Source: Mycobacterium pseudokansasii (GTDB taxonomy: Bacteria; Actinomycetota; Actinomycetes; Mycobacteriales; Mycobacteriaceae). From it: 64,000 nucleotides of DNA. Below are positions 1 through 64,000 of the stretch, one piece after another; within the stretch, counting starts at the first letter, position 1, and every line of letters starts with the position of its first letter. The DNA is taken from the NCBI RefSeq assembly GCF_900566075.1, contig NZ_UPHU01000001.1:1178001-1242000 (forward strand). Direction: 5' to 3'. The position numbers were made by a program, and so were the translations under genes. Below the pieces are notes generated by a model. It made no database searches and was not told the DNA's origin. It saw nothing but the letters and a program-made list of their open reading frames with translations.

Positions 1-275
1 TGCCGTACCGACTCGGGCAACCCAGGGGCGGTGACGATTTCGGCGTCGTAGTGCGAGTGGATCTCCAGAAAGCCTGGCATGACCCACTTCCCGTCGGCGT
101 CGATGACTTCGTCGAAGCTGCCCGGGTTCAGCGCGTGCGCGGACACGTTGATCACCACGCCGTCGGCGATCGCGACGTCGCGCACCACCCCTGGCGCGCC
201 GCTGCCGTCGAAAAACAGCCCGCGCGAAATCAAGATTCGTGGACTGGGCTTGCCGGCGGCTGCTGTGGCGTTCAT
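1..275 (-). CDS. N-acyl-D-amino-acid deacylase/amidohydrolase family protein, 5' end only
   Basis: Only the first 91 codons are in the window; the gene runs off the left edge. Reading leftwards from the ATG at 275, the product begins MNATAAAGKP. It continues with a beta-rich N-terminal subdomain containing GLFFDGSGAPGVVRDVAI and then GKWVMPGFLEIHSHYDAE. The HSHYDAE stretch carries the HxH metal-binding pair typical of D-aminoacylase-type amidohydrolases, zinc enzymes that deacylate N-acyl-D-amino acids. The substrate cannot be read from this fragment. The full family length is usually about 550-600 residues. It is transcribed away from the PPE gene to its right, with about 360 bases between them. 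Confidence 0.8.
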   Translation of the reverse strand, partial: MNATAAAGKPSPRILISRGLFFDGSGAPGVVRDVAIADGVVINVSAHALNPGSFDEVIDADGKWVMPGFLEIHSHYDAEIVTAPGLPESVR

Positions 276-638
276 TCGGCTAGATCCTTTCGGCTCGGCC
301 TCGGCGACAGCACCGAGAGCAACACGTGCTGGCGGCTGCGGAAGTGCTGGCGGCCCGGGGTGATTGCGGTGGCTAGCAGCGGCCCCGTACCGGTTCGCTC
401 CGCGGAGATGCTCGAGGTACTCTCCATGATCGATGCCGCGGCACCGCCGACCAAAGGTCATAATGTTCCGATTCGCCGTGATCGATGGTGCAAAAGTGTG
501 CACCGGCAGTCGCAACGCGGCCCCGGAACCCACGCTTAGCGACGCGAAGCCACCGCGGACCAGCGACCGCGCAGACGTGGCCGGACGCCTCGCCGCGGTC
601 GAATTCAACTATTGCGGCGCCGAAAGTGCCGGAAGCTA
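276..638. other. Intergenic stretch with no gene seen
   Basis: This interval separates the start of the leftmost amidohydrolase from the stop of the PPE-MPTR gene; both are on the minus strand. I see no credible coding sequence, tRNA or strong terminator. It should hold the promoter of the amidohydrolase. A CATTAT-like hexamer lies on the minus strand near 455-470, but I cannot support it as a promoter. Confidence 0.4.
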
Positions 639-2378
639 TCAGGTAGCCAAGAGAACCAGCCGGCCGAGGCTCAGCAGGCCAGCATTGGCGATGCCGGTGT
701 TGAAGAAGCCCGAGTTGAAACCGCTGAGCATGCCGCTCGGGAATGGACCCATCGCGTCGGTGACACCGGTATTGAAAAAGCCTGAACTAACCCCGGTGAT
801 AACCGAGCCCCCGGCGGCCGAATTGAAGAAGCCCGAGATACCGTGGCCGCCGTTAGCAGCCGTGTTTCCAAACCCCGAGTTTGCGACACCCGCGTTAGAG
901 AATCCCGAGTTTCCAGTGGCAGCCAAGCCCACCGGACCCTGGTCGGCGGTATTCCCGAAGCCGGTGTTCAGATTGCCCGCATTCCAAAAGCCCGTATTGA
1001 CGTGGCCGGAGTTACCGAAGCCCGTATTGGTCGAGCCCGAGTTGAAAAAGCCGGTGTTGAGGTTGTTCCCATTCCAGCCACCGGTATTGATCGAGCCCGC
1101 GTTCCCGAAGCCGGTGTTGAGCAGGCCCGAATCCCAGAAGCCGACGTTTCCGCTGCCCGAGTTCCCGAAGCCGAAGTTGCCCGTGCCCGAGTTCCCGAAG
1201 CCGAAGCTGTTGAGGTGATCAGGAAATACGGTGTTGGTGCCTGCGCTGAAGGCGCCGATGTTGCCACTGCCGGAGTTGAAGAAGCCGATGTTGTTGGTGC
1301 CGGAATTGCCGAAGCCAATGTTGCCGCTGCCCGAATTCAGTAGCCCGGCCAGGTTGATGCCCACCTGATTGTCACCGGTGAGGCCGATTCCGAAGTTATT
1401 GTTGCCGTGGTTTCCAAAGCCCCAGTTTCCGGTGCCGGTGTTTCCCGCACCGATGTTGCCAATGCCGGTGTTCCCACCGCCTATGTTTCCGTTACCCAGG
1501 TTCCCCAGGCCGAAGTTGCCGTTGCCGGTGTTGCCCATGCCCACGTTGTTGTTGCCCGGCGTGGGAGAAAATGTGAACAGGTTTGGATTCGATAGGTCGG
1601 TGGGACCGCCGTTTCCAAAGCCGATGTTCCCGTTGCCGAAGTTGCCGAAGCCGAAGTTTCCATTGCCGGCGTTTCCGGCGCCGAAGTTGTTGTTGCCGTT
1701 GTTTCCGCTGCCGATGTTATTGTTGCCCGGCTGCGGGGGAATAAGCTGACTGTTCCCCAGGCCGCTGTTCCCGAACCCGATGTTTCCGCTGCCCATGTTG
1801 CCGTTGCCGACGTTGGCGTTCCCCTTGTTGCCGATGCCCAAATTGGGCAGATTCTGCAGGAACTGCTGCAGACCACTCGGTAATTGCGCGGCCGCCGCCG
1901 ACGCCTCGGCGTGATAGCCGAGCATCGCAGCCACGTCCGCAGCCCACATCTGCTCGTACTGCCCCTCGGCGGCCATGATCGCCGGCGCATTGAGGCCCAG
2001 CCAATTTGACCTGATCAGCTGGACGAAGGCGGAGCGGTTGGCCGCCACCGCCAACGGATGGATCGTTGCCGCGCGGGCGGCCTCGAATGCACCGGCGACC
2101 GTCTGCGCCTGCTGGGCTGCCCGCGCAGCCTGGGCCGAGGCCGCGCTCAACAACTTCGCGTACGGGGCAGCCGCGGCCGTCATCGCCGCTGAGGCCGCAC
2201 CCTGCCACGACTCAAGGGCCAACCCCGAGGTCACCCCCGAAAACGACGACGCCGCCGTCCCCAACTCCGAGGCCAGCCCGGTCCAGGCCGCGGCCGCGTC
2301 CAGCATCGGCGTCGATCCCGCACCGGTGAACATCCGCAATGAATTGATCTCTGGCGGCAGCATCACGAAATTTGCCAC
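639..2378 (-). CDS. PPE family protein, MPTR subfamily
   Basis: A 579-residue PPE protein starting at GTG (2378), preceded by an AGGGGACC ribosome binding site about 5 bases away. Longer upstream extensions lack the family start. The N-terminal 180 residues are the PPE domain, with MLPPEINS near the start and a WQG turn near residue 60. It is followed by a long run of pentapeptide-like repeats of the NxGxGNxG type (for example [10 protein letters not shown] and NTGFGNAG), the hallmark of the major polymorphic tandem repeat subfamily. Such proteins are exported by ESX-5-type secretion and are surface-associated or secreted. No PE partner or esx gene is adjacent. The specific function is unknown. 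Confidence 0.93.
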
Positions 2379-2825
2379 GGCAGGTCCCCTGTCAGTAACA
2401 CGTGGAATTCTCGAAAGCGACCCGGTGCCCGAAGGTGGGATCGAGTAACTCGCCACGCACGCTACGCCGATGGCATTGCAGATATCGGCTTTTCGCAAAG
2501 AATGCCGGACCGTCCTCGTTCGCACGGGCTTACCGACTGACGCCGGGTCGGTAGCTCGATACCGAAAGTCACCCGACGCGGCGGCCGAGCTCTCGATGAT
2601 GGCGTGAAATTCATTGCTCCGCAAAAAGAACAGACTGGCTCTGATACAGACTCGGGGTCTCACCCGGCGTCGGTCCGGCGAAGCGTTTGTTCACGTCGCT
2701 GACAGTCGGATAACACATTGCAGCGCAACATGTTTCGTATGCTGGTGTCGCCGGCACCGACAACCGGAGTTGCGTGTATTGCAGAACGCCGCACTAAGAT
2801 GGCTGGCGATCACAAGGAGGTCAAC
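2379..2825. other. Divergent intergenic region between a PPE gene and an amidohydrolase gene
   Basis: About 450 bases separate the divergent starts of the PPE-MPTR gene and the amidohydrolase, so both promoters should lie here. The right end carries a near-perfect AAGGAGGT ribosome binding site at about 2813-2820. No further gene is supported in the interval, although a reading frame in phase with the amidohydrolase extends back to 2718. Confidence 0.45.
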
Positions 2826-4478
2826 ATGACTGGCGACGCTGACGCCATCTATCTGAACGGTGACATCGTCACGATTGACGATGAGCAGCCAACGGCGGAA
2901 GCAGTCGCCATCAAGGACGGTCGCATCGTCGCCGTCGGGGCTTGCGACGACGTGGTACAACAACACCAAGGCCCGCGAACGCGCACCGTCGACCTCGCCG
3001 GCAAAACGCTGCTGCCGGGCTTCATCGACCCGCACAGCCACTACATCAATGCGCTCACGGTGGCAAACCAGGTCAATGTGTTCGCGCCACCGGCAGGTCC
3101 CGGCGCCGACGTCGACGCCATCGTCGCGGAGCTGAAGAACTTCCGCGATGCGCGAAACATCGGTGCGGGTGAACTCATCATGGGCTACGGCTACGACGAG
3201 ACGGTCATGCCCGAGGGCCGGACCCTGCATCGAGAAGACCTCGACAAGGAGTTCCCGAACAACCCGGTGATGGTCGGGCACGTGTCGTTGCACGGCGGCG
3301 TGCTGAATTCCGCGGCCCTGGAGAAGTTCGGCATTTCGGCCAGCACCGTGACCCCGCCGGGCGGGGTGATCGTGCGCAAGGACGGCTCGGACGAACCCGA
3401 CGGCCTGGTCATGGAAACCGCATTTCTGCCGATCTTCGCCTCGCTGCCCAAACCCACCCGCGAGCAAGAGGTCGAGTGGAGCATCGCCGGCCAACTGCTG
3501 TACGCGGCGGCCGGTATCACGACTGCCCACGAAGGGGCGACTCACGCGGCGGACATCGCTGTGATGCAGCGGGCGGCCGCGGGCGGCGCCACCCTCATCG
3601 ACGTCGTCGCCTATCCGTTCATCCTCGACCTCGATGCGGTTCTCGAGGACAACCCGCCCGACACGTTCGGGAGCTACCACAACCGCGTCAAGCTCGGTGG
3701 CGTCAAAGTCACTCTCGACGGTTCGCCGCAGGGCCGGACCGCGTTCTTCACCACCCCCTACCTCGTCGACGGCCCCGACGGGCAGCAGAACTGGACCGGC
3801 GAGCTGCCGTTCCCGCAGGAAACCGTCAACTCCTGGTTCAAACGTGTCTACGACCTCGGTGTGCCGCTGAACATCCACGCTAACGGTGACGCCGCCATCG
3901 ACGTCCTGCTGACGGCACACGAATACGCCGCCGCCGCCGACCTTTCCAAAGACCGCCACACCACCGTCATCCATTCCCAATTCGTGCGCCGCGACCAGCT
4001 CGACAAGTACGTCGAATACAACCTGATTCCGTCGCTGTTCACCGAGCACGCGTTCTACTTCGGCGATACCCATGTCCGGTTGCGCGGCAAGGAGCAGGCG
4101 CATTTCCTCAGCCCGATGCGCACTGCCATCGACCTTGGCCTGCGCCCGACCAACCACACCGACTTCAACGTCTCACCACTGGACCAGTTGTTCGTGGTGT
4201 GGACGGCGGTCAATCGCGTCTCACGCAGCGGTGAGGTCATCGGCGCCGATCAGCGTGTCACGCCCCTCGAGGCGCTCAAAGCGATCACCATCGACGCCGC
4301 ATATCAGTACCGCGAGGAACAGTCCAAGGGCTCGATCACGGTCGGCAAACTCGCCGATCTGGTGATCTTGGACAGCAACCCGCTCACCGTCGACCCGATG
4401 GACATCAAAGACATCAAGGTCGTCGAGACGATCAAAGAGGGCCGCACCATCTACCGCAGACCGGACGTCGCCGCGTAA
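2826..4478 (+). CDS. Amidohydrolase family protein (Amidohydro_3, YtcJ-like)
   Basis: A 550-residue metal-dependent hydrolase. The ATG at 2826 lies 5 bases after an AAGGAGGT ribosome binding site, so I prefer it to the in-phase codon at 2718. The N-terminal beta subdomain (AIYLNGDIVTID, ending KTLLPGFIDPHSHY) carries the HxH metal ligands near residue 75. A TIM-barrel follows, with GVPLNIHANGDAAID (histidine ligand) and NHTDFNVSP (catalytic aspartate region). The C-terminal GKLADLVILDSNPL segment is typical of the family. Amidohydro_3 enzymes hydrolyse diverse amides and cyclic substrates, so the substrate cannot be stated. It stands alone, convergent with whiB3, with about 30 bases between the stops. 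Confidence 0.88.
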   Translation: MTGDADAIYLNGDIVTIDDEQPTAEAVAIKDGRIVAVGACDDVVQQHQGPRTRTVDLAGKTLLPGFIDPHSHYINALTVANQVNVFAPPAGPGADVDAIVAELKNFRDARNIGAGELIMGYGYDETVMPEGRTLHREDLDKEFPNNPVMVGHVSLHGGVLNSAALEKFGISASTVTPPGGVIVRKDGSDEPDGLVMETAFLPIFASLPKPTREQEVEWSIAGQLLYAAAGITTAHEGATHAADIAVMQRAAAGGATLIDVVAYPFILDLDAVLEDNPPDTFGSYHNRVKLGGVKVTLDGSPQGRTAFFTTPYLVDGPDGQQNWTGELPFPQETVNSWFKRVYDLGVPLNIHANGDAAIDVLLTAHEYAAAADLSKDRHTTVIHSQFVRRDQLDKYVEYNLIPSLFTEHAFYFGDTHVRLRGKEQAHFLSPMRTAIDLGLRPTNHTDFNVSPLDQLFVVWTAVNRVSRSGEVIGADQRVTPLEALKAITIDAAYQYREEQSKGSITVGKLADLVILDSNPLTVDPMDIKDIKVVETIKEGRTIYRRPDVAA

Positions 4479-4508
4479 TCACCGCTCAAGCGCGGCGAGC
4501 CGGGCCCG

Positions 4509-4817
4509 TCATGCCGAGCGGCGGATACCCCGGCTGCGCCCGATGCCGCCCTTGAGCAGCAGGTCGCGCTCCGATTCGGACAAGCCGCCCCATACGCCGT
4601 AGGGCTCGCCCACCTCCAGGGCGTGGGAGCGGCATTGCTCGATCACCGGGCAGCGACGGCACATTTCCTTGGCGCGTTGCTCGCGCAACATGCGGGCGCG
4701 ACCGCGCTCGCCGTCGGGATGGAAGAACATCGATGAGTCGACTCCGCGGCACAGACCCTGCAACTGCCAGTTCCAGATGTCGGCATTGGGCCCGGGTAGC
4801 TGCTCCGGCTGTGGCAT
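4509..4817 (-). CDS. whiB3: WhiB3, iron-sulfur redox-sensing transcription factor
   Basis: A 102-residue Wbl protein that closely matches the remembered M. tuberculosis WhiB3 in length and sequence (begins MPQPEQLPGPNADIW). Four cysteines at 23, 53, 56 and 62 would bind a 4Fe-4S cluster. The GVWGG turn and the basic tail (GRSRGIRRSA) form the DNA-contact half. WhiB3 is known to respond to NO and oxygen and to control lipid and polyketide synthesis and redox balance. In M. tuberculosis the neighbour is groEL1; here an amidohydrolase lies downstream and a PPE gene upstream. The start is preceded by GAGAGGGAATGAGTA. A long upstream region of about 500 bases fits complex regulation. Confidence 0.97.
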   Translation of the reverse strand: MPQPEQLPGPNADIWNWQLQGLCRGVDSSMFFHPDGERGRARMLREQRAKEMCRRCPVIEQCRSHALEVGEPYGVWGGLSESERDLLLKGGIGRSRGIRRSA

Positions 4818-5333
4818 TACTCATTCCCTCTCTGCACGGCACATCCAAGTGGAGGTTAGGTTCGCGAACGCGCGAGGTGTGCAACTGATACTTCAGGAGG
4901 AGTCACCGATGACTACCAGACAACGCTAAACGCTAGGGGGACTTCCGAATTTCCGTCAATAGCCCGCCAGAGCGGCCAAATACCTGTGCGTTGGACGAGA
5001 ATTAACTCGGTGTTCATCTGTCACGCATTTGGCGACGCCCAAGCGTGCCGTCGAGACCGGTGTGAAATCTTGTTTCCGCAGCTCAACGGGCTGCTGTGAG
5101 CATGCTGTAATTTGCCGACAGATTGCTGTGAGTAATGTGTACGTAACACAGAAAGCACAAACTTTTTACCACTCAGGGTGAGTGAAACGCGAATGTTGTG
5201 CTTCGTGATCGGCGGCCGGCGCGTGGTGGGTGCCCTTTCGCTATTCACCCATCACGGATTTCGCCGACCACGGGGCCGTTGGACTGGGCGGTGGCGGGGC
5301 CGACTGAGTCTATGGACTGTCCGGCGCGCCTGC
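4818..5333. other. Intergenic region upstream of whiB3
   Basis: This region holds the whiB3 promoter area and the 3' flank of the PPE gene. Two copies of the 9-base word TGCTGTGAG lie at 5092-5100 and 5124-5132, 32 bases apart (three helical turns). Just after them is an imperfect palindrome TGTGTACGTAACACA at 5136-5150. These look like protein-binding sites. The TGTGA words resemble half-sites of CRP-type factors, but that identity is only a guess. A six-codon reading frame at 4909-4929 is listed separately. Confidence 0.4.
4909..4929 (+). other. Possible six-codon peptide (MTTRQR)
   Basis: An ATG at 4909 lies 7 bases after CAGGAGGAG, a very strong ribosome binding site, and is followed after six codons by TAA. 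It lies on the strand opposite whiB3, within that gene's upstream region. It could be a leader peptide of an unrecognised plus-strand transcript, or the relic of a gene start. Chance cannot be excluded. Confidence 0.25.
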
Positions 5334-6737
5334 TCAGGCCGCCTGTCCGATCCCGAGCTGGCTGGCCAATTGTTCTGCCAAACTCATCAGCTGTGCGGCC
5401 AGCGCCGGGTTGCTGGCCTGTAGCTGCGAGAAGGCCGTCATCAACGCGGCGAGCAATGCCGGATTGTTCTCCACTTGGCTGACCAGGGTTGCCAGCAGTT
5501 GTGGATTGGCCGCCAGCAGCCCAAACAGATTGGTCGCCAAGGCGGGATTGCCCGCGAACAAGGTGACCAAGTCGGTCAGCAGCGCTGGATTGGCCAGAGC
5601 GGTCGTGACCGCGTTGGCCAATACCGCCGGATCACCCAACGCTGACGTCAGCAACGGGGCCAGCAACGACGGATCGCCCAGAGCCGCCGTCAGCTGCTGG
5701 GCCAATCCCGCGCCCGCGGTCTGAATCGCGGTGATGGCGGCGCCGACCTGGGTGGTCGCAGCCGTCGCCACCTGCCCGACGACCGTCGCCGCGGTACCGG
5801 CCACACCGGCCACGGCGCTGGCAACCTGGGCGGCTACCGGCGCGACGGCCGCGGTCGCGGTGTTGGCCGCGACGGTCACCGCGGTCGCGACCTGCGTGGC
5901 CACCGGCGCGATGGCCGCGGTCGCGGCGGCCACCACCGGGGATTCCGCAAGTGCCTTGGCCACCGGCGCCGCGACCGCGGTCGCGCCCGTCGCGATCGCC
6001 CTGGCCGCCGGTTCGATCGCCCCGGACACGGCGGCGAACGTCGTCTCGACTCCCTTGCCCACATTCGCCACGGCGACCATGAGGCCGGTTTGCAGGAGAC
6101 CGGCGATCAGGGCGTACTCGATCAGTGTTGCCGCCGGGTTGGCCGCCGCAGCGGCTCCGACCTGGATGGGGGCTACCGGGCTGGCCGCAGCCGTTGCGGC
6201 GACCTGGCCAGGCAGGATCTGCAGCGCCTGCTGCCAGGGCACCAGCTGAGCTGCTATTGCCGACGCCCCGCCGTGATAACCCACCATCGCGGCCACATCC
6301 CGGGCCCACATCTCCTCGTATTCGCATTCATTGGCCGCGATCGCCGGGGCGTTGAGACCCAGCAGGTTGGAGAACACCAGCGACAGCAGGTGATGCCGGT
6401 TGGCGGCCACCGCCACCGGATGCACCACCGCGGCCCGCGCCGCCTCAAACAGGGCCGCCACCGCTTTGGCCTGCACCGCCGCGCCCACCGCCCGGGTCGC
6501 CGCGGCGTCGAGCCACTGCGCATACGGGACGGCCACCGCCGCCATCGCGGCCGAGGCCGGCCCCTGCCAGCAGGACGCCGTCAGGTCCGAGGTCACCGAG
6601 GAGAACGCACGTGCCGCCGATCCCAGCTCTTCGGCCAATCCGTCCCACGCGGTTGCGGCCGTCAGCATCGGCGCCGGGCCCGCACCGGCATACATTCGCG
6701 CCGAATTGACCTCAGGCGGTGCCACCAAGAAATTCAT
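5334..6737 (-). CDS. PPE family protein with Ala-rich middle and NPALL-type C-terminal repeats
   Basis: A 467-residue PPE protein. The start at 6737 gives [12 protein letters not shown], the usual PPE opening, 8 bases after AGAAGGGA; a second ATG nine bases upstream is less well placed. Residues 1-180 are the PPE domain (APPE motif, CWQGPAS turn). The middle is almost entirely Ala, Val and Thr in repeats such as [13 protein letters not shown]. The C-terminal 110 residues are short helical repeats built on NPALL, for example [19 protein letters not shown] and [12 protein letters not shown], ending in [16 protein letters not shown]. This tail is not the SVP, PPW or MPTR type that I know. It lies between whiB3 and the sigD cluster, where M. 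tuberculosis has no PPE gene. Confidence 0.88.
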
Positions 6738-7356
6738 CGCAATCATCCCTTCTGGCCGGCCTTCTCGGCCTGGCCACCACAATGACGACGGAATCGAGGA
6801 TCACGGATATCGTGCCCAATCGGCCCCAATTGGCGCTGCGGCACGTATTTGATCTGCGTGCGTGGCGGTATCTCGGCGCGTAGCGACGGCTCCCCCTATT
6901 TCCGCGTCCGTCAGCACCATCGCGCACCACACCCGTCGAAAACCGTGACAACGGAAAGCTTATGACAATGGCGACCGAAAGTTGGTCGATTTGACGAAGC
7001 CCATCACCAACGCATGTCGCCTATACCGACGCGTACCGCCCGCGTCGGCCCGGCAGCCCGGACGCAATCCAGTGGCGGTGCGGTGCCGCTGTTGATCGGT
7101 GTAGTCGCCGGTGGTGTGGCCACGTGACCGCCATCGTGGCAGGTGCGTCGAGGTTGCCGTCAGCCGTGGCCATCGGGCCGTGGCGACCCTGCGCGTGGCG
7201 TTTCCTCCGGAATTGCCGCTGCGTCGGCAATTCCGACAATTCAGGATCAATAGGCGCTCCGGTCGCCACGGGGCCCTTGTGGCAATTGCAGCATCGGATT
7301 CGCGTTAGGGTGCAGCTATCACCCTGCAAGAAACTCGACACACTTTCTCGACCGAT
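6738..7356. other. Divergent intergenic region between a PPE gene and the sigD cluster
   Basis: About 620 bases with no credible gene. It must carry the promoters of the PPE gene (leftwards) and of the Rv3415c-like/sigD cluster (rightwards). It contains a perfect 11-base inverted repeat at 7208-7235, listed separately. A smaller hairpin, AGGGTG/CACCCT, lies at 7307-7325, just 5' of the Rv3415c-like start. Confidence 0.4.
7208..7235. repeat. Perfect 11-base inverted repeat upstream of the sigD cluster
   Basis: The arms CGGAATTGCCG and CGGCAATTCCG are exact reverse complements separated by CTGCGT. It lies 122 bases before the Rv3415c-like start. It could be an operator or an RNA hairpin. No U-run follows, so a terminator is less likely. 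Confidence 0.5.
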
Positions 7357-8175
7357 ATGGCGATTGAATCGATTGAGTCGCGGTTGGCCGATGCAGCCTT
7401 CGGAAGCAGCCCGGGCAGCTGGCCGCTGCCGACGGCGACGACGCCACGACAGCTGTGGCTGCGCGCCGTGGCCGCCGGGGGACAAGGTCGCTACGGCTCG
7501 GCTTACAGCGATCTGGAGTCGCTGCGGCGCCGCGTCCCGACCGGCCGCTTGGCGTCGCTGGCGCACAGCACCCAGGGGTCCTTTCTGCGCCAGCTCGGCT
7601 GGCACACGCTGGCGCGGGGCTGGGACGGTCACGCTCTGGCATTGGCCGGGACAGATCCCGAGGCCCGCGGTGATGCGCTGATCGGACTGGCGGCCGACGC
7701 TCTGGGCGTCGGCCGCTTCGCTGTGTCGGCGACGCTGTTGACGCGTGCGGACGCGGTGCTCGATGCGGCCGGGTTGCCGGCCGACGTGGCGCACCGGCTG
7801 GCGGTACGCCGTGGCTGGGTGGCCGCGGAGTTGGCGATGGCCTCAGGTGAGGCGGCGACCGCCGTCGACCGTGCCAGGGAATCGGTGGAGCTGGCGCGGA
7901 CGATGGCCGGCGGGTCGGCCAGGCACCGGGTCAAAAGTGAGGTGGTGCTGGCGGCGGCGCTGTGCGGTGCCGGCGCTGCCGAGCGGGCTCGCTGCGTGGG
8001 TGAGCAGGCGCTGGTAACTACCGGGCGCCTGGGTCTGATTCCGCTGCGCTGGGCGTTGGCTCGCTTGCTGATCGATATCGGGAGTGTCACGTTTTCGACA
8101 CGCCAGTTGCGCGAAATTCGTGATATCTGCGCAGATCAAGTACGGCGCGCCGGTGGGACCTGGCGTCCCGCTTGA
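7357..8175 (+). CDS. Conserved hypothetical protein, Rv3415c-like
   Basis: A 272-residue protein similar in position and length to Rv3415c. It is rich in Ala, Arg and Leu, with paired helices such as RYGSAYSDLESLRRR and AHRLAVRRGWVAAELAMASG that suggest TPR-like helical repeats. There is no signal peptide or membrane segment. It lies about 80 bases upstream of sigD on the same strand, so it may be co-transcribed with it. The start at 7357 has only a weak ribosome binding site. No enzymatic motif is visible and the function is unknown. Confidence 0.8.
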   Translation: MAIESIESRLADAAFGSSPGSWPLPTATTPRQLWLRAVAAGGQGRYGSAYSDLESLRRRVPTGRLASLAHSTQGSFLRQLGWHTLARGWDGHALALAGTDPEARGDALIGLAADALGVGRFAVSATLLTRADAVLDAAGLPADVAHRLAVRRGWVAAELAMASGEAATAVDRARESVELARTMAGGSARHRVKSEVVLAAALCGAGAAERARCVGEQALVTTGRLGLIPLRWALARLLIDIGSVTFSTRQLREIRDICADQVRRAGGTWRPA

Positions 8176-8255
8176 TTCGCCGCTAGACCGTTATTGTCAA
8201 TCCGTGAGTTAGCCCGGGATGTGTCCGGTTCGTAACGTTGGAGATATCGCCGTCA

Positions 8256-8831
8256 ATGACAATTGAAGGGGAACGTCTCGACGCGGTGGTTGCGGAGGCC
8301 GTGGCAGGAGACCGGAACGCACTTCGGGAGGTGCTGGAGACCATCCGTCCGATCGTGGTGCGATATTGCCGGGCGCGAGTCGGCACGATCGAGCGGAGTG
8401 GCCTCTCAGCAGACGATGTGGCACAGGAGGTGTGCTTGGCCACCATAACGGCGCTTCCGCGTTATCGGGACCGAGGACGCCCGTTCCTGGCTTTCCTCTA
8501 CGGCATCGCGGCGCACAAAGTCGCCGACGCTCATCGTGCGGCCGGCCGTGACCTTGCATACCCCGCAGAGTCGGTTCCGGACCGCCGATCGGCCGACGCC
8601 GGCCCCGAACAGCTGGCCATCGAAGCCGATTCGGTGACCCGGATGAACGAATTGCTCGAGATCTTGCCGTCCAAGCAACGGGAGATCCTCATCCTGCGCG
8701 TTGTCGTCGGCCTGTCCGCCGAGGAGACCGCGGCCGCCGTCGGCAGCACGACGGGAGCGGTCCGGGTGGCCCAGCATCGCGCGCTTCAACGGCTCAAAGA
8801 CGAAATTGTCGCGGCAGGTGACTATGCGTGA
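8256..8831 (+). CDS. sigD: ECF-type sigma factor SigD
   Basis: SigD is an extracytoplasmic-function RNA polymerase sigma factor, known to control ribosomal, lipid and stationary-phase genes in mycobacteria. The protein (191 residues from ATG 8256) has sigma region 2 (LSADDVAQEVCLATITALPRY, about residues 50-70) and region 4 (LPSKQREILILRVVVGLSAE with helix-turn-helix AVGSTTGAVRVAQ). It is almost identical to remembered M. tuberculosis SigD. An in-phase TTG at 8238 is an alternative start. The longer N-terminus annotated in M. tuberculosis cannot be used here, because an in-phase TGA lies at 8205-8207. The stop overlaps the anti-sigma gene by 8 bases, which implies coupled translation. Confidence 0.95.
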   Translation: MTIEGERLDAVVAEAVAGDRNALREVLETIRPIVVRYCRARVGTIERSGLSADDVAQEVCLATITALPRYRDRGRPFLAFLYGIAAHKVADAHRAAGRDLAYPAESVPDRRSADAGPEQLAIEADSVTRMNELLEILPSKQREILILRVVVGLSAEETAAAVGSTTGAVRVAQHRALQRLKDEIVAAGDYA

Positions 8832-9708
8832 TTCCGGTTTCGATCGGCCCGGCTTGGACGAGCTGGCCGGGACCGATCTACTTCTCGACGCGCTCGCCGG
8901 CCGCGTCGAAGTCGCCCTCGACGATCCGCACGATGACGCGCTGGCCACCCTGCTGGGGCAATGGCGCGACGACTTGCGGTGGCCACCGGCCAGTGCGCTG
9001 GTGTCGCCGGATGAGGCCGTCGACGCACTGATCGAGGGAATCGCCGAGCGCCGGCGCTCTCGCCGCGCGCTGGCAGCTGTCGGGTCGGTGGCCGCGACGC
9101 TGCTGGCGCTGAGTGGGTTCGGTGCGTTGGTGGCCGATGCGCGGCCCGGCGACGCCCTGTACGGCCTGCACGCGATGATGTTCAACGAGCCGCGGGTCAG
9201 CGACGACCCAATTGTGTTGTCGGCCAAGGCCGACCTCGCCAGGGCCGAGCAACTGATCGCCCAGGGACAGTGGGACCAGGCCGAAACGCAACTGGCCGAA
9301 ATCAGCAGTACGTTGCAGGCCGTCAACGACGGCAGCCGCCGGCAGCACCTGCTCAACGAGTTGAACCAGTTGAACACCAAGGTGGAAAGGCGCGATCCCA
9401 ACGCGACGGTGCCACCGGGCCCGTCGCCGCAGTCCGTTCTTTCCAGGGTCTTTGCCCCGGGTGAATCCCCGGCAACGTCGTCGGCGCCGCCGGCTCCCGA
9501 CACCGAGCCGGCAGCGACATCAGGGGCACCGGAATCGACGGCGCCGACCAGTCCGGTCACGCCCGAGATGTCGACCGGTAGCCCGGCACCAACGTCGAAG
9601 CCGACGGCCGGTCCGTCGTCGCCGCTGCCCACCAGCACGCCGGTGCCTCCGGCTGCGGGCCCAACGGAACCCGGCTCATCGCCGGCACCGGCCGGGGAAC
9701 CAGGCTAG
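8824..9708 (+). CDS. rsdA: Anti-sigma-D factor RsdA
   Basis: A 294-residue membrane anti-sigma factor, orthologue of Rv3413c. The N-terminal 80 residues form the cytoplasmic sigma-binding domain (GLDELAGTDLLLDALAG, then LGQWRDDLRWPPAS). One transmembrane helix follows (ALAAVGSVAATLLALSGFGALV, about residues 82-105). The extracellular part begins ARPGDALYGLHAMMF and ends in a Pro/Ser/Thr-rich tail of about 100 residues. Known behaviour is to sequester SigD until regulated proteolysis releases it. The ATG at 8824 lies inside the sigD 3' end, consistent with translational coupling and fixed stoichiometry. Confidence 0.93.
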   Translation: MRDSGFDRPGLDELAGTDLLLDALAGRVEVALDDPHDDALATLLGQWRDDLRWPPASALVSPDEAVDALIEGIAERRRSRRALAAVGSVAATLLALSGFGALVADARPGDALYGLHAMMFNEPRVSDDPIVLSAKADLARAEQLIAQGQWDQAETQLAEISSTLQAVNDGSRRQHLLNELNQLNTKVERRDPNATVPPGPSPQSVLSRVFAPGESPATSSAPPAPDTEPAATSGAPESTAPTSPVTPEMSTGSPAPTSKPTAGPSSPLPTSTPVPPAAGPTEPGSSPAPAGEPG

Positions 9709-9730
9709 AAGGAGCTACCGGGCGGACCAC

Positions 9731-10144
9731 CTAGTGACGGCGGTGGAATCCGTCTGCGTCTGACGTCGCTTCGTTGAGCGAGGCGTCGGCGTAGCCGCGG
9801 CAGTAATCCCACGTGACGTAGGCGTCCGGCTCGGGATCGTAGGCCGGCTCGTGCGGGCGGACGGTGCCGTCGATCAGCAGCTGCAGCAGGTTAGCCCGCA
9901 GCATGTCCCAGTCGTGGTAGTGGTCCTGCTGACACTCGTCGCAGCAGACCACCAGGCCGCGAATCCCCTTGTGCGCCAATAGAGCTTCGTAGACGGCGAG
10001 GTCTGCCAGGTCAGCCTCTACCGCCAGGCGCTCCTGCTGATCGAGGGGCTGACCGGGTTCGACGGCCTCCAACGCCGCCGACGGGTCACAGGGGTCGTCG
10101 GCAAACGGATCGGGCGGCAAACCCGGCGGCAGGTGGTCGCGCAC
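9731..10144 (-). CDS. DUF5319 family conserved protein, Rv3412-like
   Basis: A 137-residue acidic protein, orthologous by position and sequence to Rv3412. It is rich in Asp and Glu, with DPFADDPCDP near the start and a conserved centre VVCCDECQQDHYHDWDMLRANL. The Cys-Cys-x-x-Cys and His residues there could bind a metal. It ends with TWDYCRGYADASL. There is no signal peptide or membrane segment. It is convergent with rsdA (about 20 bases apart) and divergent from guaB2. Broadly conserved in actinobacteria; the function is unknown. Confidence 0.87.
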   Translation of the reverse strand: MRDHLPPGLPPDPFADDPCDPSAALEAVEPGQPLDQQERLAVEADLADLAVYEALLAHKGIRGLVVCCDECQQDHYHDWDMLRANLLQLLIDGTVRPHEPAYDPEPDAYVTWDYCRGYADASLNEATSDADGFHRRH

Positions 10145-10343
10145 GCCTCTACACTACGCAGCCAGGCAGCCATCGCGCCAGAAATTCAGCGGGCGCGCCG
10201 TACGGGTCGGACCCGGCCGCGCCACAGGCTGCGGGCCGAGTACGGGCTGTTGCCCGGTTCGCCCCTTGCCGCTACCTGGTTGAGGGGACCGCGATCTCAC
10301 GCCGCGTCGCGGCCTGCGTCGTCGCCCGGACGGGAGCCGATAG

Positions 10344-11990
<1,647 letters not shown>

Positions 11991-11999
11991 CGGCGCATC

Positions 12000-13127
12000 A
12001 TGGTCGAGATCGGCATGGGCCGCACGGCACGGCGCACCTACGAACTCAGTGACATCAGCATCGTCTCGTCGCGGCGGACCCGTTCGTCCAAAGACGTGTC
12101 CACCGCATGGCAGCTTGACGCCTACCGGTTCGAGATCCCCCTGCTGGCACACCCGACGGATGCCCTGGTATCGCCGGAGTTCGCCATCGAACTCGGCCGG
12201 CTGGGCGGGCTGGCGGTGCTCAACGGCGAGGGACTGATCGGCCGGCATGCCGACGTCGAGGCCAAGATCGCGCAGTTGCTAGAAGCTGCGGCGGCCGCCC
12301 CCGAACCCGCGGCGGCGATACAGCTGCTGCAGGAGTTGCATGCCGCGCCGCTGAACCCCGATCTGCTGGGCGCCGCGGTGGCCCGCATCCGGGAAGCCGG
12401 GGTGATCACCGCGGTGCGGGTCAGTCCGCAAAACGCCCAGTCGCTGACCCCGGTGCTGCTGCAGGCCGGGATCGATCTGCTGGTCATCCAGGGCACGATC
12501 GTCTCGGCCGAGCGGGTAGCCAGCGACGGGGAGCCGCTGAACCTGAAGACCTTCATCGCCGAGCTCGACATTCCGGTGGTCGCCGGAGGCGTGCAGGATC
12601 ACCGCACCGCGCTGCACCTGATGCGCACCGGCGCCGCCGGCGTCATCGTGGGCTACGGCTCCACGCAGGGGGTGACCACGACCGACGAGGTGCTGGGCAT
12701 CAGCGTCCCGATGGCCACCGCGATCGCCGACGCCGCGGCCGCACGGCGCGAATACCTCGACGAGACCGGCGGCCGCTACGTGCACGTGCTGGCCGACGGC
12801 GATATCCACACCTCCGGTGAGCTGGCCAAGGCCATCGCCTGCGGGGCCGACGCGGTGGTGCTCGGCACACCGTTGGCCGAGGCCGCCGAGGCGCTGGGCC
12901 AGGGCTGGTTCTGGCCGGCCGCGGCGGCGCACCCGTCGTTGCCCCGCGGGGCGTTGCTGCAGATCGCGGTGGGTGAGCGGCCGCCGCTGGAACGGCTGCT
13001 CAACGGGCCGTCCGACGACCCGTTCGGCACCCTCAACCTGGTTGGTGGGTTACGCCGGTCGATGGCCAAGGCCGGTTATTGCGATCTCAAGGAGTTCCAG
13101 AAGGTCGGCCTGACGGTCGGCAGCTGA
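12000..13127 (+). CDS. guaB3: GuaB3, IMP dehydrogenase-family protein
   Basis: A 375-residue IMPDH/GMP-reductase family barrel without CBS domains, same length as M. tuberculosis GuaB3. It has the phosphate-binding region GAAGVIVGYGSTQGVTTTDEVLG where IMPDH carries its catalytic Cys loop; no cysteine is present there, so classical IMPDH chemistry is not expected. The actinobacterial GuaB3 family is annotated as an IMPDH family protein, and its true reaction (possibly GMP reductase-like) should not be taken from the name. It lies 9 bases after guaB2 and is almost certainly in one operon with it. Confidence 0.94.
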   Translation: MVEIGMGRTARRTYELSDISIVSSRRTRSSKDVSTAWQLDAYRFEIPLLAHPTDALVSPEFAIELGRLGGLAVLNGEGLIGRHADVEAKIAQLLEAAAAAPEPAAAIQLLQELHAAPLNPDLLGAAVARIREAGVITAVRVSPQNAQSLTPVLLQAGIDLLVIQGTIVSAERVASDGEPLNLKTFIAELDIPVVAGGVQDHRTALHLMRTGAAGVIVGYGSTQGVTTTDEVLGISVPMATAIADAAAARREYLDETGGRYVHVLADGDIHTSGELAKAIACGADAVVLGTPLAEAAEALGQGWFWPAAAAHPSLPRGALLQIAVGERPPLERLLNGPSDDPFGTLNLVGGLRRSMAKAGYCDLKEFQKVGLTVGS

Positions 13128-13139
13128 TCCCCGCGAGCA

Positions 13140-13277
13140 GCTGGTGCCGCCCAGCCCGACGGTGATCGGGCAGGTAGCCCAGCCCCGTGACGCGTTGGCG
13201 GCAAACCACTCCCGGACGGGCCGCAAGTTCACGGCCGCGGCGACCACATCGCCGTCGATGTCGAGCGTCGTATGCAC
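13140..13277 (-). pseudogene. VapB-VapC toxin-antitoxin deletion scar
   Basis: Reading leftwards from GTG at 13277, the first 17 codons (MHTTLDIDGDVVAAAVN) look like the start of a ribbon-helix-helix VapB antitoxin. The frame then passes directly into VREWFAANASRGWATCPIT, which matches the middle of a VapC PIN-domain toxin (the conserved ATCPIT segment). Most of the antitoxin and the first half of the toxin are missing, so I read this as an in-frame internal deletion of a vapBC pair. The frame runs on into guaB3 antisense without further toxin similarity. It sits between guaB3 and choD; M. tuberculosis has vapBC47 on the other side of choD. Confidence 0.65.
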
Positions 13278-13368
13278 TGATGGTTATCAACGCATCAGCG
13301 CATCAGTACGGCGGTGCCACCAGGTGGCCCCTTGACGGGCCGAGTGTAAAGAAGGTCATACTGCAGCG

Positions 13369-15114
13369 ATGAAGCCGGATTATGACGTCCTGATTATCGG
13401 TTCGGGTTTTGGCGGCAGCGTGAGCGCGCTGCGATTGACGGAAAAGGGCTATCGGGTGGGCGTATTGGAGGCCGGCCGCCGGTTCTCCGACGCGGAATTC
13501 GCCAACACGTCATGGGACCTGCGCAGGTTCCTGTGGGCACCACGGCTGGGCTGTTATGGCATTCAGCGCATTCACCCATTGCGCAACGTGATGATCCTGG
13601 CCGGCGCCGGCGTGGGTGGCGGATCGCTGAACTACGCCAACACGCTGTACATACCGCCGGAGCCGTTCTTCAACGACCAGCAGTGGCGCCACATCACCGA
13701 CTGGCACGACGAGCTGATGCCGCACTACAAGCAGGCCCAGCGCATGCTGGGCGTGGTGAAAAACCCGACCTTCACCGACGCGGACCGCATCGTCAAGGAA
13801 GTCGCCGACGAGATGGGATTCGGTGACACCTGGGTGCCGACCCCGGTCGGGGTGTTCTTCGGCCCCAATGACACCAAGACGCCGGGCAAGACCGTGCCCG
13901 ACCCGTATTTCGGCGGCGCGGGCCCGGCTCGCACCGGCTGCATCGAATGTGGCGAGTGCATGACGGGCTGTCGCCACGGCGCCAAGAACACGCTGGTGAA
14001 GAATTACCTTGGCCTGGCGGAATCGGCTGGGGCAGAGGTGATTCCGATGACGACGGTGAAAGCCTTCGAGCAGCGGTCCGACGGGTTGTGGGAGGTTCGG
14101 ACCGTCCGCACCGGTAGTTGGGCACGCCGGGATCGGCGCACCTTCACCGCCACCTATCTGATCCTGGCCGCGGGCACCTGGGGGACTCAGCATCTGCTGT
14201 TCAAGATGCGCGACCGCGGCAAGCTGCCCCGGCTCTCCAAACGCCTGGGCGTATTGACCCGGACCAACTCCGAGTCGATTGTCGGCGCCGCGCGACTGAA
14301 GGTCTCACCGGACCTGGACCTGACGCACGGGGTGGCCATCACGTCGTCGATTCATCCGACGCCGGACACCCACATCGAGCCGGTCCGCTACGGCAAGGGG
14401 TCCAACGCGATGGGGCTGCTGCAGACGTTGATGACCGACGGGACTGGTCCCGAGGGCACCGACATGCCGCGCTGGCGGCAGCTACTGCAGCAGGCCGGCG
14501 AGAATCCGCGCAAGATGATCCGGCTGCTCAATCCCCGGCAGTGGAGCGAGCGGACGGTGATCGCGCTGGTGATGCAGCACCTGGACAACTCGATCACCAC
14601 GTTCACCAAGCGCGGGAAGCTGGGCGTTCGCTGGTACTCCAGCAAGCAGGGACACGGCGAGCCGAACCCCACCTGGATCCCGATCGGCAACGAGGTCACC
14701 CGCCGCATCGCCGCCAAGATCGACGGCGTGGCCGGCGGCACCTGGGGTGAACTGTTCAACATCCCGCTGACCGCCCACTTCCTCGGTGGTGCGGTGATCG
14801 GGGACAGCCCGCAAAGCGGCGTCATCGACCCCTACCACCGGGTCTACGGCTATCCGACGCTGTTCGTTGTCGACGGCGCCGCGATCTCGGCGAACCTGGG
14901 CGTCAACCCGTCGCTGTCCATCACCGCGCAGGCCGAGCGTGCCGCTTCGCTGTGGCCCAACAAGGGTCAGAACGATCAGCGGCCGCTGCAGGGCGACGGG
15001 TACCGGCGGCTGGATCCGATCGAGCCGGAGCATCCGGTGGTTCCCGCCGACGCGCCGGGGGCGTTGCGGTGGCTGCCGATCACTCCGGTCAACACCGCAG
15101 CCGACGCCGGTTAG
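13369..15114 (+). CDS. choD: ChoD, GMC-family FAD-dependent oxidoreductase (annotated cholesterol oxidase)
   Basis: A 581-residue flavoprotein, orthologue of Rv3409c. The Rossmann FAD motif IIGSGFGGSVSALRL is at residues 8-22, a second dinucleotide-contact loop GAGVGGGSLNYANTL near residue 80, and the C-terminal GMC region FVVDGAAISANLGVNPSLSI near residue 500. Around residue 190 is a cysteine cluster CIECGECMTGC followed by RHGAKNT. This resembles a ferredoxin-type iron-sulfur motif and is not part of classical cholesterol oxidases. It is annotated as cholesterol oxidase in M. tuberculosis, but this family's role in cholesterol oxidation is doubtful. No signal peptide is seen. It converges on the dioxygenase gene with 8 bases between stops. 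Confidence 0.93.
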   Translation: MKPDYDVLIIGSGFGGSVSALRLTEKGYRVGVLEAGRRFSDAEFANTSWDLRRFLWAPRLGCYGIQRIHPLRNVMILAGAGVGGGSLNYANTLYIPPEPFFNDQQWRHITDWHDELMPHYKQAQRMLGVVKNPTFTDADRIVKEVADEMGFGDTWVPTPVGVFFGPNDTKTPGKTVPDPYFGGAGPARTGCIECGECMTGCRHGAKNTLVKNYLGLAESAGAEVIPMTTVKAFEQRSDGLWEVRTVRTGSWARRDRRTFTATYLILAAGTWGTQHLLFKMRDRGKLPRLSKRLGVLTRTNSESIVGAARLKVSPDLDLTHGVAITSSIHPTPDTHIEPVRYGKGSNAMGLLQTLMTDGTGPEGTDMPRWRQLLQQAGENPRKMIRLLNPRQWSERTVIALVMQHLDNSITTFTKRGKLGVRWYSSKQGHGEPNPTWIPIGNEVTRRIAAKIDGVAGGTWGELFNIPLTAHFLGGAVIGDSPQSGVIDPYHRVYGYPTLFVVDGAAISANLGVNPSLSITAQAERAASLWPNKGQNDQRPLQGDGYRRLDPIEPEHPVVPADAPGALRWLPITPVNTAADAG

Positions 15115-15122
15115 CGGGCCCC

Positions 15123-16025
15123 TCAGCCGGCCAGAGCCAGCGGCGCGCCGCTGACCACGCGGCTGCGCCGGCCGTGCACGTCGACGGGCACGTCGCCCAT
15201 CAGGGTGACCCGGTGCATCAGCCGGTGCTGGTCGTCGTAGTCGTCGATGGCCCGGTGCTGGGTAGCCCGGTTGTCCCAGACGGCCACATCGCCCGACTCC
15301 CAGTTCCAGCGAATCGTGTTCTCCGGCATGGTGATTCGCTGCTGCAGCAATTCGAAGAGCACGCTTGATTCGTGGCTTTCCAGTCCGACGAAGTTGCGCA
15401 CGAACGCGCCGGCCAGCAGGGTGCGCTCACCGGTTTCCGGGTGCACCCGCACCACGGGATGCTCGGTCTGGAAATCGGGCTTCTGGAACGCCTGCCGGTG
15501 CGCCAGCTGCGCCTCGGTCAGTGGTCCGCTTTGCGCATAGGTTTGCGCGTAGTCGTGGCGGTTGGTGTGCAGCGCCCATAGGTTTTCGACCAGGCGCACC
15601 AGCGGTTCGGGCAGGTCGGCATAGGCCGTCGCGGTATTGGCCCACAGTGTCGACCCGCCATAGCCGGGCAGGGTGACCGCTCGCAGCACCGAGGCCGCCG
15701 GGTAGTTGGCGGCGAAGGTGACGTCGGTGTGCCAGCGGTTGGCCCTGCTGTATTCGGAGTTGATCGGGGTGATGATCGGCGCGTTCTCGGCGGCCAGAAC
15801 AGCGGCGGCCGGGTGGCCGATGGGAGTGCCCAGCAGGCCGGCGAACGCGAGCTGCTGCTGGTCGTCGAGGTGGTGCTGGTCGCGGAAGAAAATCACCTTG
15901 TGGGTCAACAGCGCGGTGCGGATTTGCTCGACCGCGGCCGGTGCCAGGTCGCCGCCAAGATGTACGCCGTCGATCCGGGCGCCGATACGGCTACTTAGTT
16001 TGCGTACGGCTATCAGGTCTGTCAT
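15123..16025 (-). CDS. Fe(II)/2-oxoglutarate-dependent alkylsulfatase-type dioxygenase, Rv3406-like
   Basis: A 300-residue TauD/TfdA-family oxygenase. HTD (in [14 protein letters not shown]) and the distal His in [11 protein letters not shown] are the iron ligands; the Arg of [10 protein letters not shown] should hold 2-oxoglutarate. Rv3406 is known to cleave alkyl sulfates oxidatively, releasing sulfate as a sulfur source. Two ATGs are possible; the one at 16025 is 9 bases after GAGG, whereas the upstream one (16034) touches it. The gene is divergent from a TetR regulator, and two palindromic operators lie between the starts, so repression by that regulator is likely. Confidence 0.93.
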
Positions 16026-16048
16026 TGCTGTCATCCTCGAGAAGAATA

Positions 16049-16068
16049 GTGTAGTCAGTTGACTACAC
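16049..16068. promoter_or_regulatory. TetR operator, copy 1
   Basis: A 20-base palindrome with arms GTGTAGTCA and TGACTACAC around a two-base centre (one central mismatch). It lies between the divergent dioxygenase and tetR starts. A near-identical second copy begins 24 bases further right, so two repressor dimers could bind on nearly the same DNA face. Confidence 0.8.
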
Positions 16069-16072
16069 AGTA

Positions 16073-16092
16073 GTGTAGTCGCGTGACTACAC
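16073..16092. promoter_or_regulatory. TetR operator, copy 2, overlapping the tetR start codon
   Basis: The arms GTGTAGTC and GACTACAC flank GCGT. The GTG start of the TetR gene (16083) falls inside this palindrome. Repressor bound here would block initiation of a leaderless or near-leaderless tetR transcript, giving tight autoregulation. Confidence 0.8.
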
Positions 16093-16646
16093 GTTCGGCA
16101 AGCGGTCGCCGGGAGGCACCTTCCGGGCGCGAAGAGGTGGCCGCCGCGGTCTTGGAGGCCGCCGCCGACCTGTTCGCCGAGCGCGGTCCGGCCGCGACGT
16201 CGATCCGGGACATCGCCGCCCGATCAAAGGTCAACCACGGGTTGGTGTTTCGGCATTTCGGGACCAAGGAACAGCTCGTCGGTGCCGTGCTCAATCATCT
16301 CGGTGCCAACCTGACCGCGCTGCTGCGCTGCGGGGCACCCGCGGAGGCGCTCGACCGTGCCCTCGACCGTCAGACGCGGGTGTGGGCCCGCACGCTGCTC
16401 GACGGATATTCGGCCGAGCAACTGCAGGCGCGATTTCCCAACCTTGCCGAACTGCTCGACTACGTGCGAACCCGCCACCACGACGATGCCAGCGCGCGCC
16501 TGGCCGTCGCCAATGCCGTTGCGCTGCGGCTGGGTTGGCGGTTATTCGAGCCCATGCTGCGGTCGGCGACCGGTGTTGAACTCAACGACGCCGAACTGCG
16601 GCAGGCTGTGCAAGCCGAGGTCGAGCGGATACTCGAACCGCATTGA
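16083..16646 (+). CDS. TetR family transcriptional repressor, Rv3405c-like
   Basis: A 187-residue TetR protein. The N-terminal helix-turn-helix is clear ([19 protein letters not shown], then [26 protein letters not shown], residues 18-62). The C-terminal ligand and dimer domain ([21 protein letters not shown] onward) is diverged, as usual. It is divergent from the alkylsulfatase-type oxygenase. The twin palindrome between the genes, one copy covering its own GTG start, indicates that it represses both itself and the oxygenase. In M. tuberculosis the pair Rv3405c/Rv3406 has the same arrangement. Confidence 0.92.
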
Positions 16647-16663
16647 CCCGGCACGTCCCGGGT
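16646..16663. terminator. Possible weak terminator hairpin between convergent genes
   Basis: ACCCGG and CCGGGT form a 6-base stem with a 6-base loop, starting at the tetR stop and lying before the stop of the convergent GH65 gene. There is no T-run, as is common in mycobacteria. Support is limited to position and stem. Confidence 0.3.
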
Positions 16664-16684
16664 GCGCCGGCGGCTGCGCCCGGG

Positions 16685-19048
16685 TCAGTGGCCGCCGATG
16701 CGCCGGCGGTGGATCGGCTCGCGGCCCGGCGGTTGCAGCGGTGGCGGCAGCAGCGGCTTGCGCGGGCGCACCGCAATGGTCGACGGCGACGACGTGTCCA
16801 GTTTGATGTCTTCGCCGGCGTGCCGGATCGTCAGCTCGCCGCCGGGCCCGTCGCGCAGGGTGTAGGTGACGTCGGAGTGATTGGCGTCGACGGTCACCCC
16901 GAAGTCCCGCCACCGCAGCCGGAACCGCAGCCGCGAGATGCCGTCGGGCAGTTGGGGATCGATGGACAGGACGCCCTCGTCGTCGCGCAGCCCGCCGAAG
17001 CCGCCGACCAGCGCCGTCCAGGCGCCGGCCAGCGAGGCCATGTGTAAGCCGTCCCGGGTGTTGCGGTGCAGGTCCCGCAGGTCGATCAGCGCCGCTTCGT
17101 AGGCATAGTCATGGGCCAGCTCCAGGTGTCCGACCTCGGCGCACATCACTGCCTGGGTACACGCCGACAGCGACGAGTCGCGCACCATCCGCCGCTCGTA
17201 GTAGTCGACATTGCGCGCCTTCTGTTCCGGGGTGAAGGCATGGCTCTGGAACTGCATGGCCAGCACCAGGTCGGCTTGCTTGATCACCTGGGCGGGGTAG
17301 AGCCGCACGTAAGCCTCGTGCAGCAGCAACGGGTAGGTGGTGTTGGCTTCGAAGTCCCACTCGGCGAACGTGGTGAACCCTTCACATTGCTGGTGAACAC
17401 CCAGTTCCTGGTCGTAGGGGATGTTCACGGCGTCGGCGGCATCGCGCCAGGCGGCCATCTCTTCGGTCGTGACGCCCATCGTTTCGGCCGCCTCCGGGTG
17501 ACGCAGGCAGGCGTCGGCGGCGGTGACCAGGTTGTGGGCGGCCATCAGATTGGTGAAGACATTGTCGCGAACCACCGCCGTGTACTCGTCGGGGCCGGTG
17601 ACCCCGTCGAGATGCCACACGCCGTGGCGGTCGTGGTGGCCCAGCGAGAGCCACAGCCGAGCGGTTTCCACCAGCACGGCCAGGCCGCAGTCCTTCTCCA
17701 GGGTGTGGTCGCCGGTGACGGTCCGGTACCGCTCGAACGCCATCGCGATGTCGGCGTTGATATGCCAGGCGGCCGTGCCGGCCGGCCAGTAGGCCGAGCA
17801 CTCTTCCCCGCGGATGGTTCGCCAGGGGAACGCGGCGCCGTCGAGTCCGAGCTCGGCGGCGCGCTCCTTGGCGAGGCTCAGCGTCGACGCCCGCCACCGC
17901 AGCGCGTCGGCGACCGCGTGCGGCGCGGTGTAGGTGAGCACCGGCAGCACGAAGCCCTCGGTGTCCCAGAAGGCGTGTCCGTCGTAGCCGGTACCGGTGA
18001 GGCCTTTGCTCGGGATGGCGCGGCGCTCGGCGCGCGCGCTGGCCTGCAACAGGTGAAAGAGCCCGAACCGGACCGCCTGCTGGGACTCGGGGTCGCCCTC
18101 CACCTCGACGTCCGCGTTCTCCCAGAAGTCGTTGAGGTAGGCGCGTTGCGCATCCAGCAGCCCCTGCCACCCGCTGTAGCGCGCGCCGTGCAGCGCCCCG
18201 GCGGCCTGGTCGCGCAGCGCCGGGCGGGAGCGCAGGCTGGACCAGCCATACGCCAGGTACTTGACGATGCGCAGCTTCTGTCCCGGGCGCAGCCCGCAGA
18301 TCACGGTGGTGCGGGCCAAGTCGGCGCGGGCGTCGGTGGTGATCTCGACCCGCCCGGGGACCTCGACCTCGTGGTCCATCGCGGCGGCCATCATCAGGGC
18401 GCTGCTGCGGGTGCGGTGCATGAGAAGTGCGCCGCACTCGGTGCATTCGTGGTCGACGGCCTCCAGCGGTTTCTCCAGGATCGCCGACACCCGCGGGTCG
18501 GCGGAGGTCTCCGGTTGGTCCTCGTTGGTGACGAGTTCGGATTGCACTGTGACAAGAGAGAATTCGCCGACGGCCTCCACCACGTACTCGATGGCGGCGG
18601 CGGCCCGGTGGGCCAGTGACACCAGCCGGGTGGAGACCACCTTGACCTGCTTGCCCGCCGGCGAGCACCAGTGGGCCCGGCGGGTCAGCGTCCCGGCGCG
18701 CAGATCCAGAACCCGCTCGTGAGAGATCAACGTGCCGTAGCGGACGTCGAACGGCTCGTCGTCGACCAGCAATCGCACGATCTTGCCGTTGGTGACGTCG
18801 ACGACGGTCTGGCCGGCCTCCGGATACCCGTATCCGGCTTCGGCGTAGGGCAGGGGCCGAATTTCGAAGAAGGAGTTCAGGTAGGTGCCGGGCAGACCGT
18901 AGGGTTCGCCCTCGTCGAGGTTACCGCGCAGGCCGATGTGCCCGTTGGACAGCGAGAACAGCGATTCCGACTGGGCCAGCAGGTTCAGGTCGAGCTTGGT
19001 CTCGCGGACTCGCCACGGTTCGACCGGGAAGGCCTCTTCGGTGATCAT
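16685..19048 (-). CDS. Glycoside hydrolase family 65 phosphorylase/hydrolase, Rv3401-like
   Basis: A 787-residue GH65 enzyme, a family that phosphorolyses or hydrolyses alpha-glucosides such as maltose, trehalose or kojibiose. The N-terminal beta-sandwich begins EPWRVRETKLDLNLLAQSES, with SLSNGHIGLRGN. The (alpha/alpha)6 barrel contains GYDGHAFWDTEGFVLPVL and the catalytic general acid in DGVTGPDEYTAVVRDNVF. The C-terminal cap ends in a basic Pro-rich tail. The upstream gene, 6 bases away, encodes a beta-phosphoglucomutase. That pairing favours a phosphorylase that yields beta-glucose-1-phosphate, which the mutase converts to glucose-6-phosphate. The exact disaccharide is not readable. Confidence 0.93.
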   Translation of the reverse strand: MITEEAFPVEPWRVRETKLDLNLLAQSESLFSLSNGHIGLRGNLDEGEPYGLPGTYLNSFFEIRPLPYAEAGYGYPEAGQTVVDVTNGKIVRLLVDDEPFDVRYGTLISHERVLDLRAGTLTRRAHWCSPAGKQVKVVSTRLVSLAHRAAAAIEYVVEAVGEFSLVTVQSELVTNEDQPETSADPRVSAILEKPLEAVDHECTECGALLMHRTRSSALMMAAAMDHEVEVPGRVEITTDARADLARTTVICGLRPGQKLRIVKYLAYGWSSLRSRPALRDQAAGALHGARYSGWQGLLDAQRAYLNDFWENADVEVEGDPESQQAVRFGLFHLLQASARAERRAIPSKGLTGTGYDGHAFWDTEGFVLPVLTYTAPHAVADALRWRASTLSLAKERAAELGLDGAAFPWRTIRGEECSAYWPAGTAAWHINADIAMAFERYRTVTGDHTLEKDCGLAVLVETARLWLSLGHHDRHGVWHLDGVTGPDEYTAVVRDNVFTNLMAAHNLVTAADACLRHPEAAETMGVTTEEMAAWRDAADAVNIPYDQELGVHQQCEGFTTFAEWDFEANTTYPLLLHEAYVRLYPAQVIKQADLVLAMQFQSHAFTPEQKARNVDYYERRMVRDSSLSACTQAVMCAEVGHLELAHDYAYEAALIDLRDLHRNTRDGLHMASLAGAWTALVGGFGGLRDDEGVLSIDPQLPDGISRLRFRLRWRDFGVTVDANHSDVTYTLRDGPGGELTIRHAGEDIKLDTSSPSTIAVRPRKPLLPPPLQPPGREPIHRRRIGGH

Positions 19049-19054
19049 CGGAGA

Positions 19055-19798
19055 TCATGCCCCCTGTAGTAGTTCGGCGAGATCTTTGACCACCACGTCG
19101 GCGCCGTTGCGCCGCAAGTCCTCGGCCTGGCCTACTCGGTCGACGCCTACCACGAAGCCGAAATTACCGGCCCGGCCGGCCTGTACGCCGGATAACGCGT
19201 CCTCGAACACGGCGGCCGCGTCCGGATCGGTGTCGAGCAGCTGTGCCCCGCGCAGGAAGGAGTCGGGGGCCGGCTTGCCGGCGATGTGCTCTTCGCGCAG
19301 CCGGACGCCGTCCACCCGCTGCTGGACGAACCGGCCCAACCCGGTGATCTCGAGCACGTCGCGGGTGTTGGCGCTCGACGACACCACGGCGATACCGAGC
19401 CCGGCCGCCGCGGCCGCTTCCAGATAGCGCCGCGACCCTTCGAACACCTCGACGCCCTCGTCGCGCAGAACCTTTTGGAACATGTCGTTCTTGCGGTTGC
19501 CCAGCCCGTAGACCGTCTCGGATTCGCCCGGGTCGTCCGGATGTCCGTCGGGCAGCTGGATTCCCCGGCTGTCCAGGAAGGACCGCACGCCGTCCTCGCG
19601 CTTCTTGCCGTCCACGTATTGGCGGTAGTCGGCGGCCGGATCGAAGGGGACGAAGGGTTCCCCGGTGCGCTGGGCCCGCGCGGACAGGTATGCGTCGAAC
19701 ATGGCCTTCCAGGCCTTGGTATGCACGCTGGCGGTATCGGTGAGGACACCGTCGAGGTCGAACAGACAGGCGCGCACTTTGTCGGGCAGACCCAGCAC
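19055..19798 (-). CDS. Beta-phosphoglucomutase family HAD hydrolase, Rv3400-like
   Basis: A 247-residue HAD-superfamily protein. The nucleophile motif [20 protein letters not shown] is at residues 11-30, with [14 protein letters not shown] and [10 protein letters not shown] in the cap. [10 protein letters not shown] (motif II), [12 protein letters not shown] (Lys, motif III) and [15 protein letters not shown] (motif IV) follow. Beta-phosphoglucomutases interconvert beta-glucose-1-phosphate and glucose-6-phosphate. The start chosen is GTG at 19798, with GAGG about 8 bases upstream. The remembered M. tuberculosis protein has about 15 more residues (MANWYRPNYPEV...); the equivalent [12 protein letters not shown] is encoded here just upstream but in another frame. 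It forms an operon with the GH65 gene. Confidence 0.9.
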
Positions 19799-20001
19799 CG
19801 GAGTACCTCGCTTTCGGGGTGGTTCAGGCGGTACCACTCCACCATGCTTACCGGTGTGCCGCCAGCGATTCGCGTCAGGCTCCCGGGGACGGGCATCGTT
19901 TGGAGTGCGGGCGACGTCGTCAACGGATTTCGCCGTGGCCCGGCGGTCCACACTAGTTACCCGACATGCTCGCCGCTTCGGGGCAACCGGCGTGGGCCTG
20001 A

Positions 20002-20850
20002 TCAATCCGTGGGGCTACGCAACCGTAGCCCTGTGCCCGGCTGCTCGGTTGCCCGCGCGACGCCCTGGATGGCGCGCAGGCGTCCGTCCGCCAGGGCGCG
20101 CGTGAGGTGCTCGGCTTTTCGCCTGAACTCGGGGACGAAGGCGTGCAAGCCCAGCGGATTGGCGGGTTGGCCCAGCAGGACTTGCATCAGGGCGGCCGCC
20201 TGTTCGGTGAGGTCGTTCCAGTGCTCGATCGCAAAGCCGCAGGACTCGATGACGGTGCGTAACTGATCGCGGGTGACCAGCTGGCTGCGTGCGGGTTGGT
20301 CGGCCCAGGGGAGCGGATAGTCGAGTTCGGCGTAATCGCCAATCATGATGTCCCACAGTGCAAGTCGTCCCCCGCAGCCCAGCACCCGGTGCGCTTCGGT
20401 GTACAGCCGCTCCTTGTCGGCCACGTTCATCTGCACATGCTGGCTGATCACGACGTCAAAGGCGGAGTCGGGCAGCGGTAGCGCGGTGACGTCGGCCTGC
20501 GCAACCGTGATCCGGTCGTCCAGGCCGACGAGTCCGTTGAGCCAGCGATTGGTTTGGCAGTACTCGTCGGTGAGGTCGACCGCGGTGACCGGGCAGCCGC
20601 AGCGGGCGGCGACGAAGCGGGCGGTGCCGCCGATTCCGCTGCCCGCGTCGAGAACGTGGTCGTGGCAGGTGATTTCGGCCAGCTCCACCAATTGCGTGGT
20701 GGCGTATCGGCCCATGGTGTGAAAGTCCTCCAGCGGCCCCAGGTCGGCCGGTGTGAGGTGGTTGAGGTCTTTCCCGGCGGCGACGAGGGCGTGCTCGATG
20801 TTGTGCCGGGAAAGGCCGGTCCGATATTGGGACGCGATGGTGGTGTTCAT
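20002..20850 (-). CDS. Class I SAM-dependent methyltransferase
   Basis: A 282-residue methyltransferase. Motif I is [16 protein letters not shown] (residues 67-82). The acidic ribose-binding region is [11 protein letters not shown], and [31 protein letters not shown] is the usual motif II/III area. The C-terminus ([21 protein letters not shown]) resembles dimethylglycine or sarcosine-type methyltransferases, but the acceptor cannot be assigned. The ATG overlaps the stop of a 20-codon remnant frame (ATGA), which in turn overlaps the stop of the broken exporter gene. It was probably the last gene of an exporter operon. It is not the Rv3399-type methyltransferase found nearby in M. tuberculosis. 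Confidence 0.88.
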
Positions 20851-20909
20851 GCCGCCGCGCCGCCGATCCGGCCCGTGGCGCCGGTTACCAGTACGCGCTT
20901 GCGTGTCAT
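20847..20909 (-). pseudogene. 20-codon remnant of an NAD(P)-binding SDR/NmrA-like gene
   Basis: From ATG at 20909 the frame reads [20 protein letters not shown] and stops. The first 17 residues are the beta1-glycine-loop start of an extended SDR/NmrA protein (VTGATGRIG), so nearly the whole gene has been lost. The start overlaps the exporter stop as ATGA, and the stop overlaps the methyltransferase start as ATGA. The deletion left a mini-frame that could still pass ribosomes from one gene to the next. Confidence 0.7.
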
Positions 20910-21350
20910 CGGATTTCCCTTTCCAGTTGTTCCCGGTCGAACGTTGTGATGGCTGGTTGCTCGGCCCGCGGCGGCAGCAGCCACGCGACGACGACCGCCG
21001 CGGTCAGCGCGATGCCGGCGCACACCAGCGTGCCCGCCTGCAGGCCGTCGAGGAATGCATGCTGGACGGCATCGCGAATCGCCGTGTTGCGCTGCGCTGG
21101 AAGCTGTCCGATCACCTTGTCCGCCATCGCTATTGAGCGTTGCATTGCTGAGCGGAGGTCATCGGGTAGCCCGGCCGGCGCGGCCGCCGAGGCAAGCCGG
21201 CCGGAGTAGACGGAGGCAAAGACACTGCCCACGATGGCGACGCCGAGGGTGCCGCCGAATTCCCGCGTGGTGTCATTGACCGCCGATCCCATCGCGGCCT
21301 TGTCGACGGACGGGGACCCCATGATGGCCTCGGTGGCCGGTGCCGTCGTC
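20906..21350 (-). pseudogene. MFS drug exporter (DHA2 type), C-terminal fragment
   Basis: The sequence APATEAIMGSPSVDKAAMGSAVNDTTREFGG and the following helix (LGVAIVGSVFASVYSGRL) match the last third of EmrB/QacA-type 14-helix exporters. The last helix is GLQAGTLVCAGIALTAAVVVAWLLPP. Homology begins near 21350; immediately upstream the DNA codes for a WS/DGAT-like fragment in another frame. The N-terminal part of the same exporter lies 3.4 kb away at 24782-25612. The central 150 or so residues (helices 9-12) are absent, so the exporter cannot be functional. Confidence 0.8.
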
Positions 21351-21569
21351 GTGCTCGGGCCCGATGGCAGCCGGCACCCATTGCGGGTAGGTCAGCATGC
21401 ATGCGTCGTCAACCCGCATGCTCAAGTCCGGGCAAGCCCGAGCCCGGCGGCGCACATCTTTGCGTGCACGCTCGAGATCGCGAGGTTCGCCGTCGAACGC
21501 ATAGAGCGGGAACTGATCGTTGGGGATTTTGGCCGACATCCAATAGAACTGCGCGTCGACGGCCGCCAT
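21351..21569 (-). pseudogene. WS/DGAT-like acyltransferase, 5' fragment
   Basis: From ATG at 21569 the frame reads MAAVDAQFYWMSAKIPNDQF and continues to ACPDLSMRVDDACMLTYPQWVPAAIG. This matches the opening of a mycobacterial wax-ester synthase/diacylglycerol acyltransferase subfamily. Similarity ends near 21355, where the DNA becomes the exporter C-terminus; the open frame itself continues to 21273 as unrelated sequence. The HHxxxDG catalytic region is not present. It is the right-hand breakpoint of the mosaic that splits the exporter. Confidence 0.65.
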
Positions 21570-21711
21570 CCGCTGCGCCGCCGCGGTCCTCACACGTGCC
21601 CCGATCGATGACCGCACGCCCCAAAGGGGCAGGGAATAGCGACAATTGGAGCACGCGGGACCCTCTCGCGCTGGCGGGGCCCGGTTCCCACACCCCGTGG
21701 GGCACGCGACG

Positions 21712-23628
21712 TCAGCCGTTTGCGCCGTTGTTACCCTGTGCGCCGGTAGCGCCGGTCTCACCGACGCCGGCGCTTCCGGCGGCGCCGGCCCCGCCGGCGC
21801 CGCCGGTCCCGCCATCGGCGCCCGCACCGCCAACCCCGCCCGTGCCGCTGCCGGACGGACCCAGGCCGGCGGCGCCCCCGACGCCACCGTTACCGCCGGC
21901 CCCGCCGGCCCCGCCGGTCCCGCCCATGCCGCCTGCCCCGGTGCTACCCGCGTGACCCAAGATCCCGCCCGCGCCGCCCGCACCGCCGGCCGCGCCCGCG
22001 CCGCCGGTGCCTCCGGCACCCCCGACACCGCCGTCACCACCGTCACCGCCGTCGCCGCCGGTTGTATTTATGCTGGCACCGCCGCCCCCGCCGCCCCCGC
22101 CAACGGCGCCAGCCGCACCGACCCCTCCGGTTCCGCCGGCACCCCCGACACCGCCGTCGCCGCCGTTGCCGCCCAGAATCCCGCCACGACCCCCGGCGCC
22201 GCCGACCCCGCCGGTCCCGCCGGTGCCGGCGTTGTTGGCAGCGGGACCGCCGGCGCCGCCATGCCCGCCGGTTCCGCCAACGCCGAGCACGCTGCTGTCG
22301 GTGCCGCCGGTGCCGCCCGCGCCGCCCGGCGCGCCGGTACCGCCGGCCCCGCCGACCCCGCCAGTCCCGCCGACAGCAGTGCCAGAGAACGTCGCGGTGG
22401 TGAGGCCGCCGGTGCCGCCGAGTCCGCCCGGCGCGCCGACCCCGCCGTTACCACCGGCACCGCCCGTACCACCCGTCGCAATGCCAGAGGAAACAGTGGT
22501 GAAACCGCCCTTGCCGCCGTCCCCGCCGGGCGCCCCGGTGCCGCCCTGGCCACCGGATCCACCGGAGGCACCTGTTGCACTGCTAGAGGCGCTGGTGCCG
22601 CCGGCGTTGCCGCCGTTGCCGCCGGCCTGCCCGGCAACGGTGCCGGGTGAGCCGTTGCCGCCGGGTGTATTGGCATTGCCGCTGTTGTCGGTGCCGTTGG
22701 CGGCCGGGGTCACCGGGGGCGCGAGACCGGGGTTGGCACCGTCGGCACCGGTGCCACCGATCCCACCGGCCCCGCCGGCCCCGCCATTGCCCCACCACCC
22801 GACGGCGTTGCCGCCGGACCCGCCGGCCCCGCCAGTACCGCCGCCTGCCACGCCCACCCCGCCGGCGCCGCCGGCGCCGCCGTCGCCCACCAGCGTCCCG
22901 CCGGTGCCGCCGTTACCGCCGGCCGCGCCGACCCCGGCATTGCCGCCGGCCCCGCCGTTGCCCCAGAACCCGGCGTTACCGCCGGTGCCGCCGGCCCCGC
23001 CGGTCCCGGCGGCTCCCGCGATCCCGCCTGTCCCGCCGGCACCACCGGAGCCATACAGCGTCCCGCCGGCCCCGCCGGCGCCGCCGGCCGCGCCCGTCCC
23101 CCCGGCCCCGCCGGCACCGCCGTTGCCGAACAGCCCCGCGCCCCCGCCGCTACCGCCGGCCTGGCCGATCGCCCCAGACCCGCCCTTACCCCCGTTGCCC
23201 CACAAAATGCCGCCGTCGCCGCCGGCCTGCCCGGTCCCCGGCGCCCCGTTGGCCCCATCGCCGATCAGTGGCCGCCCCAACAACGCCTCGGTGGGCGCGT
23301 TGACCAGGTTCAACGCGCCTTGCTGCAGCGCCTGCAGCGGCGAGACATTGGCCGCCTCGGCACTCGCATACGACGCCGCACCGGCGGCCAAGGCTTTCAC
23401 GAACTGGTCATGAAACGCCGCAGCCTGCGCCGCCACCGACTGGTAGGCCTGGGCATGCCCGCTAAACAGCGACGCGATGGCCGCCGACACCTCGTCGGCG
23501 CCCGCCGCCAGCAGCCCCGTCGTCGGGGCCGCCGCCAGCGCCCGGGCGGCATTGATCGATGACCCAATCGTGGCCAAATCGCCGGCCACCGCGCCAACAA
23601 TCTCGGGAGCTGCGATCACATACGACAT
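21712..23628 (-). CDS. PE_PGRS family protein
   Basis: A 638-residue PE_PGRS protein. The ATG at 23628 follows GGAAGGA by 7 bases and gives [22 protein letters not shown], the standard PE opening. Residues 1-95 are the PE helical hairpin, followed by the linker [16 protein letters not shown]. The rest is Gly-Gly-x repeats (GGTGGAGG, GGNGGAGG) to the end, with no distinct C-terminal domain. PE_PGRS proteins are exported through type VII secretion and sit at the cell surface. It is the only intact gene inside the fragment mosaic between the two halves of the exporter. Confidence 0.92.
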
Positions 23629-23756
23629 CGGCATTCCTTCCGCCATCAACATCGGGCTAGCGGTTGCCGCCCGGCTGGTCACCGGCCTTGGCGAGAGACT
23701 AAACCTGCCCTGAACGGGTGTCAGGCGTTTCGACCCGACGCGCGGCCAAACGCGCC

Positions 23757-23840
23757 TCAGCTGGGTGAGCCGATGAACGCCAGGATCAACTCGGCAACCT
23801 CGTCCGGCTGTTCAAGCTGCAGGAAGTGCCCGGCGTGCTT
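23757..23840 (-). pseudogene. Alpha/beta-hydrolase C-terminal remnant
   Basis: The 27 codons ending at 23757 read [21 protein letters not shown], the typical end of an alpha/beta-hydrolase (catalytic-His region [12 protein letters not shown]). They are fused in frame after a fragment of an unrelated hypothetical protein. Only this tail of the hydrolase remains. Confidence 0.6.
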
Positions 23841-24784
23841 GTTAGTGCGCAGGCGGGTTAGGTCGTAGCTGACCTGGTTCATCGAGTAGTCGGTGCCGTC
23901 GAGCAGGCCGGTCATCAAGGCGCGCGGGCTCTTGTTGGTGATGCCGGTGACGGCGAGCACGCTGGTGCCTAGAAGCGCGGGTCAGGGCTTGGACCCGGGG
24001 GTCGCCGAACCGTAAGGCCGGGGCCCTCCTGCCATCCTCGGTGAGGGTGGGCTGTGCGATCCGCTCAAAGGCTGGACTCGCAAGGACGCAGCCCTGGCCG
24101 ACACGTTCAGTATCAAGCAGTATCAAGCAGGCGATGGTTGACGTCACGAGCTTTGGCCTGTAGTTCGTCGAAATGGATCAGGCGGCGATGGCAGCGCAGG
24201 TCATCGGGATTGATCACGGTCTCGATGCGCAACGCGCGCCCGTCTTTCACATACTGCTTGATGGGGGAACTTTTGTAGAAGGCGTTGATGAGGACCTGGG
24301 TACCGCGGGTGACGATCCTGGCGCGGGGCATGCAGCCGAGTTTGATGGGCTGGCCCAGCCCTCGGGGCCTGTGGAAGATCAGCTCCACGCTGTCGGGGCG
24401 GCCGATGTCGAGATTGTCAGCAACCAGGGCTTCCAAGAACCCCCGGGTGTGTCGTGGGCGCCGAAGACCAGGGTGCGTGAGACCTCGACTTGGCGCATCG
24501 ACAGCTCCCACCAGTAGCCCGCGGTGCGGTCGTGCTCGGTCAGCGGTAGCGGCAGGCGACTTATCCAGCGCTCGAAGAACACCGTGATGGTGCCCGGGCC
24601 CAGCCGATCACAGATCGCCTCCAGCGCGTCGGGATCCGCGCAGGAGGCAAACCCATTGGACAACTCGCTGAACGCGATGCCGGCCTGGGTGGCTTGGCGT
24701 TTGGCCCACTCGTGACCGTTGAGCCGCACCTTCATCGGGTACGGAAAATAGGAGCAGATCTTGATGAACGCCGGTCCGAAGTCA
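23841..24784 (-). pseudogene. Frameshifted, truncated conserved hypothetical gene
   Basis: Segments in three frames join to one protein: FIKICSYFPYPMKVRLNGHE, then GPGTITVFFERWISRLPLPL and YWWELSMRQVEVSRTLVFGAHD, then RGFLEALVADNLDIGRPDSV and SSPIKQYVKDGRALRIETVI, then VGQGCVLASPAFERIAQPTL, then VTGITNKSPRALMTGLLDGT. I recall this as a roughly 450-500-residue actinobacterial family of unknown, mobile-like distribution. The N-terminus is missing (junction with the exporter near 24785) and the C-terminus is replaced by a hydrolase tail. Breaks are a shift near 24450 in ACACACCCGGGGG, a 10-base duplication at 24111-24130, and another shift near 23960-24000. Confidence 0.7.
24111..24130. repeat. 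Perfect 10-base tandem duplication causing a frameshift
   Basis: TATCAAGCAG occurs twice in direct succession. On the coding (minus) strand it turns RLLDTERVGQG into RLLDTA-stop. Removing one copy restores an uninterrupted frame through the conserved hypothetical gene. It is a clear inactivating mutation. Confidence 0.85.
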
Positions 24785-25612
24785 ACGTCCTACTAGGCTG
24801 CCGCCCGAGAAGCACCGGTTGGCGAACACCGACATTTCCAGCATCGGCTGGCTGCTGCGCCGCTCCCACAGCGCGAACCCGAGGAGAATCGTTGCGGCCA
24901 AGGCGAATCCGGTTACCGCACGGGTGCTGGTCCATCCCCAGCTGGGTGCCTGGATGACGGTGTAGACCAGGGCGGTGATCCCGGTCGCCGACAGCAGCAG
25001 GCCGGCAGTGTCGACCCAGGGCGCCGCCGGGTCGCGCGGGGTGGGCACGAACAGGATGCCGCCGGCGATGGCGGCTACCGCGATCGGAATGTTCACCATG
25101 AAAATCGAGCCCCACCAGAAGTGTTCGAGTAACCAGCCGCCGGTGATGGGCCCGACGGCGACCCCGACACCGACCATGGCCGCCCACAATCCGATCGCCT
25201 TGGCGCGTAGTACGGGATCGGTGAAGATGTTGGTGATCAGTCCCAGCGTGGTCGAGAAGATCACCGCCGCGCCGACACCCATGGCGGCTCGTGCCGCGAT
25301 CAGGGCATCTGCCGAATTGACTTGCGCGGCAATACCTGAGGTGATCGCGAACAGCGCGAGGCCGGCAACGAGCCAGCCCCGCCGGCCGTAGCGGTCGGAC
25401 AGGCTGCCGGCCGAGAGCAGCAGGCCCGACATCACCAGGGTGTAGGCATCGACGATCCATTGCAGCGCCGCGGTGTCGGCGCCGAGTTCGCGTGACAGCG
25501 TGGGCAGGGCGACGTTGACGACGGTGGCGTCGACGCTGATGACGAAGACGGACAGGCAGATGACGGCTAGCGCGGGAATCGGGTGCGGGCGGATGACCGG
25601 TCGAGTGTTCAT
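24782..25612 (-). pseudogene. MFS drug exporter (DHA2 type), N-terminal fragment
   Basis: From ATG at 25612, about 275 residues cover the first eight helices of a 14-helix EmrB/QacA-type exporter. Visible marks are DATVVNVALPTLSRELGAD in helix 1, the motif A loop GSLSDRYGRRGWLVAGL, and motif C-like VGVAVGPITGGWLL. The frame ends SVFANRCFSGGSLVGR at the junction with an unrelated hypothetical gene. The C-terminal part is at 20906-21350. The divergent HxlR regulator gene is intact, so its presumed target has been destroyed or reduced to a half-transporter. Confidence 0.82.
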
Positions 25613-25632
25613 GGACAAGGCGCTAAAGTTAA

Positions 25633-25672
25633 TAGACAATTAATTCAAGTATAAAGTTGAGGAAGTTGTCTA
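25633..25672. promoter_or_regulatory. Candidate HxlR operator and divergent promoter
   Basis: TAGACAA at 25633-25639 and its reverse complement TTGTCTA at 25666-25672 flank a very AT-rich core between the divergent exporter and HxlR starts. HxlR-type winged helices usually bind such inverted repeats near their own promoter. The AT content contrasts sharply with the roughly 66 percent GC surroundings. Confidence 0.6.
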
Positions 25673-25691
25673 AGCTGGTTAGGCTGGCAGC

Positions 25692-26375
25692 GTGGCCGCC
25701 CGCAACTACAACCAGAACTGCCCCATTGCGCGCGGGCTCGACGTCCTGGGTGAGCGATGGACGTTGCTGATCCTGCGCGAGCTGGTGGGGGGAGCCCGTC
25801 GCTACGGTGACCTGCGCGCCGAGCTGCCCGGGATCGCCACCAACCTGCTTGCCGATCGGCTCAAAGAACTCCACGACGCCGGACTCATCGACCGGACCGA
25901 CCTGCCGGCCCCGGTCGGGCGCACCGTCTACACCCTCAGCGACCTCGGCTGGCGGCGGGTGCTGCCCGTCTTGCAGAGCCTTGCCTGGTTTGGCCTGGAC
26001 CGGGTTGATCCGATCGACAGCGGTCCGGTGTCGCCATTGAACGGCTTTCTTGCCGGAATCCTGCTGGGCTTCAACTCGGCCGATGCCACCGGCGTGGAAG
26101 CGACCTGCCGTGCCGAAATCGACGGGCGCCGTTTCGAGTTCGCCGTCACGCAAGGACGTCTGGCCGGCGCTGTCGGCCAACCTTCGGTCACCATCACCGC
26201 CAGCGCGGCGGATCTGGTCACCGCCCGCCTCGGGGCGGGGGACGCCGAGCGCGCGGCAGCGCTGCGCCGGGTCAGGTTTGCCGGTGACCAGCGCGCCATT
26301 GACGCGCTGCGCAGCGTGTTTTCGCTGCCGGAGGCCTCCTCGTCGGGAGCGGGCGAAACAGGTGAGTTTCGATAG
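25692..26375 (+). CDS. HxlR family regulator with SCP2-like C-terminal domain
   Basis: A 227-residue protein. Residues 1-100 are an HxlR winged helix-turn-helix (CPIARGLDVLGERWTLLILREL, then RRYGDLRAELPGIATNLLADRLKEL and the wing GRTVYTLSDLG). Residues 130-215 (CRAEIDGRRFEFAVTQG, SVTITASAADLVTARLGAG) look like an SCP2/sterol-carrier-like fold, seen in some mycobacterial HxlR proteins, which could bind a lipophilic ligand. It starts at GTG 25692 and is divergent from the exporter fragment, so its ancestral role was probably to control that exporter. Confidence 0.88.
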   Translation: MAARNYNQNCPIARGLDVLGERWTLLILRELVGGARRYGDLRAELPGIATNLLADRLKELHDAGLIDRTDLPAPVGRTVYTLSDLGWRRVLPVLQSLAWFGLDRVDPIDSGPVSPLNGFLAGILLGFNSADATGVEATCRAEIDGRRFEFAVTQGRLAGAVGQPSVTITASAADLVTARLGAGDAERAAALRRVRFAGDQRAIDALRSVFSLPEASSSGAGETGEFR

Positions 26376-26387
26376 CCGTTAGACTCA

Positions 26388-27947
26388 GTGCCCGTGAAAT
26401 CAGCCTCGCCGCGGCCGGTGCTCGTCGTCGATTTCGGTGCGCAATACGCCCAATTGATCGCCCGGCGCATCCGGGAATCCCGGGTGTATTCCGAAGTGAT
26501 CCCGCATACCACCGCCATCGAGGAGATCAAAGCCCGTGATCCGCTGGCGCTGGTGCTGTCCGGGGGGCCGGCCAGCGTCTACGCCGACGGCGCTCCCAAG
26601 CTGGATCCGGAGCTGTTCGACCTGGGTGTGCCGGTGTTCGGTATCTGCTACGGGTTTCAGGCTATGGCGCAGGCGCTCGGCGGGACGGTCGCCCACACCG
26701 GCACCAGCGAGTATGGTCGGACTGAGCTGAAAGTCCTTGGTGGCAAGCTTCATTCGGACCTGCCGCAGGTCCAACCGGTCTGGATGAGCCATGGTGACGC
26801 GGTGACGGCCGCCCCGGACGGATTCGAGGTGGTGGCCAGCAGCGCGGGGGCGGCGGTGGCCGCCTTCGAGAATCGGGAACGGCGCCTGGCCGGGGTGCAA
26901 TACCACCCGGAGGTGCTGCACACTCCGCACGGGCAACAGGTGCTGGGCCGGTTTCTGCACGAGTTCGCCGGGATCGGCGCGGAGTGGACGCCGGCCAACA
27001 TCGCTCACGCACTGATCGAGCAGGTGCGTGTGCAGATCGGCGATGGGCACGCCATCTGCGGGCTGTCCGGCGGAGTGGATTCCGCGGTGGCCGCGGCGCT
27101 GGTGCAGCGCGCCATCGGGGACCGATTGACCTGCGTCTTCGTCGACCACGGCTTGTTGCGCGCGGGGGAGCGCGCGCAGGTGGAACGCGACTTCGTGGCC
27201 GCCACCGGGGCCAACCTGGTGACCGTCGACGTGGCCGACACCTTCCTGGCGGCGCTGTCGGGGGTGAGCAATCCCGAGGGCAAGCGCAAGATCATCGGCC
27301 GGCAATTCATCCGGGCTTTCGAGGGTGCGGTGCGAGATGTGTTGGACGGGCGCGAGGTTGAGTTCCTGGTGCAGGGCACGTTGTATCCCGACGTGGTGGA
27401 ATCCGGCGGCGGCAGTGGGACCGCGAACATCAAGAGCCACCACAATGTCGGCGGCCTGCCCGGGGACCTGAAGTTCAAACTCGTTGAGCCGCTGCGGCTG
27501 TTGTTCAAAGACGAAGTGCGCGCGGTGGGACGGGAGTTGGGTCTGCCGGAGGAAATCGTTGCGCGCCAACCATTTCCGGGGCCCGGACTGGGTATCCGGA
27601 TCGTCGGTGAGGTCACCGCTGCCAGGCTGGAGACGCTGCGGCGCGCTGACACGATCGCGCGCGAGGAACTCACCGCCGCGGGTTTGGACAACCAGATCTG
27701 GCAGTGTCCGGTGGTGCTGCTGGCCGATATCCGTTCGGTCGGTGTGCAGGGCGACAACCGCAGCTATGGGCATCCGATCGTGCTGCGCCCGGTATCCAGT
27801 GAGGACGCCATGACCGCCGACTGGACCCGGGTGCCCTACGAGGTGCTCGAGCGCATCTCGACCCGCATCACCAACGAGGTGCCCGAGGTCAACCGCGTGG
27901 TGCTGGATATCACCAGCAAGCCGCCGGGCACCATCGAGTGGGAGTAG
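26388..27947 (+). CDS. guaA: GMP synthase (glutamine-hydrolysing)
   Basis: Converts XMP to GMP using ATP and glutamine, completing guanine nucleotide synthesis after GuaB2. The 519-residue protein has an N-terminal class I amidotransferase (nucleophile Cys87 in [13 protein letters not shown] containing the catalytic His-Glu near residue 172). The ATP-pyrophosphatase domain has the P-loop [14 protein letters not shown] near residue 226. The C-terminal dimer domain ends [13 protein letters not shown]. Start candidates are GTG 26388 and GTG 26394. M. tuberculosis has idsA1 and phyA beside guaA; they are absent here. Confidence 0.97.
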
Positions 27948-27979
27948 CCGGGAGTAACCTACATCAGGGCCGGGCACCG

Positions 27980-28648
27980 TTACGTCTGGACGAATTCGCG
28001 CCTGCCGTAGTCGATGGTGGCCGCGGTCCAGGACCCGCCGGCCTCCTCGACGAGTTGGCGGGCGATATCGAGATCGCGGTTGGCGGCGACCAGGAGCAAG
28101 GTGTGGTCGGCCGTGGTGATAGATCCGCCCAGCAGTCGCTGGCGTGCGGCTGAATCAGCCATCAACGCATCGCCGAAGCGCGCGATGTCGATGCCGGGCA
28201 CCGCAATGAGGATCGCGTCGGCTCCGGGCGCACCGTGCGGAAGATATTCGAAGGTCAGTGCAGTTTCCTGGTGGAACTGGCGATTCATCGCCTCGGCGGC
28301 GATGTGCAGCGTGGGTTCGTCGACCACGCAGAGATGGAACTGGCGGGCGCGCTCATAGGCGATCTGCTGCAGCGTAGCGGACCAGAACACGCCGTCGACC
28401 AAGGTCGATCCCGTCACCTCGGCGCCGGTCTGGGCGATGGTCACCACGGCTTGACGCTCGAACGGCTCCAAGTCGTCGTGCAATTGGCCGGCTGCCTCCG
28501 AATCGGGGCCGGTGATGACCCAGGCGTTGTCGGTGGCGAACAGCTCCGCCGGGTGACAGGATCCGGCAGCGCTGCTGGCCGGCGCGAAAACGCTGCCGAA
28601 ACACACCAGCAGCCACACCAGCACCGAGCGCACACAGCAGCTTCTCAT
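27980..28648 (-). CDS. Secreted or membrane-anchored conserved protein, Rv3395A-like position
   Basis: A 222-residue protein with a clear N-terminal hydrophobic signal ([20 protein letters not shown]) and a likely cleavage site near ASSAAG. The mature part contains [20 protein letters not shown], an acidic region, and a repeated alpha/beta pattern ([42 protein letters not shown]). No enzyme motif is recognised. It lies convergent with guaA and divergent from the SOS-controlled imuA' gene; its start is only 43 bases from the SOS box, so LexA could affect both directions. Confidence 0.8.
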
Positions 28649-28691
28649 GTTGCTTGACGGCTGTCGCGGAGTGGGTGTTTACTCGACCGTA

Positions 28692-28707
28692 TCGAACATA
28701 TATTCGA
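28692..28707. promoter_or_regulatory. LexA/SOS box of imuA'-imuB
   Basis: The sequence TCGAACATATATTCGA fits the mycobacterial SOS box TCGAAC-N4-GTTCGA with one deviation. It lies 36 bases upstream of the imuA' ATG. DNA damage would lift LexA repression and induce the mutasome genes. Confidence 0.88.
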
Positions 28708-28742
28708 AAACATCGGTCCAAGAGTTGGTAGGAGGGCGAGTC

Positions 28743-29405
28743 ATGACTGCGGCTTTCGCCTCCCGCCCACCGCATGGAAGCCGTGCTGAGCAGCTGGAAT
28801 CGTTGCGCCGGCAGATCGCTGTGCTGTCCGGAAAAGACCTCGTTCGTTCCGATGACCTGCTGCCGGAATCGGAATCCACGCTGGCGGTTCCGGAGTTGCC
28901 GGCGCTGCTGCCGCGGGGGACGGTGGCGATGCTGTCCGGAGCCCGCTCCTTGCTGCTGAGCATGGTGGCCGCGGTGACGGCGGCCGGGGGCAATGCCGCC
29001 ATCGTCGGCCAACCGGATATCGGGCTGCTGGCTGCGGTGGAGATGGGGGCGGATCTGAGCCGGCTCGCGGTGATACCGGATCCCGGGACCGATCCGGTGG
29101 AGGTGGCCGCGGTGCTCATCGACGGCATGGACCTGGTGGTCCTGGGTCTGGGTGGTCGCCGGGTGACGCGGACGCGGGCGCGGGCCGTGGTGGCGCGGGC
29201 TCGCAACAGGGGGTGCACGCTGCTGGTCACCGACGGCGACTGGGAAGGGGGGTCGACACGGCTGGAGGCCCGGGTCTGCGGCTACGAGATCACGGCGTGC
29301 GGCCGGGGCGTCCCCACTCCCGGATTCGGACGGATCAGCCGGGTGCGGCTACAGGTCAGCGGATGCGCGCGGGGGCAGCCGGTCGGCCGAGTGCTAATGG
29401 GGTGA
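28743..29405 (+). CDS. imuA': ImuA', mutasome accessory protein
   Basis: A 220-residue protein orthologous to Rv3395c, distantly RecA/SulA-like. The ATG at 28743 follows GGAGGGCGA. The fold includes a degenerate nucleotide-site area ([32 protein letters not shown]) with no functional Walker A lysine. It contains [23 protein letters not shown]. ImuA' links ImuB and DnaE2 in damage-induced mutagenesis. An SOS box lies upstream. The stop TGA overlaps the imuB GTG by 4 bases (GTGA), so the two are translationally coupled. Confidence 0.94.
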
Positions 29406-30994
29406 ACCTGGTGGCCTCGTCTCGAGTGCTGGCGATCTGGTGCATGGACTGGCCCGCGGTCGCGGCGGCCGCGGCCTCGGGCCTGCCGGCGACGGCTCCG
29501 GTCGCGGTCACTTTGGCCAACCGGGTGATTGCCTGCTCGGCGACGGCGCGTGCGGCCGGAGTACGCCGTGGGCTACGGCGGCGGGAGGCGGCGGCCCGTT
29601 GTCCGCAATTGCATATCGTGACCGCCGACGCCGACCGCGACGCCCGTTTTTTCGAGGGGGTGATCGCGGCGGTAGACGATCTGGTGCCCCGTGCCGAGGT
29701 GTTGCGGCCCGGGCTTTTGGTGTTGCCGGTGCGTGGCGCGGCGCGGTTTTTCGGGTCCGAGCGGCAGGCGGCCGAGCGGCTGATCGACGCGGTGGCTGTG
29801 AGCTCAGTGACCGGCGCCGAGTGCCAGGTCGGGGTCGCCGACCAGCTGTCCACCGCGGTATACGCCGCGCGTGCCGGTCGCGTCGTGGAGCCCGGGCACG
29901 ACGCGCGGTTCCTGTCGGCGTTGTCGATCCGTCAGCTTGCCACCGAGCCGAGCCTGTCCGGGCCGGGGCGAGAGGAGTTGACGGATCTGTTGTGGCGGAT
30001 GGGGATTCGGAGCATCGGTCAGTTCGCCGCATTGTCCCGCACCGATATCGCATCCCGGTTCGGCGCCGACGCGGTGGCCGCGCACCGGTTCGCCCGCGGT
30101 GAACCCGAACGCCTTCCCTCCGGACGCGAATCGCCGCCGGAACTCGACGCCGTACTGCACTGCGATCCACCGATCGACCGGGTCGATGCCGCGGCATTTG
30201 CCGGGCGGTCGCTGGCCGGAACGTTGCATCAGGCGCTGATGGCCGCCGGCGTGGGATGTACCCGGCTGGCCATTCACGCGGTCACCGCCAACGGCGAAGA
30301 GCGCAGCCGGGTGTGGCGCTGCGCCGAACCGCTGACCGAGGATGGCACCGCCGACCGGGTGCGCTGGCAACTGGACGGATGGTTGACCAACCGGACCGTT
30401 CGCGACCGGCCCACCGCGCCGGTGACGCGGCTGCGGTTGCAGGCGATCGAGGTGGTGTCCGCCGAGGCGCTGCAGTTGCCGCTATGGGGAGGCCTGGGTG
30501 AAGAAGACAGGCTGCGGGCCCGGCGGGCGCTGGTGCGGGTGCAAGGTCTGCTGGGCCCGGAGGCGGTGCAGGTGCCGGTGCTGTCCGGCGGTCGCGGGCC
30601 GGCCGAGCGCATCACGTTGACCCCGCTGGGCGACGAGCCGGTGCCGCACGCCGACCCGAATCAGCCGTGGCCGGGCCAACTGCCCGAGCCGTCACCGGCC
30701 GTATTACTGGACGACCCAGTGGAATTGCTTGATGTCCAAGGCAATTCGGTGGGGGTAACCAGTCGGGGAATGTTTTCTGCCGACCCGGCGCGGCTGACCG
30801 TCGGTGGCCGCGACGAGCGGCTGCGCTGGTGGGCCGGACCATGGCCGGTCGATGAGCGGTGGTGGGATGACCGGCCCGAAGCCGGTCAAGGGGGAAGCCG
30901 CACCGCCCGCGCCCAAGTGTTGCTGGAGAGTGAGCGTGCGTTGCTGCTGTGCTACCGCCAGCGGCGCTGGTATCTCGAGGGAAGCTATGAATAA
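29402..30994 (+). CDS. imuB: ImuB, Y-family-like mutasome hub protein
   Basis: A 530-residue protein orthologous to Rv3394c. The N-terminal part has Y-family polymerase similarity ([13 protein letters not shown], where the first catalytic Asp position is not conserved as in DinB). Helix-hairpin-helix-like [18 protein letters not shown] follows. A beta-clamp-binding motif QLPLWG lies at about residues 358-363. ImuB is known to lack polymerase activity and to recruit DnaE2 and ImuA' to the clamp. Start GTG 29402 overlaps the imuA' stop. The 3' end overlaps an opposing pseudogene by 10 bases. Confidence 0.95.
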
Positions 30995-31434
30995 GCCTGG
31001 ACGCGTTGTAATGCCTCGGGCGTCAGGTCCTTTCGGGAGGGATACCCGTCGACCGCCATGATCAGATCGGCTTCGGCCAGCAGGGAGCACAGCACGTGCA
31101 CGATGCCGTCGACACCGCCGAGCGCCAGCCCGTAGGGATAGGGCCGGCCGATCCCCACCGCGGTGGCTCCCATCGCAAGGGCTTTGATGACGTCGGCGCC
31201 GCCGCGGACGCCCGAATCGAACAGCACCGGCAGCCCGTCGGCGGCTTGGAGCACGCCGGGCAGGCAATCCAGTGCGGGCAGTCCGCCGTTGGCCTGCCGG
31301 CCGCCGTGGTTGGAACAGTAAATGCCGTCGACTCCAAGGTCTTTGGCGCGGCGCACGCCGCCGGGGTATCCGAAGATTCGGTGAATTCCTCACTGTCGCA
31401 GGCGATCAACGATGAAGTCGGCGGTCTTGGGCAT
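30985..31434 (-). pseudogene. In-frame fusion of TPP-enzyme start and LldD-type dehydrogenase end
   Basis: From ATG at 31434, after an AAGGAGC ribosome binding site, the frame reads MPKTADFIVDRLRQ, a TGA, then [11 protein letters not shown]. This is the opening of a thiamine-pyrophosphate-requiring oxidase/decarboxylase in which the expected Trp codon TGG has become TGA. In the same frame it passes into [20 protein letters not shown] and on to [17 protein letters not shown], the FMN-binding C-terminal third of an alpha-hydroxyacid (lactate) dehydrogenase. A large deletion must have joined two genes. The 3' end overlaps imuB by 10 bases. No functional product is expected. Confidence 0.75.
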
Positions 31435-31572
31435 GCTGCTCCTTCGGTGCGGCAACTACGCGGGTGGACCACCGGATCGCCACCGTCGAGCGGTCGGGGA
31501 ACTTCCGGCGGCGACGATTGCCGATGGTCACAATTTGTGGTCTACCCGCCGCTACGCCGGTCAAACGGCGAA

Positions 31573-33369
31573 TTACCCGGTTCCGCTGCCAACGCACGGG
31601 CCGTACCCGTCCGTCAGCCGGTGCGCCGCTTCGAACAGCAGCGCATGGACGAAGGCCTGGGGCAGGTTGCCGCGCAGTTGACGCTGACCGATGTCGAATT
31701 CCTCGGTGAACAGACCGGGCGGACCGCAGGCGGTGCGGTTTCGTTCGAACCAGCGCACGGCTGCCAGGTTGTTGCCCTGCTGGTGATCGGCCAGCGCCAT
31801 CAGGAATCCGCAGAGCAGGAAGGCGCCCTCGGCCTCGCCGAGTGGTCGCTTGCCCGGTTGGAACCGGTACACGAACCCATGCCGGCCGAGGTCGGTGCGC
31901 ACCGCGGCCACGGTGGCGACGCTGCGCGGGTCGGTTGCCGGGATCGCGCCGCGGATCGACGGTATCAGTAGCGCCGCGTCGATTCGCGGGTCATCGGGCG
32001 CGCGCTGCCATCGTCCGTCGGGATGCAGGCAGTCCGAATTGGTATCGGCGACAAGAAGATCCGCCAGACGTTGCCACTGCGCGCCCTGGCGCGCGGGCGC
32101 GACCTCGCTGATGCGCCGCAGGCCCGCCGCACACGTCAGCCGGGAATGCGCCCAGCGCCGGTCGTCGATCTCCCAGATTCCGGCATCGGGTTCGCGCCAG
32201 TGCTTTTCGATGGACTCCACCAGCGTCTCCACGGCCCGCCAATGCCCGGTGTCCAGCCGGTCAAGCCGGGCGGCGGCCGCCAGCAACAGCAGCGCCTCGC
32301 CGAACGCGTCCAACTGGAATTGGTCGGTCACCCAATTGCCGGTCTTGACGGTGCCGCCGGGATAGCCCGGCAGATCCAGGTCCTGCTCTTCGGGCACCAG
32401 GTCGCCGGTGATGCAGTAGGCCGGCTTGAGGCTGGCACCGTCGGCCAGGACGCGTTCGCTGACGAACCCGACGGCGTCGTCGATCAACGGGTGGGCTCCG
32501 GCGGCGGCGACAGCTTGTCCGGCGTAGCACTGGTCGCGGATCCAGCAGTAGCGGTAGTCGTAGTTGCGGCCCTGCTCGGCCCGTTCGGGCAGCGACATGG
32601 TGGCGGCGGCCACCATGCCCCCGCCGCTGCTGGTCAGCCCGCGCAGTACCGCGTAGGCGGTTTGCGCGTCGGCGTCGGCCAGTGACCCCGATATGGTGGG
32701 AACCGCTGCTGCCCAAGCATTTTCGGTGTCACGCCAGGCGTCGTTGGGCCGCGCGGCGGCGGTGGGCAGTTCCTGATCGCACAGTTCCAGGACCAGGTCG
32801 TGGTCGCGTCCCGGAACCACCTCGATCACCGCCTGCAGCGGGCCGTCGCCGCTGCGGGTGGCATCGCCGGCCCCGGTCCAGCGGAACCGGTGCGGTCCCG
32901 ACCGTCCGGTCCACACCCCGTCGCGGCAGCGCAACTGCGACATCGGCGCGGTGCCAAAATCCGCTCGCACGTCGAGCGCGATCCGCATCCGGGCCGGTAC
33001 GTCGAGAGCGCTGATGCGGCGCAGCACCACCGCGGTGTGCGGGTCCCCGGGGAAGGCCAGCGCCTCCCGGCACTCGACGAGCCCGTCGGTGGTCACCCAA
33101 CGCGACCGCCAAATCATCGACCCCTGCTCGTAGCGTCCGCCCCACACGAACCGCGGATGATCCGGCGAGACGGCGTACACGCCGTTGCCGCCCAGCAGCG
33201 AGCCGAACACCGCCGGGCTGTCCCAGCGCGGCAGGCACATCCAGCAGCAGTCGCCGCGCGGCCCGATGACGATTCCGCGTTCACCGTCGGCGAGCAACGC
33301 GTATTCGCGCAACACATGCGGCGACAGCAGCTCGGCCACCGGTGGTCTGTCGTCCACGCGAAGCGGCAT
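31573..33369 (-). CDS. Glycoside hydrolase family 15 protein (glucoamylase/trehalase type)
   Basis: A 598-residue GH15-like enzyme. The N-terminal domain begins LSPHVLREYALLADGERGIVIGPRGDCCWMCLPRWDSPAVF, the usual start of actinobacterial glucoamylase/trehalase-like proteins. The (alpha/alpha)6 barrel holds the catalytic-acid region GRNYDYRYCWIRDQCY and DAGIWEIDDRRWAHSRL, and a second acid near EAEGAFLLCGFLMALADHQ. Substrates in this group include trehalose and alpha-glucans. The ATG at 33369 is preferred because an alternative at 33408 overlaps the divergent gene's start; the ribosome binding site is weak. The spacing of 32 bases between divergent ATGs is very tight. Confidence 0.9.
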   Translation of the reverse strand: MPLRVDDRPPVAELLSPHVLREYALLADGERGIVIGPRGDCCWMCLPRWDSPAVFGSLLGGNGVYAVSPDHPRFVWGGRYEQGSMIWRSRWVTTDGLVECREALAFPGDPHTAVVLRRISALDVPARMRIALDVRADFGTAPMSQLRCRDGVWTGRSGPHRFRWTGAGDATRSGDGPLQAVIEVVPGRDHDLVLELCDQELPTAAARPNDAWRDTENAWAAAVPTISGSLADADAQTAYAVLRGLTSSGGGMVAAATMSLPERAEQGRNYDYRYCWIRDQCYAGQAVAAAGAHPLIDDAVGFVSERVLADGASLKPAYCITGDLVPEEQDLDLPGYPGGTVKTGNWVTDQFQLDAFGEALLLLAAAARLDRLDTGHWRAVETLVESIEKHWREPDAGIWEIDDRRWAHSRLTCAAGLRRISEVAPARQGAQWQRLADLLVADTNSDCLHPDGRWQRAPDDPRIDAALLIPSIRGAIPATDPRSVATVAAVRTDLGRHGFVYRFQPGKRPLGEAEGAFLLCGFLMALADHQQGNNLAAVRWFERNRTACGPPGLFTEEFDIGQRQLRGNLPQAFVHALLFEAAHRLTDGYGPCVGSGTG

Positions 33370-33401
33370 ACCCCGTTTGGGTTGCGGGTAGTCACCCGGG
33401 C

Positions 33402-34514
33402 ATGACATTGCACGCGGGTGAACCGATCCCTGTCGAATCCGTCGAAGCCTCGGCCTACACCATTCCCACCGACGCCCCGGAGTCCGACGGCACCCTGGCC
33501 TGGGACTCGACCACCTTCGTCCTGGTGAGTGTGCGGGCCGGCGGGCAGGTGGGGACCGGTTACACCTACGGTGGCACCGCGGTGGCGACGGTGGTGGGCG
33601 CCAACCTCGCCGACGTCCTGACCGGCGCGGATGCATTGCAGCCGCCGGCCCGATGGGCGCAAATGCAGCACGCCGTCCGCAACCTGAGCAAGCCCGGTGT
33701 GGTGGCCTGCGCGATCTCGGCGGTCGACATCGCGCTGTGGGACCTACGGGCGCGGCTGCTCGACGAGCCGCTGGTGATCGCGCTCGGTGCCGGGCACGAC
33801 GCCACCCCGGTCTACGGCAGCGGTGGGTTCACCTCCTACGACAACGACACCTTGCGCGCGCAGCTGTGCGGCTGGGTCGAGGCCGGCATTCCGCGGGTCA
33901 AGATGAAAGTGGGTAGCGACCCGGATGCCGACCTGGGCCGGGTGGCGGCGGCCCGGTCGGCCATCGGCGACGACGTCGAGCTGTTCGTCGACGCCAACGG
34001 CGCCTACCACCGCAAACAAGCGCTGCTGTGGGCACAGCGCTTCGCCGAGTACGACGTGCGTTGGTTCGAAGAGCCGGTCAGCTCCGACGATCTCGACGGC
34101 CTGCACCAGCTGTGCGAGCACGGCCCGGCCGGCATGGACGTCGCCGCCGGCGAATACGGCTACCACCTGCCGTATTTCCACCAGATGCTGGCCGCGGGCG
34201 CGGTCGACTGCCTGCAGGCCGACGTCACCCGCGCCCTGGGCATCACCGGGGTGCTCAAGGTTGCCGCCCTGTGCGACGCGCGCGGCATCGACCTCTCACT
34301 GCACTGCGCCCCGCAGATCAGCGGCCAGGTCGGCGTCGCCGTCTGGCACCTGCGCCATTTGGAGTACTTCCACGACCATGTACGCATCGAGGGGCTGGCG
34401 TTCGACGGCACCGTCGATCCCGAACCGGGCGGCCTGCTGCGTCCGGATCGCAGCGCGCCGGGGCACGGGCTCACCGTCAAGCACGCCGACCTCGAGCAAT
34501 ACCGGGTCGCGTGA
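33402..34514 (+). CDS. Enolase superfamily (mandelate racemase/muconate lactonizing) enzyme
   Basis: A 370-residue member of the MR/MLE branch. The catalytic Lys pair is in IPRVKMKVGSDPDADL. Metal ligands are in VELFVDANGAYHRKQAL (Asp), VRWFEEPVSSDD (Glu) and DVAAGEYGYHLPYF (Glu). The His of IDLSLHCAPQISGQVG completes the site. It acts on an alpha-proton of a carboxylate substrate, possibly a sugar acid; the substrate is unknown. It is divergent from the GH15 gene with 32 bases between starts, and followed by a strong palindrome shared with the convergent gene. Confidence 0.9.
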   Translation: MTLHAGEPIPVESVEASAYTIPTDAPESDGTLAWDSTTFVLVSVRAGGQVGTGYTYGGTAVATVVGANLADVLTGADALQPPARWAQMQHAVRNLSKPGVVACAISAVDIALWDLRARLLDEPLVIALGAGHDATPVYGSGGFTSYDNDTLRAQLCGWVEAGIPRVKMKVGSDPDADLGRVAAARSAIGDDVELFVDANGAYHRKQALLWAQRFAEYDVRWFEEPVSSDDLDGLHQLCEHGPAGMDVAAGEYGYHLPYFHQMLAAGAVDCLQADVTRALGITGVLKVAALCDARGIDLSLHCAPQISGQVGVAVWHLRHLEYFHDHVRIEGLAFDGTVDPEPGGLLRPDRSAPGHGLTVKHADLEQYRVA

Positions 34515-34529
34515 TGGTTCGGGTCGCCG

Positions 34530-34581
34530 AGCGTGACGTCAGCGCGAAAATCCGGCGCGAAACTCGCACTGACGTCACGCT
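34530..34581. repeat. Long palindrome between convergent genes, likely bidirectional terminator
   Basis: AGCGTGACGTCAG (34530-34542) and CTGACGTCACGCT (34569-34581) are exact inverted copies; the arms extend to 17 bases with one mismatch around an 18-base loop. The right arm contains the stop codon of the minus-strand gene at 34575. The centre of each arm is itself the palindrome TGACGTCA. The position fits a two-way terminator, but the arm sequence looks like a dispersed mycobacterial intergenic element. Confidence 0.7.
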
Positions 34582-34934
34582 GGGCGCGTGCCCCGCGCGC
34601 TGTGCAGGTGATGCCAGCCCAGCCCCGCCCAGGTCGCGGCCACGAGCCCGTCGGCGACGCCGCCGCGGGCTCGGCGCCGGTCCACCATGGCCAGCCCGAA
34701 TGCGGTTATCGAGTGCACGGTATCCACCAGGACGCCGGCCGCCAGCGCCGCCGGCCCCGGGTTCGGGCCGGACAGCAGCGCCTGGACCAGATGACGCGCC
34801 CCCAGCACCCGAGTGACGACCAGCGCGTTGCGGTCGACGTGCACCCCGTGGATCCGGTTCAGCACCATGGTGGGAGCGGTGAGCAGCACGGCGCCCCAGC
34901 CCCCACGCAGCAGTTCGATGCGGCGAAGTCTCAT
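34575..34934 (-). CDS. Conserved hypothetical, possible membrane-associated protein
   Basis: A 119-residue protein with hydrophobic stretches WGAVLLTAPTMVLNRI, ALAAGVLVDTVHSITAFGLAMV and GVADGLVAATWAGLGWHHLH, which could form two or three short membrane helices. It is rich in Arg, His and Ala. The family is not recognised. Its ATG overlaps the nucleoside hydrolase stop as ATGA, so the two are translated in series. Its stop is embedded in the long palindrome. Confidence 0.7.
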   Translation of the reverse strand: MRLRRIELLRGGWGAVLLTAPTMVLNRIHGVHVDRNALVVTRVLGARHLVQALLSGPNPGPAALAAGVLVDTVHSITAFGLAMVDRRRARGGVADGLVAATWAGLGWHHLHSARGTRPA

Positions 34935-35941
34935 ACGCCTTCGGCTACCCGGCGCGCGAACGTTCCAACCCGCGCGATGAACCGGTCGAAGAACACCGCC
35001 GCGTCGACACCGATGCCGATCAGCGCATTGGGTTTTCGGCGTCCCGTCCAGTCGGTCGCGGTCCTGCCGCGGGTTCCGGTCAGCTCGACGTCGACGGTGG
35101 CGGGGCGGATCGCGACGAGCGCCGGATCCAGGGCGGCCGCCGCGGCCAGTGGATCATGCAGATGCGCCAGATATTCCTGTCCATTGTCGTAATGGGCCTC
35201 CATGTAGAAGCGCATCGCATCTTCGACCAGCCGGATCAGCGGATTGGACGCCGTCGACCTGGTCCCGCGTGGGTCGTGGGCACTCATCGTCGTGGTCGCC
35301 GCACCCGCGGCTTCGGCCAGTCGGGCGAGGTGCTGGGGCGTCATCGCGACCTTGCGGGTCAGGTCCAGGCCGCACAGAATCGGAATGCATTGCGGCTCAG
35401 GGCTTTCGGAGCAGGTGGCGAGCACCTCGGCCGCCGCCTCGGGGTCAACGCTGATATTCCATTCCGCCGCCGCAGTTCCGTCGTAGCAGCCGCCCATGAC
35501 CACCAGTCGGCGCAGCAACGCCGGCAGCGCGGGCTCGGCGCGCAACGCCGTCGCCAGATTGGTCAATGGGCCGGTCGCCACACCGATCAGTTCACCGGGA
35601 AAGGCGTGGGCCGCGCGCACCCAGGCTGTCGCGGAATCGTAGCCGGTGACCCGGGCGTCCGCGGGCGGCAATTCGGCATACCCCAGACCCCTGGGTCCGT
35701 GGGATCTCGAGGGGTCTCGCATCGGGCCGGTCAGGGTGGCGCCGGCACCCTTGGACACCGGTATGCCGGTGACTCGGCACAACTCGAGCAGGCCCAGGTT
35801 GTTTTCGCAAACCTGTTGTACCGCAACGTTTCCGCCTGTCGATGCGATGCCCACCAGATCCGCCTCGGAGCTGGCCAGCAGGTACAGCAATGCCAATGCG
35901 TCGTCGACGCCGGTGTCGACGTCGACGAAAACGGGCTTCAC
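34931..35941 (-). CDS. iunH: Inosine-uridine preferring nucleoside hydrolase
   Basis: A 336-residue calcium-dependent nucleoside hydrolase that cleaves the N-glycosidic bond of ribonucleosides in purine/pyrimidine salvage. The signature DVDTGVDDALALLYLL is at residues 7-22; LVVMGGCYDG and AAEWNISVDPEAA (the AEWN..DP Ca-site) follow near residue 165. The catalytic-His region is near EYLAHLHDPLAAAAAL. It starts at GTG 35941. M. tuberculosis IunH is about 308 residues; here the loops are slightly longer. It is coupled to the downstream small gene (ATGA). Confidence 0.92.
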   Translation of the reverse strand: MKPVFVDVDTGVDDALALLYLLASSEADLVGIASTGGNVAVQQVCENNLGLLELCRVTGIPVSKGAGATLTGPMRDPSRSHGPRGLGYAELPPADARVTGYDSATAWVRAAHAFPGELIGVATGPLTNLATALRAEPALPALLRRLVVMGGCYDGTAAAEWNISVDPEAAAEVLATCSESPEPQCIPILCGLDLTRKVAMTPQHLARLAEAAGAATTTMSAHDPRGTRSTASNPLIRLVEDAMRFYMEAHYDNGQEYLAHLHDPLAAAAALDPALVAIRPATVDVELTGTRGRTATDWTGRRKPNALIGIGVDAAVFFDRFIARVGTFARRVAEGV

Positions 35942-35973
35942 CGTCTAGACATTAAGGCAGCCATCCCGGCGTT

Positions 35974-36711
35974 TCAGCGCGATGCGAAGGTGATCACCAG
36001 GACGTCACGTTGCGCCGGCTCAGAATTGTCGATCGGCCGGATCGGCGACACGTCGTGCAGGGTACGGCGGTCGTCGCCGAGCAGCAATGTACCCGGCTCG
36101 TCCAACGTCGCGGTCAGCAACGGGCGGCCGTCCACGTCGCACACCGAACTCTGGCCGCCGAGGGCATTGCGCCGACCGACCAGCAGCGAACTGACCAGGG
36201 TGACGCCGTCGCGGTGCAAGCCCTCGGGCGCCGGCCGCCCGTCGCTGCCGGCCACCGACTGGACGCGGAACGGATGCACCTTGACATCCCATTCGGCCGC
36301 GTCGTCCAGGGCCGCAGCCGCCTGGGCAAGCACGCCCATCAAGGACTGCAACAGCGGATCTTCGGCGAACGCATCCGTCAACGGCTCGAAGTCACGGTTC
36401 TTGCCGATGTAGAGCGGGTTGGAGTTGTCCGGCTGCGCGAACGCGCGGTTGGGCAGCACGCGCCATGCCGCGCCACACCACACATAGTTGCCGTATCGCC
36501 GCAGTCGCTGGACACCCAGTTCCGCTGCATAGGGATCCGGCGCCAAATCGTTCCAATGCCGGGCGAATCGGGTCCACGCTTCCCGGCCCACGCCGAGGCT
36601 GCGTGTCAGGTCGAGCGCCGACATGACGGCGACGCCGGTCGCGGTGAGCAGCGTGGCCGCGGCGGCTACCGGGTCGGCGTCCGTCCGGTTGTCGCCGGAA
36701 ATCGGAGTCAC
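35974..36711 (-). CDS. 2OG-Fe dioxygenase family protein (amino-acid-hydroxylase type)
   Basis: A 245-residue protein of the 2OG-Fe dioxygenase family (PF10014 type, which includes L-isoleucine dioxygenase). Iron ligands are the His and Asp of PEGLHRDGVTLVSSLLVGR and the His of LLLGDDRRTLHDVSPIRP. The likely 2OG-contact Arg lies in the end segment QRDVLVITFASR. The N-terminus has NYVWCGAAWRVLPNRAFAQP. Hydroxylation of a free amino acid is the best guess, but the substrate is unknown. In M. tuberculosis the mycolic-acid gene cmaA1 sits between iunH and acrA1; this gene is in that place. Confidence 0.83.
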   Translation of the reverse strand: MTPISGDNRTDADPVAAAATLLTATGVAVMSALDLTRSLGVGREAWTRFARHWNDLAPDPYAAELGVQRLRRYGNYVWCGAAWRVLPNRAFAQPDNSNPLYIGKNRDFEPLTDAFAEDPLLQSLMGVLAQAAAALDDAAEWDVKVHPFRVQSVAGSDGRPAPEGLHRDGVTLVSSLLVGRRNALGGQSSVCDVDGRPLLTATLDEPGTLLLGDDRRTLHDVSPIRPIDNSEPAQRDVLVITFASR

Positions 36712-36753
36712 CGCGGTCGAATACCGCGATCCGGCGCCCCTTAAACCGTGGGC

Positions 36754-38760
36754 CTACCAATGCAGGCCGGGCACCAACCGCGCCAGCTGCCGGACCGGCC
36801 GGGGTGTCCGGATGCCGACGATGACGGCACGCACCGGGCGCTTCGGCTTACGTCTCGGGGGCGTCGCCGGGGCCGACGGCAACCCGCGCGCGGCAGCCGA
36901 ATCGGGATAGCCCAGGTACAGCTGGTGCAGAATGCGCCGCGAAACCTTGGGCGCGAAGTAGTTGCCGGCCTCGGCCAGCGTGCCCAGCGGGGTGTCGATC
37001 CGCGCCGGCTTCTCCACCAGACCACGCACCACCATGGCCGCCGCATGCTCGGCGCTGATCGCCCGCACCGGGTTGAGCCGCTGCGACGGGGTGATCATCG
37101 GCGTGGCCACCAGCGGCATGTGGATGTTGGTGAAGGTGATGTGGTCCGACAGCGTCTCGGAGGCGACCACGTCGGCGAACGCGTCCAGCGCCGCCTTGCT
37201 GGGCAGATACGAGCTGTACTTCGGGTTGCGGGCCTGAACCCCGGCGCTGGAGACGTTGACCACGTGACCGAACCGGCGTTCGCGCCAATGGGGCAGCAGC
37301 GCCAGCACCATCCGCACCGCGCCGAAGTAGTTGACCGCCATGACCCGTTCGTAGTCGTGCAACCGATCGGTGGAGTTGACCACCGAGCGGCGGATCGACC
37401 GGCCGGCGTTGTTCACCAGATAGTCGACATGGCCGAAGCGGCCCAGGATGTCTTTGACGGTGTGCTCCACCGACGTCGAGTCGGTGACATCGCAGGTGAA
37501 GGCGTGCGCCCGCCCGCCGCTCGCGCGGATCTCGGCGACCAGCCGGTCCAGTGCGTCGGCGTTGCGGGCCAGCGCGAATACCGTTGCGCCGCGCTGCGCG
37601 ACGGCGACGGCCGACGCCCGCCCGATACCGCTGGAGGCGCCGGTGATGATGACGTGGCGGCCGTGCAGCGGCCCGCGGGGGTCGTCGCGGCGGGCGCGAT
37701 CGGGATCGAGGTGCTGCGCCCAGTACCGCCACAGCCGGGGTGCGTAGTCGGCGAACTCGGGAACTTCGATCCCGTTGCTGCGCAACGCCTTCCGGGTTTC
37801 GTCCGAGGCGAAGGTGGGCTTGAGGTCGACCAGGTCGAAGATTTCGGCGGGGATGCCGAGCTGGGCGGCGGCCATGTTGCGCAGCACCTTGGCCCGCCCG
37901 CTCGCGTTGAGCACCGGGGCGGCCACCGAACGGGGCAACGACCCGCGCAGCGGCGGCAGCCCGGCCGCCGGGGCAACGCCGCGGTAAATGCCCCGCAGAC
38001 CAATGGTTTTCGGAGCGGTGAGGTGGAAGGTCTGCCCGTCGCGACCGTCGGCGTGCATGAGTGCCACCAGCGCGTCGACGACATAGTCGACCGGGACGAT
38101 GTTGGTGCGCCCGGTGTCGGGAAGCATGATCGGGGTCAACGTGGGCAGTACCGCCACCTTGGCCAGCACCCCGAATAAGTAGTACGGCCCGTCGACCTTG
38201 TCCATCTCGCCGGTGCGCGAATCGCCCACCACCACCGCCGGGCGGTAGATGCGGTAGCGCAGTCCGGGTGCCGAGCGCACCAGCTGCTCGGCTTCGAATT
38301 TCGTTCGGTGATATGGCGTCGGCAGCTGTTGGCCGACGTCGAAGTCGTCCTCGGTGTACTCGCCGTTGAAGTCGCCGGCCACCGCGATCGACGACAGGTG
38401 GTGGAAGCTGGCGTCCAGCCGTCGTGCCAATTCGATGACGGCCCGGGTGCCCGCCACGTTGGCGGCGCGCTGCTCGGCCTCGCCCGCGGTGATGTCGGTG
38501 CTGTGGTTGATCGCCGCACAGTGCACGACATGGTCCACCTGGCCCAGCTCGTCGAGCGTCTCATCGCTCAGCGCGAGCTTCCGCAGCTCGCCGACCAGCG
38601 GTTTGGCTCGCTCACCCCATTCGGCCGCCAGGCGTTCGAAACGTCCCAGCGACTGACGGCGGACCAGCACCCACACCTGCGCGTCGGGCCGGGTATCGAG
38701 CAGCCGAGAGACGACACGGCGACCAATAAACCCGGTACCGCCGGTAACGACATATCGCAT
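36754..38760 (-). CDS. acrA1: AcrA1, two-domain fatty acyl reductase/SDR
   Basis: A 668-residue two-domain protein. Residues 1-360 are an extended SDR/acyl-reductase domain (VVTGGTGFIGRRVVSRLL, later YHRTKFEAEQLV as the YxxxK pair). Residues 375-610 are a classical SDR (HVIITGASSGIGRASAVAVA, NNAGRS, and YLPSK as the catalytic pair). Rv3391/AcrA1-type proteins are annotated as acyl-CoA/ACP reductases of lipid metabolism, producing fatty aldehyde or reducing ketoacyl groups. The ATG at 38760 is chosen because MRYVVTGG starts the fold. It is followed on the left by the oxygenase gene, same strand. Confidence 0.93.
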   Translation of the reverse strand: MRYVVTGGTGFIGRRVVSRLLDTRPDAQVWVLVRRQSLGRFERLAAEWGERAKPLVGELRKLALSDETLDELGQVDHVVHCAAINHSTDITAGEAEQRAANVAGTRAVIELARRLDASFHHLSSIAVAGDFNGEYTEDDFDVGQQLPTPYHRTKFEAEQLVRSAPGLRYRIYRPAVVVGDSRTGEMDKVDGPYYLFGVLAKVAVLPTLTPIMLPDTGRTNIVPVDYVVDALVALMHADGRDGQTFHLTAPKTIGLRGIYRGVAPAAGLPPLRGSLPRSVAAPVLNASGRAKVLRNMAAAQLGIPAEIFDLVDLKPTFASDETRKALRSNGIEVPEFADYAPRLWRYWAQHLDPDRARRDDPRGPLHGRHVIITGASSGIGRASAVAVAQRGATVFALARNADALDRLVAEIRASGGRAHAFTCDVTDSTSVEHTVKDILGRFGHVDYLVNNAGRSIRRSVVNSTDRLHDYERVMAVNYFGAVRMVLALLPHWRERRFGHVVNVSSAGVQARNPKYSSYLPSKAALDAFADVVASETLSDHITFTNIHMPLVATPMITPSQRLNPVRAISAEHAAAMVVRGLVEKPARIDTPLGTLAEAGNYFAPKVSRRILHQLYLGYPDSAAARGLPSAPATPPRRKPKRPVRAVIVGIRTPRPVRQLARLVPGLHW

Positions 38761-38801
38761 GCAGCCCATCGTGGCGGCTGGTGGCCGCACCCGTCAACCG
38801 G

Positions 38802-39527
38802 TCAGGTGAAGTTGCGGATGCCGTCCCAGTCCACCAGCTTCCAGCCGTCGATCGGGTTGCCGGTGACGACGACACGACCGATGTTGGGCAGTGGATGATT
38901 GTTCAACAGGTTGAGCTTGGGGTTCTTCACGTTCATCAGCGTCCACACCATGATCGCCGTGCCCTGGGAGAACACCACCGGCTTGTTGTGGCCGCTGTCG
39001 TAGATCTTGCGGACGGCGCTGCTGAACTGGCTGTTGAATTGGTCGCCGGTGATCGACCCCGGGATGCAGTTCGTGGCATCGCCATTGAGCCAACCCATAG
39101 GCGCCAGCAGATACGTCGAGTTGGCCCTTGATTCGGGTTCGCCGTTGTACCAGCCGGCATTGATGGACTGCAGATCGGTAATGATCTCGACTTGCTTGCC
39201 CAGTTCGTTTGCCAACGGTGCGGCGGTCTGCTGGGCTTCGGCCATCGGCGAGGAGTAGATGCTGTCGAATTCGTTGTGCGCGACTTGATGGGCGAGCTGC
39301 TGGGCTTGCCCCTTACCGTCAGCGGTGAGCCCGGTGCCGGGCACCTCGGTGTTGATCACTCCGTCGGCGTTGGCCTGCGATTGGGCGTTGCGGATGAAGG
39401 TCACGGTGATGTTGCGGGCCTGCGTGCCGCCGCCGCCGCAGGCGCCGATGATCATGACCGAGGCGAGCACAGCTAGGACGTTGGCGGTTCTCCAGGTCAT
39501 CTTCCAGATCATGGTGCGCTTGGCCAT
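38802..39527 (-). CDS. lpqD: LpqD, lipoprotein with degenerate phosphoglycerate-mutase fold
   Basis: A 241-residue lipoprotein. From ATG 39527 the signal peptide is VLAVLASVMIIGACGGGG with lipobox IIGAC; the Cys would be lipidated. The rest is a histidine-phosphatase (phosphoglycerate mutase) fold, but the catalytic RHG is replaced by RNA in ITVTFIRNAQSQANADG, so the phosphate-accepting His is missing. SIYSSPMAEAQQTAAPLA and HPLPNIGRVVVTGN keep other family positions. An Asn-for-His replacement is also present in M. tuberculosis LpqD as I recall it. It is probably a non-catalytic envelope protein. It is divergent from htdY. Confidence 0.92.
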   Translation of the reverse strand: MAKRTMIWKMTWRTANVLAVLASVMIIGACGGGGTQARNITVTFIRNAQSQANADGVINTEVPGTGLTADGKGQAQQLAHQVAHNEFDSIYSSPMAEAQQTAAPLANELGKQVEIITDLQSINAGWYNGEPESRANSTYLLAPMGWLNGDATNCIPGSITGDQFNSQFSSAVRKIYDSGHNKPVVFSQGTAIMVWTLMNVKNPKLNLLNNHPLPNIGRVVVTGNPIDGWKLVDWDGIRNFT

Positions 39528-39621
39528 GGCGATAGCCTGCCCTGCCGATGCCGTCGCTGGGAAGGGTTTGCGATGGTTGACTGCAGAAAAAGCTTCGATT
39601 TGGAATCGAGAGGAGACTCGC

Positions 39622-40491
39622 ATGGCCATTGACCCCGGCGCCGTCGGTGCGGTGACCGAGCCGATGTTGTTCGACTGGACCGACCGTGAAACGTTGCTGT
39701 ATGCGCTCGGGGTGGGTGCCGGGACCGAGGACCTGTCGTTCACGACGGAGAACAGCCACGGCCTTGCCCAGCAGGTGCTGCCGACCTATGCGGTGATCTG
39801 CTGTCCGGCGTTCGGGGCGGCCGGCAAGGTGGGAAAGTTCAACTGGGCCAGGCTGTTACACGGCTCGCAAACCGTGCGGCTGCATGCGCCGCTGCCGCCG
39901 GCCGGAAAGTTGTCGGTGGTCTCCGAAGTCGCCGACATCCAGGACAAAGGCGAAGGCAAGAACGCCATCATCATGTTGCGCGGGCGCGGCAGCGACCCGG
40001 ACAGCGGCGCGCTGGTCGCCGAAACGCTGACCACCCTGGTGATCCGCGGCGAGGGCGGCTTCGGGGGGGAGCCGGGTCAGCGGCCTCCCGCCCCGGAATT
40101 CCCCGACCGCGAGCCCGACGCCCGGGTCGCCCTGCCCACGCGTGAGGATCAAGCGCTGATCTACCGGCTCTCCGGCGACCGCAACCCGTTGCACAGCGAC
40201 CCCTGGTTCGCCAAGGAGCTGGCCGGCTTTCCCAAGCCGATCCTGCACGGGCTGTGCACCTACGGCGTGTCCGGACGCGCGCTGGTCGCCGAACTCGGCG
40301 GCGGCGTGGCCGCCAACATCACGTCGATCGCGGCGCGGTTCACCTCGCCGGTGTTCCCCGGCGAGACGCTGACCACGCTGATCTGGCGCACCGAGCCGGG
40401 CCGCGCGGTGTATCGCACCGAGGCGTCTGGTGCGGATGGCTCCGAGTCGCGGGTGGTGCTCGACGACGGCGCGGTGGAGTACGTGGCCTAG
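39622..40491 (+). CDS. htdY: (3R)-hydroxyacyl-CoA/ACP dehydratase HtdY-like (MaoC family)
   Basis: A 289-residue double-hotdog enoyl hydratase 2. The ATG at 39622 follows GAGAGGAG. The N-terminal hotdog has the eukaryotic-like LPTYAVICCPAFG. The catalytic Asp-His is in LSGDRNPLHSDPWFAKELAGFPKPILHGLCTYG (residues about 185-217), the R-hydratase motif. It hydrates trans-2-enoyl-CoA to (3R)-hydroxyacyl-CoA. It is adjacent to a divergent lpqD as in M. tuberculosis. Its stop codon lies at the first base of a 24-base tandem repeat. Confidence 0.93.
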   Translation: MAIDPGAVGAVTEPMLFDWTDRETLLYALGVGAGTEDLSFTTENSHGLAQQVLPTYAVICCPAFGAAGKVGKFNWARLLHGSQTVRLHAPLPPAGKLSVVSEVADIQDKGEGKNAIIMLRGRGSDPDSGALVAETLTTLVIRGEGGFGGEPGQRPPAPEFPDREPDARVALPTREDQALIYRLSGDRNPLHSDPWFAKELAGFPKPILHGLCTYGVSGRALVAELGGGVAANITSIAARFTSPVFPGETLTTLIWRTEPGRAVYRTEASGADGSESRVVLDDGAVEYVA

Positions 40492-40538
40492 GAGTTCTGC
40501 TCGGGCGTCAGCTCGGAGTTCTGCTCGGGCGTCAGCTC
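40491..40538. repeat. Two perfect tandem copies of a 24-base unit after htdY
   Basis: The unit begins GGAGTTCTGCTCGGGCGTCA and ends GCTC; copies run 40491-40514 and 40515-40538 with no mismatch. The first base is the last base of the htdY stop codon. The length is a multiple of three and the unit contains no stop in one frame, but no coding role is seen. It could be a minisatellite-type (MIRU-like) variable locus. Confidence 0.75.
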
Positions 40539-40717
40539 GCATGGCTGCAGGGCGGCGCCATGGAAGACGTGGCGGTCCCGATACGTCGTCGACACCAAGG
40601 GAAATCCGGGGGGCATCTTCGTCGTCACCGGATGTAGTGCGCACTCTCGCCGCGCTTCCGTAGCCCCTCACCGGCAAACCCAGGTGACAGGTCGGGATGG
40701 CGACGGTGTTGTCCGGG

Positions 40718-40880
40718 TGCGATGATGTTGCGGGTAAGGCGATGACGAATGCAGGAAGCCGGTGCGAAGCCGGCGCGGTCCCGCCACTGTAATCGGGGAG
40801 CGACCCTCATCGGCCACGGCCACGTGCTGGAAGGCGAGGCGAGCGGCGATCCGAGAGCCAGGAGACTCGCGTCATCGTGC
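40718..40880 (+). promoter_or_regulatory. Cobalamin (B12) riboswitch aptamer
   Basis: The conserved aptamer core is present: GAAGCCGGTGCGAAGCCGG with GCGGTCCCGCCACTGTAAT at about 40754-40793, then the B12 box AGCCAGGAGAC near 40856-40865. Terminal helix P1 can form between CGATGATG (40720) and CGTCATCG (40870). Adenosylcobalamin-type ligands would be sensed. Downstream are a hairpin (GGGG...CCCC near 40892-40907), a 47-codon uORF, the PPE2-like gene and cobU, so B12 should repress this unit. Confidence 0.93.
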
Positions 40881-40923
40881 CCTGCGAACCTGGGGCGGTG
40901 TACCCCGGAGAGAGCGAACCGTC

Positions 40924-41067
40924 ATGACCTATGCCATGAGGTCGCGGCAGGCGGGGGCGTCGAGGAGCCGACGCCGCCGCCCGCTCACCGTCGGTGAGGC
41001 GGACCGCGGCCCTGCTGTGCACGTGCCGACCAGCCGGTCGGTGCATCCACCCGCGGGCGGCTGTTGA
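40924..41067 (+). CDS. Small uORF between B12 riboswitch and PPE2-like gene
   Basis: From ATG 40924 a 47-residue Arg-rich peptide is encoded (MTYAMRSRQAGASRSRRRRP, ending HPPAGGC). Its TGA overlaps the PPE2-like ATG in the arrangement TGATG, so ribosomes finishing the uORF could restart on the PPE gene. The PPE gene has no good ribosome binding site of its own. I recall published work on M. tuberculosis describing a similar uORF coupled to PPE2 under an atypical B12 riboswitch. An alternative start is ATG 40936. Confidence 0.6.
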   Translation: MTYAMRSRQAGASRSRRRRPLTVGEADRGPAVHVPTSRSVHPPAGGC

Positions 41068-42785
41068 TGAGCGCCCCCATCTGGATGGCCGCACCCCCGG
41101 AGGTGCATTCGGCGCTGCTGAGCAGCGGCCCCGGCCCGGGCCCGTTGCTGGCGTCGGCGGCCGCATGGGAGTCGTTGAGCAATGCCTACGCCGAGACGGC
41201 CGACGAGCTGGCCGCGCTGGTGGCCGGGGCGCAGGCGGATAGCTGGGAAGGCCCAAGCGGCGCGGAATACGCGGCCGCCCATGCTCCTTATCTTGCTTGG
41301 CTCACGCAGGCCAGCGCCGACAGCGCCGCATTGGCCGCTCACCAACAAACCGCGGCTACCGCATACACCGCCGCCGTGGCCGCGATGCCAACTTTGGCTG
41401 AGTTGGCCGCCAACCATGCCGCGCACGCAGTATTGACGGCGACGAATTTCTTTGGCATCAACACGATCTCGATCGCGCTCAACGAGGCCGACTACGTGCG
41501 GATGTGGGTACAGGCCGCCGTCGTAATGGGCACCTATCACGCGGTCTCGACTGCGGCTGTTGTCGCCTCACCGCAGTCCCCGCCGGCGCCGCCGATCATG
41601 AAAACGGACGCGGAGCTGGTTAGGGCCGCCGAGGCCGGAATATCGAGTTCGGACCCGCTGCGCCAGTTCCAGCAATGGTTGTGGCAGATGTATACCGACT
41701 TCTACAACAACGTCGTACAACCGTTTGTCGATTGGCTGGCGAACCTGCCGTTCTTCCAGACGATGTTTGCCGGGATCGACCCTTACCTGGTCATTCTTGG
41801 CAACCCGCTTACCTATCTGAGCCCGCTGAACATCGCGTTCGCACTTGGCTACCCGATGGATATCGGCACGTACGTGGCACTGTTGTCGCAAACCTTCACC
41901 TTTATCGGGGCAGATCTCGCCGCGGCCTTCGCTACCGGTAACCCGGTGACGATCGGGTTCACTATTTTGTTCACCGGTGTCGAAGCCATCGGCACGATCA
42001 TCACCGACACGATTGCGCTGCTTAAGACGCTGTTGGAGCAGACTGCGGTGCTACTCAGCGTCGTGGTGCCGCTGCTGACTGCCCCATTGGTACCCATGGC
42101 TGCCGGCGCTGTGCTGGCACCGATCGGTGTCAAAGGGCTGGTGGCAGTGGCGGCCGTGCCGCCAGCGCCCCCGCCCGTCACACCGACCGTGCCGCCCCTT
42201 GCGGCACTTGGCGCCAGCGCCCCGACCTCCACCACGACCCCGATTCAGCCGCCCGTGGAGGCGAGCGTCCAGGCGCCCCCGCCCGGACCGCCGCCGCCGG
42301 CTGCCGCAGCGCCGCCGGTGAGCAACACGGGGCTGGGTGTCGGGATGGACAACTTCGGCTACCTGGTCGGTGGCCTGAGCGCGGATGCCAAGAGGCCCAC
42401 GGGCACCCGCTCCCGAAAGGCGGCACCACAACCCGAGGGTGCCGAGGCCCCAGCGGTCGCGGCGACACCTCAGGAAAAACCTCGACGGCAGTGGCGTCGA
42501 CGGGTGAAAGTCAAACAGCTCGGCCGCGGTTATGAATACCTGGATCTGGAGCCCATCACCGTGGCGGCCGAGCACGACCCGAGCGGGCCGACGACCCTGG
42601 CGGCACCAGACCAGGGAGCAGGAACCCTGGGGTTCGCCGGGACCACGCAACCGGCCGGTTCCAGACCGGCCGCAGGATTGATCACGCTATCCACCGAAAC
42701 ATTCCCGAGCAGCCCACGCGCGCCAATATTGCCGGGCACGTGGGGCTTCGACCAGGCGCTACCCCACGACTCACCTTCGGAGTGA
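41067..42785 (+). CDS. PPE family protein, PPE2-like, B12-controlled
   Basis: A 572-residue PPE protein that matches the remembered M. tuberculosis PPE2 (Rv0256c) from end to end. It opens MSAPIWMAAPPEVHSALLSS, with the PPE domain to about residue 175 (WEGPSG turn). Hydrophobic segments around residues 260-350 (IGADLAAAFATGNPVTIGF) follow. Then come a Pro-rich linker, GMDNFGYLVGG, a basic patch PRRQWRRRVKVKQ before LGRGYEYLDLEP, and a C-terminal LGFAGTT region. PPE2 of M. tuberculosis is reported to carry a nuclear-localisation-type basic motif. The gene lies under a cobalamin riboswitch and upstream of cobU; cobQ1, present between them in M. tuberculosis, is missing here. Confidence 0.93.
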   Translation: MSAPIWMAAPPEVHSALLSSGPGPGPLLASAAAWESLSNAYAETADELAALVAGAQADSWEGPSGAEYAAAHAPYLAWLTQASADSAALAAHQQTAATAYTAAVAAMPTLAELAANHAAHAVLTATNFFGINTISIALNEADYVRMWVQAAVVMGTYHAVSTAAVVASPQSPPAPPIMKTDAELVRAAEAGISSSDPLRQFQQWLWQMYTDFYNNVVQPFVDWLANLPFFQTMFAGIDPYLVILGNPLTYLSPLNIAFALGYPMDIGTYVALLSQTFTFIGADLAAAFATGNPVTIGFTILFTGVEAIGTIITDTIALLKTLLEQTAVLLSVVVPLLTAPLVPMAAGAVLAPIGVKGLVAVAAVPPAPPPVTPTVPPLAALGASAPTSTTTPIQPPVEASVQAPPPGPPPPAAAAPPVSNTGLGVGMDNFGYLVGGLSADAKRPTGTRSRKAAPQPEGAEAPAVAATPQEKPRRQWRRRVKVKQLGRGYEYLDLEPITVAAEHDPSGPTTLAAPDQGAGTLGFAGTTQPAGSRPAAGLITLSTETFPSSPRAPILPGTWGFDQALPHDSPSE

Positions 42786-42965
42786 ACGACACTGTCGTGC
42801 CACGGCGGGACAGCGTGACCGTCGTTGTTGCGAGGCTCCCGAAGACCGCGTAATGGTGCAGCCACCGAGGGGCGCCGGACGCGCGGTCGGCTACCAAGTC
42901 CAGCAGCACACCAGCCGCCCGGGCGGCCACCGGTTGCGCACGAACGAGGTGCTTACGATGACGCG

Positions 42966-43490
42966 ATGCGGATACTGGTCACCGGTGGAGTCCGCTCGGG
43001 AAAGTCCACGCACGCCGAAGCCTTGTTGGCCAATGCCGTAGAGGCTGTCTGCATCACTCCGGGCCGCCACGCCGATGGCAGCGACCCGGACTGGGATTCC
43101 CGGGTCGCGCTGCACCGCGCTCGTCGCCCACCGACCTGGCTGACGATCGAAACCGCGGACGTCGCAACGGCTTTGTCCAACACGCGGTGTCCCGTCCTGG
43201 TGGACTGCCTGGGCACTTGGCTAACCGCCCTCATGGATGGCGAGGCATTGTGGAACGCCACGTCCGCTGAGGCCTATGCTGCGGTCGAGCAGCGACTGGA
43301 CACGTTGTGCGCGGCACTGACCGCACTGACCGATGCGATCGTGGTGACGAATGAGGTCGGCTTAGGTGTGGTACCCGCCCATCGTTCGGGGATGTTATTC
43401 CGTGATTTGCTGGGCACCATCAACCAACGTGTGGCAAACGTCTGCGACGAGGTGCACTTGCTCATCGCGGGTCGCGTTCTCAAGCTGTGA
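42966..43490 (+). CDS. cobU: Adenosylcobinamide kinase/adenosylcobinamide-phosphate guanylyltransferase
   Basis: A 174-residue bifunctional enzyme of the lower-ligand (nucleotide loop) branch of cobalamin synthesis: it phosphorylates adenosylcobinamide and transfers GMP to it. The P-loop GGVRSGKSTHAE is at residues 7-18. TPGRHADGSDPDWDSRVALH carries the guanylylated His region, and VTNEVGLGVVPAHR and RDLLGTINQRVA are family signatures. It lies 180 bases after the PPE2-like gene on the same strand, presumably the last gene of the B12-controlled unit. It is convergent with the permease gene. Confidence 0.93.
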   Translation: MRILVTGGVRSGKSTHAEALLANAVEAVCITPGRHADGSDPDWDSRVALHRARRPPTWLTIETADVATALSNTRCPVLVDCLGTWLTALMDGEALWNATSAEAYAAVEQRLDTLCAALTALTDAIVVTNEVGLGVVPAHRSGMLFRDLLGTINQRVANVCDEVHLLIAGRVLKL

Positions 43491-43541
43491 GGGCCCGACG
43501 ACGCACGCGCTCGACATGGACGTGATCGCGCGGTCGCGACC

Positions 43542-44915
43542 TTATCGGTCAACGGTTCGGTGGTAGTGCAGATAGGCGATCGCCGGCACTACCAAGAACG
43601 TGATCACAATCAACGCGATCGAGAAATAGTTGGCGCCACCCTGCGGTGTGGCGAAGATGGTCCGGTAGTCGAACGACACCGCCAATGCCACCGAGACGGT
43701 AACGGCAGCCATCGGTAACACTTTGTCGGTCAACGAGTTTCGCTTCGTCGTCGCCCGGTCGTCGGCGGTGTCCCGGGCCAGTGCGACCAGAGCGATCGGG
43801 ACGATGATGAACTGGATGAACCGCGCGATCACCGCAAGCCCGATCAGGTTCACGCTGTCAAAGCGAAGTGCCAGTGGGAAAGCCAAGGCCAACGATGCCG
43901 TGATCGCGAATGCGATCATCGGGACGCCGAATCGATTCTGCGTCGATAATCGTGCCGGCAGGATCCGGGTGTCCGACAGCGCTGTCCACACGCGCGGCGC
44001 ACCAAACGAGGCGGCTACGTTGATGCCGAACATCGAAACCAAGGCGCCGAGAACGACGGTCGTGCGCAACGGACCGTCGTCGATGGCCGCCGCCAGTCGC
44101 ACCGTGGCGTTGGATTCGACAACCTTGTCCGATCCCAGCAGCATCGCCACTGCGACAGCAAGCACGTAGACGGCGCCGACTCCGAGGATCGCGAGCGGAA
44201 TGGCTTTCGGCAGCGTCCGCTCCGGCTCGTGCATCTCCTCGGCGGCGTTGGCGATCGATTCGAAACCGGTGAAAGCATACAACGCCGCGATGGTGGCAAG
44301 GATCAATCCCGAAACGGCACCGTGCGCAAGCTGAATCCCACCGAACAACGCATAGGGGGCCGGTTGGTAAACGCCTGGTGCACTTGCCGTTCCGTAATCG
44401 CTCGGGTGATGGGTGACGATGAGCCACAGGCCGCCGACGATAAAGACGGAAAGCCCCGAAACCTTGCCTACCGTCGAGATCCCGTTTGCCCATTTGATCG
44501 CCCGGTTCCCGAAAATATTGATGACCAACAGCACGACGATGAACCCGAGGAACGTCAACGTCTTCACGCTCAGCAGCTCGCTGTCGTCAGCCCAATTCTT
44601 CTCTGGGAAAGTCACTTTCAACAATGTCGAGACGAACAGCGACGCCAGCACGCCCCAGGCGATGGATGCGACGATCGCATGGGTCACGCCGACATAGATA
44701 CCGATTTTCTGCCCGAAAGCGGCTGTCGTATAGGCATATGATGCGCCATTGGTCTTGACGTATCTGGCCGCGCCGGCAAAGACCAGTGCCATGATGCCCG
44801 CGAAAAGACCCGCCAGGATGTAGGCGACGGGCGCCCATGGTCCCGCGAGCTTGATCACCGTACCCGGGGTCAGGAAGATGCCGGCACCGATTATCGAGTT
44901 GATCCCGAGCATCAC
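43542..44915 (-). CDS. APC family amino acid/polyamine permease
   Basis: A permease of about 457 residues with 12 predicted membrane helices. The opening GINSIIGAGIFLTPGTVIKLAG is the unwound helix 1 substrate motif of APC transporters, and FAGAARYVKTNGASYAYTTAAFG follows in helix 2. Helix 6 carries AALYAFTGFESIANAAEEMHEPERTLPKAI. The substrate is not readable. The start is problematic: GTG at 44915 has no nearby ribosome binding site, while a perfect AAGGAGG lies 7 bases before an in-frame ATC (44942) that would add GKLGFRSV, residues normal for the family. Further upstream, ATG 44963 is followed two codons later by TAA. Confidence 0.85.
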   Translation of the reverse strand: MMLGINSIIGAGIFLTPGTVIKLAGPWAPVAYILAGLFAGIMALVFAGAARYVKTNGASYAYTTAAFGQKIGIYVGVTHAIVASIAWGVLASLFVSTLLKVTFPEKNWADDSELLSVKTLTFLGFIVVLLVINIFGNRAIKWANGISTVGKVSGLSVFIVGGLWLIVTHHPSDYGTASAPGVYQPAPYALFGGIQLAHGAVSGLILATIAALYAFTGFESIANAAEEMHEPERTLPKAIPLAILGVGAVYVLAVAVAMLLGSDKVVESNATVRLAAAIDDGPLRTTVVLGALVSMFGINVAASFGAPRVWTALSDTRILPARLSTQNRFGVPMIAFAITASLALAFPLALRFDSVNLIGLAVIARFIQFIIVPIALVALARDTADDRATTKRNSLTDKVLPMAAVTVSVALAVSFDYRTIFATPQGGANYFSIALIVITFLVVPAIAYLHYHRTVDR

Positions 44916-45038
44916 AACGCTCCGGAAGCCAAGTTTGCCGATCGGGGGTCCTCCTTATGACATCCGTTGCACGCGGTGTTAGCACTCAGTTGTTAGCACT
45001 GGACGTGCGACGGTGCCATAGATTGACGCGGGGCGCAC

Positions 45039-45732
45039 TTATTGGGGCGGCGAGTTCACGGCGACGGCGTCACTGCGACGCCACCGCCGCGGATTACCGC
45101 CCGCAATTGCCGGGTTACGTTTAGGTTCCGTCGGCGCCGTGGTCCCCGGTACGCCGAACAACGTCCCGCCGTTGCCGCCGGCGGCGCCAATCCCGCCGGT
45201 TCCGGGGTTGGCGCCGACCCCGCCGTTGCCGCCGGCCCCGCCGTTGCCGATCAACCCGGCAGACCCGCCGTTACCACCGGGTGCGCCGCCGGTGGTGGCG
45301 GAAAAGCCGTTGCCGCCGTTGCCGAACAACAGCCCACCGGCCCCGCCGTTGGGGCTGGTCGTTGTGCCATCGGCGCCGTTTCCGATCAGCGGGCGTCCCA
45401 GCAGGAATTGGGTGGGCCCGTCGATGGCGTCCAGCAGAAGTCTGCTCAACATTGGCTGCCACGGCGCTGGCGTACTGGCTGGCACCAAAGGCCAGTGCCT
45501 GCACAAAGCGCTCGTGAAACGCCCTCGCCTGCATGTAGGCCTCCCGGTATGCGAGGGCGTGCCGGCCGAATAGCGCTGCGATCGCCGTCGATATCTCGTC
45601 GGCGGCGGCCGCTTGCACCTGCACCGTCGGCGCCGATGCCGCCACGGTCGCGGATTCGATCGACGACCTGATTCCGGCCAAGTCTGTTGCGGCTGTGGCG
45701 ATAATCTCCGGGGTTGCGAACACATACGACAT
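45039..45732 (-). pseudogene. PE_PGRS gene with a single-base frameshift
   Basis: From ATG 45732 the PE domain is normal ([20 protein letters not shown] to [11 protein letters not shown]). One extra base at about 45441 then shifts the frame. Removing it restores VEQLLLDAI, followed by the usual [19 protein letters not shown] and a short PGRS tract ([20 protein letters not shown]) ending near 45039 with a non-Gly tail. As read, the PE domain would end in a basic missense tail at 45271. It is either a real inactivation or a sequencing error in GC-rich DNA. Confidence 0.75.
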
Positions 45733-45832
45733 GGAGTCCTCCGCTCGACCGGTGCGAGCCCAACGCCAATCCCTCAGGGCGCGTGTTGGTTTCTATGGCT
45801 CGGCTTGAATTGCCGGATGCCAGTACTGCGAG

Positions 45833-46996
45833 TTAATTCACGCGAGCGTCAGTAAGCTGACGGGCCAACCACGCGGTGAACTCGGCGACTCGCGCCGGAC
45901 TGTCCAGCGCGAACAGCGCCGCCGTGGCCCGGTCGCCATCTTCGGTGTGCCGCACCACGATCGGCACGCCGTCGGGCCGGACGGCGTCGAACGCGTCCTC
46001 GTCGGTGATGTCGTCACCCAGGTAGATCGGCACCAGGGGCGCATTGCCTGAACGCAGGTGGTCGATCACCCAGCGCAGCGTTCTTCCCTTGTCCCAGTCG
46101 ATGTCCGGGCGCAACTCGATCACCTCGCGGCCGGTCGTCACCCGCAGCGCATCGCGTTGGCCGGCGGTGCGCACCGCCGCGGCGACGTCGCCGACGCGGT
46201 CGCGTGCCGCGTTGCGGTAATGCACGGCTACGCCAAACCTCTTGTGCTCCACCACAACACCGGGAATCGACCCCAGCCGCTCGCGCAGCTGTGCCGCCGC
46301 CTGCTCCAGCACCGGTATGGCCGCGGCGGCTGCCTCGTTCTGGTGGTGTGTTCCGTCGGGTGCGGTCAGCTCGAAACCATGGCTGCCGGCATACCAGATC
46401 CCGGGTACGCCCAGCCGCGCGGTCACGTCGGCGAGGTCGCGGCCGCTGAGCACCGCGACGGGGCACTGCGCGGCCAGCTGGATGAGCGCCTCGGCCGCAC
46501 CGGCGACGGGCCGAGCCGCGTCGGGATCATTGACGATGTCGGACAGGGTGCCGTCGAAGTCGAAGAACACCGCGGGCCGGTGGGCGGTGAGGCCAGGTGC
46601 CTGCAGTGCGTCCGGAAGTTCGGACATGCGGCGGTCGCCGGTGCGCACCCGCACATCCTTCAGGTCGGTGACGACGGCGTCGGCGCCGCAGCCACGCAGC
46701 GCGTCACCGTGTCCGTTCCGGTCGACCCCGATCACCAGTGCGAACCCGCTCTCGCGCGCCGCCGTGGCGCCGGCCGGGTCGACGGCGACGACGACGCACC
46801 TGCCGGGCCGCACCGCCAGCCGATCGGCCGCGTCGCTGAGGGCGTTTCGGCAATCACCGCTGGACGAAAAAGCCCCGGTACCGACCCGGGCCTCGCGTAG
46901 CTGCCCGATCAGCGGCTCGGCGGAGTCAGCTGACGAGTCGAAAGAAGAGTCGAATAGCACCGCATCGTGGCGGCGCGGGTCGATGGTGACCGACAT
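45833..46996 (-). CDS. otsB2: Trehalose-6-phosphate phosphatase OtsB2
   Basis: Dephosphorylates trehalose-6-phosphate to trehalose in the OtsA-OtsB pathway; essential in M. tuberculosis. About 387 residues. The N-terminal 120 residues are a HAD-like accessory domain (MSVTIDPRRHDAVLFDSSF). The catalytic domain has FFDFDGTLSDIVNDP near residues 145-155 (nucleophile Asp), VLSGRDLADV, a cap with EHKRFGVAVHYRNA, and LGDDITDEDAFD as motif IV. The ATG at 46996 is 7 bases after AGAAGG; an ATG three bases upstream is possible. It lies just downstream of the WS/DGAT gene, same strand. Confidence 0.96.
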   Translation of the reverse strand: MSVTIDPRRHDAVLFDSSFDSSADSAEPLIGQLREARVGTGAFSSSGDCRNALSDAADRLAVRPGRCVVVAVDPAGATAARESGFALVIGVDRNGHGDALRGCGADAVVTDLKDVRVRTGDRRMSELPDALQAPGLTAHRPAVFFDFDGTLSDIVNDPDAARPVAGAAEALIQLAAQCPVAVLSGRDLADVTARLGVPGIWYAGSHGFELTAPDGTHHQNEAAAAAIPVLEQAAAQLRERLGSIPGVVVEHKRFGVAVHYRNAARDRVGDVAAAVRTAGQRDALRVTTGREVIELRPDIDWDKGRTLRWVIDHLRSGNAPLVPIYLGDDITDEDAFDAVRPDGVPIVVRHTEDGDRATAALFALDSPARVAEFTAWLARQLTDARVN

Positions 46997-47037
46997 CATC
47001 CCACCTTCTCACGGTGGTCAATGCCGGCGGATCAGGC

Positions 47038-48387
47038 TCAGCGGCGCACCGGGGACGCGGACGAGCGGCCGCGAGCACCGCCGGTCCGGGTGCCGGCCGC
47101 ACGCCTGCGGCGGTCCCTGGAGAACAGCAGAACGGAGTCTTGGCTGAGTGCCACCAGACGCGCCATCCCCAGCTCGATACCGGCGGCAAGTCGCGCCATA
47201 TCGGGTGCGGCGTCGTAGTCGGCGGTGATGCCGAATACCAGCTCGTCGCCGTAGCTCAGCACCGCGACCCCGGTGCTCAACTCCTGGGCGGTCGGTGGGA
47301 TCGGCAGCAGCCGGTCCAACGTTTGACTCATCAGCCGTAGCCGGTGGCGCGGCCCGGTCATGTCGGTTGCCAGGGTCACCACGCTGCGCGGCGACAGCCG
47401 GGTCAACGCTTGAATCGCCTTGGCGCACAGTGAAAAAGGCGCGAATTGCGAAAGCCCAGCGGGGTTGTCGCGGTCGCTCTGGTGGCCCAGGTGCAATTGG
47501 GCGTGTACCGTGCGCAGTCGCTCGATCAGGTCTTCCTGCTCGACGGGCAGATGCGGCAGTTGGGTTGCGATCTGCCGGTCGGTCTTGTCGAGAACTCGCA
47601 ATGAGGCCGGACGCGGTTGGTTGCCGCGATTGAGTAGCAGGGTCCGAACGCCCTCACTGATGGCCGTGAGTGCGACGTCGTCGGCGGTGACCCCGAACTT
47701 GCGGCACACCCTGTCGACGTCGGCGAGCGGAACTCGCACCGTGTGATAACGCCGCATCGTGATCAGCGGTCCGGTCAACGACGTGCGCGCCACCGGCCAG
47801 GTCACAGCGCGGGCGGCCGCCTGGAACACCGTTGTGGTGACGGCGGCGGCAGTTCGCCACAGCGCATCGGTCCGGCTGCGGGCGCCGGCGTGCGGTGCCG
47901 GAAGCGGCGTCACGGCACCGCGATTGGCGAAGGTGTCGCTGTCGGCATCGTCGCAGAGGCCGGTGAGAAGCTGCGCAGCCGAGATGCCGTCCGCGATGCA
48001 CGGGTGGATTTTGAGCAGGATCGCCCAGCGATTGTCGTTGAGGCCTTCGATGATCCAGCATTCCCACAGCGGGCGGTCCACGTCGAGGGGACGGGTCAAG
48101 GCGTGAGCGATCGCCCGGAACAGTTCATTGTCGTCGCCCGGGCTGGGGAGCGCCATCCGTTGCATGTGCTGGGCCGGATCGAATTGCGGATGTTCGACCC
48201 ACTCGGCCCGGAGCACCTGCGCGTATCGTGGCATTGATCGAAGCCGCTGGGCCAGAACGTCTTTGAGTAGATCAAAGTCAGGCACGACGCCGTTGACGAC
48301 CGCCACCGCACCGGTCGCCAGGCTCGTGTGCCACTGCGAATCCCCAGCCTTGAGCAAGCCGGTGTCCAATGTGGTCAGTTGTGCCAT
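47038..48387 (-). CDS. WS/DGAT family O-acyltransferase, Rv3371-like
   Basis: A 449-residue wax-ester synthase/diacylglycerol acyltransferase. The family makes triacylglycerol or wax esters from acyl-CoA. The opening LTTLDTGLLKAGD and PLWECWIIEGLNDNRWAILLKIHPCIADGISA place the acyltransferase motif; where HHxxxDG is expected it reads IHPCIADG, so the second His is Pro. The C-terminal DUF1298 half includes LATDMTGPRHRLRLM and VLSYGDELVFGITADYDAAPD. A basic tail ends the protein. It is divergent from dnaE2, about 175 bases apart, next to the SOS box. Confidence 0.92.
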   Translation of the reverse strand: MAQLTTLDTGLLKAGDSQWHTSLATGAVAVVNGVVPDFDLLKDVLAQRLRSMPRYAQVLRAEWVEHPQFDPAQHMQRMALPSPGDDNELFRAIAHALTRPLDVDRPLWECWIIEGLNDNRWAILLKIHPCIADGISAAQLLTGLCDDADSDTFANRGAVTPLPAPHAGARSRTDALWRTAAAVTTTVFQAAARAVTWPVARTSLTGPLITMRRYHTVRVPLADVDRVCRKFGVTADDVALTAISEGVRTLLLNRGNQPRPASLRVLDKTDRQIATQLPHLPVEQEDLIERLRTVHAQLHLGHQSDRDNPAGLSQFAPFSLCAKAIQALTRLSPRSVVTLATDMTGPRHRLRLMSQTLDRLLPIPPTAQELSTGVAVLSYGDELVFGITADYDAAPDMARLAAGIELGMARLVALSQDSVLLFSRDRRRRAAGTRTGGARGRSSASPVRR

Positions 48388-48532
48388 GCCGGGTTCCCCA
48401 CCGCCTCTTGTGAATCCGTCCAGTATCCGTCGTGAGCGCTCGGGTGCGATAGGCCTGCCGGGTTAAGAACGCGTTTTTCGAGTTAACGAAGGGTTTACGG
48501 CGGCGAATGGGGGCGGCAGAATGACTCGACAA

Positions 48533-48548
48533 TCGAACAGACGTTCGA
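48533..48548. promoter_or_regulatory. LexA/SOS box of dnaE2
   Basis: TCGAAC-AGAC-GTTCGA is a perfect mycobacterial SOS box, 14 bases before the dnaE2 ATG. LexA bound here would block dnaE2 transcription until DNA damage. Confidence 0.95.
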
Positions 48549-48561
48549 TACACTGCGGGGC

Positions 48562-51500
48562 ATGGGCTGGGGCAACGGGCCGCCGAGCTGGGCGGAGATG
48601 GAGCGGGTGCTGGACGGCAAGCCGCGCCACGCCGGTGCGGCGGTTGCGGCCGAGCCGGCCGACGATGTCGGATTGGAGGGCCCCTGGTCGCGTCAGCGCG
48701 GGACGTACCAGCCGCCAGAGAATGTTCGGGTCCGTTCGTCGGTCGCGTATGCCGAGCTGCATGCGCATTCGGCGTACAGCTTCCTCGACGGGGCCGGTAC
48801 GCCGGAGGAACTGGTCGAAGAAGCCGCCCGGCTGGATCTGCGCGCACTGGCGCTCACCGATCACAACGGCCTGTACGGGGCGGTTCGCTTCGCCGAAGCG
48901 GCTGCCGAACTCGATATGCGTACCGTGTTCGGCGCGGAGCTGTCGCTGGGATCGGAGGCTCGCACCGAGCAGCCGGACCCGCCCGGCCCGCACCTGCTGG
49001 TCCTGGCCCGCGGCCCCGAGGGTTACCGGCGGCTGTCCCGGCAACTGGCCGCAGCCCATCTGGCCGGCGGTGAGAAAGGTAAGCCGCGCTACGACTTCGA
49101 CGCGCTGACCGAGGCCGCCGACGGGCACTGGCACATCCTGACGGGATGCCGGAAAGGCCATGTGCGCCAGGCATTTTGCCAAGGCGGCTCGGACGCGGCG
49201 CAGCGGGCGCTGGCCGACTTGGTGGATCGGTTCGGTGCGTACCGGGTCAGCATCGAGTTGACCCACCATGGTCACCCGCTCGATGACGAACGCAACGCGA
49301 CGCTGGCCGGGCTGGCGCCACGCTTCGGCGTCGGGGTCGTCGCCACCACCGGAGCCCATTTCGCGCGCCCGTCACGCAGCCGGCTGGCCATGGCGATGGG
49401 TGCGATCCGCGCTCGACAGTCCCTGGATTCCGCCGCCGGGTGGCTGGCGCCGCTGGGTGGCTCGCATCTGCGGTCCGGCGACGAGATGGCCCGGATGTTC
49501 GCCTGGCGCCCCGAGGCGGTGACCGCCGCCGCCGAGCTGGGCGAGCAGTGCGCGTTCGAGCTGGCGCTCATCGCACCTCAGCTGCCGCCGTTCGACGTAC
49601 CCGACGGGCACACCGAGGACAGCTGGCTGCGGCAGTTGGTCATGGCGGGCGCCCGCCACCGCTACGGACCGCCCGACGGTGCGCCACGGGCTTACGCCCA
49701 AATCGAGCATGAGCTGAAAGTCATTGCCCAGCTGAGGTTTCCGGGCTACTTCCTGGTGGTACACGACATCACCCAGTTTTGCCGAAGGAACAACATCCTG
49801 TGCCAGGGCAGGGGGTCGGCGGCCAACTCCGCGGTCTGTTATGCCCTCGGCGTCACGGCCGTCGACCCGGTGGCCAACGAGTTGTTGTTCGAGCGCTTCT
49901 TGTCGCCGGCCCGCGACGGCCCGCCCGACATCGACATCGACATCGAGTCGGATCAGCGGGAAAAGGTCATCCAGTACGTCTACGGCAAATACGGCCGCGA
50001 CTACGCCGCCCAGGTCGCCAATGTCATCACCTACCGGGGACGCAGTGCGGTGCGCGACATGGCTCGCGCGCTGGGTTTCTCGCAGGGCCAGCAGGATGCG
50101 TGGAGCAAGCAGATCAGCCACTGGAACGGGCAGGCCGCTGAGGTGGACGGCATCCCCGAGCAGGTGGTCGACCTGGCCACCCAGATCCGGAATCTGCCGC
50201 GGCATATGGGCATTCACTCCGGCGGCATGGTGATCTGTGATCGTCCGATCGCCGACGTGTGCCCGGTGGAGTGGGCGCGCATGGAAAACCGCAGCGTCCT
50301 GCAGTGGGACAAAGACGACTGTGCGGCCATCGGTTTGGTGAAGTTCGACCTGCTCGGGCTGGGCATGCTCTCGGCACTGCACTACGCCATAGACCTGGTG
50401 GCCGAACACAAGGGCCTCGAGGTGGACCTGGCCAAGCTAGACCTCTCCGAACCGGCGGTGTACGAAATGTTGGCCCGCGCCGATTCCGTCGGCGTGTTCC
50501 AGGTGGAGTCGCGTGCGCAGATGGCCACCTTGCCCAGGCTGCGGCCGCGGGTGTTCTACGACCTGGTGGTCGAGGTCGCGCTGATCCGTCCCGGACCCAT
50601 CCAGGGAGGGTCGGTGCATCCCTACATCCGGCGGCGCAACGGCATCGACCCGGTCGTCTACGAACATCCGTCGATGGCGCCGGCATTGCGGAAGACATTG
50701 GGGGTGCCGCTTTTTCAAGAGCAGTTGATGCAGCTGGCGGTCGACTGCGCCGGATTTACCGCCGCCGAGGCCGACCAGCTGCGTCGTGCCATGGGGTCCA
50801 AGCGCTCCACCGAACGCATGCAGCGGCTGCGCGGGCGGTTCTACGACGGCATGCGTGTACTGCACGGCACCCCCGATGAGGTGATCGACCGGATCTACGA
50901 AAAGCTGGAGGCGTTCGCCAATTTCGGCTTCCCGGAAAGCCACGCGCTGAGCTTCGCGTCGCTGGTGTTCTACTCGTCGTGGTTCAAGCTGCACCACCCG
51001 GCGGCGTTCTGCGCGGCGCTGCTGCGCGCCCAGCCGATGGGTTTCTATTCACCCCAGTCGCTGGTGGCCGACGCGCGCCGGCACGGTGTGGTGGTGCACG
51101 GCGCGTGCGTCAACGCCAGCCTGGCGCACGCGACTCTGGAGAACGCGGGTATGGAGGTCCGCCTTGGGCTGGGTGCCGTCCGCCATATCGGTGACGACCT
51201 CGCCGAGAAGCTGGTCGACGAGCGAAAAGCCAACGGCTCCTTCGCCTCGCTGCTGGACCTGACATCGCGGGTGCAGCTTTCCGTGCCGCAGACCGAAGCG
51301 CTGGCGACGGCCGGGGCGCTGGGCTGCTTCGGGATGTCGCGGCGGGAGGCACTGTGGGCGGCCGGGGCCGCCGCCACTCAGCGGCCGGACCGGCTGCCCG
51401 GGGTGGGTGCCCACGGTGCTGATGGGTCGCACATCCCGGCGTTGCCGGGAATGAGCGAGCTGGAGCTGGCCGCCGCCGACGTGTGGGCCACCGGCATCTC

Positions 51501-51864
51501 CCCGGACAGCTATCCGACGCAGTTCCTGCGGGCCGAGCTGGACGCGATGGGGGTGCTCCCCGCCGACGCGCTGGGATCGGTGCCCGACGGCGACCGGGTG
51601 CTGATCGCCGGTGCGGTGACCCATCGTCAGCGGCCCGGAACGGCCCAAGGGGTGACCTTCATCAACCTCGAAGACGAGACCGGGATGGTCAACGTGCTCT
51701 GCACACCGGGGGTATGGGCCCGGCACCGCAAGCTGGCGAACACGGCGCCGGCGCTGCTGATCCGCGGCCAGGTCCAAAACGCCAGCGGCGCAATCACCGT
51801 CGTGGCCGAGCGGCTGGGCCTCATCAGCCTGGCGGTGGGCTCGAGGTCCCGCGACTTCCGCTGA
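48562..51864 (+). CDS. dnaE2: Error-prone DNA polymerase DnaE2
   Basis: A 1100-residue C-family polymerase that carries out damage-induced translesion synthesis with ImuA' and ImuB. The N-terminal PHP domain has ELHAHSAYSFLDGAGTPEELVEEA (about residues 60-83) and LTDHNGLYGAVRFA. The polymerase core contains CQGRGSAANSAVCYALGVT, the catalytic PPDIDIDIESDQREKV with the paired Asp residues near residue 455, and HSGGMVICDRPI. The OB fold (VTFINLEDETGMVNVLC) is near residue 1035. It starts at ATG 48562, right after the SOS box. It lies about 18 kb from imuA'-imuB, as in M. tuberculosis. Confidence 0.97.
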   Translation: MGWGNGPPSWAEMERVLDGKPRHAGAAVAAEPADDVGLEGPWSRQRGTYQPPENVRVRSSVAYAELHAHSAYSFLDGAGTPEELVEEAARLDLRALALTDHNGLYGAVRFAEAAAELDMRTVFGAELSLGSEARTEQPDPPGPHLLVLARGPEGYRRLSRQLAAAHLAGGEKGKPRYDFDALTEAADGHWHILTGCRKGHVRQAFCQGGSDAAQRALADLVDRFGAYRVSIELTHHGHPLDDERNATLAGLAPRFGVGVVATTGAHFARPSRSRLAMAMGAIRARQSLDSAAGWLAPLGGSHLRSGDEMARMFAWRPEAVTAAAELGEQCAFELALIAPQLPPFDVPDGHTEDSWLRQLVMAGARHRYGPPDGAPRAYAQIEHELKVIAQLRFPGYFLVVHDITQFCRRNNILCQGRGSAANSAVCYALGVTAVDPVANELLFERFLSPARDGPPDIDIDIESDQREKVIQYVYGKYGRDYAAQVANVITYRGRSAVRDMARALGFSQGQQDAWSKQISHWNGQAAEVDGIPEQVVDLATQIRNLPRHMGIHSGGMVICDRPIADVCPVEWARMENRSVLQWDKDDCAAIGLVKFDLLGLGMLSALHYAIDLVAEHKGLEVDLAKLDLSEPAVYEMLARADSVGVFQVESRAQMATLPRLRPRVFYDLVVEVALIRPGPIQGGSVHPYIRRRNGIDPVVYEHPSMAPALRKTLGVPLFQEQLMQLAVDCAGFTAAEADQLRRAMGSKRSTERMQRLRGRFYDGMRVLHGTPDEVIDRIYEKLEAFANFGFPESHALSFASLVFYSSWFKLHHPAAFCAALLRAQPMGFYSPQSLVADARRHGVVVHGACVNASLAHATLENAGMEVRLGLGAVRHIGDDLAEKLVDERKANGSFASLLDLTSRVQLSVPQTEALATAGALGCFGMSRREALWAAGAAATQRPDRLPGVGAHGADGSHIPALPGMSELELAAADVWATGISPDSYPTQFLRAELDAMGVLPADALGSVPDGDRVLIAGAVTHRQRPGTAQGVTFINLEDETGMVNVLCTPGVWARHRKLANTAPALLIRGQVQNASGAITVVAERLGLISLAVGSRSRDFR

Positions 51865-51975
51865 ACCCTCGCGCCGACCGTGAAATCGGCGACGGGACAT
51901 GCCGAGATTGCGTCGTGCAGTTCACTTTCGGCCCACAAGGGGGGTCCTGCATGGGGACACCGGTAGCCTCCCCAT

Positions 51976-52620
51976 ATGGCCCTGAATCTGACCGTCGACG
52001 AAGTCCTGACCACAACCCGCTCGGTCCGCAAACGCCTCGACTTCGACCAGCCGGTACCCCGCGACGTGCTGATGGAATGCCTCGAACTGGCGCTGCAGGC
52101 GCCCACCGGTTCCAATTCCCAGGGCTGGCAGTGGGTGTTCGTCGAGGACGCCGCCACCAAGAAAGCGATCGCCGACGTCTACCTGGCCAATGCCCGGGAA
52201 TACCTCAGCGCACCCGCACCCGAGTACCCCGAGGGCGACACCCGCGGTGAGCGGATGGGCAAGGTCAGAAATTCCGCGACCTATCTCGCCGAGCACATGC
52301 ACGAAGCGCCGGTGCTGATGATCCCGTGCATCCAGGGCCGGCAAGACCAGACGCCGCTGGGCGGCGTGTCGTTCTGGGCCTCGCTGTTCCCGGCCGTGTG
52401 GAGCTTCTGCCTGGCGCTGCGGTCCCGCGGACTGGGTTCCTGCTGGACGACGTTGCACCTGCTGGACGACGGTGAGCAGCAGGTGGCCGATGTGCTCGGT
52501 ATTCCCTACGACCAGTACAGCCAGGGTGGGCTGTTCCCGATCGCCTACACCAAAGGCACCGACTTCCGCCCGGCCAAGCGGCTGCCCGCCGAAAGCCTGA
52601 CGCACTGGAACAGCTGGTAA
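51976..52620 (+). CDS. Nitroreductase family protein, Rv3368c-like
   Basis: A 214-residue FMN-dependent nitroreductase-fold oxidoreductase. The opening VDEVLTTTRSVRKRLDFDQPV holds the FMN phosphate-contact arginines (TTRSVRKR), and LALQAPTGSNSQGWQWVFVED is the second FMN loop. A long central loop (SAPAPEYPEGDTRGERMGK) and GLGSCWTTLHLLDDGEQQVADVLGIP follow. The physiological substrate is unknown. It lies 110 bases after dnaE2, and a frameshifted PE_PGRS gene converges on it 12 bases after its stop. The Rv3369 gene expected between it and dnaE2 is absent. Confidence 0.92.
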   Translation: MALNLTVDEVLTTTRSVRKRLDFDQPVPRDVLMECLELALQAPTGSNSQGWQWVFVEDAATKKAIADVYLANAREYLSAPAPEYPEGDTRGERMGKVRNSATYLAEHMHEAPVLMIPCIQGRQDQTPLGGVSFWASLFPAVWSFCLALRSRGLGSCWTTLHLLDDGEQQVADVLGIPYDQYSQGGLFPIAYTKGTDFRPAKRLPAESLTHWNSW

Positions 52621-52632
52621 TCCAGGTGCGGA

Positions 52633-53552
52633 TCAGCCCGGGTTGCCGTTGTTGCCGGGGCTGCCGTTGAAGGCATCGCCGCCCTGGCCGGCTTTGCCGT
52701 CGAAGCCGGAGACATCCGGTACCGAGAGCGCCTGCGCCGCCGTTTCCGGCAGTGCCGTGGGTGCCGCCGCCGCCAGCGCCGCCGCCACCGCCGATGCCCG
52801 CGGTGCCCAGCTGACCGCTGAGCAACCCGCCGCGACCGCCGGTGCCACCATGACCACCGTCGCCCCCATTACCGCCCTGCCCGCCGTTGCCGCCGGCGCC
52901 GCCGGCCCCCCGTCGGCGCCGCTGCCGCCGGCGAGCACCGCGTTGCCGCCGACGCCGCCGTTGCCGCCGTTGCCGGTCAGCCAGCCGCCGTGACCGCCCG
53001 CGCCGCCGGCCGCACCGGCGCCGCCGGCCCCGCCGATGCCGCCATTGCCGATCAGCCCGGCGCTGCCGCCGTTGCCGCCGGCCAGGCCGGAACCGGCCGG
53101 TTGGGAGTAGCCGGCACCGCCGTTGCCGAACAGCAGTCCGCCGTCTTGTCCGTTGGGGTTGGACGCGGTACCGGCCGCGCCGTCGCCGATCAACGGACGC
53201 CCCAACAAGGCCTGGGTGGGGGCGTTGATCGCGCCGAGCACGTCTTGCTGCAGGGCTGCAGCGGGGAGGCGTTGGCCGCCTCGGCGTGGGCATAAGCGCC
53301 GGCACCGGCGGTCAATGCCTGCACGAAGCGGTCGTGAAACGCCGTCATCTGCGCGGCCACCTCTTGGTAGGCCTGCCCGTGCGCGGAAAACAGCGACGCT
53401 ATCGCCGCCGACACCTCGTCGCCACCGGTGGCCAGCAACCCGGTGGTGGCAACCGCTGCCGATGCATTCGCGTTGCTGAGGGACGCGCCGAAGCCGGCAA
53501 CTTTCGTCGCTGCAGCGCCGACCGCTTCGGGGACTGCCACGAGGTAAGACAT
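52633..53552 (-). pseudogene. PE_PGRS gene (PE_PGRS51 position) with multiple frameshifts
   Basis: From ATG 53552 the PE domain is intact ([20 protein letters not shown] to [10 protein letters not shown]). A one-base deletion near 53257 breaks [28 protein letters not shown] second one-base loss in a C6 run at 52906-52911 breaks the PGRS tract, and a compensating shift lies near 52700-52725, after which [15 protein letters not shown] runs to the stop at 52633. As read, the product would be 120 residues. The position next to the nitroreductase and trmL matches PE_PGRS51 of M. tuberculosis. Confidence 0.75.
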
Positions 53553-53697
53553 CGCTGTCTTTTCGGGCTATCACCGCGAATCCGCGATTCCGCGATTCTC
53601 GTAACGTATGGCAGCGCCGGCGGGGTGAGTTGGCGTTCGGATCCGAACCGCAGCAGATTCACAGCCGACGGACACCTGACTCCCAGGCAGCCAGGCC

Positions 53698-54165
53698 CTA
53701 GATTGCTCCGGAATAGTCGTGCTGCCGCCAGGCCTCATACACGGCCACCGCGGCTGCGTTGGACAGGTTCAGCGAACGCCGGCCCGCCAGCATGGGAATG
53801 CGCACCTGCTCGCTGACGTGCCCGTCGGCCAGGGTCGCCGCGTCCAGCCCGGTGGGTTCCGGTCCGAACATCAGCACGTCCCCCGCGCAATAACGGACGT
53901 CGGAAAACGGTGTCGTGGCCTGGGCGGTGAACGCGAACACTCGCGCCGGCAACACCGCGTCCCACGCTGCTGTCAGCGAGGCATGGACGGTGACCGACGC
54001 CAGGTCGTGGTAGTCCAGGCCGGCCCGCCGCAGCTTGGGCTCGGACAGGTCGAACCCCAGCGGTTCCACCAGATGCAGTTCGCACCCGGTGGCGGCAGCG
54101 GTGCGGATGGCGTTTCCGGTATTGGGCGCAATACGTGGGGAAACAAACATCAGCTTGAACACCAC
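53698..54165 (-). CDS. trmL: tRNA (cytidine/uridine-2'-O)-methyltransferase, SpoU/TrmL family
   Basis: A 155-residue minimal SPOUT methyltransferase, orthologue of Rv3366 (spoU). Motif 1 is FVSPRIAPNTGNAIRTAAATGCELHLVEP, with the catalytic Asn/Arg (NTGNAIR). The knot motifs are GDVLMFGPEPTGLD and RIPMLAGRRSLNLSNAAAVAVYEAWRQ. TrmL methylates the ribose of the wobble base in tRNA-Leu. The length fits the family (about 155). The start is GTG 54165 or GTG 54162. It is divergent from an AraC-type gene. Confidence 0.93.
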   Translation of the reverse strand: MVFKLMFVSPRIAPNTGNAIRTAAATGCELHLVEPLGFDLSEPKLRRAGLDYHDLASVTVHASLTAAWDAVLPARVFAFTAQATTPFSDVRYCAGDVLMFGPEPTGLDAATLADGHVSEQVRIPMLAGRRSLNLSNAAAVAVYEAWRQHDYSGAI

Positions 54166-54359
54166 GCCATCTTCTCAGCGCACGCGTCGCGCCACATTGC
54201 GACGAAGCGCACCCAGGTGACCAACGCCGGTACGGTTGAGTAAGGCGCTGCGTGGACCGGACGGGCGGCCCGCGCCACACCGGGAATTCGGGGCCAGGAC
54301 CGCGCGGGCGGCGATGCCGCCGTAACGGCGACGGGACGGTTGCGGCGAAAGGGCGAAGA

Positions 54360-55394
54360 GTGCGGTGCGAGATCTCGATTTCGACGGGGCCGGCGGCCCG
54401 GTCCAGGCCACCGGCCCGCGAACCGGCCAGCGAACCGGCGCTGTGCGATGTCGATTTCGACAGCAGCGATCTCGCTGAGACCGAAGATTTCCTCGTCCGC
54501 ACCTACACCAAGATGCGTATCAGCGGCGAGGGTCGCCGGTGCCGAGCCCGTATCCAACGTCGTTGCCTGGGCTCGCTCAGCGTCGATGAACTGTCGTTCA
54601 GTTACGACATGGGCTACGACGCAAACCCGCTGGGGAAGATCCTGCTCTGCCGGGTCCGCAGTGGCCGGATCGAGGAGAACTTCATCGGCGAACCGCAGCA
54701 CATGTTGGCCCCCGGTGAGCTCGCCGTGATCGGCCCGCCGGAGCTGCCCCATTCCGGGCGGGTCCGCCACGCCGGCTACCAGCTGACCGGGTTTGACCCC
54801 ATGTTGCTGGATCGCGTGGCAGCCAGCGGCCCGGACCGGGCCCACGAGCCGGTTCGCTTGACCGGCCATCGACCGGTGTCGGTCGCGGCCGGCAACAGGC
54901 TCAGCGCCATGATCGACTATCTGCGGGACCACATTCTCGCTGATCCGAGCGCCGCGTCGGCGCCGCTGGTGATCGACACCGCCGCGGCGCACCTGGCCGT
55001 CGCCACCCTCAACGCTTTCCCCCACAGCGCGTTGCTCGATCCCACCCCGACCGACCGGCGCGATTCGGCCCGGCCGGTGCTGCTGCGCCGGGCCATGGCC
55101 TTCATCGAGGAAAACGCTCACCACGACGTCGCGTTGGCGGACATCGCTGCCCACGTCTACGTGACCCCGCGCGCCCTGCAGTACATGTTCCGCCAGCGCC
55201 TGGACTGCACGCCGATGCAGTATCTTCGCCGAGTCCGGCTGGACCGGGCTCACCGCGAGCTGTTGAATTCGTCCCGGGGGAGCGCCACGGTCAAGCAGAT
55301 CGCCAATCGATGGGGCTTTGCCCACATCGGCAGGTTCGCCATTTACTACCGAGAGAACTACGGCCGCTCGCCCCATGCGACCTTGCGGGGTTGA
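54360..55394 (+). CDS. AraC family transcriptional regulator
   Basis: A 344-residue regulator. The C-terminal 110 residues contain the two AraC helix-turn-helix motifs: ALADIAAHVYVTPRALQYMFRQRLDCTPMQYLRRVRLDRA and VKQIANRWGFAHIGRFAIYYRENYGRSP. The N-terminal half (CLGSLSVDELSFSYDMGYDANPLGKILLCRV) is a cupin-like sensing domain of the kind found in mycobacterial regulators with IsRPA/AraC_binding_2 architecture. I chose GTG 54360 because AAAGGG lies 6 bases upstream. An upstream in-phase start at 54252 would add a low-complexity Arg/Gly stretch. The targets are unknown. Confidence 0.88.
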   Translation: MRCEISISTGPAARSRPPAREPASEPALCDVDFDSSDLAETEDFLVRTYTKMRISGEGRRCRARIQRRCLGSLSVDELSFSYDMGYDANPLGKILLCRVRSGRIEENFIGEPQHMLAPGELAVIGPPELPHSGRVRHAGYQLTGFDPMLLDRVAASGPDRAHEPVRLTGHRPVSVAAGNRLSAMIDYLRDHILADPSAASAPLVIDTAAAHLAVATLNAFPHSALLDPTPTDRRDSARPVLLRRAMAFIEENAHHDVALADIAAHVYVTPRALQYMFRQRLDCTPMQYLRRVRLDRAHRELLNSSRGSATVKQIANRWGFAHIGRFAIYYRENYGRSPHATLRG

Positions 55395-55432
55395 CGCCGC
55401 GCGGGGAACCGGCTCGGAGCCGGGTTGCCGTC

Positions 55433-56185
55433 CTAGCGGTGCTTGAGCTCGATCAGCTTTTCGGCGATCTCGACGATTTTGGTGTTGGACTCCTGGGACA
55501 GCCGGCGCAGCAATTCGAAGGCGGCGACTGCGTTGATGTCGAACCGTTCCATGAGGATGCCCTTGGCCTGGCCGATCAGGTCGCGGTTGGCCAACGCGCT
55601 GCGGAATTGCTGTTGGCGGCGGATCAGGTTCCAGACCACGGTGGTGTGTGCGGCAAAGACCAGTCCCAGCTCGACGGATTCGTCGTCGAAGGCCTGGATG
55701 GACTCCGCGTAGAAGTTCAGGGCGGCCAGTGCCTTGTCGTTGCCGAAGAGCCGGAACGACATGATCGAGCGCACCGGGGTGCGCTCCAGCGCCGCGGTGC
55801 GATAGCGCGGCCAGCGCCCATCGGTCGTCAGGTCGTCGACGCGGATGGTGTGCTGCTCCCAGGCCGCCGACAGACACGGGCCCTGGCGGACATCGCGCTG
55901 GACGTCGTCGAGCACGGCCGGGTAGCGGTGCGTGGCGGCCAACGTCTGGATGGTCCCGGAGGTGTCGACGACGGTAACGCCGAGGTACTGAGCGCCGGGG
56001 ACCGAAGCCACCGTGATCGCGTTGATGTCGCGCAGCGCCGATTCGAAATCCGTTTCGCCCCGGCGTTGCAACTCGTCGACCTCGCTGAGCACCGTGTACA
56101 TGTGCTGTCGCTCAGGCGACAACGCCGTCTCGGGCCGTCTCGAGTCGTCGCCGAGGCGCGAGTCGGCACCCTCGCCGCAGCGCAT
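55433..56185 (-). CDS. GAF-ANTAR RNA-binding antiterminator
   Basis: A 250-residue two-domain protein. Residues 45-180 are a GAF sensor domain (GVTVVDTSGTIQTLAATHRYP, RQGPCLSAAWEQHTIRVDDL). Residues 185-245 are an ANTAR domain (FRSALANRDLIGQAKGILMERFDINAVAAFELLRRLSQESNTKIVEIAEKLIE). ANTAR proteins bind paired hairpins in nascent RNA and prevent termination. The GAF domain would sense a small molecule. It is divergent from the conservon kinase with about 380 bases between, and convergent with the AraC gene. Confidence 0.92.
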   Translation of the reverse strand: MRCGEGADSRLGDDSRRPETALSPERQHMYTVLSEVDELQRRGETDFESALRDINAITVASVPGAQYLGVTVVDTSGTIQTLAATHRYPAVLDDVQRDVRQGPCLSAAWEQHTIRVDDLTTDGRWPRYRTAALERTPVRSIMSFRLFGNDKALAALNFYAESIQAFDDESVELGLVFAAHTTVVWNLIRRQQQFRSALANRDLIGQAKGILMERFDINAVAAFELLRRLSQESNTKIVEIAEKLIELKHR

Positions 56186-56568
56186 GAATCCTCACCCCTC
56201 CCAACCGGCACCCGTGCAGCACCCCCAATGCAGGACTATCCCATCAGCCGACCAGCCCGACAAACGCCGCCGCCGACGTGCTCAACGCTGCACGAGACGC
56301 TCTGGGTGCGCGCTAATCCGTTGCAACACAACATAATTCGTGAGGAAGGTGGAAAACAGCTTCGTATGCCGGATCGCCACCGCCCACGCAGTCTTCGCAT
56401 TTCGGACTACTGCCGGCGCCCGGTGTGTTGCGGCGGACGTTATCTGCTCAGTAACAATTGTGGAGGCCTCGGCTTTGTTCACAGGGGAGCCTGTCATACT
56501 CGTCGGATTGCCAGGCGTTTGCGTTGGCTCTCAGCTGCCGGGGCGGGCGGAACAAGGCAGGAAGTTTG
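56186..56568. other. Divergent intergenic region between the GAF-ANTAR gene and the conservon
   Basis: About 380 bases that should carry both promoters. The segment 56330-56530 is less GC-rich (CAACACAACATAATTCGTGA) than the surroundings. An open plus-strand frame here is in phase with the kinase but lacks a ribosome binding site, so I do not call it coding. A leader-peptide frame begins at 56569. Confidence 0.45.
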
Positions 56569-56637
56569 ATGAGTCTCTGGTCTCTGCGAGCGCGACGAAT
56601 CAGGGGTGCGGCCGGTTCCCCGGCCGCAATAACGTGA
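56569..56637 (+). CDS. 22-residue leader peptide coupled to the conservon sensor kinase
   Basis: ATG 56569 follows AGGCAGGAAG by 4 bases and opens a frame encoding MSLWSLRARRIRGAAGSPAA plus IT. It ends in ACGTGA, where the TGA overlaps the kinase start GTG (GTGA). The kinase has no ribosome binding site of its own, so its translation probably depends on this small frame. Arg and Ala are frequent. It was not recognised as a known peptide. Confidence 0.55.
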   Translation: MSLWSLRARRIRGAAGSPAAIT

Positions 56638-59327
56638 CCATGTTCGCCCGCCCGACCACCCCGGTCGCGGCGGTTCCACCCGAGGTGCGCGGCGCCCAAC
56701 CACGGCCCGCGAGGCACCGCCCCGCGGCCTGGTCGCTGAGCAACTGGCCGGTTGGCTGGAAAGTCGTCGCGATCGCCGTGGTACCGCTGGTGCTGGCGAC
56801 GGTGTTCGGGCTATTGCGGGTCGACGCCGCGATGGCCAATTCCGGCAATCTGCGCCTAGTTGCTGCCCGGGCCAACGTGATTCCGGCGATCAGCAAGTAC
56901 ATGTCGGCACTGGACGTGGCGGTGCTGGCGAGTTCCACCGGGCGCGACGTCGAGGGAGCCAAGAAGAACTTCGCGGCCCGCAAGTACGAGCTGCAGACCC
57001 GCCTGGCCGACACCGACGTGATCCCCGACGTCCGGTCCGGGGTGAACACCCTGCTCAACGGCGGCCAGGCGTTGCTGGACAAGGTGCTGGACAACAGCAT
57101 CGGTCTGCGGGAGCGGATCACCACCTATGCGCCGCTGCTGTTGACGGCCGAGGACGCGATCAACGCGTCCGTGCGGGTCGACAGTGAGCAGATCCGGGCC
57201 CAGGTTCAGGGTCTGAGCCGCGCCGTCGGAGCACGCGGGCAGATGACGATGCAGGAGATCCTGGTGACCCGCGGCGCCGATCTGCCCGAGCCGCAACTGC
57301 GCACCTCGATGATCACCCTGGCCGGCACCGAACCGTCGACGCTGTTCGGGATGAGCGAAGTGCTCGGCGTCGGCTCACCGGACGCCAAGAATCTGCAGCA
57401 GCAGCTGCTCACCCGGATGGCGATCATGTCCGACCCGGCCAGCGAGCTCGTCGACAATCCCGAACTGCTGCGTTCGATCAAGATCACCGACGGGATCGCC
57501 GAACAGGTCATCAAGGACGCCACCGCGTCGGTGACGAATTCGGTCCAGGCGCAGGCCACCGCGCGGCGCGACGCCGCCATCCGCGACGCCGTGCTGGTGC
57601 TGGCCGCCATCACGATCGCACTGGTCATCGTGTTGCTCGTGGCGCGAGCGCTGGTCCGGCCGCTGCGGGTACTGCGCGACGGCGCGCTGAAAGTCGCCCA
57701 CACCGACCTCGAGGGCGAAATCACCCGGGTGCGAGCCGGCGCCGAGCCGCAGCCGGAGCCGCTGGCCGTCTACACCACCGAAGAAATCGGCCAGGTCGCC
57801 CATGCGGTCGACGAGCTGCACACCCAGGCTCTACTGTTGGCCGGCGACGAGGCGCGACTGCGGCTGCTGGTCAACGACATGTTCGAAACCATGTCCCGGC
57901 GCAGCCGTTCCCTGGTTGACCAGCAGCTGTCGCTGATCGACCGGCTCGAGCGCAACGAGCAGGACCCCGACCGGCTCGACAGCCTGTTCCGGCTGGATCA
58001 CCTGGCCGCGCGGCTGCGCCGCAACAGCGCCAACCTGCTGGTTCTGGCGGGTGCGGAGATTTCCCGGGACCGGCGCGAACCGGTTCCGTTGCCGACGGTG
58101 GTCAGCGCCGCCGTCTCGGAAGTCGAGGATTACCGCCGTGTCGCCGTCGGCGGCGTGGCCGACTGTAAGGTGCTCGGCGCGGCCGCCGGCAGTGTCATCC
58201 ACCTGCTCGCCGAGCTGATCGACAACGCGCTGAGCTATTCGCCGCCCAACACCTCCGTTCGGGTTTCGGCGGTTCGAGGCAGCGCGGGTGGGGCGCTGCT
58301 GCGCATCGCCGACAGCGGCCTGGGCATGACCGACTCCGATCGGCGCATCGCCAATATGCGGCTGCAGGCCGGCGGCGAGGTGACCCCCGACAACGCGCGC
58401 CACATGGGTCTTTTCGTGGTCGGCCGACTGGCGGCCCGCCATGGCATCCGGGTGGGCTTGCGCGGCCCGTCGACCGGTGAAGCCGGTAATGGCACCACCG
58501 CCGAGGTCTACCTGCCCGTTGCCGTGCTGGCTGGCGAAGCGCCGGCGGGCCAGGCCGGTGCGCCCGCGCCCACGCCGCGGCCGTTCGTGATCAAGCCGCC
58601 CACGCCCGAACCGGCGCCGGACCCGGCCGCGACGTCGTCGTACCAAAACGGTGCCGATAAGCCGGTGCCGCCGGTGACCTTGCTGCCGCGCCGCAAGCCG
58701 GGCTCCAGCGGCATCACCGACATTCCCGCCCAGCCCGCCGGCCAGCAGCCACCGGCCCGGCGCGAACTGAAAACGCCCTGGTGGGAGACCCGGCACGACG
58801 CCCGGCAGGAGGCCCGGCAGACCCCGGCTCAGACACCGCCCCCGAAGCCGGCCACCGCGTCGGATACCTCCGCGTTTTTCGCGCCGCGCTCGACCGCCGC
58901 CGGTGCGCGGCCCGCCGATCCGCCGCCCAAGCCGTCGGCTCCCGCCGGTCCCGTTGATGACGACGTGATCTACCAGCGGATGCTGTCGGAAATGTTGGGT
59001 GACCCGCGCGAGCTGGCCGCAAGCCCCGATCTGGATTGGCGGTCGGTGTGGGATCGCGGCTGGTCGGCCGCTGCCGAGGCCCAGGACAAGCCGGTGGAAT
59101 CGCGCACCGACCACGGCCTGCCGGTGCGCACCCCCGGCGCCCGGCTGGTCCCCGGCGCCGCCGAACCCGGGCCCGGCGGCGGACCGCATCCCGACCGGCA
59201 ACCGCCGGCTGCGGCCACGGTGCGTGACCCCGATGCGGTTCGAGCCTCCATCGGCAGCCACTTCGGTGGCGTGCACACCGGCCGGGCGCACGCCCGCACG
59301 ACCAGTCAGGAAGCCGATCAGCAATGA
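56634..59327 (+). CDS. Nitrate/nitrite-sensor-like histidine kinase of the mfpA conservon, Rv3365c-like
   Basis: An 897-residue membrane sensor kinase homologue. TM1 is [21 protein letters not shown] (about residues 43-63), then an extracytoplasmic NIT-type domain with [20 protein letters not shown]2 is [23 protein letters not shown] (about 322-344) with a HAMP segment ([20 protein letters not shown]). The ATPase domain has the N box [16 protein letters not shown] and G box [14 protein letters not shown] classical phospho-accepting His box is not evident, as in other conservons. The last 280 residues are a Pro/Ala-rich tail. Start GTG 56634 gives MTMFARP. It overlaps the roadblock gene by 4 bases. 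Confidence 0.93.
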
Positions 59328-59755
59328 ACACCCGTTCGTTGGACAGCCCGCTGGACTGGCTGGTGTCGAAATTCGCCCGCGAGGTGCCCGGCGTGGCGCA
59401 TGCCCTGCTGGTGTCCGTCGACGGTCTACCGCTGGCCGCCAGCGAGTATCTACCCCGGGAACGCGCCGACCAACTGGCGGCCGTCGCTTCCGGCCTGGCC
59501 AGCCTGGCCACCGGGGCCGCCCAGCTGTTCGAGGGTGGTCAGGTGTTGCAGTCGGTGGTCGAGATGCAGAACGGCTTCCTGCTGCTGATGCGGGTTGGCG
59601 ACGGCTCGCACCTGGCGACGTTGGCGGTCACCGGATGCGACATCGGGCAGATCGGCTACGAAATGGCCATCCTGGTCGAGCGGGTCGGCAGCGTCGTGCA
59701 GTCCTCCCGCCGGGCCCAACCCGAGCCGCAATGGACAGACGCGACCCGCCGCTAG
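59324..59755 (+). CDS. Roadblock/LC7 domain protein (conservon B), Rv3364c-like
   Basis: A 143-residue roadblock/LC7 (MglB-like) protein. The core [49 protein letters not shown] is the defining fold. These proteins dimerise and act on the small GTPase encoded in the same operon. The ATG overlaps the kinase stop (ATGA) and the end overlaps the DUF742 gene by 25 bases, so the operon is tightly coupled. Confidence 0.93.
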
Positions 59756-60114
59756 CCCGGCCGGGGGCGAACCTGGTCCGCCCGTACACCCTGACGGCCG
59801 GCCGCACCGGCACCGACATAGACCTGCCACTGGAAGCGCCGGTGCAGGCGCTGCCGGCGGGCTCGGCTCACCGCTGGCCGCCGCACGACATGCGAGGCAA
59901 GATCATCCGGTTATGCGCCGACAGCCCGTCGAGCCCGTCGGTGGCCGAAATCGCTGCCCGGCTGGATTTGCCGGTCGGCGTCGCGCGCGTCCTGGTGGGT
60001 GATCTGGTCAGCTCCGACTACCTTCGGGTGCATCGGACGATGACCGACCGCTCGACCAGCGATGAGCGCCGCGAACTCATAGGAAGGACGCTGCGTGGGC
60101 TCCAAGCACTCTGA
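59731..60114 (+). CDS. DUF742 protein (conservon C), Rv3363c-like
   Basis: A 127-residue DUF742 protein. [27 protein letters not shown] is the family start. [48 protein letters not shown] is a winged-helix-like segment. Conservon C proteins link the sensor kinase system to the GTPase and may bind DNA or a partner. The start ATG 59731 lies inside the roadblock gene; the 3' end overlaps the GTPase gene by 20 bases. Confidence 0.92.
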
Positions 60115-60682
60115 GGTGCACCCGGGGCGGGGTACCGCGGCCCATGCCTCCACGAAGATCGTCATCGCGGGCGGATTCGGCGCCGGCAAGACCACGTTCG
60201 TCGGCGCGGTGTCGGAGATCATGCCGTTGCGCACCGAAGCGATGGTCACCGATGCCTCGGTGGGCGTCGACATGCTCGAAGCCACCCCGGACAAGCAGAC
60301 CACCACGGTGGCGATGGACTTCGGCCGCATCACCCTGGGCGAGGATCTGGTGCTCTACCTGTTCGGCACACCCGGCCAGCGCCGGTTCTGGTTCATGTGG
60401 GACGACCTGGTGCGCGGCGCCATCGGCGCGATCGTCCTGGTCGACTGCCGCCGCCTGGAGGACAGCTTCGGCGCGGTCGACTTCTTCGAGCACCGCAACC
60501 TGCCGTTCCTGGTCGCGGTCAACGAATTCGACGGTGCACCAAGGTATCCGGCCGCCGAGGTGCGCCAGGCGCTGACGCTGCCCGCGCACATCCCGGTGAT
60601 CAGCATCGACGCCCGCAGCCGCAGGTCTGCCACCGACGCGCTGATCGCGGTCAGCGAGTACGCGCTGGCGAGTCTGAGCTGA
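60095..60682 (+). CDS. Small Ras-like GTPase (conservon D), Rv3362c-like
   Basis: A 195-residue ATP/GTP-binding protein. The P-loop GGFGAGKTT is at residues 26-34, TPDKQTTTVAMDFGRI corresponds to switch I, LFGTPGQRRFWFMWDD to switch II, and VNEFD replaces the usual NKxD recognition motif. It starts at GTG 60095. In M. smegmatis the equivalent GTPase (MfpB) is reported to act with MfpA in quinolone tolerance. mfpA follows 4 bases after its stop. Confidence 0.94.
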   Translation: MGSKHSEVHPGRGTAAHASTKIVIAGGFGAGKTTFVGAVSEIMPLRTEAMVTDASVGVDMLEATPDKQTTTVAMDFGRITLGEDLVLYLFGTPGQRRFWFMWDDLVRGAIGAIVLVDCRRLEDSFGAVDFFEHRNLPFLVAVNEFDGAPRYPAAEVRQALTLPAHIPVISIDARSRRSATDALIAVSEYALASLS

Positions 60683-60686
60683 CCGC

Positions 60687-61235
60687 GTGCCGACCTGGAT
60701 CGACCGCGAATTCACCGGCGAGGACTTCCGAGACCAGGATCTCAGCCGATTGCGCACCGAGCGCGTCGTGTTCAGCGGATGCGACTTCAGCGGCGTCAAC
60801 CTGGCCGAATCGCAGCACTGCGGATCGGCGTTTCGCAATTGCACCTTTGAGCGAACAACGTTGTGGCACAGTACCTTTCAGCAATGTAGCCTGCTGGGTT
60901 CGGTGTTCGTGAGTTGCCGGCTGCGGCCGCTGACGTTCGACGAGGTCGATTTCACCCTCGCGGTGCTGGGGGGCAACGACCTGCGCGGTGCCGACCTGAG
61001 CGGCTGCCGGCTGCGCGAGACCAGCCTGGTGGAGACCGACCTGCGCAAGGCCGTGCTGCGCGGCGCCGACCTGAGCGGTGCCCGGACCACGGGTACCCGG
61101 CTGGAGCAGGCCGATCTGCGCGGGGCCACCGTCGACCCGTCGTTGTGGCGCACCGCGTCGCTCGCCGGTGCGCGCATCGACGTGCCGCAGGCCCTGTCGT
61201 TCGCGCTGGCCCACGGCTTGCGGTTGGACGCGTGA
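60687..61235 (+). CDS. mfpA: Pentapeptide-repeat protein MfpA, DNA gyrase modulator
   Basis: A 182-residue right-handed beta-helix of pentapeptide repeats (A/N)(D/L)(L/F)xx, for example DFSGVNLAESQHC, DLRGADLSGCRLRETSL and ADLSGARTTGTRLEQADL. MfpA mimics DNA and binds gyrase, giving low-level fluoroquinolone resistance. The length is one residue off the M. tuberculosis protein (183). The C-terminal helix is DVPQALSFALAHGLRL. Start GTG 60687. It is the last gene of the conservon operon and converges on the ABC transporter gene with 4 bases between stops. Confidence 0.95.
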   Translation: MPTWIDREFTGEDFRDQDLSRLRTERVVFSGCDFSGVNLAESQHCGSAFRNCTFERTTLWHSTFQQCSLLGSVFVSCRLRPLTFDEVDFTLAVLGGNDLRGADLSGCRLRETSLVETDLRKAVLRGADLSGARTTGTRLEQADLRGATVDPSLWRTASLAGARIDVPQALSFALAHGLRLDA

Positions 61236-61239
61236 GGGC

Positions 61240-63780
61240 TTAGCGCTTGAGCCTGATCCGCCACAACACGAAGCCGGCGTAGACCGTAGACAACAGGCCC
61301 AGCATCGCCATGTCGAGCAGCCAGGCTCCGGTGGTGTGATGCCAGTGGCTGTCCTTCGGGCTGAACGGGCTTGGTTGCACGGTGTTGAGGTCGACCGTCG
61401 AGGCCGACGCCGCGAAGCCCCACCGCGCCGGCGTGAGCCAGGACAGCTGGTCGAGCACCACGCGGTTGGTGACCGGAATGATGCCGCTGGAGAACACCAG
61501 CTGCGCCATGATCGCCACCACCAGCAGCGGCAGGATCTGCTCGCTGGAGCGGGCCAGCGCGGACATGCCCATGCCGACGATCGCCGAGGCGAAGCAGGTG
61601 GCGGCGACGGCGACAAACAGCTCGAGTGTCGGGTTGCCCAGCAGCACGGCGCCACGGGTCGGGGCGCCCTTGCCGATCACCGCGATGGTGGTCACGATCG
61701 CCGCCTGGGCGGTGGCGAACATCGAGAACACCGCGATCTTGGCCAGCAGGTATGCCTGTGTGGACAAGCCGAACGCTTGCTCGCGGTGGAAGATGGGCCG
61801 CTCGCCGACCAAGTCGCGGATGGTCAGCGCGGTGCCCATGAACACGGCCCCGACGCACAGCAGAACGAGTATCTGCGCCGGCTCGGCGGGCGTCTTACCG
61901 TTCGGGTCGGCCACGCCGAAACCGCTGTGGCCCGGCACCGTCAAGGTGAGCAGCCCCAGCAGGAACGGCAGCGCGGCCAGAAACACGGTGTACCACCGAT
62001 CCGAGACCACCAGCCGGACCTGCCGGCGCGCGACCGTCGAGAACTGGCGCCACACGTCGACGCGCACCGGCTCGCCCAGGTCTCCGGGCTCGGCCCGCGC
62101 CGAGAGCTTCGGCTCCGACCCCCGCTGCGCCAGGAACCGGCGCTTGGCCTCGTCGGGATCGGCGCCCACCTTGACGAAGATGTGGGCCCAGTTGCTGGTG
62201 CCCATCACCGAGCCCACCTGCTCGGGCGGGCCGAAGTAGGCGGTCTTGCCCCCGGGCGCCAGCAACAGCAACTGGTCGCACAGGTCCAGGTAGGACACCG
62301 AATGGGTGACCACCACCACGGTGCGACCCGCGTCGGCGAGCTTGCGCAGCATCATCATGACCTGGGAATCCAGCGCCGGGTCCAGGCCGGTGGTCGGTTC
62401 GTCGAGAATCAGCAGCGACGGCCCGGTGAGCAGTTCCAGCGCCACCGACGCGCGCTTTCGTTGCCCGCCGGACAACTTGTCGACCCGGGTATCGCCGTGC
62501 TCGGTCAGCTCGAGCTCCTCGAGCACCTGGGCCACGACCTTGGCCCGGTCGGTGCTGCTGGTGTCCGGTGGCAGGCGCAGCTCGGCGGCATAGCCCAGCG
62601 CCTGGTTCACCGTCAGCTGGCGGTGCACGACGTCGTCTTGCGGAACCATCCCGATCCTGCTGCGCAGGGTCGGGTATTCGGCGTGGATGTCGTGTCCCTC
62701 GAAGGTGATCGAGCCGGCGCTGGGGCGGGTGTAGCCGGCGATCAGCCTGGCCAGCGTGGTCTTGCCCGCTCCCGACCCGCCGATGATGGCGGTCAGGGTG
62801 CCCGGACGGGCAGTCAGCGAGATGTTGTCGAGCAGCTGCTTGCCGTCGATCTCGAACTGCACCCGGTTGACCTCCAGGCCGCCGGCTGGCGTCCCGGCAT
62901 CGACCTGGCGGGTCAGCGTGCCGGCGGAGAACACCATGTCGACATTGCCGATGGTGACCACGTAGCCTTCGCTGAGCACCGCCGACCCGATCCGCACCCC
63001 GTTGACGTACGTTCCGTTGACACTGCGCGCGTCGCGGATTTCGGTGCCGAGCGCCGTCTGGACCAGAAAGGCGTGCCGTCGTGACGCCAAGACGTCGGGG
63101 ACGACGACGTCGTTGTCCTGCGCTCGGCCAATGGTCACTGCACCCGCCAGCCGGCGGTTTCGGCCGGATTCGGGCCACAGTGAACGGATCACCTTCGTCG
63201 CCAGGTTTGACGGGTCGCGCAGAGGAGCAGGCGGGTGGCTGGGCGGGCGCGGCGGCGCAGGGTCCGGCGCCAGGTATGGCCGCATCTGGGTGGGTGGCGG
63301 GTAGGGCCCGGGATGGGGCTTGCCCAGCGTGGTCGGGCGTGCGGGGTGGGCGGGCTCCATCGACGGTATCGGGCCCGGCGGTGGCGGCGGAACCGGTCGC
63401 GCAGCCGGATGCGGGTGGCGCTGCGCGGCCGGTATCGGCGTCGTTCGCGGCGGCCGTCCGGCCGGCGCCTCATGCCGTCCGACCTCGAAGGTCAGGCATG
63501 GTCCGTCGGGGCTGCCGATGTTGATCTTCTGGCCGGGCCGAATTTCGACGGCGTGTACCCGCCGGTTGTCGACGAAGGTGCCCTCATGTGACCCGTTGTC
63601 GATCGCCATCCACCTGCCATGGTCGAAGCGCAGCAGCAGGTGGGCCCGGGAGACCGAGGGGTGGGTGACGCGCATGTCGGCACGCAGGTCGCTGCCGACG
63701 ATGATGTCGTGACCTGCGGCGAAAGTACGTTGCGGCCCGAGCCCCGACACTGTCAGCACGGGCGGCGCCACCGTGTTCAT
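61240..63780 (-). CDS. FHA-domain ABC transporter (ABCG type), Rv1747-like
   Basis: An 846-residue exporter-type half-transporter, Rv1747-like. FHA domain 1 (IIVGSDLRADMRVTHPSVSRAH, then NGSHEGTFVDNRRV) is at about residues 20-95. A Pro-rich linker follows, then FHA domain 2 (VTIGRAQDNDVVVPDVLASRRHA) near residues 225-300. The ABC domain has Walker A GGSGAGKTT, signature LSGGQRKRA and Walker B LLILDEPTTGLDP. Six membrane helices end the protein. FHA domains bind phosphothreonine, and Rv1747 is known to be phosphorylated by PknF and to export phosphatidylinositol mannosides. It is immediately downstream of a second, similar gene that runs off the window. Confidence 0.95.
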   Translation of the reverse strand: MNTVAPPVLTVSGLGPQRTFAAGHDIIVGSDLRADMRVTHPSVSRAHLLLRFDHGRWMAIDNGSHEGTFVDNRRVHAVEIRPGQKINIGSPDGPCLTFEVGRHEAPAGRPPRTTPIPAAQRHPHPAARPVPPPPPGPIPSMEPAHPARPTTLGKPHPGPYPPPTQMRPYLAPDPAPPRPPSHPPAPLRDPSNLATKVIRSLWPESGRNRRLAGAVTIGRAQDNDVVVPDVLASRRHAFLVQTALGTEIRDARSVNGTYVNGVRIGSAVLSEGYVVTIGNVDMVFSAGTLTRQVDAGTPAGGLEVNRVQFEIDGKQLLDNISLTARPGTLTAIIGGSGAGKTTLARLIAGYTRPSAGSITFEGHDIHAEYPTLRSRIGMVPQDDVVHRQLTVNQALGYAAELRLPPDTSSTDRAKVVAQVLEELELTEHGDTRVDKLSGGQRKRASVALELLTGPSLLILDEPTTGLDPALDSQVMMMLRKLADAGRTVVVVTHSVSYLDLCDQLLLLAPGGKTAYFGPPEQVGSVMGTSNWAHIFVKVGADPDEAKRRFLAQRGSEPKLSARAEPGDLGEPVRVDVWRQFSTVARRQVRLVVSDRWYTVFLAALPFLLGLLTLTVPGHSGFGVADPNGKTPAEPAQILVLLCVGAVFMGTALTIRDLVGERPIFHREQAFGLSTQAYLLAKIAVFSMFATAQAAIVTTIAVIGKGAPTRGAVLLGNPTLELFVAVAATCFASAIVGMGMSALARSSEQILPLLVVAIMAQLVFSSGIIPVTNRVVLDQLSWLTPARWGFAASASTVDLNTVQPSPFSPKDSHWHHTTGAWLLDMAMLGLLSTVYAGFVLWRIRLKR

Positions 63781-63838
63781 CGAAATTAGCTGTAGCCGCT
63801 GACACCCGCTCCGAAACCTGGACGGGCTTCGGCCCGCG

Positions 63839-64000
63839 TCAATGGCGTCTGAGCCGGATGCGCCACCACACCAGGCCGGCATAGGCCACCGACAGCGTCG
63901 CGAGCATCGCCATGTCGAACAGCCACGCCGGGCGCGAGTGCGTCCAGTGGCTGTCCTCGGGACTGTAGGAGCCGGGCACCAGCTCGCGCAGGTTGACCGT
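63839..64000 (-). CDS. Second Rv1747-like ABC transporter, C-terminal end only
   Basis: The last 53 codons of a gene entering from the right edge. It ends with YSPEDSHWTHSRPAWLFDMAMLATLSVAYAGLVWWRIRLRRH. This aligns closely with the C-terminus of the complete neighbour (FSPKDSHWHHTTGAWLLDMAMLGLLSTVYAGFVLWRIRLKR), so the two are tandem paralogues on the same strand, 58 bases apart. Only the final membrane helix is visible. Confidence 0.85.
   Translation of the reverse strand, partial: TVNLRELVPGSYSPEDSHWTHSRPAWLFDMAMLATLSVAYAGLVWWRIRLRRH

Follow-up and report, generated by a model that had tools for sequence, protein, structure and literature searches.

Kalpana et al. reportedly described in 1991 how linear DNA integrates illegitimately in slow-growing mycobacteria. 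For a 2-kb linear fragment integrated illegitimately in M. avium, one report gives target deletions of 2–669 bp in all 13 sequenced integrations; all 13 lay inside coding regions, their neighbouring sequence had no special structure, and 12 of the 13 inserts were whole single fragments (PMC3511198). Work on M. bovis cited in the same text describes clustered insertions and larger deletions (PMC3511198). Distributive conjugal transfer is a further route by which the DNA of other mycobacteria enters the chromosome, and a conjugal transfer study lists no recombinants from M. kansasii or M. lacus donors, nor any with M. kansasii as the recipient (PMC8262963).

Illegitimate integration in slow-growing mycobacteria is already known, and the insertion analysed here is a new natural example of it, which comparison with relatives resolves well. 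The unannotated element family behind one of its two blocks offers the more unusual lead. Among the papers listed in literature searches, none had a title or opening of the abstract that dealt with this insertion.

A DHA2-type exporter gene is interrupted by a 3,444-bp insert

The window, i.e., the whole stretch of 64,000 nucleotides that was analysed, is chromosomal and belongs to a Mycobacterium genome (M. pseudokansasii) of 6.43 Mb in two contigs with a stated completeness of 100%. Its sampled near relatives include G057, M. innocens (G091) and M. persicum (G158), and in the conserved part of the flanks of the locus the DNA identity to relatives is 92–96%. The organism is probably a member of the M. 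kansasii complex. The locus consists of the following main parts:

25692–26375, plus strand: intact HxlR-type regulator gene, divergent, beside the exporter (Pfam HxlR, 67.4 bits)
24795–25612, minus strand: exporter piece N, the first ~273 codons of a DHA2-type exporter gene
21351–24794, no strand: insert of 3,444 bp, replacing 303 bp of the exporter present in G057
20906–21350, minus strand: exporter piece C, the last exporter part, with an open frame at 20906–21322

In G057, the nearest relative found, the exporter gene is uninterrupted, and pieces N and C both lie inside a single 539-residue stop-to-stop frame (locus L023), matching its residues 20–291 with 91.9% and its residues 403–539 with 91.3% identity, respectively. 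The sequence-only reading had assigned the two pieces to one family on the same strand, and this frame bears it out. DNA alignment showed the window and G057 to be colinear at 92–93% identity up to 21350, with colinearity resuming at 24795. The 303 bp lost in between correspond to about 101 codons, fewer than the roughly 150 residues initially thought to be missing.

The break is constant across relatives. At 24795 it is identical against all 12 relatives compared, and on the piece C side similarity stops at 21340–21350 in 11 of them, the twelfth (G074) having no piece C match. That the same break recurs across relatives is more than chance. Among 395 other genomes no match spanned 24790–24795 (E limit 1e-45, best two candidates per genome); the exporter matches listed in this search start at 24795, and the insert matches listed end at or before 24790. 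The junction nevertheless has a counterpart in protein P0122 (276 residues, encoded on a 16-kb contig, in a cluster of five members), which has the same junction-encoded end as the window allele and differs from it at two residues. As a second allele with this end, P0122 makes an assembly error unlikely and shows that the join occurs in more than a single assembly.

Piece N matched the Pfam family MFS_1 with 111.6 bits (cut-off 33.4), and its best NCBIfam matches were LfrA, SmvA and QepA, all below the full-length cut-offs. No Pfam family matched piece C; in NCBIfam, the ends of the QepA and LfrA models matched it weakly. The TIGR00711 model scored 148 bits against a cut-off of 230, the remaining gene being a fragment. 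The open frame of piece N continues past the break to a stop at 24782, within the insert. Neither piece alone is able to form a complete exporter.

In 23 loci out of 26 from relatives, G057 included, a single open frame holds both pieces (12 relatives plus 14 of 80 further loci, several genomes being counted twice). The three exceptions are an M. persicum genome, which occurs twice and has two different overlapping frames, and G074, where the C part was not found. In M. persicum (L025:6530-8139 / L120) and G074 (L026:6547-7404) the same exporter gene thus appears to be broken in other ways; its loss may be under way independently in other members of the group, and single frameshifts could be sequencing errors. 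Differences from G057 per codon position amount to 18/3/29 in piece N and 4/7/19 in piece C, of which 10/1/8 and 1/2/3, respectively, could be polarised to the lineage of the window; these are too few for the loss of the exporter to be dated by a selection signal.

Two blocks and three joins make up the insert

The insert resolves into two blocks, connected to each other and to the exporter by three joins:

21350–21352, no strand: join between exporter and WS/DGAT, at most one shared base
21352–23837, minus strand: block 1, one colinear match to genome G029 (L077 4328-6745)
21352–21588 (inner end approximate), minus strand: 5′ part of a WS/DGAT gene, truncated by the exporter join, by DNA similarity to G029
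21712–23628, minus strand: PE_PGRS gene, intact, with the ATG probably at 23628 and the frame open to 23682
23757–23837, minus strand: end of an alpha/beta-hydrolase gene, last 26 codons and stop, by similarity to the G029 gene
23838–23846, no strand: join between hydrolase and block 2, a few bases of ambiguous origin
23841–24790, minus strand: block 2, decayed internal piece of the gene of an IS-like element, residues 152–465 of 538
24790–24795, no strand: join between block 2 and exporter, four bases (24791–24794) explained by neither side

At the first join, exporter similarity extends to 21350 and WS/DGAT similarity begins at 21351–21352. Near 23839 the similarity to the hydrolase fades out; that to the element is secure from 23847 and ends at 24790, with exporter similarity beginning at 24795. 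All three joins are located outside the PGRS repeats. Checked for microhomology, the two exporter joins share at most one base and offer no usable homology, though up to about three bases of microhomology could hide since the sampled donors reach no more than ~86% identity. The outer joins carry no duplicated bases, and 303 bp of the target are gone. Transposition of the whole insert, already disfavoured in the sequence-only reading, was rejected on the strength of this absent duplication together with the lost target.

Block 1 aligned to G029 with 82.7% identity over 2,505 columns. The corresponding G029 locus (L077:3503-7754) holds an alpha/beta-hydrolase, a PE_PGRS and a WS/DGAT gene, all complete and consecutive on one strand; the hydrolase gene matches Abhydrolase_1 and the WS/DGAT gene WS_DGAT_C as well as WS_DGAT_cat. 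A relative with complete genes in the same arrangement therefore does exist for this block, but there the genes do not lie inside an exporter. In a global alignment with G029, identity was 87.6% for PE, 86.0% for PGRS (with six gap columns in 1.6 kb), 85.2% for the hydrolase tail, 78.5% for the WS/DGAT start, 73.6% for the spacer upstream of PE, and 69.4% for positions 21589–21711, which contain 74 gap columns. The four-piece mosaic assembled by serial recombination, as initially proposed, is not needed, as two blocks and three joins suffice. The WS/DGAT 5′ fragment named in that proposal is present, but it is contiguous with PE_PGRS and the hydrolase tail, colinear with G029, and not a separate piece. 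The hydrolase tail was likewise recognised rightly, but only 26 codons belong to it, and the residues upstream in the same frame come from the hypothetical gene, i.e., block 2.

The single PE_PGRS gene within the split exporter is intact, as had been stated: an N-terminal PE domain (PF00934, 114.6 bits) is followed by PGRS (PF21526, 42.5 bits) in one open frame, with both the whole gene and its upstream region retained. The PE part differs from G029 at 36 of 291 sites (9/8/19 by codon position). This excess at third positions (19 of 36) suggests that the PE_PGRS gene has been coding in the compared lineages, though it is not necessarily still used here.

Matches to the hydrolase and to WS/DGAT are directly adjacent in seven of 11 loci, including the own locus of the genome. 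Of the other four, G029 and G117 have intervening DNA and two are without a hydrolase match. In G117 (L078:4469-6170), 1.7 kb separate the hydrolase tail from the WS/DGAT start, with no PGRS match. The own pair, near G000:C1 4.826 Mb, consists of two open frames 4 bp apart and has no PE_PGRS. Only G029 was found to have the PE region directly next to this hydrolase tail, in searches of 196 genomes (best three candidates per genome) and 396 genomes (best two).

The WS/DGAT start of the insert is 85.3% identical to M. simulans, 84% to M. riyadhense, 81.2% to G029, 74.4% to the own locus and 72% to G057. In the WS/DGAT tree the own and G057 loci pair with a support of 100/99, apart from the insert, and forcing the insert to group with them gave a p-AU of 0.07. 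These values are suggestive of a foreign origin of the WS/DGAT start, not proof of it. The hydrolase tail, with 84 bp too short to tell its origin, is closest to the own locus (89%).

Block 2 derives from a large IS-like family

Block 2 is 86.2% identical to a gene for a 538-residue protein on a plasmid of M. riyadhense, relative to which it carries indels and is cut off at both ends. What had been described as a truncated conserved hypothetical gene is indeed a fragment, but an internal part, with indels, of the gene of an IS-like element. It groups with the M. riyadhense plasmid copy and G117, while a grouping with the two nearest copies in its own genome was rejected (p-AU 0.005). The M. 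riyadhense plasmid carries a PE gene at a distance of 2 kb from its block-2 gene copy; since the relative strand of the two is opposite to that in the window, the plasmid was dismissed as source.

The family is very large. One query returned at least 7,960 members among the best 8,000 candidates and a second query, 42–43% identical, at least 7,996 among the best 8,000. By eye, many of the listed relatives are located on contigs of only ~1.8–2.5 kb, as collapsed repeats would give. The family had no Pfam or NCBIfam match up to an E value of 1, and no significant match in PHROGs (best E 0.035) or PDB (E 0.92). A second relative, ~26% identical, lies directly beside the block-2 gene in the own genome (L081:3999-5489) and on the M. 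riyadhense plasmid (L091:4450-5940).

The genome of the window contains two types of repeats at unrelated places that consist mostly of the block-2 family gene, type 1 with three copies of ~1.81 kb (99.7–99.9% identical) and type 2 with two copies of ~1.83 kb (99.6% identical). The IS-like copies in this genome are:

L187:3349-5159
L188:3193-5003
L189:3497-5307
L081:5654-7479
L190:3489-5314

Four copies of ~1.87 kb, 97.3–97.7% identical to one reference, were found in genome G002. M. lepromatosis has two identical copies, for which segmental duplication is possible instead. All three type-1 copies have CTAG at both borders, and for one of them the unoccupied site in G074 reads CGCTAG once. In a scan of the ends of three copies, terminal inverted repeats of at least 12 nt were absent; some IS families lack such repeats. 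The parent family of block 2 behaves as an insertion element, and the insert holds part of a mobile element's gene. The sequence-only reading saw no transposase in the insert, which is doubtful, since block 2 comes from the long gene of such an element, one that Pfam and NCBIfam do not recognise. The borders of the insert are not the ends of the element, and the insertion as it stands was therefore not made by transposition.

Origin of the insertion

We consider it likely, with a probability of roughly 0.7, that foreign DNA was captured when illegitimate recombination, with Ku/LigD NHEJ as its most probable form, mended a broken exporter gene. A break would have arisen inside the exporter gene, its ends would have lost 303 bp, and ~3.4 kb of DNA related to other slow-growing mycobacteria would have been joined in, made up of a block with PE_PGRS from a hydrolase-PE_PGRS-WS/DGAT locus and a defunct fragment from an IS-like element. 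This would have destroyed the exporter and added a complete PE_PGRS gene. We infer a linear form of the captured DNA, NHEJ as the agent and a single event. The genome encodes Ku (184 bits) with an adjacent LigD-polymerase match (301 bits), a presence that is permissive only. Capture by end joining is favoured by the constant break, the colinear block 1, the non-own block 2, the near-homology-free joins, Ku/LigD, the parallel with M. avium and P0122. Against it count that no donor exceeds ~86% identity, that the WS/DGAT test gave a p-AU of 0.07, that the hydrolase tail is nearest to the own locus, and that two joined blocks are found here vs whole single fragments in most of the M. avium inserts.

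In a stepwise history, an entire IS-like element from the family of block 2 would first have transposed into the exporter; its ends, together with part of the exporter, would then have been lost through deletions and a further insertion, the one that brought in block 1. Block 2 does border the exporter directly and comes from an IS-like family that is multicopy and active in this genome, but with neither element end present (residues 152–465 of 538 only), nearest copies that are not the genome's own, no intermediate among the genomes searched and at least two extra events required, we regard this course as rather unlikely. The odds are poorer still for block 1 as the relic of a second hydrolase-WS/DGAT locus of the own lineage, relocated by internal rearrangement. 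Although the 89% identity of the hydrolase tail to the own locus fits such a relic and the forced WS/DGAT grouping was not rejected at 0.05, the own and G057 loci pair away from the insert, the WS/DGAT start is 74% identical to the own locus vs 84–85% to M. riyadhense and M. simulans, the own two frames are 4 bp apart without PE_PGRS, and block 2 is, on separate evidence, not the genome's own.

Repeated PGRS tracts abound in these genomes, and many PGRS-internal matches occur at several loci, as would suit an assembly of the pieces by recombination between PGRS repeats. This was a possibility raised by the sequence-only reading, but every one of the three joins lies outside PGRS, the PGRS part is colinear with G029 over 1.6 kb with six gap columns, and both of its flanks come from the same locus, which leaves such recombination very improbable. 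An artefact of assembly or sequencing is hardly credible in a two-contig genome of the stated 100% completeness, with the same junction end in the other allele, P0122.

To capture by end joining we add a wider reading, to which we give even odds: block 2 would be the relic of a very large unannotated transposable family, and such debris, captured with PE_PGRS by end joining, would form a route for PE_PGRS genes between species. The family in this reading is ~1.8 kb long, encodes one protein of 530–540 residues without a Pfam or NCBIfam model, is inserted at CTAG or duplicates it, has no clear inverted repeats, and occurs in mycobacteria, on mycobacterial plasmids and in many metagenome contigs.

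Comparison with known systems

The locus presents a natural case in which homology-independent joining seems to have brought in a complete PE_PGRS gene from a different mycobacterial lineage, at the cost of an exporter gene; the laboratory counterpart of such joining is known from marker DNA. If the block-2 element family is real, a common mobile element has been overlooked by present annotation. Like insertion sequences, this family has near-identical 1.8-kb copies at unrelated places and, in one type, CTAG borders. Unlike them, it has no recognised transposase model or clear terminal inverted repeats, and the insert keeps an internal piece only.

With distributive conjugal transfer the locus shares the entry of other mycobacteria's DNA into the chromosome, but that process swaps corresponding sequences by homologous recombination, whereas the flanks of the insert share none (PMC8262963). 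As the joins offer no usable homology, homology-driven conjugal transfer does not fit. The G029 locus equals block 1 in its three genes, their order and strand, with 83% DNA identity over 2.5 kb; it differs in that its three genes are complete, while the window has the outer two truncated and placed within an exporter. The integrations in M. avium resemble the insertion in their non-homologous site within a coding region, the small target deletion (303 bp here) and the plain sequence of the joins. In contrast to them, the present case is a natural one in which DNA resembling that of other mycobacteria was joined as two blocks with a filler of a few bases.
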